Source: Adineta ricciae
Taxonomy: Eukaryota > Rotifera > Eurotatoria > Adinetida > Adinetidae
DNA length: 64,000 bases
Direction of reading: 5' to 3'
Assembly: GCA_905250025.1 (NCBI GenBank)
Contig: CAJNOJ010000065.1
Span: forward strand, 186,001-250,000
Positions 1 to 64,000 of this stretch are shown here, piece after piece. The position numbers and the translations under genes were made by a program. A model generated the notes under the pieces. It was not told the origin of the DNA. It ran no database searches and saw only the letters and a list, made by a program, of their open reading frames with translations. Within the stretch, counting starts at the first letter, position 1; the number at the start of each line of letters is the position of its first letter.

Positions 1-100
1 CTGGTTCACTTCGTTATTGTGTCAATCGAGATTATCTTAACGTGCCTCGTATGAAAACTATTCGAATAAAAAGTCTTTGATTTGCAAATATCTCTTCTAG

Positions 101-450
101 GTTCTGCCTATGACAGTGCATTGAATGGAGCAGCATTTTCATCGTTATTTCCATTAGCAGCACCATTCCTTTCGTCACCGGGACTGTTAGGTGATCCATC
201 ACTAGTAGGTTCCATACCTCCACCAGTCCTATCGTCAGCACTTCAACAACAATCAGCAAGTTCATCGACAGGCAATGTCACATCAAGTAGTAGTACACCA
301 TCGTTACTTTCAGCTGCTGGAAGTAATTCGCCAGTTGTTGTACCTGTTAATATTGGTGAGTCGGCTTTACAAGCAGCGGCAAAAGTCGCAGCTGCTTCAC
401 TCGGAAGTAACAATGGTGGAGAATCAACTGGTGGAGATTCAATGCACTAA
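101..450 (+). CDS. 3'-terminal exon of an unidentified Ser/Ala-rich protein (partial)
   Basis: The exon opens after a pyrimidine-rich AG acceptor (91-100) with two bases completing a split codon, then runs open to a TAA at 448-450. It encodes about 116 residues of low-complexity sequence rich in Ser, Ala, Pro, Gly and Gln, with an alanine-rich stretch near the end and a C-terminus of GGDSMH. No catalytic motif or folded domain is visible. Such tails occur on many RNA-binding and transcription proteins, so no family is assigned. The rest of the gene lies left of the window, and bases 1-100 look like intron. The 451-780 stretch is probably 3' UTR; an AATAAA-like site lies near 763. Confidence 0.6.
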
Positions 451-964
451 TCTACTATTCTTTTTTTTCTCTTTTTCTTGTGTTGTACATTTATTTCATC
501 CTACTAATGTAGTTTGCTTCTGTATGGTTGTCTGTAGTGCTCTTTCTCATTCCATACTGGTCTATGTGTATCTGTACGGGTGTGTGTGTGTGTATGCGCG
601 CAATAGATATTTGTGATGTGTGTCTTTGTCTAGTTGATTGATTCAAAAGATTTGTTTGTTTCGACTTGAAAAGTAATTGTCTGTGTTGTTCTCTAACTTG
701 GATCAATAGTTCTATTCTTGTTTCCTAACATATTCACACACGCACGCACGCACTCACACATAATAAAATATATGTATTCACCAAACATTTTTGGAGAGAA
801 AACAAAAAAAAAACAATAATAATATCAATAATATATGTCTAAAACATGTTCTGTTTTTTTTTCTTTTTTCTTATATGATATTTAGTTCCAAACTTTTGTC
901 TAATTGAATTCTTGTTACATGTTAGTTTTGTAGAAAAAGAAAAGTTTCTCTCTTTACTAAAACC
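451..964. other. 3' UTR and intergenic spacer
   Basis: AT-rich, with short TG/CA microsatellite tracts (about 581-595 and 730-760) and an A-rich stretch near 800. I see no coding signal. It holds the probable 3' UTR of the upstream gene and the short promoter of the MAEA-like gene. Confidence 0.5.
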
Positions 965-2810
965 ATGTTCAATGTGGCATTGGATGATGTTCGTGTGCTG
1001 GAACATGCAACTGTCAAAGTAAAGACATTCGAATTTTTCTAAAAAAAAAATATTTGTCCATTTCATTTTTCTTAGGTACCGTACGAAACATTGAATAAAC
1101 GATATCGCCACGCACAGAAACAGATTGATCGTGATTCGGCTCAATTGCTTGCGTGTGTTGGCGAACTCGATCGATCGACACAGTCAGCGACAACACTCGA
1201 GACACTTAAACGAGTACTTGAACGTGCAATAACATTGAAACGAAAAGTATTTCGAAAGATTTCTAAATTTCTCTTTCAAACTTGCATGTTTTCAATAGGC
1301 TCGCGAATTACGCGATGATGAAATCGAATGTCTACAAGCGGTTAAACGACGTGTGGATCATCTGAAAGAATATGATAAAAGTTCGTTATCGAAAATGGAG
1401 ATTTGGCGACGACAACGCTACGAACGTATACTCGTCGACTTTCTCTTCCGAACACGATGCTTCGAAACCGCTCAAGCTCTAGCCAAAGCAACAGGCATTG
1501 AGGTTTGTCTTCCGATAATACGATCGATCGAGTCAATAAATTAGCATACATGTTTCAACGCATTCAAATTCTCGAACTGATCATCTTTCATACGACGGAA
1601 ATTTGAGATACATGTCAGCTCTTAATTCAGTTAAAGATCAAATGTCTGTCAACAAGGAGCCTTCCGACATCATTAATTCGAGTAGATAAGATTGTTGATA
1701 AGTATTTCTTGGAGTAAACAACGTATTGACAGAATATGTTAACACTTTGAGCTGACAAAGTAGACATTGCTTTCTAATAAACTCTGTCGTTGTCAGAATT
1801 GAGCTAATTGATTTGTAATACCATGTAAATTTTAGCAATTGGTCAATTCAGAAATCTATTTGGCTGGTCGGGAAATCGAGGACTCATTGATGCGCCGTGA
1901 TGTTTCCAAATGTTTGGCTTGGTTCAATGAAAATAAAACGAAACTAAAGAAAAATGGCGTATGCAATACTTGTCAGATGTGCAAATGTTTCTCATTGCTC
2001 TCTTTCCATCTCTAGAGTACTCTTGATTTTTGTATTCATTTACAAGAATTTATTGAACTAGTCCGGAAAAATCAATCTTCCGAAGCCATAGCACATGCAC
2101 GAAAGCATTTGAACGGTCCTGTACCAGAACAACATCTAAGCGAATTCCAATCAGCTATGGGTCTGCTAGTTTTATCACAGAGATCGAGACAGGAACTGAA
2201 TAATGAATATCAAGTAAATTGAAAGCAAAACATTCTTTCGTTCTTTTTTTTAAACGTTCGATTCATCTTCAGACATTACTCGATGAGAATCGTTGGAATA
2301 AATTAATTGATCAATTTCGTCTCGATATGTTTAAATTAAATCAAATGGGCCAACAAAGTAAATTCACAGCTGTTTTACAAAGTGGTCTATCCGCTCTGAA
2401 GACACCGTAAGCATTTCTTTGAAAGCATTTCTCCGCAAAAATTAATCCTTATGTTTAGAACATGTTTTGATAAAGTATCGTCCGTAAAAAATCCTAATTG
2501 TCCTGTATGTAATGTTCATTTAAAAACAATTGCTAAAGTCTTACCGTACGCACATTGTTCCGTATCGAAACTCATCTGTGCACAATCACGTGAACCGATA
2601 AACGAAAGTAATCCACCACTAATGTTACCAAATGGTTACGTTTATGGCTCGAGAGTAGGAAAATTCTTTTCTTTTTCTTTCGTCTGAACTATCTGTATGT
2701 GCTCGTAGACTCTTCAAGCTATGGCTGCAGTCAACAATGGCAAGGTGACTTGTCCACGCACGAAAGAAACTTACGATTTATCGCAAGCCGAAAAAGTGTA
2801 TATCATGTAG
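965..2810 (+). CDS. MAEA: MAEA / GID9 homologue, RING subunit of the CTLH E3 ubiquitin ligase
   Basis: Eight exons join in phase: 965-1018, 1076-1246, 1299-1502, 1836-1958, 2016-2213, 2273-2406, 2459-2654 and 2709-2810. They give 393 aa; human MAEA has 396. Family hallmarks are visible: VPYETLNKRYR near the N-terminus, a LisH/CTLH-like helical middle (LAWFNENKTKLKK, IQEFIEL-type helix), then the degenerate RING with CPVC, the AHC motif, PPLMLPNGYVYG, CPRTKETYDLSQAEKVYIM and the stop. In the family MAEA pairs with RMND5 as the catalytic RING dimer of the CTLH/GID complex. The start ATG at 965 gives a first exon of 18 codons ending exactly before the conserved VPYET block. Introns are 50-60 nt except the third, at 333 nt. 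The C-terminal RING is complete, so the gene looks functional. Confidence 0.96.
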
Positions 2811-3592
2811 AAAGATAATCCTTCGAAAAACAAAAGACAATAAATTGATGTTTTATTTAACTTTTATTCATGCAGAAAGATATACATAAATGTAAATATA
2901 TGATTATGAAACTTCTTTAGATAAACAAAAAGGAGAAAGAACATGATTGTCAATGAAGACAAGCCATCTACGGACACGTCGATAGCAGGAAGAAATCGAC
3001 GTCACATTCAAGCACCGTCAGCAAAAGGTGCGATAGCGTTGTTCAAAAATTGACTGAAAAGAAAAGCGATCGTTCTTTGAATTTCTTCCTATTCATATTT
3101 AAAAAGCGAGAGGTGCATTTTTTGAACGAGTCTTAAACCGGCCGGATATTGGGTGAGTGAGGAATGACTGGCATGTCATTTTTTTCATTCTTTCACTAAT
3201 CAAAAAAAGCAACTTCATAATCAATTTCGAAGAATAACGTAATGCCAGACAACATTCGCAAGGATTTTTCTCTTTCCAGGATACGTATCATGAGAGAATA
3301 GTGCAAGCAATCAATGGTAATAAATGAATGTCACTAAACATCGGTCATGGCTAGCCGATTAAAGAAGAAAAAAAAAAAAAGGACAAGCTAGCTATCTATT
3401 TATCCCTTAGTATATCACATTGGATACTTTCCTTCATGCTTAAAATGCTTTTGTTTTGCTAATTGCTTCGATAATATAAAATCATTCAATCCTATGGAGA
3501 AAATTCTCTTTTTATTTGCTTGTTGTTTTTACATGTGGGATGCAATTACGGACGAATCAAGTGAAAGATTTGCTTTGTTTATATCTTCATAG

Positions 3593-4256
3593 TTTAAGCA
3601 ACGTGGTTATACAGATTCAGCATTAGATCGTCGTACGGCAACAACAACAGGTCAAATGCTCTATCAAATTATTGATCCGAGACCGGCACAAATCGATTTC
3701 ACGGATAATTTACCACCTACGCCGCCTGCACCTTCTGTCGTTGCTGCTAATCGGCGGCGAGAAGTATGTCAAATGTCTTTGCAATTCTTGGCTAGATCTG
3801 GCTGAAATCTGTTTTTCTCTTCTAATAGACTTATAATAATCGCTACTCGGAACATGATAATCGAAATATTATACAGAATTACGGCGAATATTTTGGTCGA
3901 GTAAATAATAGTTTGTCTTGTGTCAATAGAAGACTTGTCTTATATTGATTAAGGGTTTTGGTAAGCGTCTCACACCTCAATCAGCACGTCACCGCCAAGA
4001 ATGGTCTCTTGCTCATGATCCTCTTCCACTGCATCCCGATCGAAGTGTAACTCAACGAGACTATCGTGGACTGCCCACACTTGAAAATCAACGGTTATCA
4101 TCGACGTCTATGTTGACACACGCTCGTCAAAAGTCAAGTGGTAGTTGGATGAGAAGCTGCTATGATGACTATGGACGAGACATCGAACACATACCCAACG
4201 AATTGATTTATCGTGATGACTACAAACGCATGCCAATCCATCCATGGCACTATTGA
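3593..4256 (+). CDS. Unidentified protein, 3' exons only defined
   Basis: Three exons join in frame: 3593-3763, 3829-3900 and 3954-4256, all in phase 0 with small introns. The product segment is at least 181 aa, basic and Tyr/Arg-rich, with a proline run (PPTPPAP), a TYNNRYSEHDNR segment and the ending RMPIHPWHY. It lacks membrane segments and known catalytic motifs; short basic proteins of this style are common among ciliary and sperm proteins, but I cannot assign a family. The 5' end is unresolved: a short ORF from the ATG at 2944 has no donor that joins in frame, so another first exon is possible. Sequence 2811-3592 is otherwise unassigned. Confidence 0.5.
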
Positions 4257-5676
4257 ATCGATTGACTTCTTTCTATTGTACTTGCAGTCCTATATAATTT
4301 ACTAATAAACACATTCGTCCTTTTAAGAAATAAAATGAATCTAATTTGACTTCATAGACAGCTTCCGCATGTGCCCAGAGAAAAGAAACGATCATCGATG
4401 AGTACATGCTTGCTTCCTAATTGCTTGACGAAATGCCTAACATAGATCGACAAGAATATTTTATTGACAGTCGGAAAAGCTGTTTTGGCAAACAAAAAAT
4501 GGATGATTTAACTAGGCCGATCTATTTACTAGAAAAAAATTGATAATTCCATTCGGTTATTAGTCTTGCGTATGTCGTAGCAGAACTAGATTTGTGCAGC
4601 AATTTGACTTTGCCTCCATGCACATGTGTTTTACGATATATATCTATATTCACTTAGAAACGCAATGATTGCTGAAAAGATGTAGGATGACGTTTGAGGC
4701 GACACATAAAAAACGGATGTCAATGCATTAATGAAGTTCAACATTGGAAAACGAGTCCAGTAATAGAAAGAGAGAGAGATAGAAAGGAGAAAATCGTTTT
4801 CGAGAGCATAAATTAGGGAAAAGAGAATTTTCTGTTTCCCTTTGTCTCTCTAACGGAGTCTTCGGCGATGCGCTTCATCGCCAACAGCATCAATATCTTT
4901 AGTCGTTTCCGACAATGTTGTCGTCAGATGAGAGAAAGGGAGACATAGAGAGAGAGAGAGAGCGAAGGAGAGAATATTAGGACAATGAGTTTTCTGCGCC
5001 TGTCTCTCCCTTTCATTCGATGCTATCTTTGCTTTCTATGATATCTCTTTAGAGGAGAAAACAGAAAGTGGAAACGATCCTATAGGCACAATGGTTAGAG
5101 ATGCAAAAGTCGAGCATATGCTAAAAACGTCCGTTATTGACTTAGTCAAACTAGAAAGATGAATAGTAATCGTTGTCATGTATAAAACCTTGATCAACAG
5201 CGCATGGGAACTCCAGTAACCATTCAAATAGCTGCTGCTTCCAATTACAATGAACAGTAAGATTTTAAAATGTTTATTTGTTTCGATGAACATAAACGTG
5301 ATCAAAATGGCCTTTTAACATTGATGAGAGTCGGAATAGTTAATTGCGCATAAAAATACGTGTAAGAATTCATTCATAGATGTTTACATGAAACTAGTCG
5401 ACAATTGGAGTAAAAAGTCAATGAGAGTTCGTTGTAGACAACTCAATTCTTTCGCTCGCATGCGAACAGTTTTTAGAAAATGAACGTCACGTCAACTGGA
5501 AGTCACCAGGATGATGTCATCTGTCTTAAATTGTTCTTGTCAGAGAGATGCATCTTGTAAATGAAATGATATTTCATTTTCTGATTAAACTTTTTCCTTC
5601 TTGACTAAAAAAGAAATCCGTCACCATCCCTGTAGAACACATTCTATTTCACATAAAAGATCTCAACTTTGACTAA
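4257..5676. other. Intergenic region with purine/pyrimidine hairpin-like blocks
   Basis: No supported coding exon. Two similar blocks (about 4755-4855 and 4925-5020) each have a GA-rich arm followed about 60 nt later by a CT-rich arm that could pair with it. The rest is AT-rich and probably holds the promoter of the downstream potassium-channel gene. Confidence 0.4.
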
Positions 5677-8600
5677 ATGATGCACACGTATATGATCAGG
5701 AGAATGCCAAATGTATTCTGTCAAAATTCTGTGTGAGTATTTTTTTTTAATGTTTCATTGAAATGGACGTTTCTCTTCATTTTGTTTCCTACACACCAAA
5801 AACCTTTTTAAATACTTGAATAGATTGACAAGCAACCTTGAAAATGTCATTATATTAATAAAATGACGATGAATTAATTTCCTTTGCGATTTTGACTAAG
5901 AAATTATATTTGATTATTATTTCTAGCGATACGCAATCATCATTACGTCGACAAGCAAATGAACGTCGTGATCATGACAATGCTTTATTGATCAATTACG
6001 ATGGCACCATCGGTTTCCAGCAGTCGAAGTTTGGCGGGAGTCAATTATTGTAAGTTTTACATTCAATTGAAAAAAAAATGCACATAGCTTCTAATTTTTC
6101 GATTTCCATACGATCGTATTCTTGGTTAATTATTTAAACGAGCCTATATTTGTTAAGGTTATTTAATTGTTTGCAAAAGAAATCATTGAATTACACACTT
6201 AGAAAATCAATCCCATCGTTCTTTTTTTCTGCTTCTGCTTCTTCTTTTTTTCTTCTTCTTCTTCTATTGTCTTTTCTATTCATGAATTTATCTTGAATGC
6301 AACCAATATATTCTCAGTGTCAATATTGTGTTGTTTGTAACAAGGCGCAGAACAACACGGAAGAGGAAAAAACAGGAAGAGAAGAGGAGTCAGACCCGAA
6401 CTAACAGTCTTTTTCTTAGTTGACTCACAGCACTAGCTCAATAGAACTATGTGTAATGTTAATACCCCCCAGCGTCAGTTCGTCGTTGTGCTCAATGAAA
6501 TTTTCGACACGACACATGCATACATTTCTCGCTCGCTCTGACTAAATGGAAAGGGAGCTTTATGCAATATAGAAACTAAAGAATGCAAGAGAGAATTAGA
6601 AATGAAGGAGAAGAAGAAGAACAAGAACAAGAAAAGAATGAGTATATATATAAACGCGTGTTCATCATCAACTCCAGCCACGTCTTTGCAGTCTTTCTCC
6701 TTCGTCTTCTTGACTATGTCGTGAAGAAAAGCGAGGTCGTTACAACTAGCATCAGAATAAAAAATGAAGAATCTTAGTAACAATTGCCATTTTGGAATGC
6801 AAACACAAGAGATAATGTAGTGCAGGTTTTGCTCTTCATGACTCACAATGAAATTTCCGTGTCGCGAGTAACAAATTGTAATTAGTCTAGTTAACGTGTC
6901 GATGAGTATTTGAAAGCGATCGTGCTGGTTATTTTTCACTAAACGAGTTCACAACTAACAACTCCTCAAGATGACGATGGCAACAATTTGGCAGCCTGTC
7001 GCACTGACAGATCATCCTATGTAAGTACAACTATTAGTTCGGAAGATTTCAACAAGTTCTGTATCTCATTGAAGAAATGTATTGACCAAAAACGATTACG
7101 TATATCTTTTATATCAACTCGCTCATGATTTATCTTTCGCCAAGCCATTCATCCATGTGTTGAATGGATTTCTGCTTTACTTTCTCTCCTTTGTTTCGCT
7201 GATAATGTCTAGTTTCTGGCGTTCGGCAGACCTATTTACATCTCGATGGTTTTATAATATGAGACCAACAAAAAAAATCCCATAATGATATATACATATA
7301 TACATATAGATATGTGTATACAAAAACCCCTGTAACATATTCTTATTTTTCCGAGTTACTCGTCGAGTAGCCATTTGAGTAGTAGAGCTTTGGATTGATT
7401 ACTGCAGGTTTTTCCGAACTCAGAGAAAGAGAAACAATGGCTATGACAACTGCTATTTCGGCTTGGCAGGCACCAGCGTCTACTCTGAATACTCATACTG
7501 ATGGAACGTAAGTCATTTGAAGAAAAGAAGCTTGCGTTTGGATTCAGTCGTGCGCTTTCACATTCTGATTCATTTTTTTCATGCCAGTATATATACATAT
7601 ATATGTATATCGATCAAAGCAAATAACACAGACAGTCAACTGCAGTATTTATGGTTGAGAAGAAGAAAAACAGTAGAATAGATACATACATATATATATA
7701 TATATCAGTTGTTTGCGATGGAAGATAAATATGTACGTAGATGACAACATGATAAATCATTTTTAGTCGAAATCTCGTTCTCAAGGACGATGAATTTCAA
7801 ATTAGAGATTTCTTTTGTCTCGTTCTTCGATTTAATCAATCATTGTATTAGTTTGATTAATAGATAAAGTTCTGACTTTTGTCTGAGGAAATCAAAGGAA
7901 CATTAGAGTAAGAACATTTCGCGTATCTATTCATTGAAGTTAAACATATTTTTGACTTATTACTTTTTGTCATAATAGTATAAGTCAAGCAATAATATTA
8001 TTCGATCGAGAATATGAAAAGAAGAAAAAGAAGAAGAAAATAAATGCGAATAGACATGTTGTAAGATGTCAAGCGCGAATGCGAAGGTCATAAATGATGA
8101 CAGAAAAATGAGGTTGATGATGGACAAACTGTTCTGGCAATATCTTAGGTGATGGTGTTTGGCTTCTGTTCCTTTTCGATATTGACGTCACCGGTCGATC
8201 CAGGCTACGAAAGTAAAGCTTACGAGACTAGTAGTATCATCTCATCTCATCTTACATATCGGCTGCGATTTCTAACAGCTCCGTTATTTCTTTCTCTTGT
8301 TCTATTTTTTCATCATTTCTGCTTCTCTATTCTTATTGATGTTTGTTGTTGTTGTTGTTGTTACTCTTGTATGCATGAATGTGGTACCATTAGTAAACGT
8401 CATCTTTATATACTCTTTAGGTTTTTTCTTGTTTTCTTGCTAGCTATATTTTTCTTCCGGTGACTATCGATATCATCTATCTTCTCCTTCTTATTCTTAT
8501 TCTTCTTCTCGTCTCATGAGACAACTATCATTAAGGTACAACCATTGATATTGTACAGATTTAAATAAATCTCATTAATAATGATTCTTACTGATCGTTC

Positions 8601-11600
8601 TCTGTAAGTCAATTTAGTCATATGTTTGTTTATTTTGCCTATTATCTTCTTCTTCTTCTACTACTTCTTGTGTAAAGTGGTCATGAAACAACACGCCGTC
8701 GAGGAGTTGATTTTCCTAGTGATCAATCATCCGTGCCAGGACGATCATCGGGTCGGCATATGTCTGTTATTCCTCATGGAGTAATTCATGATCCATTGAG
8801 CAGCGCCACAGGATCTCTGTCATACGATGGTGATTATAATCGATCATCTGTTGTCAGTTGTCTCGTGCCAGCTAGCATAAGTATTGCTACCAGGTGAGAT
8901 AAAAGAGTGTTTTCCCGATGATGTATGTGCATGTCATCCATTCCCATTGAATTGAAATCAATCATTAGCTATTCATCGAGTTTTTTCTAATTATGTTTCA
9001 ATTTGTTCTGAATAGATAATTGAAATGACTAGATGTATGTAGGGAAATCTTTTTTGATTTAGTTAGAGAAAGACTCTCCGAAGACTCGTCTTCGAAATAA
9101 ACAGCAAATGGTGATATTCGGAAGTAGACAGTTTTCATTCGAAACATTTCTTTGTAATCGAGTACTTTGATCTATATTGATGATCAAACAGATTGTTTGT
9201 TTAATAAATAAGAACATAGTTTACCGTAGCAATTACGGTATTGTTCGATCGTATGACGAAATACATCTATGTAAACTAATCGTAAAAGTACTTACAACAA
9301 CTTTGTAGTCGATCCGAAGAGAGCGAAAGGCAACGAGGCTGCCTTTTTCTTTTTCTCTATGCAAAGGAAAACCCTACATTTGTATGTCCTTGTTTAACGA
9401 ACGTTGTTGTTATCATTTATCCAGTGTTAGTCTTATCAGACGAAGTTCTAGATGCGGAAATAATTGGACTGAAGCATATAATATTAGATGCAAGGATGTA
9501 TTGAAAGAGGAAATCTAAAATTCGCTTGTAATTTAGTTATCGTTAGTCGAACTTTCCGTATGATTGACAGAACAAACCCCGCATTTGTCATCCGGCAAGA
9601 TGTGAAATTTCTACTTTGATTAGTCTTTAGCTTTCATAATGAATTAACATGTGTCTATCCGCGTGCATGTGTATATATATATAATAACAGTGTAGTAAAA
9701 GAAGACGAGGAGCAAAAAGAAAGAAGATGTTGATAGTTGTTTATCACGATTTCCTTTGCTTGTCTTCTCGCATCTATGCATGCTACAACGAAGACAATCG
9801 TACCGCAACCGGTGTTCTTGCTGTTTCAAGCTGATAAATCATTACATATGTATCTATTGTTACTCTTCTGAATTCCTTTCTCCCGATGCGAATTACTTCA
9901 TAGGACAGCACTTCATGGTGTGAGTAATTTCCTTCTAATTAGCTTAATAGTCACAGACGTTTGTGATGTTGTCAATTCTTTTTTAATGGAACTTTTTTAG
10001 GGCATTTTCACGACAACTTGATGAGGAATTAACACAAGAAGAACAACTACAAGCATCGAAACATCCTGATTACGAGTCAACTGAACGTGTTGTTATTAAT
10101 GTCTCTGGATTGAAATTCGAAACGCAACTACAAACATTGAATAATTTTCCTCGGACACTTCTCGGTAATCCATCGCGACGTGTACGGTTCTTTGATCCAC
10201 TACGAAATGAATACTTTTTCGATCGGAACCGGCCTAGTTTCGATGCGATTCTTTACTATTACCAATCGAATGGTCGACTGAGACGACCTAATCATGTTCC
10301 AATTGGTAAAGCGAGAAACTAGAGAAGCACGTGAACGAACGCTTTGCTTTTCATTTTAGATGTCTTTACCGAAGAAATCAAATTCTTTGAACTAGGTGAA
10401 GATGCTTTCAATAAATTTCGTGAAGATGAAGGTTTTATCAAAGAAGAAGAACGAATTTTGCCTAAAAAGGACATGCAACGAAAAATTTGGCTTCTATTCG
10501 AGTATCCCGAAACATCACAATGGGCACGTGTTATTGCTATCATATCTGTTACTGTTATTCTCATGTCAATTGTCATATTTTGTCTAGGTATGAGAGTTGT
10601 GAGGATCGAATGAAAGATCCGATGAGACATATTTTCCTTTGATTTAGAAACACTGCCGAAGTTCAAACGTTATCGTGTTCGACCTGCCGATAATGCAACG
10701 TACGATTCGTCCCGTCTGACAATCGAAGAGGACGATATTCCCGAATTAACTGAACCATTTTTTATTATTGAAACTTGCTGTATCATTTGGTTCTCATTCG
10801 AATTAATCGTTCGTCTTTTGTCATCTCCGCTGAAACTTGTCTTTCTAAAGTCGATGATGAATATTATCGACATTGTTGCGATCGTCCCGTACTTCATCAC
10901 ATTGTTCACGATTTTGGCTGAAGAGAAAACGAAATCGAATCAAGCGATGTCATTAGCTATTCTGCGGGTTATTCGTCTCGTTCGAGTTTTTCGTATATTC
11001 AAACTATCAAGACATTCGAAAGGTCTACAGATTCTGGGCCAAACACTTCGTGCGAGTATGCAAGAGTTAGCGCTATTGATATTTTTCTTATTCATCGGTG
11101 TGATCTTATTCTCTTCGGCGGTCTACTTTGCCGAACAAGGTGAACCAGAGTCATTTTTCAAATCGATACCAGACGCATTCTGGTGGGCAATGATAACTAT
11201 GACTACAGTACGTTTTGTCTTTAATTCATGCACGACTATTTTTTGAATATTTTCCTAGGTCGGCTATGGAGATATGCGTCCAGTAGGTATATTCGGTAAA
11301 ATTGTTGGATCAATGTGTGCTATCGCTGGTGTGTTAACAATTGCTCTGCCAGTTCCCGTTATTGTCTCTAATTTCAATTATTTCTATCATCGCGATATCG
11401 ATTCCGAAGAACAGAAAGACATTAAATACACAACTAATGTTAGTGGTTCAAGTCCAACAGGTGTTGATATGATTAATGATCCATTTACCCACACCATGTC
11501 AACAAGTGTTGGTGGTCAAAAGAAAAAATCGATCTCGTCATCAGATACTTGCCATCATTTAGATGAATCTGATGCATTTCTTCATTCATATTCAGCCGCC

Positions 11601-11771
11601 GACGAACAGACATTTCGTTCATGTACAGCAAATCACAAAAATAGTAGAACATCGCCAACACAACAATTAATTCAACGGAAAATTTCCTCACCCAATGCCA
11701 ATTTGAATAGTTTCAATAATTACACCTCATCATCATCGAATGAACCATTAAATGTCGAAACAGATGTGTAA
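5677..11771 (+). CDS. Shaker-type (Kv1) voltage-gated potassium channel with alternative first exons
   Basis: Common exons are 8678-8893, 10001-10305, 10360-10587, 10648-11207 and 11259-11771. Domains in order: a T1 tetramerisation domain ([16 protein letters not shown] onward), S1 ([19 protein letters not shown]), S2-S3, an S4 with Arg/Lys every third residue ([20 protein letters not shown]), S5, the pore helix ([15 protein letters not shown]) and the VGYGD filter, S6 with the PVPVIVSNF gate, and a C-tail ending ETDV, a class I PDZ ligand as in Kv1 channels. An intron falls precisely between TMTT and VGYGD. Four alternative 5' starts (5677-5732 plus 5927-6049; 6971-7020; 7437-7507; 8581-8603) all end in phase 2 and can join the common exon at 8678. 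With the 6971 exon the protein is 623 aa. Role: tetrameric plasma-membrane K+ channel for repolarisation. Confidence 0.95.
6971..8603 (+). other. Alternative first coding exons of the Shaker channel
   Basis: Three short exons begin with ATG and end at a GTAAGT-like donor in phase 2: 6971-7020 (16 codons plus 2 nt, product starts [12 protein letters not shown]), 7437-7507 (23 codons plus 2 nt, [13 protein letters not shown]) and 8581-8603 (7 codons plus 2 nt, MILTDRS). The first two have resembling N-termini (M-x-M-x-T...W-Q-x-P), suggesting exon duplication. A fourth route is 5677-5732 joined to 5927-6049, also ending in phase 2. Each joins the exon at 8678 in frame. In Drosophila Shaker, alternative 5' exons swap the inactivation ball; the same use here is inferred. 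Between them lie microsatellites (about 7575-7605, 7688-7705, 8341-8360) and no other exon that I can support. Confidence 0.65.
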
Positions 11772-12853
11772 TGTTGTTGTTATCCGTCCACCCGGTCGCC
11801 TCTATGTCTAGTCATATTCCCTTCAATTAAGTTCTCTCATGTCATCAACTATTCGATACACCATTGATTCGTTCGATTATATAATATGTTCAGATAGTTT
11901 TTGTTCGTTCGAATATTGTTTCAGAATGAGGGTGTAAAAAAACCGGCGTACACATACGTTTCGATATTATTATCTCCTTTATTTTCAAAACAAACGAAAA
12001 TATCTTATCAAGGAAAGAGACCATACAGAAGAGTTAACCCTGTGTTTTTCTTTTGTAATCTGTTTTGTTTTCTTTTTTTTTCTTTCGTGTACTAAAGCAA
12101 ATCAAATCAATTCTCCGCTCTCTCTCCCTCTCCCTCGACGCTCATGTGTAGTTACTGATGCCATTACTACAATGACTGAACGATAAAACTAATCCCACTT
12201 GGAAACAATCTACAAAAGAAAGGAAAGGACATCCTGACACATGTCGTCATGCCTTCCAAATGTACTAGTCTATTTATAGATCGTATTATCGCTTTGAAAG
12301 GTGACGTTTTTTCCAAGCGGAATTCTTTGATAATGGGATAAGATTGTGTAAATATCGCTCTCCGATTGTCTTCATTGTAGGTTTATTAGTTGAAAGTCAA
12401 TTGGACTCTATCTTTGTCAACAAAACGACAGTATCTATGCTATTGATCTCCATGTGAATTGTGCAACGTAGCAGATGACTATTTTCCAGGTCTAATCAAC
12501 TTTCTCTTTTGTTTGTGTCAAGGACTCAGTTTTGTCAACAGAATTTTTTCGTTAAAACTTCAACACTTCGTACGCAATACTATCGACGCATTCTTTGTTC
12601 TGGTTGTATTGAAGTCAATCCGATGATAAATGAGGTTTTCTACGAGTCATTAATTATTCCGACAGATGAAGAGTAGTTTTCTGTATAAGATCATGTAGTA
12701 GTGTAAATTTATTATATACTCATGTAAAACGTCATAATGCCATTGTTTACAGCTGTTCTGTTCTTATCGAGTGATCGATTTATCTTGTTAGATGATTAAA
12801 ACGTACGTCCTTCATCATTCGACGATCTGATTTATTTACAAAATCTGGTCATG
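11772..12853. other. 3' UTR and intergenic spacer between convergent genes
   Basis: Contains the probable 3' UTR of the potassium channel, with a CT-rich stretch near 12115-12140. The gene on the other side (CDPF1) is on the minus strand, so this is a tail-to-tail spacer. No coding exon is supported. Confidence 0.5.
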
Positions 12854-13348
12854 TCATACGTCATCATCGTATTGTTCACATTCTGCTTCATGTGTGAATT
12901 TTTCTAATCGTTTCGCGCCGATTTCGTCGAGAACTTCTCTGGGAAATTCCGCTTGATACTTTGCAACGCATCTCAAGCAAAATCTTCGTGTATAGAATAC
13001 ACTACAATCGGAATGCACACAAATTGGACATGAACAAACAGAGCACAAACCACCGAGAATCACCGAAGATAATTTTGATTGATCTTCTTTGTCCTTTTCT
13101 TTCATGGCAACAAATGGATCGCGAAGTAGATAGACTTTTTCGAGAAGATTTATTGTCAACGAAGAATCTTTTTTGCTCCGGGATGATTGTGTCGTCGGAA
13201 GATTGGAATCATCAATATATTGCGAATCGTATCGATCATAAGCAGCATAGAATGGACAAAGCGAACATTGAAATACTTTTGGTTCGATTGCTTCTTCTTC
13301 AGCCATCTGAAACTGATGATGACAAAGTCTGTCGAAGAAGAATCCCAA
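12854..13348 (-). CDS. CDPF1: CDPF1 homologue (cysteine-rich DPF motif domain protein)
   Basis: A single-exon gene of 164 aa, or about 150 aa if translation starts at the internal Met (ATG at 13306, MAEEEAIEPKVFQCSLC), which matches the usual N-terminus better. Visible family features: the first CxxC pair (CSLC), the LLEKVYLLRDPF block that carries the DPF motif, and a cysteine cluster GGLCSVCSCPICVHSDCSVF followed by YTRRFCLRCV and FPREV. The spacing matches vertebrate CDPF1, which has about 120 residues; the extra length is an acidic/Ser-rich insert between the first CxxC and the DPF block, plus the C-tail. The cysteines probably bind zinc. Function is unknown in any organism that I can recall. 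Confidence 0.9.
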   Translation of the reverse strand: MGFFFDRLCHHQFQMAEEEAIEPKVFQCSLCPFYAAYDRYDSQYIDDSNLPTTQSSRSKKDSSLTINLLEKVYLLRDPFVAMKEKDKEDQSKLSSVILGGLCSVCSCPICVHSDCSVFYTRRFCLRCVAKYQAEFPREVLDEIGAKRLEKFTHEAECEQYDDDV

Positions 13349-13568
13349 AGTTTAGTGTACACAGAAAAGCAAAAGATTTTTATTAGAAAAAAAATAAATG
13401 TTAGATACTCATTCGCTCACGGTTGTCAAATAAATTACACAACAAACTAAGACAGAAAATAAAATATCACAAAATAAACATTGTCATCAGTTCAGTCATT
13501 TCTTCTAGGTATCTTTGCGACGTTTGAATTGAGCTAGAAGATCCTGGAAGGAAAAATGCTTCGACATA

Positions 13569-16500
13569 TTATGTTAACAAAGCGAACTGATCGATTACTT
13601 TGGAAATTTTCGTTCCCAGAACAAGTTTCATCTTGTTTGTCTGATCCTCATCATCTTGCTCACTTTTCTTTAACGTTTCATTCTGATTTGTGCTATCTGA
13701 ATTGTAGACAACTCGGTTCTTTGACGATCCATTGCCTGCTCCGACTGTAGTTGTGGCTAATAATTGTTGATTTTGCGCTCGGGTTGACTTGCCAATGAAT
13801 GGTAATCGGAGATTGATGTTTTGTCGAATCGCTTGCGATAATAAAACATTTTTAACATCAGATTTTATCGCCAGAACAAGATCGTGGTAACTGCATGTTA
13901 GATTTCGATATTCCAATGTGGGAAACGATATATGAGCATTTTCTAAATCGCCGATTTTCTTCTCTTTTGTACCCTGAACCAGAGTCAAGGAAATGAGAAT
14001 GAAGCATCCAAAGGATAAACATACTCGTATTTTGTAAGAGACAATCAAAGATACTTCGGGAATTTTAATATATTGAAATGTTAAAGTATTCTTAGCACGT
14101 TTTTCCATCGCATCCAGATCGCGAATACTGAAGTAGAACAACGATCGGCCGGCCAACAGTTCTTCGTCACCCTTAAATAAAAGAAGACAATCTTAGTTTT
14201 TCCGCGTAATCTCATAGATAAAATTGTTAGAGTTAGAACTGTGAGTAACCCGACATATACGCACACACACGCACACACAAACACGCGCGTAAGAATTGTA
14301 AGAGAGAGTAGTATTAGATAAGAAAACTGAATGTGCGTGTAGTGAACCACGATTGAATTATAGATGAAAGAAAGTAATACCCATGGAATATCGTTCGAAA
14401 AACGACGACTGAATCGACGTAACATGCCCTATAGAAGTAAATTGTACCTAGGAATCTAATCTAACTCTTTCTTTCATTTGCGTGCCATGATACTCAATTT
14501 TTCATAGACAAAAAGAATTGATCGTCTTACTTCCGATGATCTGCTTCGATGTTTGAGGGAATTTGATGTGGCACGTTTCAAAGATGATTTATTTGCTCGT
14601 TGTTGAAGGTCAGAGCTTTGCTGAGTCTTGTTCGGAAAAAGAAATGCCATTAACATTTGCGAAAAGCGACGAGTCATTTGAATGACAAGCGGAGCTACAT
14701 TTATCTCTATAAAAAAAGATCAACGCTCATACATCAAATTGTTTTAATCGCTTTTGATTACCAAGATGTTCTTTAACAGCTATTCCACCAACAGATTCTC
14801 CTTCTTTGCAGTAAACACGTATCATAGTCTGTTGTTGTTGACAATTTGCTGTTAGAATTGTTCGATAACGATCATCTCGTAGTAAATTATCGACTTGAGC
14901 TTGGCCAATATTGACCGAATGTTCATTCGTTCCATTTTCAAAATAACGTTTTGTATACCTGATATAAATCAAACGTTCGGATGAAGAACACATTTGAACG
15001 ATTTCTTACAGAATGTTTCTCAACAGAAACTGAGCATTTGTAATTTGTCCGTCATCATGTTTAATAAACCAAGTTATCGACCCTCCGTAAATTTCGTATC
15101 GCCGTTCTAGCCGAGCAGTCTTATGAGCTGTAAATAAAGATAAATCAAATCAATTTAGTCAAAGATCAATTGAACTGACCTGTCGCCGCAATTCGTAATT
15201 TGACCAATCGTGCCAATTGCATATCTTTGTAAACAGCGCACATCATGCCCAAGTTTTCCGCTAATTCATTCAATTCAACTTTAACCGAAGTATACGATGT
15301 TTGTAATTGTTGATACTCTTGAACAGTAAATGAGAGTGCTCGAGTTCGACCATTACCATCTTCGTCGTCCGATGAATAGGAGTTTCTAATAGGAGAAAAA
15401 AATCTTCTACCGAAAAGAAGAAAAGGATAATGGTTATCATACACTACATTGTTGTTTGCTCGACTAAAATAATACATTTCTCGCTCGAGCCTTCGTAATT
15501 CAGCCAATGTTGATCTATTCAAGTTTGTTGTTACATGGAGAAAAAGAGATTCGCTTTCAAATCTATCTTTACCTGACACGTTCAAGTAGATGACGAATAT
15601 TCTTCTGTAGCACAGGAAGATTATTTGCTAGTTGAATTTTCAAGCGAAGTTTGCGTAGTTTATTATTTATACCCTAGAATATCACTCGAATTCAGATATC
15701 GAATGTTTTAAATCATACTTCTCTCTTTGGATCAACATAAAGCAGTAAATTGTTGACAATATCCATAATTGTACGATATTGTAACTGAATCAAACAATAT
15801 AAATGGGTCAACGTAAGGAAAAAGCTTACCGAATTCGTGGAAAGTTGAATATCATTATGAATGAATGTCAATGAATCAACAAGTAAACGATCATTTTCGC
15901 CTATAGGGTTTTGCTCATTAATGGATGGTTTTGTGAATGGCTAAAATGAAAAACAAATCGAAAAAAGTCTTTCTATTCATTTTCTACCTACCGGAATAAC
16001 AATATTTGTGTCTGTTTCTTCTTCTTGCTGTGTTTGTTCAGTATAGAATACATAGGATAAAGTAGCATTTGATTTCGAGACAATACATTGCAACTGCTGA
16101 TCACCACATCCATCGTTGGTGGCGATACTGCCTACAACACTTCGTGATGATTCACCTAACAGTGAATTTTCATCGCGAATATCACGTCGTGGAATCCAGA
16201 TAATGTCATCGTCCGATGACAATAAGATCGACGATAGAGTATTCGTGTTTTCGGTTGAAGGATTTGATGATGACGAAGATGATGAAACTGTTGTGGCAAA
16301 ATATTGCATGCCTTGGAGATCAACATGCCAAGATGTTTTGTCACATAATTGTTGATCACGCCAAACAGGTTTATGACGATACTGATCAACTAACGCATTA
16401 GTTGCGGATAAAATAACATAACCACGTGATTCAATGCCGCGCAAAGCAATCTGACTATCAGCTAATTCAATGTGCAAGGTATGTTCTTCAACATCATCTT

Positions 16501-19500
16501 TCGTGCATTGTCGAAGGCCCACCAAGGATACTGATTCATCAACCGTCTATAAATAAAATCGAATCAAGTGAAAAAGTAACAACTTCAATATTGGCAGAAG
16601 AAAAACATGATTATAATCGTGGCATTAGTATATGTTATTCGATCTGACTATATTGGTGTTAGTAGTGACTAGTTGCTAGTTAGTTGTCTGATGATCGATA
16701 TAACCATGCGATTGAAGTTGTCTAGATCGAATGGAAGCTGGTGGTATCGTCTTGCTTAGAATTACTGTACGCTTTTAATTCCACGGAAGGGAAATAGAAT
16801 ACATAAGATGTAAGATAGATACAGAAGTTACTTGCCATTCTTCTGTCAAATTAATCCCACATATAATTATTGAAGTACCTAACTAATTGTTCGATCAAAT
16901 ACAAGATGTTATCAACTAAGAACGGGTAAGATTACAACTCTTAGTGCATATGTTATGTCTACAGATGGAACGAATAGTTCATCGACTTAATATGTACATA
17001 CCGGATCAAGGTCGACACTTGCTTGATATTGACTTTCATTAATGAGTTGATCGAGGAATGAGGCTAACGTCGACGGTTGAGATGTCGTTCCGTTCGTTGT
17101 GGTAGTGATTGAAGTTGTTGCCGTAGTACCTGTTACTGCTGATCCTGAATCCGAGATAGTTTCATCTGTGCTCAGTGACGCCAGATTACTATTGTCATCT
17201 GCGGGTGAGTAATCAGATGGTGTAGCAAGAGTTTTTTCTTGTTGTAAGTGATCAAGTTCTTTGGCAAATGGATTCGAAAGATTCGATCGGAGGATATTGT
17301 TCCGACGATAACGTTCATAAATAAGAAAAAGTGTTCGCCGATTTGTTAAATTCCATACGGCTTTCAATTCATCGATCAACACACTATGTGTACTACTTTT
17401 ACTGCTGGTCGATGGTGATCGTATATAAATGAGACTATCTAAACTTAGAAAAAACGTTCGTTCTTGTTGACATTCTTGCGGGTTATCATCTTGAGTCGTT
17501 GCTAGTTCATTCGTTTCTTTATCTTCATTCGCGTCTCGTAGTAGCCACATCTGTGCACGTTTCAAATTAACATTCATCATTTTCGGTTTCCATAAAATTT
17601 TCGCACGTCGCGCTAAGCCATCATGGTGATCGATTAAATTTAATTCTTGGTACGTTACAAAATTAAATAGTTGACAATCAACTTGGGCACCGGTTTGTCG
17701 AGCGAAGGATGTTAAATATTTGACACGGAATTGTGGAAGAATTAGTTGCAGTTCAACAGCTTCATAATGACGAGAAAGGAGAGGTTTCCGTGGAGGAACG
17801 ACAGTTTCATCTGGTGGCAAAAATAACTTTCCACGACGAGTTGGTCGAGTAATGGACATCATGGTATTCTATTGAAGTCGAGAACAACGTTGGAAAATCA
17901 ATAAGAACGAAGGACGGAAGGAGATTTACTTTGACACGCTCACAAAATCGAAGTGTACTGGCATATATTGTACAAGTAGGTGGTGTTTCACCTTTTGGAA
18001 CATCTTTACATTCAAATTTAGCTGTTGCATTCAAATGATGCGAACGGTAAAGGGCATAGGAATCATGAGACTAGAAAGCAGAATTTATGTTAGTTCGAAC
18101 TTAATACGTGTGTGATCAGAATTTTTAATCTGACAGCATAGATATATCAGACTGACTTATCAATATAAAAATGACATCATATCACACATCTCGGAAAGGA
18201 GGATTCGAACATGAGTAGTTCGAATAGATGTCTCCTAGGACCAATCGATTAAATTTACTTTTTTCTTCTTCCACGAATTCACTGCATCTCGTGTGTACAA
18301 TCGAACAGCGTGATGATCATTGGGGTTACCGGCGCATAACCAACCGAGCGAAATTCTATACGAAAAGAAAAATGACGAAGTCATTTTCGAAAGAAAAATA
18401 TCAAATCCAAACCTTGTATCGACATTGGGTAGATAGAGGAGACAACAGTCATCATATTTCGAACTGGTTCGTAATTTAATCGAAAGACTTGATGCTTGAA
18501 AAGTGAACTTTCCATTTGTCCAGTCGACATATGCTTGATCCCAGACCCATTCCATCTCTTCTGTGTCGTTATAAGGGCTCGAAGCAACATGATACAGCCA
18601 AGACATTTTGTTTGCTGCAAAGGACCATCGTCCATGAAGGTAAAGACGAATTTTATCCCACCAAGGAAGCAATGGAGAAGGATCGACTGTACGCGGAGTA
18701 ATGCTGTTCATGCATAGATTCACTTGAGCCATTGTATTTTCCCACTAGGATAAAATCAATTCTTAGCAAATAGCTTTGTTCGAGTTGGAACTTACAGCTG
18801 GCCCGTAGGAAATCAGGAATGAATCAATATCCGAATTAATGTCATGATAAAATTTCAATGGTGAAAGAAGACGTTGTACTCGAAAACCAGTAGATAGGTA
18901 AGGTTCACCGATTTCTACCGAGGGTGTCCTTATTGAATCTAATGTATCGGGTGTTACTTCAGCTGCACATATATGTCCCCACAAATGAAATTGTTGCATT
19001 TGCCACAATGGTTGTCGGAAATCTCGGAAATGTATCGACCATTCATCACATCTCAAGATTACATACCGACACCATATTGTACACAGATCACTGGTCTCAA
19101 TGGGAATCTGTGTACTTTCGGAATCGATCTGATGTATGATATTCAGTATATTTTCTTTTCCTGTCCATGATCGGTCAGCTAATGCGGTCAGATCGACTTG
19201 TCGTAAATGCCAACGAATAAGATTACGTTTGATACGTTGATGATTTTCATCATAATTGGTACTTTGACTGCGTTCTATGTAAACTTTTGAACTAGCTTCC
19301 ATCAGAGCACGTTTTAATTCGTTAGTGTTATTCAATGGATTGGATTTACGTTCGGACTCCTCGATACGCTGTTGAAGTACTTGTTCACGTAATTCACGTT
19401 CTTGATATTCATCGGCCATTAACTAATTGTCAACGAAACAATCCGTAAACTTCATTTTCAACTATCGAATCAAAACTTACGCAATAATTTTGAAATAATT

Positions 19501-22500
19501 TCACTTCGAACAAATCATCTGTAATAGCTAATTCAAAATCCTTGAACAGACAAAAAAAATCGTGTCTGAAAGAATTTTCCAAGGTATACAAACACTCACA
19601 TTGACTTTTATCGAGAGGTCTGTCCAGACATCATTTGATATTGAATGTCGGGGAATTTCATTGAGGAAATTCGTTGACATGTCACCATTATGATTATGAA
19701 TGCGTTTCAACCATTTACGAATGTTGACCAACTAAAAAGTATGAATAGTATAACTCATTGCAATCGAAATCCGTAGCAACCTTTTCCACCACTTCATTGA
19801 ACGTAGAATCGAACGGAAAACGAATTGAAAATGAATTGATCTGTATCAGACTAGCACGATTCTGAATCATATCAAGTGTAGGTATTGTTTTCTTTAACAG
19901 CAAACGTTCCGTGGTTAAATTTTCTGATTGACTCAAACGTGTAAACAAAATATTCTAAGATAAAACAACCAGAGTGATCTCAGTTACTTTTCGAATATAA
20001 CTAAATCCTACATTGACAAGGAAAATGCATTGCTGTTGACAATCGATCATTACTTGAAAACATTTCAATTCCATTTGCGTATCATTATCATACAAAAGCT
20101 GACGCACATACCGACCGGAGAATTGTTGCAATTCCAAATGAATTCTTAAGATAAAACAGTCAACTACATTCAACACATATTCATAGTCGATCTACCTGCA
20201 ATCACTCGATAATTGTAAGTATACATGAGTACATGCTTCTATTTCAAATGTGATGTTGCTCTTCGTTGTTTGTGATGGATTAGAATTATCAGTGGTACCG
20301 CTCGGTACCGTTTTCGTTTTCTCGCTAATCGATTTTAATAATGAAACAAAACGATAGAGGAATAGATGTAACTTAGTTGACCATGATATTGTGATATCAC
20401 ATGGAATAGAGATTTTTATCATTGAAGTTTTCTATAAACGCAAATGTAGAATCTTAATTTTAAATTGCTATGAATATACCTGTAGATGTTGAACACTTAA
20501 ACGGCGAATATCGAGTACTGATTGACCTTGCATGAATGAACTTAGAGGCTACAAATACAATACGTTAGTTTGTTTAAAATATTTCTAAGATTAAAAACAA
20601 TTTCGAACCATATTAGTTGCTGGTTGGTTTTGAAAGTATGCAAGAATCTTTTTCATATCCATATGTGTTCGATTTACACGGATCGATGATATTACAACAT
20701 ATAAACATACTAAACAAACAACAGGAAAATTGATTACTATTTGATTGTGTATTATATATACCTGGTAAACTATCACAGATAACCAAGCTGATCGTTTTCA
20801 TCTGGAATGATAAATCTATCGAACGTGATGGTTTTGTCGATGACTTCGACCGCATTGTTTGTAAACGTTTTAATAGATGAATTAGTATTTGGTTAGATTG
20901 AACGCGTAAACCATCAATATCAGATTGAATCTGTATTGCTTGATTAAGTGATATCTATGCGAAGAAGATAAAACATGATGAATGAATCATATCAAGCGAA
21001 TCTTGGAATTGCCTTACAGATACATTGGCAGTTGGAAGATAAAGTAAACAATTCCAAAGATGTTTTTTATCGAGATCATCTACAATTGATTGGGAGAAGA
21101 TACTATCAGTAGAAATGACACTATCGGCTGTGTATAGCAGCATGTTTTTCACTTCAATCACGGACCTAAAACGAAAGAATAAGATCCGAGGCGAAAGATT
21201 TTGTCCAATACGTTATTTCAAGATTTTGTTGATTGAAGTAGAAGTTTATTTTTGAAAAATTCGTTTGCCAAATGAAATATTCTTCTATGTCATATAGTTT
21301 GAAACAAATAGCCGGTTTTAAAAATTGGAATGATATCTTAATTTGTCGATTAAACTTCCATGAACTAAAACAATCCTATAATTTTTATCAAAGACACTTT
21401 CCACGAATTTACCTGTTCGATGAGGATGATCGAAACGATAGTAGAGTGTGAAGTTGTTGAATGGTTTGTTCATGCAATTGAATATTCAGCTCATTTAACT
21501 GACATCCTATATCAACATTATTCGGATGTACCTGAAATCAAGAAAGATAATATTTGTTAATTTGCTCAACACTCCATTGAAAGATGCTTTGCATAGCCAA
21601 AGATCAAGTTTCTATAAAGGATTAGTCTGATCTCGATTTTCCTTTTGATAGCTGTTGCGCACGAATGAAAAAGCTCCAACAAATCTTACTATTGTTTGAC
21701 ATAGACCATTGATGAGAAGCGTCGATGGTGAATGAAGGCGAAAATTAGCAATATATGCATGCCGTGTGTCGGATGATGTATTCGAGGAGTTATGAAATGA
21801 AAAATGTGCAGTATCAAGACAATGATGGTGCTGAGTTTTATCTCTATAAACATAAAAATCGATGACTACGTGGGAAAATTTCACTCATAGAAAACATACA
21901 TAGTTGTGTAGCGGATATCAAAATGTTGGATAGAGATATTGACGAATGGATCACGAAGATATTCGACCCATTGATCAAATTGACTACTGAATATATTATT
22001 CGACTGAATCAGTTGAGTTTCTGATGTCAAATTCGAATCAACAGAATGAAAAGTTGATACCCGTTGTTGTTTCAAATACCTAATTAAATCTAAAACAAAA
22101 CCATTCGATTCGCTCTTGTTCATATCGATTCACTTACGATCGTTAAACTCTATCGAACTGTTTGTTGTACTAATCAATAAACGTTGATGGAAATTTGTTT
22201 GTAATTCGATACTACTCCATGTTGATTTCAATAAATTTGTTGACGGAGGATCAATAAATAAAAACTGAACATCTCCGCAATGAATTCTCATGTCCAAACT
22301 AAATACGATACTAGAATTGAACGAATCCAAATGTTTTCTTATCTGCATACTTAGTGATGTTTTGCGTAGTCGTTGGATGTAAGAGAATTTGTTTAAAAGA
22401 CAGTTGAACATTTTGATATTCAACGTGGAATTGTTCGATGCGAATTGAAAGATACTAGAAAACAAGAACATTTGTTTGGTTTCATTATCGACGGTAAATT

Positions 22501-22906
22501 TACTTTGAGTAAGGCTAATTTGCCTTTCCAATCATTGGTTGATTTCGATTTCGTGGAAGTTTTATTTGTTTTTGGATGAATGGTTAAATGAATATTATTG
22601 AGCACAACATTTGGCACGCGACGTAGAAAGATTGAGGGTAGAGAAAGGAAATTTATGTATTGTACACGGAGGTGAAATTGTCGATGATTGATTTCAAGAT
22701 TTTGTACGTCACCGATACTAATTGAACTAAACTTAATACGAATTTCATAAAACCAATTGAGATAAATTAAAGATAAACTAAAATAAACGAGAGCAAATTA
22801 ATTATCAATCATATCCAGTTCATCCCTACCGTATCGTGATCCAAATAATTGAAAAAATGATGCCAAAGGCAAGAAGAAATAGGCCCAGAGCTCCTCCGAA
22901 AACCAT
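13569..22906 (-). CDS. BLTP2: BLTP2 / KIAA0100 (hobbit, FMP27 family) bridge-like lipid transfer protein
   Basis: Thirty-three exons join in phase on the minus strand, from ATG 22906 (exon 1, 22830-22906; exon 2, 22504-22777) to the stop at 13569 (last exon 13569-13973). They encode about 2266 aa; the human protein has 2235. The N-terminus is a hydrophobic anchor (MVFGGALGLFLLAFGIIFSI). Family landmarks in order: VNIRKWLKRIH, ALADRSWTGKEN, PSPLLPWWDKIRLYLHGRWS, SSPYNDTEEMEWVW, RTSSKYDDCCLLYLP, GNPNDHHAV, SITRPTRRGKLF, TSWHVDLQGMQYFATT, MDIVNNLLLYVDPKRE, GGIAVKEHL and YIKIPEV. The largest exons are 17002-17868, 18796-19422 and 15992-16546. Introns are about 45-70 nt except one of 455 nt (16547-17001). 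BLTP2 proteins form long hydrophobic grooves at ER-plasma membrane contacts and move phospholipids. Confidence 0.97.
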
Positions 22907-23291
22907 TTCGTGACTTTTTCTCCACCTAGCATCAAAACATTGAATAGAAATGATTCACTAGATTTGTTCTTATTGTCATAAACCATTCGCAATACGTAGA
23001 TGGCGCTGATTATCAGAATGGAAGAAATCCCAATTTTCTCTCAAGAAATCTGTTGAAATATTGCTCGCTAAAAAATTTTGATTCTTTTCCTGAAGAAACC
23101 AAAAACGAGAAAACAATGTTTCGACTTTCAAAATCCCATACTTCTCCGAGAATCTGATTGGATACGAGCGAGTTTGAGTTTGTCTCTTACTACACATGCA
23201 AATGTTTATTTGGTGTTTTACTTCTGTTCGTATTACTGAAAAATAATTTGTAATTTTCTTGTAGATTATTCATTGGTGAACTTCATTAAAC
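22907..23291. promoter_or_regulatory. Divergent promoter region of BLTP2 and RPS20
   Basis: About 385 bp separate the ATGs of two head-to-head genes. A pyrimidine tract ending in AG at 23265, just upstream of the RPS20 ATG, could be a 5'-UTR splice acceptor or a spliced-leader addition site; bdelloids are known to trans-splice many mRNAs. No TATA box stands out. Confidence 0.4.
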
Positions 23292-23723
23292 ATGGCTACG
23301 AAAGATCCAGCAACTGGTAAAGTTCCCGCCCAAGCTGGCGCTGGTGAACAACAGGAATATAAAATTCGGATTACACTAACATCGCGCAATGTGAAATCAT
23401 TGGAAAAAGTCTGTGCAGATTTGATTCAAAAGGCCAAAGAAGAAGAAATACGCGTCAAGGGACCTGTACGTATGCCAACAAAAGTTTTACGTATAACAAC
23501 ACGTAAAACACCTTGTGGTGAAGGTTCAAAAACGTGGGATCGTTTTCAAATGCGTATTCACAAACGTGTTGTTGATTTACATTCAAAATCGGAAATTGTT
23601 AAACAGATCACATCCATTAGGTAAGAAGAGGAAAATTTTTCTATATCTGATTTGATGGTCTCTCTTCTATCATTTAGTATCGAACCAGGTGTAGATGTTG
23701 AAGTAACAGTAGCCGATTCATAA
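23292..23723 (+). CDS. RPS20: Ribosomal protein S20 (uS10)
   Basis: Two exons, 23292-23620 and 23678-23723, join through a split AG/T codon and encode 124 aa; human RPS20 has 119. The eukaryotic uS10 signature is clear: [59 protein letters not shown] and a C-terminal [14 protein letters not shown]. Only the first 20 or so residues (Gly/Ala/Gln-rich) are lineage-specific. It is part of the 40S subunit beak. The 57 nt intron sits near the 3' end. Confidence 0.98.
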
Positions 23724-23998
23724 ATGGTAAACGAAAACTAATTGAAATCTTGAAGAAAAGATATTAACATCAAACTTGTCTTTCTCTTCTTCCCGTTGTT
23801 TTTGTTGAATTTTATATCAAAATAAAAAAAACAACAAAATTTCATAACAACATAATAAGAAAAGAAGTTTCGAATGTAGTTTTATATTTTCTCTTCAAGC
23901 ACAAAGAAAATGATTAGCACAATAGAATGACATCAAATACATACTTGTTCGGTTCTAAGCTTACTCTAAGCGAAAGAAAAGTGCATGTAAGTCAATGA

Positions 23999-24268
23999 TT
24001 AATAACGATAACCATGTGATCGTCTACTGGGATAGTGTCGGCTGGAGTGATGACTATAATGACCGGAGCTTCCTGGATATCCGTAGTAAGCTGGTTGGTC
24101 GTAGTAATAAGCCTCTTGTTGTTGTTGTGCTTGCATTTGTTCGACTGTTGCACCATAAGCCGAACCGATTCGATGCGCTGCTGCTACGCCAAGTCCAATA
24201 CCAGCTCCTACAGCACCCACAGCAGCACCTGTCAGCAGTACACCAGCTATGAGCGCTCCGGGACCCAT
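23999..24268 (-). CDS. Small glycine-zipper / Tyr-rich membrane protein, unidentified
   Basis: An uninterrupted ORF of 89 codons starts at ATG 24268. Residues 1-31 form a hydrophobic segment with Gly or Ala at close spacing (GAAVGAVGAGIGLGVAAAH), the glycine-zipper pattern of oligomerising membrane helices. A Gln run (QQQQ) follows, then a tail rich in Tyr, Gly, His and Ser (YYDQPAYYGYPGSSGHYSHH) ending in SHGYRY. There is no cleavable signal with a classic cleavage site. The regular composition of both halves and the clean start and stop argue for a real gene; the exact family is not recognised. Confidence 0.6.
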   Translation of the reverse strand: MGPGALIAGVLLTGAAVGAVGAGIGLGVAAAHRIGSAYGATVEQMQAQQQQEAYYYDQPAYYGYPGSSGHYSHHSSRHYPSRRSHGYRY

Positions 24269-24905
24269 TTCTTATCGAAAGATTTCAAAAAGAAGTGCAC
24301 AAACGAATCTTCCTTTGTTCTCTGTACACCGATTGGCCACACTGTTAGTAATAATGACGATGATATTAACGAATATTCAGTATGTCGTACTTAAATAAAT
24401 ATACCACGAGGCGATGGCTCGTAATCGATGCGGAACGAAACAAATCAGGAATGTAAATTATATGATTTTATCGATTGACCAATAGTTAAAATGACTATCA
24501 ATACATGCAGCACCGAACAAAACAATCTTCTATCCCTGAAACAAGATTTATTTCAGATATTTGCTTGGTACTTTTTGTACTTAGTCACTCAAACAACCAG
24601 TTTCAAATAAAACGCGTTCTTGTTTATTTGAAAAACAGAAAACACCACTCACACAATGTAAATGAATGTCTTACGTCAATTACATATTATATAAAATGTC
24701 ATACTGTGACGAAATAAAGCGGGCGAAAAGTTAATTTCGATTTTTCATAAAGGAGTGTTATTAGACTCTTTTCCGTTTTACTCAAAAAAATTCAAGCCGA
24801 AAATCATATAGATCAATGTGGGTGTATCCGTTACAGATATATGAATAACAAACCTACAGTACATAGGTTACGTCATTTCAGTTTCTTTACAGCAAGTTAC
24901 AAGCA
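24269..24905. other. Intergenic spacer
   Basis: AT-rich, with no supported exon. It should hold the promoter of the minus-strand small protein and the 3' end of the downstream minus-strand GPCR. Confidence 0.4.
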
Positions 24906-25997
24906 TTAAAGCCCGAAGCTTTTCATACCATCAATATCATTCTGAGTGAAGGTTCCATCCATAACTTGCGACGTGCTTTGTTTGAGCCAGTTTTTCCCAG
25001 TAAAGAAACGATAGATTCGGTTGAGCGTGTTCAATAATTCATTTCGAAAAATTCTTGCTGAAAGTGTATAGAAGAAGAATCCGAGTGCATGAGAACCGTA
25101 CGATAGTAAACGTAGAATCGCAATTAAGAGACTATATTGAGCTTTTTGTAAAGGCGTCTGTTGAGTTTGTGAAGAAAATGTGTCAACTAATTTCTGTATT
25201 GCGAATGGTAGTGTAAACACGATAATAATCAATACTTGAATGAGAAGCATGATTAGTAATTGTGTGTCGCGTCTTTTATTCCCATTTGTTCGAAGTTGAG
25301 TTCTTGTATACACTGTGGGAATAACTAACCGACGTCTCCGTCGAATATTTCGTAATGTTAGTATTCCAAAAACGAACATGAGTATCGGTGGCACTAATGC
25401 GTAAAAAAATAGGTACTGCAAATCGGATAGAAGTCGATAAATGCCTGTTAAGGCATAGCATGATTTGGCAGATGAAATTGAATCGATTTGAATACCGAAA
25501 AGAAATAAAACATGAAGATACGATATGAAGCAGATCAAACATATGATGATACTCAAACGACGAGCGAATGAAACTTGATTAAAACGCTGTTTCGCTTGTA
25601 TACTTGATAGCCAACGATCGATGCAAGCTAGGACAATAAACCATGTTGCTAATGTTCGAGAATAATACGTTAAAAAATATCGAATTTTACAAAAGACATC
25701 CGAACGTAGACTCAGATCATTCCCATAACCATCAGAAACTATTCTGGTGACAACCACCCAGTATAAAACAATCATATTCGATAGACTATTGTACAGTAAG
25801 TATTGTACACACGAATTTTTGTAAAGACTGCGACGAGTAAAAATAATCATATTCAAAATTAGACCAATTGTACCAAATACAACAAATGGCAGTGGAAAAT
25901 ATCGATTCATTTGCACGTTAATATAATTCAACCAGCTTATATTGGACGACGCAGACATAGTTGTGCAGATAAATGTGAAATCAACAGTAAGGCTCAT
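24906..25997 (-). CDS. Rhodopsin-like GPCR, single exon
   Basis: 363 aa without introns. Seven hydrophobic segments are visible: TM1 (FPLPFVVFGTIGLILNMIIF), TM2, TM3 ending in the IDRWL form of the DRY motif, TM4 (LSIIICLICFISYLHVLFLF), TM5 (LFFYALVPPILMFVFGIL), TM6 preceded by a basic loop (RRRRRLV...KRRDTQLLIMLLIQV) and TM7 with SHALGFFFYTL in place of NPxxY. Cysteines before TM3 (FCKIR) and in extracellular loop 2 (KSCYALTG) could form the usual disulphide. The ligand cannot be inferred. The DRW and weak NPxxY forms mark it as a divergent peptide-receptor-like member. Translation probably starts at 25997 or at an internal Met (MSASSNISWLNYI). Confidence 0.9.
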   Translation of the reverse strand: MSLTVDFTFICTTMSASSNISWLNYINVQMNRYFPLPFVVFGTIGLILNMIIFTRRSLYKNSCVQYLLYNSLSNMIVLYWVVVTRIVSDGYGNDLSLRSDVFCKIRYFLTYYSRTLATWFIVLACIDRWLSSIQAKQRFNQVSFARRLSIIICLICFISYLHVLFLFGIQIDSISSAKSCYALTGIYRLLSDLQYLFFYALVPPILMFVFGILTLRNIRRRRRLVIPTVYTRTQLRTNGNKRRDTQLLIMLLIQVLIIIVFTLPFAIQKLVDTFSSQTQQTPLQKAQYSLLIAILRLLSYGSHALGFFFYTLSARIFRNELLNTLNRIYRFFTGKNWLKQSTSQVMDGTFTQNDIDGMKSFGL

Positions 25998-28882
25998 TTC
26001 TATTATCTATGAATATTATTTTTCTTGCCATGATGACTTCTGTCTAATTACATTTCTTTGAAAATTACACTCAGGGTGGTATTAACGTTAACAATCAGGT
26101 CAAAGAAATGAGAAGCACTCATTGAAATGAATGAATACACATCCGACATGTTCTTATCAAATCCATTCAGCATTTCGATTTACTCAACCGAAAATCGATT
26201 TCTATTTATTCGATGTCATTCACGGGAAAAGTGCTTGCGTAAAATGCACTTTTAGACCCAGCAAAATTTCGATGAATCCTTTGTTAACTACGACATCATC
26301 AACAACAGATGATCAACATTTGACATTTCAATTATGGAAGAACATTCAACCGAAGACTAAACAAAAACAGTGTCTGACAAAGATTTGCTGTTAAAGAGTG
26401 CATCTCATTCTATCCAGAAATCTCCTTGATATGTTTTTTTTTCATGACTTGATCAAGGTGTCGATTTTACCGATTCCTATCCAGGAAAACAAACGGCAAC
26501 CAATTGACTGCCACGCTTAAAAATAGTAAGCATATAGTATTAACTACTTCGATTTAGCAAACACGATATCAGACCTCGATGGTAGGAAACAGATTTCTTG
26601 ACCGACAATCCTATTTACATTCATTCTCGTGAGAAAGCCAACTTTTATTATAAGCAAGAAATCATTTAATTATATCTGAAATCTGACTCGAACGAGCAGT
26701 TGTTATGAAAATAGAACCAGGTGTTTAGAAACAGATTGGTTTCTTTTTGTTTTACCACGAGGCGTTCCCGTAAAATGACATAGATTGATTATCAAACGTG
26801 CAGATGAATAGCAAAGCACATATTAGTTCAATAATAAAATGTTGATGTGTTCTTCTCATTGAATGACAATCAATGATTAGTCGGTGCGACCTAGGAAAAG
26901 TCAGCACACCCACTGATTATTATGTTGATATTCAGAAAAACAACTCATGCTTTTTTTTGCGTTCTCATAAAAAGTGCTATGCGCGCATTCCAATAAGATC
27001 GAACTTCGTGTTGACGACCGCGTTGTGTGGTGTCTTGTGCCAGAATTAGGCTTATAATGGGAAGAAGATCTTTTGAGAGTCGATTCGATCTGTCTTATGA
27101 TGGAAAACATCAAAAATGAATCTCCCCAATGTATAGTTAACATCAAACATGTTGTCAGAAGATCTGGTTGATTTTTTCAAATATAATTTATTATTTCGAT
27201 GATCGTGTATGCTATGCACTTTATTGATGACTTTCGAAGATACGTTGACTTCAATGATCTCAAGATATTCTACTATCACATCAATCTGAACAATTGCAAT
27301 CAATAGATACCAGGATTATCACGTATGTTAACATCGATCTGGGACATTAATTATTCAATAGTGTAAATGAAAACATATCGGATCAAATGTTTTCGACGTC
27401 AAAGAAACATATCTTCCACGCATACACATATTCATACAAAGTATGTAGTCAACCAGTATACATAGTCAACCCTGGAGAAACCAATCACAGAGTTTAATTG
27501 ACTACGTCAAGTATACTCGACGAATCATTTACTCGTAGATCATGAACATGAGTTAATAGGATTGTTTGCTGTAATATGTGTATTCGTAATTTATAGGATG
27601 TTGCTTCGCTAGTTAACAGATGTTCTCACGTTTTCGAAAAATTCATGTGGATATTGGAGTGCATTGCCATCTGTTTGGTATCGTCGAAAACAATATTCAA
27701 ACAGAGATTTTTTGTATAATTTATTTCTTTTTTCTTTGAAAAGTAGTTCGAACTAAACTTAGAACAATGTTTTGTTTATGAATAATTAATGGTGTCATAT
27801 TGATTTTCTTTTTTCTCAAAGATTTATACAGCTAAAAATGAAAGAGCTAGACTAGCAGCATAATCGAAAAATATGTCGAATAGAACAACTTTGCCTCGAA
27901 GAAATAGAACCCTTCTTCCTAGAATATTGGTGCAATGCATAACAAAACGCAAGTGGAGTATATCAGGAGTTTCTCATATAGAAAAATTCATTAGTTTACG
28001 AAGTGGAAATGCATAACACGAAGCCTTGATTGTTTTACTATTAATTCAATGCTGAACAAATTCTTTCTTAAATGAACCCCACAACGTGAACGTTAATGCA
28101 AAAAAAGTTTTTGTTTTGACTTTTTGCAGCGGAAAAGAAAAGAACATCTTTAGCTGCACGCACTCTTATCGGTTTCCATCTGGTTCTTTTGCTTTTTTTC
28201 TTTCACAAGCAATGCCATCACTGATTATATTGACGAATATATCTCGTTCTTATTCTTCTTCTTCTTCTTCTTCTCCTTTTGTCTTGCACTTCACTAAGAA
28301 CAAAGACAACTTCAGGCTGCAATTTTCATTTCGTGCATCACCCGCTCACTAGATTTTCTTAGATGAAACATTCATCAAGCTTTTCATAATCTACGTCGTT
28401 TCGTGTTTCAATTTAACATGCAACATGCTACTTAGAATTATAAGAGATATTTCTGATAAATATAGTTTGCATCTGCAAACAAAAGACATTAGTCGAAATT
28501 TCGTAAGTTAAATATATCAACAGAAATGAATGTAAGCAACAGAAACGTCAGTCGAGATTTCATGCTAATAATCTGCATTAAAAGTAATTAAAGCAAAACG
28601 AGAAAGAGGAGTCTAAGTAAACATCCGCTTTCCATTGCTTTCTATATTCAAGTATCAATAGAAAGAAAAGTTTTCTCATCGGACTTACACACTGCCGTGT
28701 TACACGCTTGATCGACAATGTAACACTTTGTAAAAGTACGAAGACTTTTACATCAATTCTTATTCGCTGAAAAGCATCTACGTAAGTACGAAGACTTCTT
28801 TTTTGTTCGAGTTCAAGTCGTTTGTGGTATACTAATTCATTTGTACATTAATCTTATTTCAGTATAAATACATATTAAATCT
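25998..28882. other. Gene-poor AT-rich interval between two divergently oriented GPCR genes
   Basis: Several ORFs of 80-90 codons occur, but none shows a recognisable domain or a coding-like exon structure. Features seen: a TTC repeat near 28250-28272 and a 13 bp direct repeat (AAGTACGAAGACT) near 28735 and 28785, about 100-150 bp before the downstream GPCR start. The region probably contains both promoters. Confidence 0.4.
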
Positions 28883-30494
28883 ATGGCAGCAAACGTCACT
28901 CTTGATTCTAGTCGTGATCTTCGGCATACACGATTGATTCTTTTATCGGTGCTTTTCTCAGTTGGTCTCACGGGTTGTTCAATAGTTATATATTGGTTAA
29001 TACGTTATGCAAGATGGCACATGAGATCAGCACGCATCTGTTCGCTTATATTAAATTTAGTTATTGCTAATCTATCTGTATATATATTCGCCACTGGTAT
29101 TCAAATATTTTGGGAATTTCAAACAAATCGACAATGGCCATTCAATGATTTCCTATGTCGTATAACGAAATTTTTTCAAAGCTTTTCCATTCTTTCTGCT
29201 ACATATATCGTCGTTTTGATGGCTATTGATCGTTGTATTGCAATAGTAACACCGTTAAAAGCCGGTCAAATTCGCGTAAGTTTCGAATCTTCTTTGATTC
29301 TAATCCGAATCAAATGCCTATTCTCAATTTTCAATAGGTACTCTATCTCTGTGGTAGCGCATGGTTGTTAGCGGGCCTTCTATCAACACCGAATATGTTC
29401 ATATTTCATTTACGCGTCGATAGCACCGGTCGTCATTGTACGGCCGGGTTTAATCAGCACTCGACGCGTACTGGACGTCGGATCTATCTGACATTTATTT
29501 CACTCGTTGTTTATTTTATACCGTTTCTTGTTCTTTTTCTTTGCTACACATTAATTTTTATCAAGTTACTATGGCGTGAACGTGACCAACAGAGTCGATT
29601 GTTTGCCCCAAAATCATTTTGTTGCTCGTGGTTATTGGACACGAAATCGACTTATTCACCGCAAATGACGTTAGAAACAACAAATGCAAGATCAGGATCA
29701 ACACGTTCATCTTTCACAGAATTTGATGCGCGACGAAAACGTGCCAATACGTACGCAAAAGCTCGCACAAAGACATTTCGAATGGTAAGTGCCATTTTTT
29801 ATTTCTTATGACAAGTTTTGCATCATTGGAATAAAAACATATTAGAACACTAGAAGATTATTGGGGAATTTTATCAGATTGAAAGCTACTCTTATGTGCG
29901 CTTCTAATCTTCTCAGTGTCTGCTTGAATGATCCTTTCAAAGTCTTATTGAAAAGATCTTCCTCAACGACAAAAGTATCTATCTTTTTTCGACACTTTTT
30001 TGCTAGAAAGTTTCTTGCATAATGGGAATGTTTTAACAAATCTTCACTTTCATCTTTAGATCATCGTGCTCGTTCTGTCCATGATTATTTTCGGTGCACC
30101 GTATTACTGTCTAGAATTGTATGTTGCTTACACTGGACGGCATCCGACTGATCTAGTAACCGCTTTAGCTGGTGGAGCAGCTGTTGCGCCTTCATCACTA
30201 GATCCATGGATATTTCTTGTTTTCTGGGCTAATTGGAATCAACGAGCTAATATTGGTAGTAGTCGTCGATTGGGCAATGGAAGTTTACAACAAAAACAGC
30301 AGCAGCAGCAACAACAACAACAACAACAACAACCATGCTTACAAGTGCGACGAACGATGCGAGCAAATACAACTGGTACATCATCATCGAGTGATCGGCG
30401 TCAACATCAAAACGTACTTGTTGTTGGCCAATCACCTATGCCACCTTATACGATAAGATGGAACTCAACTCATAAGAAACAATGCCTGTCGTAA
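28883..30494 (+). CDS. Rhodopsin-like neuropeptide GPCR resembling the GnRH/AKH/vasopressin receptor group
   Basis: Three exons, 28883-29275, 29338-29784 and 30060-30494, all in phase 0, give 424 aa. TM1-TM3 lie in exon 1, with LVIANLSVYIFATGIQIFWE in TM2, a pre-TM3 Cys (FLCRITKFFQSFS) and AIDRCIAIVTPL as the DRY region. Exon 2 carries TM4, TM5 (FISLVVYFIPFLVLFLCYTL) and a long third loop ending KARTKTFRM. Exon 3 has TM6 (IIVLVLSMIIFGAPYYCLEL) and TM7 with LDPWIFLVFW, a DPxxF form of NPxxY. The KARxKTxxM plus PYY pattern is typical of GnRH/AKH/corazonin and vasopressin-type receptors. The C-tail holds a glutamine tract encoded by CAG/CAA repeats. It signals at the cell surface through G proteins; the ligand is unproven. 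Confidence 0.9.
30290..30332 (+). repeat. CAG/CAA trinucleotide repeat encoding polyglutamine
   Basis: A run of CAG then CAA codons inside the C-terminal tail of the GPCR gene, encoding about 14 Gln with one Lys near its start. It is in frame, so length changes would not disrupt the protein. Confidence 0.9.
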
Positions 30495-31557
30495 AGTGTA
30501 TATAAATGTTTTTTAAAGAGAAAAATGCGCTTAAATAATAATAACTATCAATGATAATTGTCGTACAGACCAGTATTGCTTGAATATCTTTAGATTAACT
30601 AATTGTTCATTCGTTGATAAACAAGAAAGCATTGTTTCGTGTTATTTAAAGAAACTCGATTTGTCCTATGAGATAAATGTAGGAAGTCGTTTCCGTATCG
30701 GAACTATTATATTTGAGTGTTGGCATAATAATACCTCAGATTGGCTGCGTATGCGTCATCTGCAACTACGGATTTGCTTAAGAATATACTTATTTTAGTT
30801 TACAAATTATCTTTTGATTGTTACATTTCTCGTCGATATATCCTCTAGTGGTGTGTGAATTGCATTTATAAATAGTCTTGTATGATGTTTGATGCGTTGT
30901 CGTTTAGTACGAAGTTCTTGTCGTGAACTGATCGTGTTATGCAATTGTTCAACGTAGAATGTGAATCAAACGATAAACTGAATTGAAAAGGTCAAACTGC
31001 GTGTCTTAATTCAGATTAATTTACATCAGAGAATGACTTTTAGTGTAGCAAAGAAAAAGAAAAACCTGACATCAGCTCTAGTGGATTAAAGCGTAGCAGA
31101 AGAATTCTTTGTCTGAAATTTAATCAAGATCAAAATGCATTTCCTCGTTCAATGATACTAGGACATGCTTGAATTGAAAAGAACTTTCTTGTCACCTTGA
31201 CTGATCTCTATACTGACAATTCTTTTATTTATCACATTCAATTAGTGGAAGTTGTCCTTATCTATCCCTACGCAATTTATTTGAAAAAAAAACAGGAATT
31301 TGTCATTAGAAAATACTTCCAATTCTTCAAATGCCAACTTTGCTTAGCACCTACAAGAGAGAAAAAAACAGTTTTCCTACAGTGCATTGTTCTGTTATCT
31401 ATATTAAACTAATAGCAACCGGATATGACGCACATCTACATGCAATTCCATCGATTGCATGCTAAGGTGTATTAATTTGAAATGTGAACTCCGTAGTCAC
31501 TTAGTTGCTGCATCATATAAAAGGAAATAAAATCACTGATGAGTGCCTTTTTCAACG
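30495..31557. other. Intergenic region with a TATA box for the downstream secreted protein
   Basis: No supported exon between about 30500 and 31500. A good TATA element (ATATAAAAGG, 31515-31524) lies about 35 nt before the ATG at 31558, implying a very short 5' UTR and an ordinary TATA-driven promoter. Confidence 0.5.
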
Positions 31558-32151
31558 ATGAATACCTTTTTCACGGTTTTACTAATTTTATGTTTGAACT
31601 ATTCGGCTCTAACAGCATTTACATGCACACCCAACTCACAATATTATGTTGAATGTACAACATTGAGTACATTCAATGAATCGAACAACTTTTGTTCCAA
31701 ATATGGAATGACGCTATTGAATTTAACGAATTCGACCACCATAGCTCCAAATATCAATCAAACGCTTGTAGCAATCAATTGTACAAATAATTTCTGGTAC
31801 ACAATGAATGATGGCGCTCCTCTTCTTGGCAATATTGGCTCCTTAACTGGTGGTGTCCTATGCACAGTCATTCCTCTTCTCGGTCTTTATTGCATTTCAA
31901 CATCCGCCACCTATGCAGCAACGGTGTGTTATCGAACGCAACAATTGAGTATTCAACAGCGATGTGTGGATACTGATCCGTATCAACGTTATGATCTTAA
32001 AAAATCGAAATATACACAGACACTCATGTACGCATCACCCTATCAAGTCTCTCAAGTGAATAGTCAATCTCAATGTAATGCACTCTGTTCAAATGTTGGC
32101 CGCTGCCTCGGTGTAACATATAAGAAATATAACTGTACACTCTATATTTAA
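31558..32151 (+). CDS. Small secreted cysteine-rich protein, lineage-specific
   Basis: 197 aa, intronless. The start at 31558 gives a signal peptide (MNTFFTVLLILCLNYSALTA) followed by a Cys-containing mature part. The first half (CTPNSQYYVECTTLSTFNES and NFCSKYGMTLLNL, then INCTNNFWYT) resembles the spacing of C-type-lectin-like secreted proteins. There are several N-glycosylation sequons (NES, NLT, NST, NQT, NCT). A central hydrophobic stretch (GGVLCTVIPLLGLYCISTSA) could be a membrane helix or a buried core. The end (CNALCSNVGRCLGVTYKKYN) looks like a PAN/Apple-type cysteine pattern. The family is not certain. Confidence 0.7.
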   Translation: MNTFFTVLLILCLNYSALTAFTCTPNSQYYVECTTLSTFNESNNFCSKYGMTLLNLTNSTTIAPNINQTLVAINCTNNFWYTMNDGAPLLGNIGSLTGGVLCTVIPLLGLYCISTSATYAATVCYRTQQLSIQQRCVDTDPYQRYDLKKSKYTQTLMYASPYQVSQVNSQSQCNALCSNVGRCLGVTYKKYNCTLYI

Positions 32152-32192
32152 TTTCAATACATATATATATTTATCGAGTTAACAACACATAT

Positions 32193-33120
32193 TCATAATA
32201 AATCTTGTGATGATTTTGCTTTCAGTCTATATCGAAAAAACTCTAAAGTTATGAAATCACCAAGACTCGTCGGATAAAGCAGAGCTATGGATCGACATGT
32301 ATGAAGGTAGTCACCGTAACAATATCCATTCTTGATATGTGCTAATGTGATATGATATTCGTGATATTGAACATAACACTGATCATTTTTACATTGATTA
32401 TTGAGATATTTTTCATGCAAGGCATCTTGAACACATTTCCATAAATGTCGTTCGCGGGCAGTTGGATGTAAATGACGTAAACATTGATCCATCAGTTCTG
32501 TATGCCGTACGAGATTTAGCGCTTGGCCGTTGAGCACATAAGCATTGCCTTCGTGTTGTTCATGAACGACAATAAATGGATATTGTGCATCGTATGATGA
32601 ACTATTGAGTAATATTGATAGCTTTTCTCGAAAGACAAATGTCGGTGCAGGTACGATCAGCAATATATCATTATTCGATATGAAGTCATAGGAACTAACC
32701 GAATTTCGAATTGCTATCAGAACACGTGTCCATAAATTAACATAATACGATAGTTGTGGAATATCGAAATCTTGAAAAATAGAGAGAATTTCTTCGAAAT
32801 AGAGAGAAAACTTTGTGTGCAGCATATCTCCTACCGTCATCAGATTTTTGTACTTTTCGAAATCTTGCTACACCAATTTTATAACAATTCTTTCCCCACG
32901 TTAAATTGCTCAATTGAATAAATCGTTCGTGAGATGAATGTGTATGAACTAATATACAATAGAGACGTGAATGGTTGCTATACAGATTCGTAATTTCACT
33001 GATAATGATTCGATCGGAATGAACAATCAAGGACAGTATAAACACGAAACTTAAAGTAAGCAGAAATAGAAGGTAACGATGACGAGAATATCGTCGCCGG
33101 CGCTTGCATACATACGACAT
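32193..33120 (-). pseudogene. C1GALT1C1 (COSMC)-like chaperone gene with an apparent frameshift
   Basis: The N-terminal frame (from ATG 33120) encodes a type II membrane anchor (RHRYLLFLLTLSFVFILSLI) and a GT31-fold start (YCILVHTHSSHERF, LTWGKNCYK). The C-terminal frame, open from about 32867 to the stop at 32193, continues the same fold: a helix, then ILLIVPAPTFVFREKLSILL, NAYVLNGQALNL and DFITLEFFRYRLK. COSMC is the Golgi/ER chaperone of core 1 O-glycan galactosyltransferase; like it, this protein has no DxD motif where C1GALT1 has DDDTYV. The two frames meet near 32855-32870 and differ by one base, and I found no plausible GT-AG intron there. It may be a pseudogene, a sequencing error in the run of T's, or an unusual splice. 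Confidence 0.7.
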
Positions 33121-33282
33121 GATGTTGGTATGTAAATATGAGAAAAAAAGAGAGTAAACGAACGAATGATTTGTGAATTTTGTTTCTCTTCTGTTTCAAC
33201 AAAAAACAGAAAAGAAAAAGAAGAACTTTTTCTTGTATTTTTCGTAACAAACAAAAGAAAAATACACTATTTTTTTATCTAA

Positions 33283-34743
33283 CTAAATTACACGCAATTC
33301 TGCAGGCTGTCCCATTTTGACAATAAACTGTCTCTGTCCATGAATATCTTCATCTCGAACAATAATATTGTGTACTTGTTCTCGATTATGTATGTGCCTT
33401 TCTTCGACACACTCGCCTTGTTCTCCGAGTAGCCAGACGTCATTTCCATTGATCACTAACCACGAACGATCGTCGAACGGTGTTATGTACATTCCTAATC
33501 CACCGGATTTCAAGTTAATACCTCGATACATTCGTACAAGTGTAAAATCAAAGACATCCACACGCCAATGTTCGTTGGTTTGATGAGAATGTCGTTCAGT
33601 TCTTTGTTGTTTTATACAAATAGCTAAACATGTATCATTAGCACGTATACATGAAACAAGTCGATCATCTGATTCGAATATGTCGTGATACCATCGTTTC
33701 ACTAATGAACCGGATAGGAATGACCAACGTTCGATATTTGTACGGGAACCGGATGTTGTCAGAGCGAAAAATGCATCAGATGCATTGGGAAGACAAGCTA
33801 TTGATTGAAAATGACTACCTAAATGAAAATACCAACAAATACAACAATTCATTAGAGTATGATGTTTACCTGTGCTAGGTTTGATTTGTTCACTGCGATC
33901 TAATGTTGACATACGTGGATCAATCGTAAAGAAACTCACTGATGATAGGACACAAAACTGTTCGAGATAGTTCGAATAAACTATATCTTTGATTGAACCA
34001 ATAAATGCATCATCGTTTTGCTTTTGCCATGGAATTTCATTGACTCGACGTTCCTCGTCGAAGAAAACTAAATGATCATCATCTTCGATTAATATTTGAT
34101 TATTGTCGGACACAGCTACGTAAGGTGAATGACTTGAATGGAGAAGAAATCGACGTGAGGGTGTGGAGATCTTATCGAGTTGAGATAATTCGGTGTTTTC
34201 ACGTTGAATATCTATGAAGAAAAGATCTGTTATCGCATTTCAATTCAAACTATACGCTCTACTTTTAAGTATATCAACTTGTTCAGTTAGTTTTTTCTCG
34301 TCATTTGTTATTTTCGTTAACAATCGTCCGAAAACTTGTAAATGCGTATCAATTTTTGTTATTTTTGCCTTCAAATCGTTATATTCTTGATCAGATAAAC
34401 TCTTCCGTCGTTCGACAACCGTTTTACTCAGATTAGGTATAATATCTTGGGTTAATACAGCTGAATGCCGTTGTTTCAATTGGTTCAAACGACCTGTTAA
34501 CGAATCGAGTTTATTCGTTGTACTTAAATGTATGTTATTTATCAACGAAAACATTTCCGTTCGCCATTCTTCTAATGTTCGTCGAGAACTTGCTAAATCA
34601 TTTTCAATTTGTAGACCATCTATTAACGCTAATAACGATCGGGCACGTTCGTGCAAAACTTGACCAGACGCAGACATTGAAACGAACACTATTGACTGCC
34701 TATTCTCTTGATTAGTTCGGAATGAGTCATACAGACTATGCAT
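33283..34743 (-). CDS. Coiled-coil plus beta-propeller-like protein, unidentified (TRIM-like architecture without RING)
   Basis: Three exons (34263-34743, 33870-34211, 33283-33818) joined by two 51 nt introns give 452 aa; an internal Met at 34677 is an alternative start. Residues 20-165 form a long amphipathic helix region with heptad-like spacing (RARSLLALIDGLQIENDL, RRTLEEWRTEMFSLI, KITNDEKKLTEQVDILK). The remainder is a series of short beta-rich repeats with Trp-containing turns (YVAVSDNNQILI, NIERWSFLSGSLVKRW, WRVDVFDFTLVRMY, WLVINGNDVWLLG), as in WD/NHL-type propellers. No RING or B-box Cys cluster is present. It faces TBC1D9 head to head. Function unknown. Confidence 0.75.
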
Positions 34744-34967
34744 CTCATAGCGCTACAGTCAATGTTACTATTTAATAGCTGAGTTAATTATATATCATCA
34801 TACTATGTTAATATTTTGCAAGTAGACGACACACATATTGCTATTATTAAGAATTGCATGTGATTGGTAAGTGAAATATTCCTATCACATTCGTTTGATG
34901 GATATGTTTGCGAAATCATTTTTTTATCATTTCTTCTTCATCATCTTCGTGTTGTTTTCAGACGATC
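34744..34967. promoter_or_regulatory. Short bidirectional promoter region
   Basis: Only 224 bp separate the start codons of two divergent genes, the coiled-coil/propeller gene (minus) and TBC1D9 (plus), so both promoters must fit here or overlap. AT-rich, with no clear TATA box placed for either gene. Confidence 0.45.
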
Positions 34968-37900
34968 ATGTGGCTCACGCCTACAGAAACGTCGGTAAGA
35001 TAGTTTTGGATCGTTGAAACATGTTGTTTTATATCTACATTCTTTCAGATAACAGGATTATGGTACAATGATTTCAAATAGTTTCGTTTTTCTTTATTTT
35101 TCCGTTCCTATTTAGGACAACGGATCAAGCCAATCCATATTTCATGTTACAACGTCGTCGAGGACATGATGAACCGCGTTTTGGCTTTGCTAGCTATGTT
35201 GTAGCAAAAATTGATTCGGTGCTAGATGCGAAAGTAAAGTAGGAATTTTGACGACGAAACAGAAGAATAAATTACTTTTGCAATAGAACCATCACTATCG
35301 AATACTTCATACGCGTCCTGATTCGCGAGTTTCTTATTGTAAACTTGACGTTTAATCTCGACATGACGCAAAAGAAACATTTGTTCTTACTCTAGTGATT
35401 GCCGAATCAGCTAAAAAGGAAGAAATCGAGGAACATTGGAAATGGATTCAAATACATCTAATGCCAAAAATTGGTACAGATTATTTCAGCTCTGCAGTTT
35501 TTATGATCTATGTTTTGTAGACGACATAGTTGGCGGTAATGACATAACCCAATTTGTGCATGGAAAAATTAAATGTCTGTGCACAGAAGCAGATGATAAA
35601 GAAGTTGAAGGTAAAACCAAGCTAGAAGAAAATATTGTTCCCATGAATCGATCACAAAATCGTAACAGATTTAGAAACAGAGAAGTTCAAAGCCGCAACG
35701 AAGAAATTCTATAAGGTATTCAACATGCCACCTGATGAAAAACTTGTTACCTGTAAGTATCTCATAAGAGACCAATATTCGTATTACTTCTCACGCACTA
35801 TTGTTATTTATAGATTATTCCTGTTATTACTGGATCGGCCGGGTACCACGCGATGGTTGCCTATTTTTATCTGTGAATTATCTTTGTTTCTATTCGAATG
35901 TACGTGGAAAAGAGTTAACTCTCGTGGTGAAATTTACGGATATTATGGTAGGTTTTCGTTCCATTGGAGCGTCGCAATATCGAAGATTTCTGTTTAGTCA
36001 CTTCAACGTGTCCATGTAATTGTTTCGGAAGTTATACGTGTGCGAACACGTCTACACGAGTATGAATTCGGAATGTTTAAAAAGATCGATGAAGTATATC
36101 ACATAACAGTACAAATAGCGGATTTCGCTGCGAAAAAGTAAATTTAGACACGCGCCCTGTCGATAAACCTGTTTTCTTCTCGCTCTAGATTATTATCTCA
36201 GAAAGGTGCATTCCAAGAAGAGAATTTCTTTCCAGCTGTGACTAAGTATGAACATTGGCTTGTCAAGCTGATACATCCTTGAAACTATTTTTAGGAAAAC
36301 AGCTCCCAAAGTTATGTCTCAATTGAAACGTGATTTTGACGCGAAGTCTCGTAGTGAAGCATACCGGTATCGATTTCGCTTACCATTAAATGAACGTCTC
36401 GACGGCGAGATCGTTTGTCATTTATGGACAGCATACGATCGTTCTAGCGTACTTGGTAAATTGTATATCTCGTCGAATTTCGTATGCTTTGCGAGTAAAG
36501 TAAGAAGTGACAATCACTTGATATACACATTCGATTCTTCATTTCAATTTAGAACTACCATCAGGTTAGCTTGATCATTCCATTTCGTGATATTTCGCAA
36601 ATTAATAAGCGAATAGACGACACTAAACAAACAGATCTCGATATTCCATCAGCATTGGTGATTACAATGAAAAATCGAGTAAGAACATAAGATATCAAAC
36701 AGGATAATTTCGATTTCGGAACTATTTTATTAGGGCGAACCATTCACATTTTCGCATTTTGATGATCGAGAATTTATTCTTCAAAAATTATCGGACTTCT
36801 TATTTCACCGTAACGAACCAGTAAAATCAACCGATCATGAATCAGATATAGGTTCGTTTTAGATCGTTGTCCTAATTTCCCTATACATAGACAATTTCTT
36901 CTTCTAGTTGTATCTACGCCACTCTATCAACCATTTGTTAAAGATTACAACGAACAACGGCAAGCTCTGGAAAAGATCCGTGAAGCTGATTGGGCAGCCC
37001 ATTTTCTGACCTACGGCCAAGGTCCAACAATGTACCGAACAAATAATCTATATGATCTTCTATTTCAAGGCATTCCAGATTCCTTACGAAATGAATTATG
37101 GTTAATATTTAGCGGTGCTGTCTATGATGTAAGTCCCATTGGAAAGTATACGTGCACGTCAATATAATGTTACCTTGTTTTTAGAAAGCAGCTAATGAAA
37201 AAACGTACGAAAGATGTGTCCGTGAATCCCAACTAGCTCAAACAGATCAAGATATGATCAATGAAGAAATTGAACGTGACCTCTACCGTGCACTACCCGA
37301 ACAGAAAGCATTTCAAAACGAATCCGGCATTAATGCTCTCAGATGTTTACTACGAACTTATGCATGTTACAACAAAGATGTAGGCTATTGTCAAGCCATG
37401 AATATCATTGGTGCTGTACTTTTGCTATATATGAACGGAGAAGATGCGTTTTGGACTTTAGCAGCAGTATGTGAACGACTATTACCGGATTATTACAATA
37501 CGAAAGTCGTTGGCGCATTGATAGATCAAGGTAATCTATAACAATGCTTAGTTAATGTAAAACCGGCAAAGAGTTGAAAATTTTCTTAACATTCTATTTC
37601 GAGAAAACTAAATGATCAGATTCACATATTTCAAGTCTAAATTATCATTCATTACCTTGTGAGATGTGTTCATGTTTTCAGGTGTATTCAGTGACTATTG
37701 CAAAGAATACATGCCTGATTTGTATGAGAAATTGGAAAAACTTGGTATCGCTGCATGTATCACTCTCTCCTGGTTTCTAACGCTTTTTATCTCGTAAGTG
37801 ATGATATTCTTTCTCGCTATACCATTCCATTCCGTTCCGTTGTGTAGTGTTGTTCCATTCGATTCAATGTTGTATATCATTGATATATTCTTCTACGATG

Positions 37901-39314
37901 GAATCAAAGTCCTATTTCAGTTAGCATTAACGATCCTCAATGAAAATCGGCAAAGTCTATTGAAATGCGAAGATGATGGCGACGCGATTGTTGTTCTAAC
38001 ACAATACTTCGAGAAACTCTCAGACAAGACTGATATCAAAGAAGAACGAAAAATTGTTCAATTAATTAAAAAATCCTATTCAGAATATAATGGTATTAAC
38101 GAAGAAGACATCAATCGTTTACGTTTAAAACATCGCCTGAAAGTGATACAAAACATGGGTGAATCATTATTACAATCCGCTGCTAAGAACACCGTCAAAT
38201 ATACAAAATTCAACGAACAAGAAATAAAAAATCTTTTTTATGTTTTCAAAGTAACGATCAAACTTAACTTTATTTTAACGAACAGTTTCGTATTTCTTGT
38301 CAGGATGTTTCACGCATATCGCTAACCGAAGCGAATGATCCGCGGAAACTCGCATATGAAACTTATCGAATTAATCGCAATGAGTACTTGATTTTATGTA
38401 AATATCTATCACCGTGGTTCATTGGTGAAAATGCCGAAGTTTTGGCAAATAAATTATTCGACGTGAGTAATCACCAATAAGTAATCATGTTCGAAATTCG
38501 TTTCGTTTCAGTTATTTTGTGTAAATGGAACATCGAATCAAATTGATTTTATTCATTTTATTCGTTTATGGAATATTTTATGGAAGGGCGAATTTCGAGA
38601 TAAGTTAATCATTTTATTTCTCGCACATTTAGAAAGTAGGTTCACTAGAGATAAGAACGACTCTTTAGTAAGCAGTTCAATTCTTCATTTTTAGATGTTA
38701 GAACACGCGAAGAAGGTTTCAGTATTATATTCGAACCAATACCAATTCGTTCAGCATCGATGATCAGCGAAAGTCAATCGATTGACTTATTATCATCGAC
38801 AAGAGAACAACAACTGCCTTCGTTCAAAGTTGAAAATGCGGAAGTAACACATTTAAAACCCAGTCAGCTACCTCTAATGACTCAGGTAGATATTTCACTA
38901 GCTGGAAACGAATCCTACGAGATCGACACTCTCGTTTAGACCGAATTCATACATCTGTGTAAATCTTTATACAATCTAATGACTGGATCAAACGATGATG
39001 AAAATCTATTCAAAGCATTGACAACTTCCAGCACAATTCTTCTACAAATGGGTTAGTTTTTATGATAGGATCGAACTCTCATAATATTCCTAATTCGCTA
39101 TTTTCTTTCGTGAAAAATAGGTGAAATGTGTAAACCCTATCGTTTGATTGAAATCGACGATACTCCCACTGCTGAATGGACTGTCAGTTTCGAACAATTC
39201 GAAGCAACAATGATGGCCGAGTCGTGTTTAGTGTCATGGTTTGAAAATACCAATACTCAAAGTCTGTCACTAGAGCAACGCATTAACAATTACCATCAAG
39301 ATATCCTCAGATGA
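34968..39314 (+). CDS. TBC1D9-family Rab GTPase-activating protein (GRAM-GRAM-TBC)
   Basis: Twenty-two exons join in phase and give 1034 aa. Exon starts: 34968, 35049, 35116, 35287, 35396, 35521, 35669, 35814, 35998, 36189, 36295, 36553, 36734, 36908, 37185, 37682, 37848, 38304, 38512, 38695, 38940 and 39121. Exon 2 (35049-35062) is a 14 nt microexon; skipping it breaks the frame. N-terminal landmarks match TBC1D8/TBC1D9: [27 protein letters not shown]. Two GRAM domains follow ([18 protein letters not shown] and [18 protein letters not shown]), then the TBC domain with both catalytic fingers intact: Arg in IERDLYR (R523) and Gln in GYCQ (Q558). A diverged EF-hand-like region lies downstream. 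Predicted to accelerate GTP hydrolysis on a Rab in endosomal or Golgi traffic; the target Rab is unknown. Confidence 0.95.
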
Positions 39315-40063
39315 TCGGTTATCTTTTTAAATAGATAAACATTTCAACAATCAGTTTTTTCTACATTCTAGTGATACACATAGTTCTGTATATTGTGAAT
39401 GGACAGTAAAACAAATAGACTTTTTTTGTATTTTGAAATGAATAAACAGCTTTGTGCTTTCTTTTTTTTCTCAATTTTTTTGTGTCATCGGTTAATTTAA
39501 CTAAAAGCAAAATAAAATGTTTACTTTTCACATTTTTATTTCATGGCATACAAAACCGATTGTTTCTATCGAAACGAAAGTGGTCGAATATATCTTCCTT
39601 CTCTTGATCCAATCGTTTCGTATTCTGTGTTAAACATCACACAATCACTACGTTTATGATGCTCATCAACAATCATAAATCCACAATTTTAACTCCGGAT
39701 ATCTCGTCAGAAAACGATCTTTGATACTAATAAAATAAAAGCAGTATAAATGGTAAGTCTTGTGATAAAAACGAGATATTCGACCAGGGAACAAGTCTTG
39801 ACATTTACTTTGACGATAAGGATGCTCTGCAATCTCAAAATAGTTGATAAATATCTATCTAATCTAGCAAACAAAGAGAGTTAAATATCATTCGTTTTAA
39901 TAATATGTCGATTGTTGTACTTTTCTCATCATACGAAATATACGATATATTCAAATGAACTTTTAATGAGAATGTCTATTCATTATCTATTCACACACCT
40001 ATCACCTGTCGATGCAAAGATCATCGATCATTCTAAACAAAACTCTATTTTAGATACCACAGT
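39315..40063. other. Intergenic spacer
   Basis: AT-rich, with a probable polyadenylation signal (AATAAA, near 39440) for TBC1D9. No supported exon; it leads into the promoter of the lactonase gene. Confidence 0.45.
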
Positions 40064-41243
40064 ATGAGTAGCCAAACATTTCTTGTTGGTACTGGTGTAA
40101 ATCGTATATATGCATGTCAACTGACATCGGATGGGCAGTTTGCATTACTTAATGAAACAAAATCCGGAAAAGGTTCAACTTGGCTCTTGCCACGTGAAGA
40201 TCTGCTCTACGTAGTTAATGAACATGACGATAAAATCGAAACATTTACAATTGATGACCGCAATCAAGGAAAACTAACACTAAAAAACACAATATCTTCG
40301 ATCGGAGATACCCCATGCGCGTTAGAATTCGACCCATCAGGAAAATGGTTACTTGTTTCCAAGTAAATCAAGTTAACAAAACATTACATGCTCTTTTACC
40401 TCTACAGTATCTTCTAGTTATGGCGATAAAGGAGTGGCGAATATAGTGTCTCTCCCATTAAACGATTCGAAATATCCGGACGAAAAGGGTGCTCAAATAA
40501 CTACAATCGAAGGAGATGGTCCGCATCCAACTCGACAGAAACATTCCTACTGTCATCACGCAATTTTCCATGATAATTATCTGTATGTCGTCGATTTAGG
40601 CTCCGATACTTTGAGCGCTTATCGTTTTGATGCTACAACTGGAAAACTTGATCTTGTTGGTGATCGAGTCAAAACAGAAGCAGGTGCCGGTCCACGTCAT
40701 ATACTTTTTCATCCGAGCAAACCATTGGCATTCGTGTGCAATGAATTGAATTCAACAGCGAATGTTTTCCGCGTCGATTCTTCATCGGGTCGACTTCATC
40801 ATCTTCAAACTATAGGCACTCGCCAAGACAAAGATCAAAGTTGTATTTCTTAACGAATTCTGAAAGCAAAGGACTAACACTACAGTTGTTTTATTTTAGA
40901 TTCAACTCAAGAGAACTATACTGCTGAATTACAATTTACACCTGATGGGAAATATTTATTAGTATCGAATCGTGGTGATGAGAATTTAGTGATCTTTAAT
41001 ATGAATGAAGATGCCGAAAAAGAAGTCTTAAGTGTAAAAGAACATCTCGATTGCCATGGTTCATTCACACGATACTTTACGTTTGATCCAACTAAAAAGT
41101 TTCTTCTGGTTGCCAATCAAAAGTCCAATAATTTAGTTTGTTTTTCATACGATTATGACAATGGCACATACACATTCGTCTCTCAATTGGATAACATCGA
41201 AAGTCCCCAACATATGGTATTCCTTAACGATCCATCTCTCTAA
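40064..41243 (+). CDS. Lactonase-family seven-bladed beta-propeller (6-phosphogluconolactonase/YbhE-like)
   Basis: Exons 40064-40362, 40418-40839 and 40900-41243 join in phase and give 354 aa, the usual size for the family. Propeller repeats are clear: DLLYVVNEHDDKIETFTID, CALEFDPSGKWLLVSNYG, AIFHDNYLYVVDLGSDTLSA, GPRHILFHPSKPLAFVCNEL, LQFTPDGKYLLVSNRGDENL, FTFDPTKKFLLVANQKSNNL and PQHMVF. The NYG, GPRH and NRG elements are typical of the bacterial and fungal lactonase / carboxymuconate-cyclase family (Pgl). Substrate not determined; members hydrolyse sugar-acid or aromatic lactones. No signal peptide, so probably cytosolic. It lies tail to tail with the GST gene. The family is not generally part of animal gene sets, so horizontal origin is inferred; the introns indicate domestication. 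Confidence 0.92.
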
Positions 41244-41417
41244 TCATATCCGTGACAAGGAAAGAAGGCAAATGTAGATGAATTTAGCTTGAAATAAATA
41301 CTTTCTATTACAATGCAATAATGTAGACGAGAATGTTTGTTTTATTTTAGCTGAGCAAAAGACAATACATAAAATGCAATAGTAAATATCTAAGTTATGT
41401 CTGCGCGTTTGATATAT

Positions 41418-42273
41418 CTATTTCGCTTCTTGAACTGCTTTCCACGATGGCCGGGATGTGATTCTGTCCCACCAACTCTTAACGTTTGGTCGTGATTCGA
41501 AGAGACTACCTTCGCCGAGCTTGACAAGCCAGGTACCATATGGTAAGTGAAAAAGATCAGCCAACGTAAATTCCTATATGAATTACATTATAAATATGAT
41601 CTACGAAGACAATTTCATTTACTTGTCCAGCGAGATATGGTTGTTTGGACAGGATTTTATCGTAAACATCTAGTTTTTCACTTAATTGTTGTTTCAATGT
41701 TGCAACTCGTGCTTCATCTGATTCACCGAGACCTTTCATTCTATTGTAAAGCACATATAGAAAAGATCGAGAATCAATTTGTTGGTATTACTTTTTGAAG
41801 ACACGTTCGAAAACGATTGGAGCAGCATAGGGATCGAAATAGCCGGTTTCGATGGATGCAGCTTGTTCAAAAAGACCTTGAGCAGCGGCATCTTTGCTTG
41901 GAATTAATTCCGTACCTTTGCCTTTGTATTTGATTTCCAAATAGCGACAAATAGCACGCGATTCTATATAGAAAAAATAAACAAGTTATGTACTGAGTCA
42001 ATTCATTTTAGCTAACCATAGATTTTAAATCCGTCTTCATCAATAAGAACGGGAATAACACCGAATGGTTGTTTTTCTTCCAGATACTTTGGTGACTGGA
42101 AAAATAAAGGAACATTACTCGAGATGAGTTGTTTCCATGGAAAATCTTACTTTGTGTTCGCCAGCGGCAAAGTCTACATTCACTAATTCGTACTTGAGCC
42201 CTTTTTCGGCTAATGTAGTAGTTACACGTTGTGTACATGTTGACATAGCCAAGCCATAAACTTTAATCGGCAT
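41418..42273 (-). CDS. Phi-class-like glutathione S-transferase
   Basis: Five exons (42151-42273, 42017-42095, 41792-41963, 41623-41740, 41418-41573) encode 215 aa. The thioredoxin-like N-domain has KVYGLAMSTCTQRV (catalytic Ser at S11), NVDFAAGEHKSPKYL, QPFGVIPVL and ESRAICRYLEIKY, the glutathione-binding block. The C-domain ends with PYLAGQEFTLADLFHLPYGT and RPNVKSWWDRITSRPSWK. This pattern (S-T-C-T, GEHKSP, PFGxxP, ESRAI, KSWWxxIxSRPxW) is that of plant and fungal phi-type GSTs rather than animal classes. Role: conjugation of glutathione to electrophiles or peroxide reduction in the cytosol. Horizontal origin is inferred; all introns are small and in phase. Confidence 0.93.
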
Positions 42274-42780
42274 GTTTTTTTGGATAAAAGTAGTTTTTGC
42301 AGCTGAGAGAAAGAGTAGAAAGAAGTGCTGTGAACGACGTTAGACGCGATTTATTTATAGGGAGAGGAGAAAACTGCTCTGTCATCCACATGTGTGCGGT
42401 AAATAGCTTCATTCATAAAATATGAAAAGAACGCAACAAAATGCCCCGTCATCAAGGGAGAGAAAATATCCGTACTGATCGTAGTGACAACTGTTGGTAT
42501 GGTACGTACTAAAAGCGCGTACAAAGTTTCTGACAATGCATTTTTTTCAGTTGTTTTTGTAGATGATATCCTGCATTCAGTAACACACCTAGGTCATACT
42601 CATATGATATAATCGACATTCTAAATGTCATAAATATACTGTTGAAAATGTGCAAGGAATTTCCTCTTCAAGCGCTTCTTTCTAACGAGTTCATATGTCG
42701 AATCTAGCGTCTTGTTGTGATCCACACATTCATTCATATCATAAATGTCCAAAAACATACTGTGGCAAGTATTCTTCTCG

Positions 42781-43014
42781 ATCCCAGGTCAACAAATCCG
42801 ACGTTGGATCCGATGGGAACCGATCGGATCCGACCATCCGACGAAATCCGATAGGATTCCTGGTAACGGAATTGCATCGGATTCCGACTGGAAAAATCCA
42901 GCCATTTGTTGCAAATTTTATGAGTGTTATTTTTAGCTAGGTTCTATGATGACCCTTAGAAAATTCATAAAATCCGTGTTTCGGATCTGAGTATGGGATT
43001 TGCCCACCTGGGAT
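42781..43014. mobile_element. MITE-like element with imperfect terminal inverted repeats
   Basis: The left end reads ATCCCAGGTCAACAAATCC; the reverse complement of the right end reads ATCCCAGGTGGGCAAATCC. That is 16 of 19 positions matching, with the first nine identical. The interior is more GC-rich than its surroundings and dense in ATCCGA/TCGGAT hexamers. No transposase ORF fits, so it would be non-autonomous. I found no clear target-site duplication. Confidence 0.55.
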
Positions 43015-43343
43015 GGTTATTTCTTAGAGCAGTTACTGATGTACCACATTTTGTGATGCTCAGCTACAGGAAGGAAGGCAACACTAAAACGTCACGATTA
43101 TATCAGTAGAATTAGTTAAACAACGCGAATATTTATTTCCCGCTTTCAATATGCATACTTTTTCATCAGGTAAGTCGAACACCATGATAACTATTTAGTG
43201 TTCTATGAATCTACAAGTGACATCTTTCAGAAGTATTTTCGTGATTTGTTTGATCTGGATCAAATAATTTTATTAGTTCGCGTTCACACACTTTACTTCA
43301 TGTACAAATTTTCATTCATTCAAATCAAATATCAAAGACAAAG

Positions 43344-45653
43344 ATGTTGAAAATACTATTTAATAATCGATATTTGAAGCCGATTTATCTGATCAGATCG
43401 TACCATAATTTGAGTATCGAAATGAAAAAACTCAATGACATGAAGCAATTCAAAAGATCTTTAGAATTGTTTCGCGAATGTGAACAAACAAAACATGATA
43501 TGATTACAGATCTAGCTGTTGGCCAAGCACTGAAATCGTGTGCTAACATAAAAGATTTTCAAGCTGGCTCCCGTATACATCACCGATATGCATCATTAAT
43601 AGAAAAAAACAACTATTCAATGGGATCTCTGATCGATTTTTATAGTAAATAATAGATGATTGTCGAATAAGAACGTCTTTCATTTCGTATTTAGTGCAAT
43701 CAAAAGATGTTGATAATGCTCAGTTGCTCTTTGACAAACTGAAGAAGAAAACAGTTGCTATTTACAGTATAATGATGAAAGGTAACTTGTTCTTGTTATT
43801 TTCATTTAATCACATTATGGGTTCTTGAATCGAAGGATATATTCGCAACAATCAGGCACAAAAAGCAATTGAAATTTTCTTCCAAATACCTAATACAGAT
43901 GAGAAAAGTGTTTCATTGTTTTTTCATGCATGCTCACAAGTTCCAAACGAAAAAACATTAGAATTAGTGAAGAAAGTTTTTTCTAACCTTCCCGATCGTT
44001 ACCAAAATAACGAATATATTCTGACAAATGTTTTTAATGTCTTCATCAAATGCAATGATCTATCAAACGCTGAGAAAATTTTTCCTAAAATTGCCACCAA
44101 TGCGCTTAGTTATGGAAATTTTATGAATGCATTGAATAAAAACAATCAACCTGTGAAAACATTAAGCTTATTTGAAGAAATGACAAGAAAATGTATCAAA
44201 TTGGATGCAACGGTTTCTCTTTTCTTACTCAATGCGTGTGCTGCCATTGGAATTTATACAGTATCTCAATCGATATTCGAAGAAATCCCGAAATCATGTC
44301 TGAACGATGTTTATATAAAAAATGCATTGATTGATATGTGGGTAAGAGCACATTCATTAATGAAGCCACAATGAAAGAGAATCAAATATATTTTGAATTG
44401 CGTAGGGAAAATCGGGTTGTATTGGCAAAGCAAAGAATACATTCGAATCTTTGAGTCAACCGGAAACAGTTGGATATACATCAATGAGTTTGTTAAAGTT
44501 ATTCTCCTGAACAATTAATAATATTATTATCAATAATTTCAGTTAACTCATACGGTTTGAATGGAATGGGCTTCGATGCAGTCAAGTTATTTTATCAAAT
44601 GCCAGTGAATCTTATTCGCGATGAAACTTATGTATGCGTTTTAAACGCATGTTCACATGCTGGACTTGTTGAAGAGGCTCAAAAGATATTTGCAACAGTA
44701 GAAAAGAAAACAGAAGAAATTTGCACGATTATGGTCAGAGAAATTAAATTTCGTTGTTGTTTTCATTTGAGTCAGTTTGAAATTATTTTAGGTCGATTGT
44801 TTTAGTCGCTTGTCACTTTTCACAGAAGCAAAAGAGATTATTGACACTTACGAATCGAATCATGCGCCGTCACCAGGAATGCTTAGTACGTTCGTTTATG
44901 TCGATAGAAATCTGAATTCTCTCATGGTACAGATATTTGTTCTTTCTAGTGGCGTTATTGTCTGGCGCTCGAAATGCGAAGAACTTAGATTTAGCAGAAA
45001 AAACTTTTCATCGTATCCAGAAACATTTCCCTCAACTAAAACATCGAATAGTTGCTGCGTCTGTTTTACTTGCAAATGCCGATGCATCGATAGGTCAGAT
45101 AGATAATTCATTTAATCCAAAACAAAACAATTGACTCAGTCTGGTTTGAAGAAAACAAGTGGAATTTCTTATACTGAAGTTAATGGCAAGATATATGTAA
45201 ACAATTCTACTGAGAGAACTCATTTTAAATTTATATCGATAGGTATTTCGTGCTCACGATTCATCGCATCCTCAGTCAAAGGAAATCAATCAAGAACTCA
45301 CTTCGCACGGTCATGATTACGATTCGAGTTGGATCACACGTTCGTTAAATTCAGATGAAACTATTGAATCAGTTCTGTGTGGCCACAGTGAAAGGCTCAC
45401 AATCGCTTGGAACTTTGTCGTCCATCCCAATGCATCACGAATTCAAATTACAAAAAATCTTCGTGTCTGCGGTGATTGTCGTATGCTAAAATATTTTCCT
45501 TTGAAAGCTGATCTTTTTTCTTTTTTTTAATGTATAGATCGAGCAACAAAATTGATTGCAAGTATCCGACAATGTGAAATAATTGTTCGCGACGCAAATC
45601 GTATTCATCATTTCTATCGAAATGGGCAATGCTCATGTAACGATCATTTCTAA
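43344..45653 (+). CDS. PLS-class pentatricopeptide repeat protein with E and DYW deaminase domains (plant-type RNA editing factor), probable frameshift
   Basis: Exons: 43344-43644, 43695-43781, 43836-44341, 44406-44487, 44543-44733, 44792-44885, 44950-45196, 45243-45480 and 45538-45653. The N-terminus is basic and hydrophobic ([20 protein letters not shown]), like a mitochondrial presequence. PLS-type PPR repeats follow ([78 protein letters not shown]). Then come E motifs, the PG box ([19 protein letters not shown]) and a DYW domain with SSHPQSKEI, the zinc/catalytic [18 protein letters not shown] and the ending CSCNDHF in place of CSCGDYW. DYW domains deaminate C to U in organelle RNA. The 44950-45196 exon has two bases too many (see Findings). 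Confidence 0.93.
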
Positions 45654-46796
45654 CAAATAAATTATCAGCTTCCTTGCTTGTGTGTCCGCAATTCATTGAT
45701 TAGTGAAAAGTGAAATCGAATTAAAAAGCATTTGTTCATATAAAAGCTCGAATTTTATGCTGTTTATTGCAAAATTACACGTTGAGCGTACTTAGTGCTA
45801 GTTAAGAAATATTCAATTTTTGTGAAACACAATCTGAAGGGAGTGTTGAAGGTTTAGGGGTAGAAATTTGGGCCTCTCCTCCCACGGACCGTGACCGACC
45901 CGTAGCAAAGGCATGACAGACGTGACCATACGTGCGTTTGGTATCAGACTTCTCTTACGTGCGATATCCTAACTACCTATTCGAGTATTTCTTGGCCTGA
46001 TTCGCTTGTAAAGTTTTCTAAGTGTAAATCGATGCGCTCTACAACTTTGTGTAACAACACTTTTTTGCCAGACCCTTCCTTCCCATTGAAAAATGGCAAA
46101 AACCGATCCAAACACTCCAAAATCGTAGTAATCCTTAGTCGGATTCGCTTGAGAATGAGAATGTGAAGATGGATAACTAAATAAAACATTCTCATCCTCA
46201 AAATACAATAAAATGTAACAGTTTCAATTAAATTTTATAAAATTTTCAAAAGTATAAATAAAATCTTGAATAATTTATCATATTTTTGATTTTAATCTGC
46301 TTGATGGTCAGCATGAAAATAATACAATTTATTTGTATTGTTTCATTTGCGAGTGAGATTTATTCTTTATCATCCATTGAATTAATTTATTTTGAAAACG
46401 AACGTGCGGAGCCAATTAATTGATTGATCAGTCTATGCTTTCTTTCGTTTTTTGTTTCTTTCATTTGGAAAATAATTTTTATCCCAAGTCATTCAGTAAA
46501 CATTTCGAACGAAACCGAATTAAGTTTGTCTGAGTTCGTTATCATAAATTATTAATACGATCTTTTTTCTCTAGTTTTACAACGCTTGGAAAACGAATAT
46601 TTAGATCGAGGCTATTTCAAAATGGTGCGGAAATTTTGTTCATAGATTTTTCTTTTCTCTTTATCCGTTTTCACTGAGACTTCACCATCATCATTCATTC
46701 TCGAAGTAAAATCAGCTACATATTTGTCTTTTTTATGATGATTTTCGTTGTTCTGTGTTTGTGTCAATTATTCTAAATCTTTACTGGAGAATCAAT
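45654..46796. other. Intergenic region with a possible decayed P-loop fragment
   Basis: Mostly AT-rich, except 45840-45960, which is GC-richer and unlike its flanks. On the minus strand, 45977-46201 is open and includes NGKEGSGKKVLLHKVVERI, reminiscent of a Walker A loop but with Lys where Ser/Thr is expected. It probably belongs to a degraded element; no intact gene. Near 46576-46624 a short open stretch (RLENEYLDRGYFKM) with splice-like ends may be an upstream exon of the next entry. Confidence 0.3.
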
Positions 46797-47053
46797 ATGA
46801 TTTATATAGTGATGTCAATGAAGAAAAACTATTTTATATTTTGTTAAACATGAGCAAAGATGAAACATATTATTTTGATTATATGCGTGATGAAACTTTC
46901 GAGATTTTCATTAAAAAGCGATCTTTGAAACAAATGAAAAAAGAAGATTTGAAAAGTGTTCGTATAATTTACAACATTATTTCTATTATTACTTCATTAT
47001 TACCTTTGATCATCTATGGTGGATCGAAACTGATTACATTTACTTGTACATGA
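46797..47053 (+). CDS. Possible lineage-specific protein, terminal exon
   Basis: An open stretch following an AG acceptor, in phase 0 with a candidate upstream exon at 46576-46624. It encodes NQYDLYSDVNEEKLFYI..., acidic and helical, then a hydrophobic segment (IIYNIISIITSLLPLIIYGG) and a stop at 47051-47053. The composition is coding-like but no family is recognised, and the 5' end is undefined. The following AT-rich DNA (47054-47790) has further hydrophobic ORFs that I cannot connect by splicing. Confidence 0.3.
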
Positions 47054-48121
47054 TTTATTGCTATTTCTATTTATATCGAGAGAATGTTTTGGATGTTATC
47101 ATCTTCGAAGTTATCATTGTTTTCACATCATTCCTAGTACTTGGAAAATGTTGTTATACAAATTCAGTTGTTCAAGAAAAGAAAAGACGATGAGGTTGTT
47201 TTATTTGTTTCTGATAAAAATTTTAGATTTATTCAGAATTCTTCTTCGTATTATCCATTAATGCCGTCTTATTCTGATTTCAATCATAATCAATTCGTCA
47301 TTTTTTGTAAAATTTGGATTAAAAATTTCTTTCGAATCTTTTGAATTTTATTCAAACATTGATTAGTTCATATTTGAATTCAAATTTAGAATGAAATCTC
47401 TTCTATTAAGAATCCTAAAGCACAACTCAATCGAAGTCGACGAAGAATAATTTGTTTAAATTTTATTTTATTGAATTATGAAAAAATTTGTTAAACAATT
47501 TTTTCATTCAATTTATCTTTGAAAATCTCATAGATTTTATTTTCCTTCGAATGTTCTTCTCGTTATTTGTTCTTTGCATTTATGCTGGATTCTTTCTTCC
47601 AAATCAATCGAATGTCTCTTATACTTTATTCATCGATTGGTCTATCGTTATTTTTACAATTTATCTCTTAATCAAAGTATTTTCAACGTTAATTATCATC
47701 GAACATTATCAATTAATGAATCTTGAAATAATAATTAATCATATTTTCTTTGTTTTCTTTTTCGATGAAAAAATAATGAATTTCTGAGAGTGAGATGAGT
47801 ACATCACGCTCACCATCAGCTTGATGTCTATTTTCAACCAGACATTTATCGTGGACCTTACCGTTACTCTCAGTAATACTCTGATCAACACTTTATGCCT
47901 TGTATCCACACTCTCACCCTCAAGAGATAGTCCTTTTGACATCACCATCTGTCGTGTTGATGTTGCTATTCGTCACACGGAAAGAACCAGTCGTTCAGTA
48001 CACATATCGAAGGAAGAAACATTATATAATCACTTGATTTGTCTGGTGTAAAATTGGAATTCGTAAACTATAAATACAACAAATTTAATCTGTTAATCGT
48101 TTCCATTCATCTTTCAAATAA
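47054..48121. other. AT-rich interval with an unexplained GC-richer block
   Basis: Very AT-rich up to about 47785. Then 47790-48010 differs in composition and is open on the minus strand across 47739-47948 without a recognisable product. It may be an inserted fragment of a mobile element. The end of the interval holds the promoter of the Fpg gene. Confidence 0.3.
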
Positions 48122-49606
48122 ATGCCTGAACTACCCGGTAAGAAAACAATCAATACGAGATAGAGTTTGAAGTGAAAGTATTCGTTGTATTGTTTTAGAA
48201 GTAGAATACGCTCGTCGATTATTGGCTCGATTTTTAACTCATACACATATTACTAAAGTTTCATATCCAGATGCTGATGGCCTGGCGAAGCGTTTCTTGA
48301 ATTGCACACCAAATTCATTTGCCGATGGATTAGTTAACCGTAAGATTTTGGATATTAAACGGCACGGTAAATATCTATGGTTTGAGATGGCTGACCAGAA
48401 ACCTTTGACACCAATCTTTCATTTTGGAATGTCTGGAGGTTTTCGAATCAAATCAGCACCTGATGTGACTTATTTGAAAGAGCTTGAACATGTGAAAAGA
48501 AAAGCGAAAAACGAAGTTGATGGACAATGCGAGTCTTTTGTTTATGGTAAATATCTGTCAGTCAGTACATGAGTGTAACACAGAGTAATTTAGATGACGA
48601 ACTAGACGCTGACTTAACATGGCCGCCTCGTTTTACACGTATTCGATTTTTGACGTCAACAGGTCACGATGTGTGCTATACAGATCTTCGTAAATTTGGA
48701 CGTTTTCATTTAATTGATTCGAACGAACCTCTTTCATGCCTTCCTTTATCAAAATTAGGCTTCGATCCTTACCTTGAAATGCCAAAACTTGATGATTTCA
48801 AAGATTTAATCAACTCGTACCGATCGAAATCCATCGAACTTAAAGCATTATTACTTGACCAAGCATTTTGTGCTGGAATTGGCAATTGGATAGCTGATGA
48901 AATACTCTATCAGTCACATTTGCATCCACGTAAACGATTGAATACATTGACGGACGATCAACTGAAGAGTTTGCACAAAAACATCGACTATGTCATTCGC
49001 ACAGCAGTTGATGCAGGTGGGAGTCATAAATTTCCACCGGAATGGCTGTTTCATTTTCGATGGACGAACAAACGGGAAACAGAAGATTATTATAAACTAA
49101 AAATTCAATTTGATACCGTCGGTGGACGAACATCAGCTTATGTACCGAAAAGACAACTCTTATCCGATGATGAACAACATCAAGTGGATGTTCGATTGGC
49201 TGCACGTGATGCCAAACGAGCCAGTAAGAAGAAAATAGCTAAAAATGATGACAATACCAGTGACGACCAGGAGAATGGTGACATGATTTTAATAAGAAAA
49301 TTTCTCATCTATACGTTACTTACTATATTTTAGAGAACTCAGTTACTGTAGTACGTTCAAAAGGGTTACGAAAAAAACGAAGTAAACAAGAAATGATCGA
49401 AAGTGGTAAAGATAGCTGCTTCTATTTCGACGAAAGCCACTAGTTTTGTTCTAGACTTCGAAGAAGAAGAAAAAGAGGAAAATGCCGAAGACGAACCAGC
49501 ACCGACCCCACCTCGAAAAAAGAAATTATCATCTGAACCTGTGGCTAATATATCGAATCGACCACAACGATCATGTAGACAGAAAACGATCAATTATCAT
49601 GTGTGA
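48122..49606 (+). CDS. Formamidopyrimidine-DNA glycosylase, plant/fungal type (Fpg/Nei family)
   Basis: Five exons: 48122-48137, 48199-48546, 48594-49277, 49334-49405 and 49455-49606, giving 423 aa. It begins MPELPEVE, so the catalytic Pro2 and Glu3 are present; exon 1 ends inside this motif. Landmarks: RHGKYLWFEM, FHFGMSGGFRI, YTDLRKFGRF, LGFDP, LLLDQAFCAGIGNWIADEIL (the helix-two-turn-helix) and HPRKRLNTL. The C-terminal zinc finger of bacterial Fpg is replaced by a Cys-free DTVGGRTSAYVPKRQ, as in plant FPG1 and fungal homologues. A charged tail follows: KKRSKQEMIES, an acidic run and TPPRKKKLSSE, probably nuclear targeting. Role: excision of oxidised purines with AP-lyase activity in base-excision repair. 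Horizontal acquisition is inferred. Confidence 0.93.
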
Positions 49607-50032
49607 TACAGTTTTTCTTTTTTAATTCTTAAGATTATTTTTTGTACATTACCTGCTTAGTCTCGATATATCAATAAAATATTCCAGATATTTGAAAACA
49701 GCGAAAAATTCATACCTGATGATCTTTCTATTGGTTTGTGAGTATGGTGAGAGATAATACAACACTTGTATATAGTGACATCTTATATCTTATACTGCAT
49801 AGATATTTTGCTAGCACTACCATCGTGTCTGTTCTGTCAACCTCTTATTCTACTACTAAGTTCTGTCTCTTTTGTTCGCAGGTCTACCTATACGTCGACC
49901 GCTCGTCCGTCCGTCTATACTCTTTCTCTCACTCACCGATAATCTTACTAATGTTAATAATTGTTCGAACTCGACTACCTTTCTTTCATTTCTAGATCTC
50001 ATCCCATCTTATCTCTTCAATAAACGAGAAAT
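49607..50032. other. Intergenic spacer and 5' UTR of G3BP
   Basis: A CT-rich stretch between about 49830 and 50010 precedes the G3BP start, and an AG near 49995 could be a 5'-UTR acceptor. No separate gene is supported. Confidence 0.4.
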
Positions 50033-52191
50033 ATGGTACAAAATAGTCCCACCCCATTTGATGTAAGAAATCTTCCTTTTATTTCAAACACATACTCTAT
50101 AATCTCGTTGAATTAGGTGGGCCGTGCATTTGTTCACCAGTATTATACACTACTACATCAAGCGCCTCATATGCTTCATCGGTAATTATCATTGATAGCG
50201 TTTTTTTTCCGGCAATTTCGATTCATTTTATGCCCTCTCGGTTAACAGATTCTATTCTACGGACAGCACATTCATACACGGTGGTGTTGATCGACCAGGT
50301 TGCGTTGAACAACCAGCAGTTGGTCCTGAAAATATTTCTCAACGTATCAATGATTTGAATTTACGGGAGTGCCATGCGAAAATTCGTCAGGTCGATTCGC
50401 ATCCAACTATTGGTGATGGGGTTGTCGTCCAGGTAAATTGTTCTTGACTTATCTGAAAAGAATTGATTACGAAACAAATTTTCTTTCTAGGTTACTGGTG
50501 AATTGTCGAATAATGGTGATCCAATGCGTCGTTTCATGCAAACATTCGTATTGGCTCCACGACAACCAAAAAAATACTACGTCCAAAATGATATCTTTCG
50601 TTACCAGGATGAAGTATTCGACGATGGATCGGATGAAGTCGACGAAGATGATCGATCAGGCTCACATATATACGGTGATGCAATTTCAAATGCGGTAAAC
50701 AATGGACGGACCAGAATTATTCCATATGACTTTATGTATACGATCTCTTAGGACAAAACTTCAAATGCTGATTCTTCGGTGGCACCTGTTCAGCAACCTT
50801 TACTTGTAACAGCCAATGCACGACCACCAGTGGAAGATCATCAACCACTACCACCTCGCGGAGCTAGTTCAACACATGGAACTAATCAACAACAACAGAA
50901 CATTCCAAATCAGGCTAGTGTTCGTCAACAAGAACATCAACATGTTGGTTCAACAAACTTGTACGTTTCTTTATTCAACGAGTTATTTCAAATTGAACGG
51001 TTTTTTCCTTTAGGAATGGCTTCTCGAACGCAGGTGAAACAAATAGTTATGGTGGACTTGGCCATACGCATATTCAACCGCAACAGCAAGAAGCTACACA
51101 GCCTAGCCCACAGTCACTAAACAATCAAGTTACTCAGGAAACTCAAGAACCAACCAACGGAACAAACGGTTCAAACCAACAACAGGTCAAGCAAACGCAA
51201 CCAACTTCAACAACCGAAGGGAAAAAAGTTGAAGGAAGTAAGATGAGATGACTGATAGATCCTCTGTACACATATCAACTAAACTTGACTCACTTAGAAT
51301 CATATGCTGGCATTGCTAAATTACATCAACCAGCTGGTGCTCCTACAAATGTTAGTGCATCAGTAACACCAACTGTACGCAGTGTTGCGAATCCGCCTAG
51401 CGCGCCGTTAAGCAATTCACAACAACCAAATACAATCCGTCCGCAAACGAAAGCACAACCAACCACAAACAATCGACCAACTAGCAGTGCTCAACTGGGT
51501 CAACGACAATACCCACAACAACGAGGTAATACTAATTACTATGAACAAACTAATCGTGGTAATTGTTGAATAACATATCTTAATCGTTATATTTCACTCT
51601 TTTTCTTTAGGTACAAATGTCGCTACAGCACCCAATGAACAACAGGTCTTCGTTGGCTCATTACCATTGGATTTCACAGAAAAAACCTTAATTGAATGCT
51701 TTTCAGAATATGGTAATGTTATTGATGCCAAAATCTACACGCCACTTCATGATAACAAGAAGGTTCGTCCAAATAGATCATCTCATTCTATTCTATTTCG
51801 TTTTGTGTTATCAAAATAGAACTTCGGATTTATCGTTTTTGATAATCCAGAAAGTGCAGCAGCACTTGTTACCAAGGAACATATCATGTACAATGGTACA
51901 ATTCGTTTGAATGTTGAACCGAAAACACAGCGAAATTATCCGTCAAATAATAACAATACAGGCAGTAACGTAAACAATGCTGCTCAAGGTGGTAACCGTA
52001 ATAGTAACTACTCAGGAAGGGGTGGTGCTCGAGGAGGTAATCGAACATCTTATCGTGGAGGTAGCAATAGTTCACGACGTGGTGGTAGTGGTGGTCAATT
52101 CAATAATAATTCGTCATCGTTCACCACAAGTGATGAGAATAACAATGACTACCGAATTAGCAAATCGCAACCACAACAACAACCGATATAA
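50033..52191 (+). CDS. G3BP / Rasputin stress-granule protein
   Basis: Nine exons (50033-50062, 50117-50181, 50249-50432, 50491-50694, 50752-50960, 51014-51237, 51298-51525, 51611-51762, 51820-52191) give 555 aa. The N-terminal NTF2-like domain is well conserved ([73 protein letters not shown]). An acidic stretch and a long Gln/Pro/Thr-rich disordered region follow, with the short KSYAGIAKL motif. Then an RRM ([35 protein letters not shown]) and a C-terminal RGG/Gly-Arg-rich tail ([17 protein letters not shown]). G3BP nucleates stress granules by binding RNA and caprin/USP10-type partners. The full domain order is as in animals, so this is a native gene flanked by foreign-type ones. Confidence 0.96.
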
Positions 52192-52889
52192 CAAAAGTAA
52201 TGAACTGGTGGGGATGAACGTCTGATCTCTTTCTCTTTTTTTTTTCTTTATCCTTTCATTTTCTTTTCTGTTTCGTGACCGCAAGTTTCTTGCATTCAAA
52301 ACCTTTTTTTTTCTTACACATACCATGATAGTGAACAGTTCTGATGGATGGACGATCTTCTCTTTCATACACACACTTTTTTCTTTATCACTTTCTTTGT
52401 TCTTTATTGTTACCGTTCTCTTGTTTTATACGAATTTCATATTTTGTTGGCTATCCGACACAGATTTGATGAAATGAGCGCGAGAACATCTTCGATTACA
52501 CACACACAAAACCACAATTGCTGTCTTTCAATATCATCTATTACTTTTCGGTAATCTCAACTACTCCTTTCTTTTCTTTCTGCTCGCTCGCTTGTTTGTT
52601 TGTTTGTTTGTTCATTCATTGTTAAAATGCTGTCTTTTTCTTCAGATTGTTGTCATATTTCTGTTTTCTTTTTCTACACATCAAACTCTCAGACATGCAT
52701 ATGCACACATATCTTGAACGATATGAAAAGGCAGATAGATGAGAACGACAGACAGTTAAGTGCGAATAAAATGATGAACGTAAGGAGACGTCTATGTATG
52801 CTCAATTTAATGTTTTTCTTCTATGTGGCATAATTCAAATATCCTTCAAAAGTTCACTTCTTCCCGAAGAAAAAAAAAATTTTGTCTAT
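52192..52889. other. 3' UTR region of G3BP
   Basis: T-rich, probably the long 3' UTR of G3BP, followed by a short tail-to-tail gap before the minus-strand aldolase gene. No exon is supported. Confidence 0.4.
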
Positions 52890-53852
52890 TCATTGCTTCG
52901 ATGCTAATTCACGTTCGATTTCAAGTGCTGGTTCGACGGCTTTCAAAATTGTTTCTTGTAGCTCATCTCCTGTGGGTAAGAGTGGTGCACGTGGAAGACC
53001 ACCATAGCCCAAGACTTTCTGCATTATTGCTTTCACGGCAGAGATACCATTCAGCCGGAAAAGAGTATGATCAGGACCGATAATTCGACGTTGAATGCGT
53101 TGAATTTCTTCCCACTTATCTTGTGAATGGTTTCTGTACAAGTTAAAAAGATGAACAAGAACTCGTGGAGCAACATTTGCGAAACCAGGAACACATCCTT
53201 GTGCTCCAATTGTTAGGAACGGCACGAAACTATCAGCTGAGCCACTCATCAACGTGAACTGTTTGGAATCGGTGTGTTCACACACATAGCCAGCCTTTCC
53301 TACATTTCCATCGGTGCATTTCATACCGACAATGTTCGGGTGAGAAGCTAACTTGACGATGGTTTCTTGTGGAGTGTCCATTTGCTGTGTCACACCTGGA
53401 AAGTTGTAGATTACAACGGGAATCACAGCTTTGTCAGCAACTTTCGTATAGAAGGAGACGAGAACATCCGATCGGTTGACTGTCCAGCTAAGAAAATACG
53501 AAGGCGGTAGAACCATAGCGTATTCAGCACCTGCTTCGGCTGCTTGCTTGATGAGGTGAAGTGTGCCGCGAACTGACTCGTGTGAACAGCCAGCGATTAG
53601 TTTCGCTTTGGACGATGATTCGTCGATAGCTTTGCGTGCAGTTCGGATGACCAGTTGTCTTTCATCTTCATTGAGATGTACTGCTTCGCCTGTTGAACCC
53701 ATACAAACGACACCATGAACACCAGCTGAGCAGAGGAACTGGACGTGTCGAGCAACAGTATCGACATCGACTGGTTGTTCGTCAGCGGGTGTGTCGAGAA
53801 AGAATGTTGGAATGGGAACATAGATGCCGGGTGGAAGTGCAACTGAAGTCAT
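52890..53852 (-). CDS. Dihydrodipicolinate-synthase-family aldolase, copy A (fungal-type 2-keto-3-deoxy-acid aldolase)
   Basis: Intronless, 320 aa, a complete (beta/alpha)8 class I aldolase. The GSTGEAVHLNEDER block binds the substrate carboxylate; Tyr149 in VVIYNFPGV and the Schiff-base Lys178 in NIVGMKCTDGNVGKAG are both present. The VPIPTFF start, LPPSYF and GNVGK forms match fungal L-threo-3-deoxy-hexulosonate aldolase (GaaC/LGA1-like) proteins better than animal HOGA1 or N-acetylneuraminate lyase. The substrate is thus probably a 2-keto-3-deoxy sugar acid giving pyruvate plus an aldehyde, a route used on plant pectin. It has a tandem paralogue 2.1 kb away. The lack of introns suggests recent acquisition; horizontal origin is inferred. 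Confidence 0.93.
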   Translation of the reverse strand: MTSVALPPGIYVPIPTFFLDTPADEQPVDVDTVARHVQFLCSAGVHGVVCMGSTGEAVHLNEDERQLVIRTARKAIDESSSKAKLIAGCSHESVRGTLHLIKQAAEAGAEYAMVLPPSYFLSWTVNRSDVLVSFYTKVADKAVIPVVIYNFPGVTQQMDTPQETIVKLASHPNIVGMKCTDGNVGKAGYVCEHTDSKQFTLMSGSADSFVPFLTIGAQGCVPGFANVAPRVLVHLFNLYRNHSQDKWEEIQRIQRRIIGPDHTLFRLNGISAVKAIMQKVLGYGGLPRAPLLPTGDELQETILKAVEPALEIERELASKQ

Positions 53853-55012
53853 TTTTTATCGTAAGGTTTATGATGCAGTTTGTTAAAGAATTTAGTTGAG
53901 ATTGGAAGCTAATTATATAAGCAACAAAATAATATCTAAATCTATGGTTTTTATGTTTCAAAGAGAGAAAAGAGAATCTATAATCGTGTACAAAAATAGT
54001 TTGAAATTTCGAAAGATCATTGAGAATTCTATAAAATACAAAAGAAAAGTTTTAACGATTGATCGTATGTTTTTGTTTTGATGAAAGATATAAAATGATA
54101 AAGAAAAATTTTGTTTTATTACCATAGGTTATATTGATTCTGATTCTCTTCAATGCGAGGATATACGAGACATTGAAATTTTCTGCAGAGAGAAAAGAAA
54201 GATTAATCTTTTTTTAATTCAATACATTTATTCAAGCGGCGGGGCATGCGGGAGATTGAAAAATTAGGAAAAAAAGACGATTTTATTTTTCGATCGAAAG
54301 ATTTTTTCATTTCGGGGATATAGAAGTTGTAGACAGAGAAAAGAAACAAATAGTTTTATTTGCGTTAAACAAATATATTTTTTTCGAGCAGCGGAATATG
54401 CAGGACATTGAAAAATTACAAAAAACAGACGATTTTATTTTTCGATCGAAAGATTTTTTCATTTCGGGGATACAGAAGTCGTAGAGAGAGGAAAAAATAG
54501 ATATATTTTTTTTCTACTCAGTTCTGTTTCATCTTACTTTTGTCTTTTCTATTCTTTTTCGCGCACTCTAAACTCAACTAAATTCTCATGTTAACTGTGA
54601 TATTTATGGTACTAACGATCAATAAACTCCTTGAATAATTTGAGAACATGGAGGGTTAAGATCTGTTATCTTATCTTTTTGTCTCTCTGTCTTATCTGAT
54701 ACCGTTTGGCCAATACTGCGCTAATGATACATTTGCCTAGTCGCTTTCGCTCCGAAATATTTTGCGATGTAAGCGGATTTCAACCGATGTCTTTTATTTT
54801 TGCATAGATATTTTTTCATAAAAATTCACGTGTTGATTGTTGATATATATGGAAAGTAGTATGTAGATGAATTCTACGTTAATTTATTTGATTCAATGTG
54901 CTTTGTAAGATGTAAATATCAATCAGTAAAAAGAGTTGCGTATAAATAAAAAAGAAAAAACTAATAGATATCGTTCTATAACTCTAAAAATATGTTCACC
55001 AATCTACTTCTT
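53853..55012. other. Spacer between the two aldolase copies
   Basis: AT-rich, no gene. It must contain the promoter of copy A. It includes the tandem repeat described separately and nothing alignable to the sequence upstream of copy B. Confidence 0.4.
54155..54520. repeat. Tandem repeat of about 152 bp, at least two units plus a partial
   Basis: Units begin near 54236 and 54388; a partial, more diverged copy starts near 54157. Each contains a ...GCATGCGGGAGATTGAAAA-type start, a shared 20-mer-plus ending in TTTCGATCGAAAG (palindromic TTTCGATCGAAA) and then TTTCATTTCGGGGATA. Units are close to identical over their 3' two thirds. No coding potential. Confidence 0.75.
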
Positions 55013-55975
55013 TTATGCTTTTGAAGCTAATTCACGTTCGATTTCAAGTGCTGGTTCGATGGCTTTGACAATGCTCTCTTGTTGTTCTGTTGATGTTGGC
55101 ACTAGCGGTGCACGAGGGAGACCACCATAGCCCAAGACTTTTTGCATAGTTGCCTTCAAACCGGATATTCCATTCCATCGAAAGAAAGCATGATCAGGAC
55201 CGATAATTCGACGTTGAATGCGTTGAATTTCTTCCCACTTATCTTGTGAATGGTTTCTGTACAAGTTAAAAAGATGAACAAGAACTCGTGGAGCAACATT
55301 TGCGAAACCAGGAACACATCCTTGTGCTCCAATTGTTAGGAACGGCACGAAACTATCAGCTGAGCCACTCATCAACGTGAACTGTTTGGAATCGGTGTGT
55401 TCACACACATAGCCAGCCTTTCCTACATTTCCATCGGTGCATTTCATACCGACAATGTTCGGGTGAGAAGCTAACTTGACGATGGTTTCTTGTGGAGTGT
55501 CCATTTGCTGTGTCACACCTGGAAAGTTGTAGATTACAACGGGAATCACAGCTTTGTCAGCAACTTTCGTATAGAAGGAGACGAGAACATCCGATCGGTT
55601 GACTGTCCAGCTAAGAAAATACGAAGGCGGTAGAACCATAGCGTATTCAGCACCTGCTTCGGCTGCTTGCTTGATGAGGTGAAGTGTGCCGCGAACTGAC
55701 TCGTGTGAACAGCCAGCGATTAGTTTCGCTTTGGACGATGATTCGTCGATAGCTTTGCGTGCAGTTCGGATGACCAGTTGTCTTTCATCTTCATTGAGAT
55801 GTACTGCTTCGCCTGTTGAACCCATACAAACGACACCATGAACACCAGCTGAGCAGAGGAACTGGACGTGTCGAGCAACAGTATCGACATCGACTGGTTG
55901 TTCGTCAGCGGGTGTGTCGAGAAAAAACGTTGGGATGGGAACATAGATGCCGGGTGGAAGTGCAACTGAAGTCAT
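55013..55975 (-). CDS. Dihydrodipicolinate-synthase-family aldolase, copy B (tandem paralogue)
   Basis: Intronless, 320 aa, same length as copy A without indels (constant offset of 2123 bp). Residues 1 to about 262 are identical to copy A. The last 58 differ at about 16 positions (for example AFFRWNGISGLKATM against TLFRLNGISAVKAIM, and STEQQESIVKAIEP against GDELQETILKAVEP). Catalytic Tyr149 and Lys178 are retained, so both copies should be active. Same family and inferred fungal-type origin as copy A. The upstream sequence differs, so the copies may be regulated separately. A CTTATC-rich run precedes the start (about 56065-56085). Confidence 0.93.
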   Translation of the reverse strand: MTSVALPPGIYVPIPTFFLDTPADEQPVDVDTVARHVQFLCSAGVHGVVCMGSTGEAVHLNEDERQLVIRTARKAIDESSSKAKLIAGCSHESVRGTLHLIKQAAEAGAEYAMVLPPSYFLSWTVNRSDVLVSFYTKVADKAVIPVVIYNFPGVTQQMDTPQETIVKLASHPNIVGMKCTDGNVGKAGYVCEHTDSKQFTLMSGSADSFVPFLTIGAQGCVPGFANVAPRVLVHLFNLYRNHSQDKWEEIQRIQRRIIGPDHAFFRWNGISGLKATMQKVLGYGGLPRAPLVPTSTEQQESIVKAIEPALEIERELASKA

Positions 55976-56544
55976 GTTTTCTTTTGTGGTGATGATTCTT
56001 TATAATGATCGTCGAAATGACGGATGAAAGAAATAGAGAAGAATACACTTTTCTTTTTCTTTCTTTTTATCTTATCTTATCTTATCTGTTTGTGTGTTTA
56101 ATAGACACCCCTATTCACCTTTAATTTTTACATGTACTTATGCGTTCTCACTAGAGGTCGTGATCATCATCGTGACTATTTCATAGTTCTTTGCATTTCT
56201 TTCATCAATGATTATAACAATTTGCAAATTTGAGTGGTTAGCTCTCTATTAAATATATGTAGAAGAAATTCAATTATGACTGTCTCATGATTGAATGCAA
56301 GCAAGCATCTCTAACGACAGTGTGAGCAAAATCAGAAATAGTTACATAGGAAGAAAATCGTTTAGGGAATAAGATCATAAAATACATTGATAATATATAT
56401 ATATATATGTAAGTACTGATGAGATGTCGCAGAATAACCAAAGCAGAAGAAGAAGAGAGAAGTAGACGATTACATACAAACTGAAACGTTGACTTAATTT
56501 GCTTATCATTACGCATAATCACAACAGAGCAGTGACTTAGTAAG
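55976..56544. promoter_or_regulatory. Divergent promoter interval between aldolase B and the bHLH gene
   Basis: 569 bp between two divergently transcribed starts. It contains a CTTAT/CTTATC repeat (about 56070-56090) and an AT microsatellite (about 56393-56408). No exon is supported. Confidence 0.4.
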
Positions 56545-57108
56545 ATGGCAAGTAATTCTACACCTTCATCACTTTGGAATTTTCCGTTACCACTTATGAT
56601 GACTTCTTCGTTGAATACTAATGAGCAACAACAATCGCACCAACAAGAGCAATCACCATCATCTGTTCATAGCATTGGTGAGCGGAAACAACGAACTCTA
56701 CGATTATCCATAAATGCACGAGAACGTCGACGTATGCATGACTTAAACGATGCTCTTGATGAATTACGTTCAGTGGTTCGCTGAATTTCAATCGTGATGA
56801 ATATTTTTTTGTAACACTTCGTTTACTCTAGATTCCGTACGCACATTCACCATCAGTACGAAAACTAAGTAAAATCTCAACATTATATTTAGGTGAGTTT
56901 ATTTCAAGTATTTATACAAATGGTATCAATACAAAAAAAGTGCACACATTTTTCAGCTAAAAACTTCATTCTTCTACAAGCACAAGCCATTGACGAACTG
57001 AAAAAATGTGTTCTTCGAGCAAGCTTTATGAACAGTCAACCTGGAACTATTCTATCTCAACCCACAACTATGGATTACAATACAACAGATCAGGCAAATG
57101 ATGGATAA
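56545..57108 (+). CDS. bHLH transcription factor of the BHLHE22/BHLHE23 (Beta3) group
   Basis: Three exons (56545-56775, 56832-56892, 56957-57108) encode 147 aa. A Ser/Gln-rich N-terminus leads into the basic region and helix 1 (RLSINARERRRMHDLNDALD), the loop with IPYAHSPSVRKLSK, and helix 2 (STLYLAKNFILLQAQAIDEL). The PYAHSPSVRKLSKI signature is diagnostic of the BHLHE22/23 and related Olig-family group. An intron splits the domain between ELRSV and IPYAH, with a GTTCGC donor. Such factors act as repressors in neural specification. The protein is much shorter than vertebrate members, with only a small Thr/Gln-rich tail after the domain. DNA-contacting basic residues (ERRRMH) are intact. Confidence 0.94.
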
Positions 57109-58809
57109 CTTGTAAAACATATGTCAAATACGAATGTAAAAGTTCTCTCAGTTCACCTAATATTATCTTTGCTTTTTTTTTCTTTGTCATAAGTATATTC
57201 TTCGTTCAGTGTCTATTTCAATTGATTTGCTCCCATGGAATGTTTTCTCTTCCCACACATCGACCGTCTCCCATTTAAACCGATTAACACATTCTATTGT
57301 CATGTTATTACTATTAATGTGGTAGTCAACATTCAATACGGTAATCTCGCACTCACTGCCATGAATATGAGCATAGCGTGATGTATTCTATGATTATTGA
57401 ATCAAATGGAGCATAATGATCGTCTGCTAATAAATCCCTTGTTCATTTCTGATTTCCTCTTTTGTTTAATAAATTCATGAATAAAAGCTTGCGTGTCTTG
57501 ACCTATTCTGCTGATTGAGTCAAATGTCAAATGAAGAAACAACTGTTTTGCTTTCTTTTCCCGAGCAGACAGATCAATTGGAATCTAGTTCTATATGGTT
57601 TACTACGAACAGATTAAATGTCTTTCTTCGATCCTGAATCATCAATCTCAATTTATACAGAATCATAGAGCGTTGTATTTCAAAAGCGATTACACCCTTC
57701 ATTGATTCCTAACTATTGAGCAAAAGATAATTATGTGCAGAAGTAAATAATCCATTACAAAGAAATGAGAGAAATATTCTTCGCTTACAATTTCTTCATA
57801 AAATCGAAAACGAGAATAAGAGACAACTCATTATCATTTTAATGATATTGTATAAACGATTATTGATGATTATATCTCATATTCTGTTAATCTCATTCTG
57901 ATTTATTAATGAGAACAAAAATCTATTTTGTCATTCGAGGCAATTCGATATCTGTTTTCTAACATGATTTTACTCGGCTACGCTATTTTAGTGCGATTCT
58001 GCGAGAAGAAAGCATACGATTTATATTTTATTTTCTTCTCCATGCAACTGCAAAAATCAGTTTGGACTGAATTAATGTCAACTGAAGAAAATCGCTTCAT
58101 TTCAATTGTATCTTAGCATGCTTTGACGGTCACTATCGTTCATGTTTCTCACCTTCACTCTGATGTAACTTGACTGCGATCATTTCATCTTGTTATGTAA
58201 TGGATTAGATACTCTTGCGGACGATCGATCAATCGCTAATACCGATAAGGTTCTGTTTCTATGAAAATAAAAAGCGCACATAGTGGGTTGAGTTTTGTGC
58301 AATTGATTTTGTTCATGTTTTATTTTGCCATTAGTTGGCGCGTTTCGAATGATTCGCTAGCGGAAAAATAAGATTTGCACTTGTTCTGTAAAAAAAAAAC
58401 GACTATAAAATTTGTCAATTGATGAAGCGAACATCTTGACAATGGTAGATGATTGAATAAATAAATAAATAAATATTTCATATGTGCGTGTGCTGTATTA
58501 TTGTTTTGCTTGTTCTTTTGATGATAGGGAAGGTTTTCTATGAAAAGTAACAATGACGACAAAGAAAGGAAAAAGAAAAAGAAGAAAAGAAAAGAAGACA
58601 GACGATGATAATTGAGCTGAAAGAAAAAAAAGAATGATACTGAAGCACACACACATAAAATGTACAAGAAAATAAAAGAGCAACGACAATTACAACGCGC
58701 GGAAAAAAAGTAAATCGATCTGAGACAGAGAATAAGTTATACTTCTTTGGTCTATCATCTGCCGTAGAAATAAATATATTTATATATGTGTGTATGTATA
58801 TATCAAATC
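57109..58809. other. Intergenic interval between convergent genes
   Basis: 1.7 kb, AT-rich, no recognisable exon. It contains an AATA repeat (about 58455-58475) and a purine-rich block (58555-58600). The right end is probably the 3' UTR of Rab14. Confidence 0.4.
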
Positions 58810-60041
<1,232 letters not shown>

Positions 60042-61823
60042 TTATTGCCCATTTTGTTGCGCAACGGATGAATCCTGTTGCTTTTGAGCAGACTCATCTT
60101 GATGTTCATCGAGTATAGGAATCTGCTCATTGCGGAATGCTTCGAAAAAGAGTCGATGATCGCGTCGAGTAGCATTACCATATGCCTAAAACAGACGAAA
60201 ACGCGTGAAAGAAACGAACTGTTCGTATGAAATCGATTTTACCATTCCGAATGAGACCATATCTTTAACAAATTCTTCATCGCGTCCTGCAATTGCATCG
60301 CGAATAGCTACTTCCGAATGTCTCGGTATGATACCAAAAGGTATCAAATCTGTATGCTGTGCTCCATGTTTCTCTTTATCAATCGAATCCACGTCAGCAA
60401 CGCAATGAATTTTGGCTATGAAAAGATAATACATATGATCATTCAACTAAGCAAAATTTCGATTTTCTCAAACGAACCCATTGCTTTTCCTAAGATCTCT
60501 GCTGTTTGTCGAATTTCTTCCAAATCATTAATATCTGTCCAATCGAGATCTTTACTATGCGTTGCAATTTCATCGACAAACAATGGTACCTCATTGTTTA
60601 ATGTTGAATAGCCTAACCATCGTGTTGTCACGGCATGCATTGCGTATGCGCAAAGAACCGTTCGAAGACCGTCATGTTTAAAATATTGTTCTAAATCTGG
60701 ATTGTTGATAACAGTGGCCACAGCTGATTTTGTTGCTGGTTTCATATATATAACAACATCAGTTTCTAACGCTTCAGTTCGTCCTTCTATTAGAACATTG
60801 TAAGATATCGCGCCTGCAGAACCAATTCCCGGCGAAGAACGTGCAACAATATCTTTAACCTAAAACCAAGAATTGACTAGTGTTGAGATAATTTCGAGAA
60901 TAACTCACTCGGTATGTCATTGTTGATTCTCTTTTACTTTCCGGTATTGTCCGTACATAGTCTTGAAAAGCAAGTAATATCTGATGACGTAAAGTATCAT
61001 CAACATCTTTAACAATCGTTGAACGAATAAATTTCCGTTGATAATCTTCAATATATGTCATCGTGTCTAAATGATCTTCTTTCGAACCTAAACGTGATTC
61101 TTTGATCAAGATATTTACTGGTCCTTCCGTATTCTCGTGTGTTATCAGAACAAGGTGCTGTTCCGGCGAGTCACAAAAACCATAGATCTGTTTTAAATAA
61201 GAACGAACAACAGTTTCAAGGACTTTCTCGATTTTGGCATCGCAGTATGCTTTAGCAAACATGATCAAATTTAAACTTGCAAGTAAACGCTTTATATCCC
61301 ATGTAAATGGACCTATGTAGCCCTAAACAATCACAAAATAACGACCCAAACAATTCACATGAATTACTTCATCAAAATCATTGACATCGAAGTTAATTCG
61401 ACCGAAACGATCAATATACGTGCCGAAGTTCTCCGCATGAAGATCACCCTAATAGAAAGCAATGAATTTATATATAGATCGGAAATGCTTTTCTTGAGTT
61501 CTTACATGAATGAAGATATTCAATGCAGATTTATTATTCTTCAACCAGACATCCTCAGAAACATTTTGTAGAAGATCACGATAAAAAAGTACCGCTGAAC
61601 CGCGATAAAATGCAAACTCGTCCGATGCCATCTTACGAAAACGCCCACGCCATCCTTTCGGGTTTTTACTCATACCGTCGCCAAAATTCGTCACGAATGT
61701 ATTGAGAATAAATTTAATTCTTTCTCGATCGCTATCTTGTTGAACGTCATTCAGCGTGTTATGATGAGACGTTGGAGGATGATGAGGACGTTGAGAATTA
61801 ACTGTCGACGATGGTCCACTCAT
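60042..61823 (-). CDS. DUF2252 family protein (bacterial/fungal-type, kinase-like)
   Basis: Six exons (61506-61823, 61368-61448, 60909-61322, 60478-60859, 60243-60415, 60042-60185) encode 503 aa. Conserved family blocks: MASDEFAFYRGSAVLFYRDL, then GDLHAENFGTY (which follows an intron at NIFIH), NFDVNDFDEGYIGPFTWDIK and RLLASLN, later SAGAISYNVLIEG-type and LGKAMG. DUF2252 proteins have a kinase/phosphotransferase-like core with a GDxHxxNFG loop and an FDxNDFDE motif that resemble catalytic and metal-binding loops. Activity is uncharacterised. The family is common in bacteria and some fungi and is not a standard animal gene, so horizontal origin is inferred. An upstream in-frame ATG at 61946 would add 41 residues. 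The C-tail is Gln/Asp-rich. Confidence 0.9.
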
Positions 61824-62768
61824 TTTATGATCAGAATTTGTTTTTAGTAATCGCTGATCTGGTTTTTTCTCACACTGTTTATATAAGCTCGATAACAATA
61901 GTGATCGCTTGTTTTGTTTTCGGATACAAAAAAGAAAGGCAATCAAGCATGATGTTTATTCTTTATTCAATAAGGTGGGGAAGTACAACGATTCATTCAC
62001 GACCTTCGGATTTGTGCACGAAAATATATTTTTAGAAGATGTTGCCGTCATCAATAAAGAAAGGAGTTCTTTCGTCACCAAAGTGATCAAAGGATAAATA
62101 AATGTCAATAGTGAAAGTACGCACTTGTGAACTCTAAACTTGACGGGGAACAGCAGACCATCTTAAAGAACAAACGTGAATCTCATGCTATTTCTAGCCT
62201 GAATTTTTTCCGACCTTTCAAGAAATTAAAAAATGTCATACTACTTATGAAATTTAACAATTATGGTTATTAATCTTGCGATGGAAACAACATTACAAGA
62301 AACTTAAGGTGTACACTTCTGGATTTCAGAGCTTTGGCTTTAGCTCGAGTTTTCTTCTAAATTTCTATACAGTTAATCACCATTTTTCAACAAACACTAA
62401 TAAATTATTGATTTATTTCGTAGATTATGCTATTGGTAGGAATGATTAATAATGAGTGTTGTCGGTTGCCAGCTGAAAAAATTTTACGCTTCCACTAATT
62501 TTCGAAAAAATCGGATTCAAAATTGAATAGATATATGTTTGAAAAATTCACGTGATCTTTTACAAATCAATACATTTGCGTTTTCTTGACATTGACTTAA
62601 TCATCGAACTGCACATGGCACTTTCCTTTCAATTTGTGACTTAAAAACGCAGAATTAATTTGCTTTAGTGAACATAAAAAACTTCTTTGGGAGACTAGCG
62701 CTTGAAAGTTGTATTTCTCAGGCTGCTGAGAAAAAGAAGGAACCATTTGCATTTTAAATTTGACTTCC
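61824..62768. other. Intergenic spacer
   Basis: AT-rich, no supported exon. It separates the DUF2252 gene (minus) from a plus-strand pseudogene, so both promoters should lie here. Confidence 0.4.
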
Positions 62769-63965
62769 ATGGCAAGGATTGCGTTTTTACTTATTATCAC
62801 CATCAGTATGCAATTTGCACCGATGGCTATTCGAATTGGGCGAGTTTCAAATGCTTCTCTCAATGTACAAAATAGTTCATATTTGTTATATACACAATTG
62901 AATATCAATCAATGTATATGCACTGCAATCGTATGATATAATTCTACATTACTTGCTTTGAATTATTTTTCCTCGAATCAATCTTGTCAAGTTATCCTTC
63001 TGCCGATTTCTTCGTATGAGATAGTGTCTTCTGCAAATTCAAATTTAATCATATTTCAAACACTACCTAATCGATGTTGTTCTGATTTATCATTCGTTTT
63101 AAAAAGTATCGAACTTGCCACACAGTCAACATCAATATCGATCACCCAACCAGTATTTTTTTCGATTAACCCAGCAAATAATCTCTTTTCCGTTATGTCT
63201 TACCGTGGCTCACGAACGTTATTCAATCGTAGCAATCTAAATGTTAGTATTAGCGTCACATCAGTTGGTTCTCAATGTGCCATTGCAGCACAAAGTGAAA
63301 ATCTCTTCGTATCGAGTTTGTATTCTAATCAATGGCGTATCTGAGTAAATACGGAAAATGTTATTCTAGGCTGTGATAGTCCACGTTCTATTCGAATTTA
63401 CAATGATACAATCTATGGTTCTCAATTGTTATATGTTCTCAATGTAACGTACTACGTTCGACAAGTAGTTTTTATTCGAAACTACACATGGCTATTGGTC
63501 ATTAATCAATATTTGAATTTCATCGAATTCTATTCAATGAATTTACAAACGAATACGTTCATATATAATTATTCCGTTCCAGTTCCATACCCGATTCCCT
63601 GGTCTTTAACAAAGTAAAATGATACATTGATATATTTATGTTTTTGGACGTCTGGAATACCTGTTCATATCCTTTCGTTGAACAATTCAGTATGGACAGT
63701 TTCAAATTTGGCATTAACCAAGCCCTCTAGTTCGCAAATAGTCGCCCAAGTAGCTTTCGATTCTTGTAATCGTCTCTGGACGGTTGTCTATGGCTATGGA
63801 ATCAAAATTTACGATCTCATGGGGCAAACTCTACTTGCCAGTTGGTCATCAGTATCAACTACACTTGATACACTATTAATACTTGATAATTACGAGATAT
63901 TCTTGGGTGATTATGACAATAATTATATTCTACACTACACTCCTAATTTGCAGTGCGCATTGTAA
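62769..63965 (+). pseudogene. Secreted, propeller-like protein of unknown family with three in-frame stops
   Basis: From the ATG at 62769, one continuous frame runs for about 1.2 kb to a natural stop at 63963-63965. It has a signal-like N-terminus (MARIAFLLIITISMQFA), a Cys motif (QCICTAIV), ALNYFSSNQSCQV, several N-glycosylation sequons, and repeated Trp-containing strands (TWLLVINQYLNFIEFYSM, LWTVVYGYGIKIYDLMGQ, NYEIFLGDYDNNYILHY) like those of NHL/propeller repeats. The frame is broken by TGA (62934-62936), TGA (63342-63344) and TAA (63615-63617), with no frameshift. No introns flanking these stops could be placed with both splice phases consistent and conserved sequence kept. I read it as a decaying copy; recoding or unusual splicing remain possible. 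Confidence 0.6.
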
Positions 63966-64000
63966 TTTTAAGACGCCAAATCCAAAGTTCTTTTGAATTT

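Follow-up and report, generated by a model that had tools for sequence, protein, structure and literature searches.

A DYW-type PPR gene family in the bdelloid rotifer Adineta ricciae and predicted C-to-U editing of bdelloid mitochondrial mRNAs

The presence of a plant-type DYW PPR gene in an animal genome raises the question of whether an animal mitochondrion is edited from C to U. The gene concerned lies on the plus strand at positions 43344..45653 of the window, the 64,000-nucleotide stretch analysed here (C65:186001-250000 of an Adineta ricciae assembly of 130.46 Mb and 1033 contigs), and is interrupted by eight GT-AG introns of 46-64 bases (Table 1). Exon 1 of the public model of this gene, P0308, is 17 amino acids shorter than the ATG-started frame. 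Of two versions of a home-made splice program, the first was usable but fused upstream genes, and the retrained version invented introns, so that its use was confined to the C-terminal portion of a single query. Elsewhere in the window, positions 52890-53852 and 55013-55975 of the minus strand encode tandem, near-identical 320-residue proteins of the dihydrodipicolinate synthase family, possibly horizontally acquired, and an open frame at 48569-49333 of the plus strand encodes the H2TH domain of formamidopyrimidine-DNA glycosylases.

Table 1. Features of the window gene (window positions) and candidate editing sites in A. ricciae mtDNA (positions on contig C55)
Feature	Position	Strand	Basis or remarks
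Exon 1, presequence-like N-terminus and first repeats	43344..43644	+	ATG-started open frame; GT donor at 43645
Exon 2, PPR repeats	43695..43781	+	frame carries on across splice; P0308 identical
Exon 3, PPR repeats	43836..44341	+	splice frame, comparison with P0308, Pfam PPR
Exon 4, PPR repeats	44406..44487	+	splice frame, comparison with P0308
Exon 5, P2 and L2 repeats	44543..44733	+	splice frame, comparison with P0308, P0308 repeat parse
Exon 6, S2 repeat	44792..44885	+	splice frame, comparison with P0308, P0308 repeat parse
Exon 7 in first frame, E1 motif and start of E2	44950..45093	+	splice frame, comparison with P0308
Frame-break stretch, net 2-base insertion (about 45122) relative to C13 sister	45094..45139	+	six paralogs in frame here
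Exon 7 continued in paralog frame, rest of E2 (KKTSG) and start of E+	45140..45196	+	paralogs, P0308
Next exon, E+ and first part of DYW deaminase with HSE and CGDC	45243..45480	+	Pfam E+ and DYW
Last exon, remainder of DYW domain (split H, HHF, CSC), NDHF end and stop	45538..45653	+	profile match C65:231540-231647
Candidate site, cob S17L	C55 471045		C-to-T restores; Leu in 72/72 other bdelloids having a residue at this codon; Phe in 71% of non-bdelloids
Candidate site, cob S273F	C55 471813		C-to-T restores bdelloid residue; Phe in 64/73 bdelloids
Candidate site, cob L356F	C55 472061		C-to-T restores bdelloid residue; Phe in 73/73 bdelloids
Candidate site, cox1 L368F	C55 467334		C-to-T restores; Phe in 80% of 15 bdelloids, and in non-bdelloids
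Weaker candidate site, cox1 A371V	C55 467344		Ala in 18/18 bdelloids (GCT in A. ricciae), Val in 103 non-bdelloids; HFHYVLSM motif

The window gene was scanned against Pfam as two pieces, one on each side of a break in its reading frame. The piece before the break matched the PPR profile (E 2.1e-30) and the piece after it matched the E+ motif (E 6.5e-6) and the DYW deaminase (E 1.6e-30, profile positions 1-92 of 93), bearing out an earlier note on this DNA which had proposed a plant-type DYW-PPR gene here in an animal genome. The PLS repeats that it described were recovered both by the Pfam PPR match and by a home-made parse of P0308 into 11 motifs whose P-L-S order was imposed by the parser; in this parse the fifth residue of P1 repeats was mostly Gly and the PPR code partly unusual. 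The presequence-like N-terminus was likewise present, as was a DYW-like end consisting of a CSC motif and a terminal NDHF, so that the C-terminal tripeptide is DHF rather than DYW. The HSE and CGDCH motifs were both found, although the latter is not contiguous, its histidine codon being split by the last intron (C and AT). In contrast, the PG box listed in the same note is missing from the window copy, where that position reads KKTSG; the copies on contigs C131 and C322 read KKKPG. The catalytic HxE, the zinc ligands CxxC and the second site HHF/CxC of the window gene align with the DYW domain of At3g63370 (OTP86), and alignment to the solved structure of this plant domain (PDB 7o4e) spans HSE, CxDCH, HHF and CSC (E 5.2e-29).

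The solved DYW domains matched by the gene come from a plant or a synthetic PPR-DYW protein, as would be expected if the assembly were contaminated by plant or protist DNA. Against such contamination, which is very unlikely and indeed close to negligible in probability, stand the eight short GT-AG introns, a 7TM receptor gene within the same window, the occurrence of 81 DYW loci in the genome and the bdelloid names of nearly all listed homologues (see below).

The reading frame of the window copy is damaged. Over 2056 aligned bases it shares 95.7% identity with a sister copy located where contig C13 ends; relative to this sister, the window copy carries a net 2-base insertion in the E2 motif that breaks the frame, and lacks 21 bases at 45282. 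In six paralogs E2 is read without the shift in frame seen in the window gene. Both lesions suggest simply a pseudogene with no present function, a reading that we favour with moderate confidence and that is compatible with the family-level explanation given below. Arguing for retained function are a dN/dS between window and sister copy of 0.34 (496 codons), the openness of the remaining exons, and P0308, which would fit a longer intron (45094-45179) bridging the break and restoring an open frame at the cost of part of E2/E+; it is also possible that the frame break is an assembly error. The window copy is therefore probably decaying, or producing a protein with shortened E2: it is a recently damaged family member, or one rescued by the longer intron, whose C13 sister has neither lesion. 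In P0264, the sister protein, the frame stays open across E2 and DYW, with its start cut off by the contig end; together with P0241 it exemplifies annotated family members with an open frame from PPR to DYW.

Rather than an isolated gene, as the earlier note had it, the window gene is one member of a large family. A DYW profile search of the genome gave 127 matches which, when matches on the same strand separated by gaps under 400 bases were merged, represented 81 loci on 48 contigs. Sixty loci span the domain, 18 in one piece and 42 in more than one piece, as a conserved intron would give, and arrays of loci were present on contigs C170 (six), C461 (five), C311 (four) and C322 (four). The same profile had zero matches in 14 control genomes, those identified being prokaryotes. 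One divergent copy (L003, C45:186429-186701, minus strand) matched the profile in one piece with no stops and is perhaps a separate acquisition. Homologues were sought with the DYW region of a paralog (locus L019) rather than of the window gene, and 119 of the 120 listed (of 891 found) carry bdelloid names as we read them (Adineta, Rotaria, Didymodactylos), the other being from a plant. HSE[RK] was retained in 118 of the 120 listed homologues and HSE[RK], CxDCH and CxC together in 100; 63 of the 120 ended in DYF and 47 in DHF. Two annotated proteins combine DYW with other domains, P0349 of Rotaria magnacalcarata (caspase and ADP-ribosyltransferase) and P0252 of A. ricciae (labelled an OTU protein), and in both the gene model may be fused.

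By a crude rule (at least four basic and at most one acidic residue), a mitochondrial-like N-terminus was present in 33 of the 114 listed homologues starting with Met, compared with 148 of 2317 windows starting at internal Met residues. Taken with the mtDNA pattern described below, this test suggests that the bdelloid DYW-PPR family is probably directed to mitochondria. The mitochondrial role that the earlier note considered plausible is in this way supported for the family, but not for the window copy, because its frame is broken.

Contig C55 terminates in the mitochondrial genome of A. ricciae (464485-478188, 13704 bases; loci L011 and L012, 464484-478188). Both ends of this mtDNA carry identical sequence, as expected of a circle cut open, and it adjoins nuclear sequence of C55 through a single N, a junction that is most likely an assembly join rather than an insertion. 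It contains 12 open protein genes. Matches to solved chains confirmed seven of them (cox1, cob, nad5, cox2, cox3, nad1 and nad4), and the other five were named from location and likeness; the order from nad6 to cox2 matches the Rotaria rotatoria table in the part of PMC2784805 available. The composition is 46.7% T and 6.5% C, with C at only 1.4% of third codon positions in ten genes. Viral contigs searched for bdelloid mtDNA gave no match.

The cob and cox1 genes were compared at the protein level with sequences that, for bdelloids, were nearly all metagenome proteins. The cob search listed 120 proteins, 85 treated as bdelloid and 35 as non-bdelloid; seven of the bdelloid entries are labelled by species (A. 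vaga, Habrotrocha, Macrotrachela, Philodina, Rotaria) and the others are 58-89% identical where aligned. The cox1 search provided 17 bdelloid proteins, one of them labelled by species, and 103 non-bdelloid proteins. Within the conserved cob motif PEWYFLFAY, F is replaced by S, L by S or P, and Y by H in bdelloid sequences, and W is replaced by R in one among the most divergent. In a looser set, deviations were scored at columns where conservation among non-bdelloids reached at least 95% and where no fewer than 75% of bdelloids had that same residue, dropping S-to-R and M-to-I as wrong-code translation. Deviations explicable only by T-to-C made up 17 of 58 distinct deviations in cob (74 bdelloids) compared with 0 of 38 in 35 controls, and 17 of 41 in cox1 (16 bdelloids) compared with 1 of 92 in 103 controls. 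A separate tally was kept for Phe-to-Leu, a change open to both T-to-C and transversion, with 4 (cob) and 8 (cox1) bdelloid and 3 and 2 control cases.

A strict set admitted bdelloid sequences only where identity reached at least 75% and coverage at least 95% (66 cob and 15 cox1, the A. ricciae sequences included), and was confined to columns with the shared residue in at least 70% of bdelloids, control columns being at least 95% conserved in bdelloids. With cob and cox1 pooled, the T-to-C-only class made up 28 of the 70 distinct bdelloid deviations, compared with 0 of 102 in non-bdelloids (Fisher p 2e-13, to be read as indicative, since distinct events are not fully independent). The remaining bdelloid deviations comprised 21 transversions, 11 Phe-to-Leu (compared with 4 in non-bdelloids), 2 multi-step changes and 8 other transitions, and the mirror class, A-to-G, accounted for 4 events in bdelloids in either set. 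The T-to-C class consists of radical replacements (W to R, F or L to S, Y to H) whereas the rest are mostly conservative (V/I, Y/F, L/I). The comparison of sequences shows that, at conserved bdelloid codons, T-to-C changes which C-to-U editing could reverse are in directional excess, and this is the new point of the present analysis.

The changes recur within bdelloids. By parsimony on a single bdelloid cob tree built without codons 273, 274 and 280, the minimum number of changes among 74 sequences was 17 at codon 274 and 10 each at codons 273 and 280, and for the 66 sequences with identity of 75% or more the respective minima were 15, 9 and 8; cob 273 is Leu in 4 of 35 non-bdelloids. Five tryptophan columns of cox1 contain arginine, three in protein P0133, one in P0123 and one in P0134. 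Species-labelled sequences are also affected, with F273S and F219S in A. vaga cob and Y9H, I236T, F368L and L401S in Rotaria rotatoria cox1. At cob columns of 85% agreement, no T-to-C change was found in three Macrotrachela, one Philodina and one Habrotrocha sequence; at less conserved codons, L274S was present in one Macrotrachela and L274S with L280S in Philodina.

The preponderance of metagenome-derived sequences, and the S-to-R and M-to-I differences that resemble wrong-code translation and were dropped from the counts, would suit an artefact arising from nuclear copies of mtDNA, a wrong genetic code or non-bdelloid sequences in the set. A wrong code or decay, however, would not yield mainly T-to-C changes; the signal persists without sequences of less than 75% identity and appears as well in A. 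vaga cob, R. rotatoria cox1 and, at the DNA level, the A. ricciae mtDNA itself. We consider an artefact distinctly improbable.

The A. ricciae mtDNA offers four strong candidate editing sites, at cob codons 17, 273 and 356 and cox1 codon 368, and a fifth at cox1 371, which is fixed across the bdelloids examined (Table 1). Codon 371 may be a fixed change encoding a true Ala, or a fixed editing site. The A. ricciae cob deviates solely at the three candidate codons among columns with at least 85% agreement in bdelloids. At the 80% level further deviations occur that C-to-T cannot restore (cob 106 and 303; cox1 133 and 318), together with code-dependent M/I and S/R cases. The codon for cox1 A79 was considered and left uncounted: C-to-T there would give the bdelloid majority residue, but Ala is the residue of non-bdelloids. 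When cox2, cox3, nad1, nad4 and nad5 were inspected by eye against solved structures, no candidate site was conspicuous.

Proteins were matched to sites by means of the standard PPR code, using the 15 of 21 A. ricciae DYW proteins with at least seven parsed repeats and all 891 Cs of the mtDNA. Ranked among these Cs within its top-scoring protein, cob 356 was 2nd and cob 273 8th (both with P0336), followed by cob 17 (17th), cox1 368 (105th) and cox1 371 (192nd). When ranked by best score over the 15 proteins, the positions were 15, 92 and 179 of 891 for cob 356, 273 and 17, and 534 and 714 for cox1 368 and 371.

We infer that the Cs at such codons are edited, and edited by these DYW-PPR proteins. 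In the proposed mechanism, nuclear-encoded DYW-PPR proteins, probably directed to mitochondria, would bind sites on mitochondrial mRNAs through their P-L-S repeats, and the zinc-dependent DYW domain would deaminate one cytidine to uridine. T-to-C mutations at essential mtDNA codons would be tolerated because the mRNA is repaired, and editing sites would appear and vanish between lineages. That a mitochondrion-directed DYW-PPR family edits mitochondrial mRNAs, so permitting reversible T-to-C changes, is in our judgement the best explanation and a highly probable one. Alternatively, the DYW-PPR proteins might bind RNAs to stabilise, block or silence them with no editing, the T-to-C changes being ordinary tolerated substitutions in a fast-evolving genome. 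Consistent with this are deviations other than T-to-C, and fixed bdelloid changes at conserved columns (cox1 P80 and cob P260) that editing fails to explain. Such an origin would nevertheless have to account for a T-to-C-only class that is frequent in bdelloids and absent from non-bdelloids in the strict set, for its radical character beside otherwise mostly conservative deviations, for its accumulation in a genome whose composition drives C out, and for deaminases with all three motif sets intact in most listed homologues, and we regard it as rather unlikely. Bdelloid mitochondria thus very probably edit C to U with their DYW-PPR family. The fuller scheme, in which plant-like, protein-guided mitochondrial editing by some 80 DYW-PPR loci was probably acquired by horizontal transfer and lets otherwise damaging T-to-C changes persist at conserved codons, repeatedly at cob 273, 274 and 280, in a plant-like cycle of gain and loss of sites and editors, is held with slightly less assurance but still appears probable.

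Editing in this animal mitochondrion is very likely because of the mtDNA pattern, and is directly testable with deposited data. Mitochondrial coding sequences of A. ricciae were taken from transcriptome libraries (deposits JX183989-JX184083 and JW861079-JW861112) according to the available part of PMC3426538, in which 'editing' matches only a sequence-handling heading. The word has no match in the available text of the Rotaria mtDNA paper (PMC2784805), and the accessible portions of PMC11946409 and PMC7194472 contain nothing on rotifer editing. Rotifer DYW proteins are mentioned without editing in the part of PMC5295000 available. The literature search, outside which subscription papers including the original rotifer DYW reports mostly fell, found no report of C-to-U editing in rotifer mitochondria. 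DYW genes of A. ricciae are already known, and it is for the mtDNA half that no published report was found. If correct, this would be, as far as the search reaches, the first mitochondrial mRNA C-to-U editing by DYW-PPR proteins in an animal, and would indicate that a plant-type editing machine can be adopted and made useful in a new lineage. It would also explain the retention and expansion of DYW genes in bdelloids, imply that database entries for bdelloid mitochondrial proteins contain some mistranslated positions, and provide a small animal system in which to study the origin of editing.

The rotifer DYW genes reported earlier, from A. ricciae and Philodina roseola, are of the same kind as the window gene and in part from the same species, and the rotifer clade groups with Naegleria in the portion of PMC4202320 available. 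That text gives 12 DYW genes for Acrasis and 11 for Naegleria, with two proven sites each, and for Acrasis two of six predicted sites confirmed as edited. These protists resemble bdelloids in having a lineage-specific DYW expansion outside plants together with AT-rich mtDNA and DYW genes in excess of proven sites; their editing was proven by cDNA, whereas bdelloid editing is predicted from sequence, and the A. ricciae genome has 81 loci. Like DYW-type PLS PPR editing factors of land plants such as At3g63370, the rotifer proteins combine P-L-S repeats, E+ and a DYW domain with HSE, CxxC(H), HHF and CxC. They differ in ending in DYF or DHF (110 of 120 listed homologues) rather than DYW, in the loss of the PG box from the window copy and the mostly Gly fifth residue of P1 repeats, and in being encoded by an animal nuclear gene with short introns.
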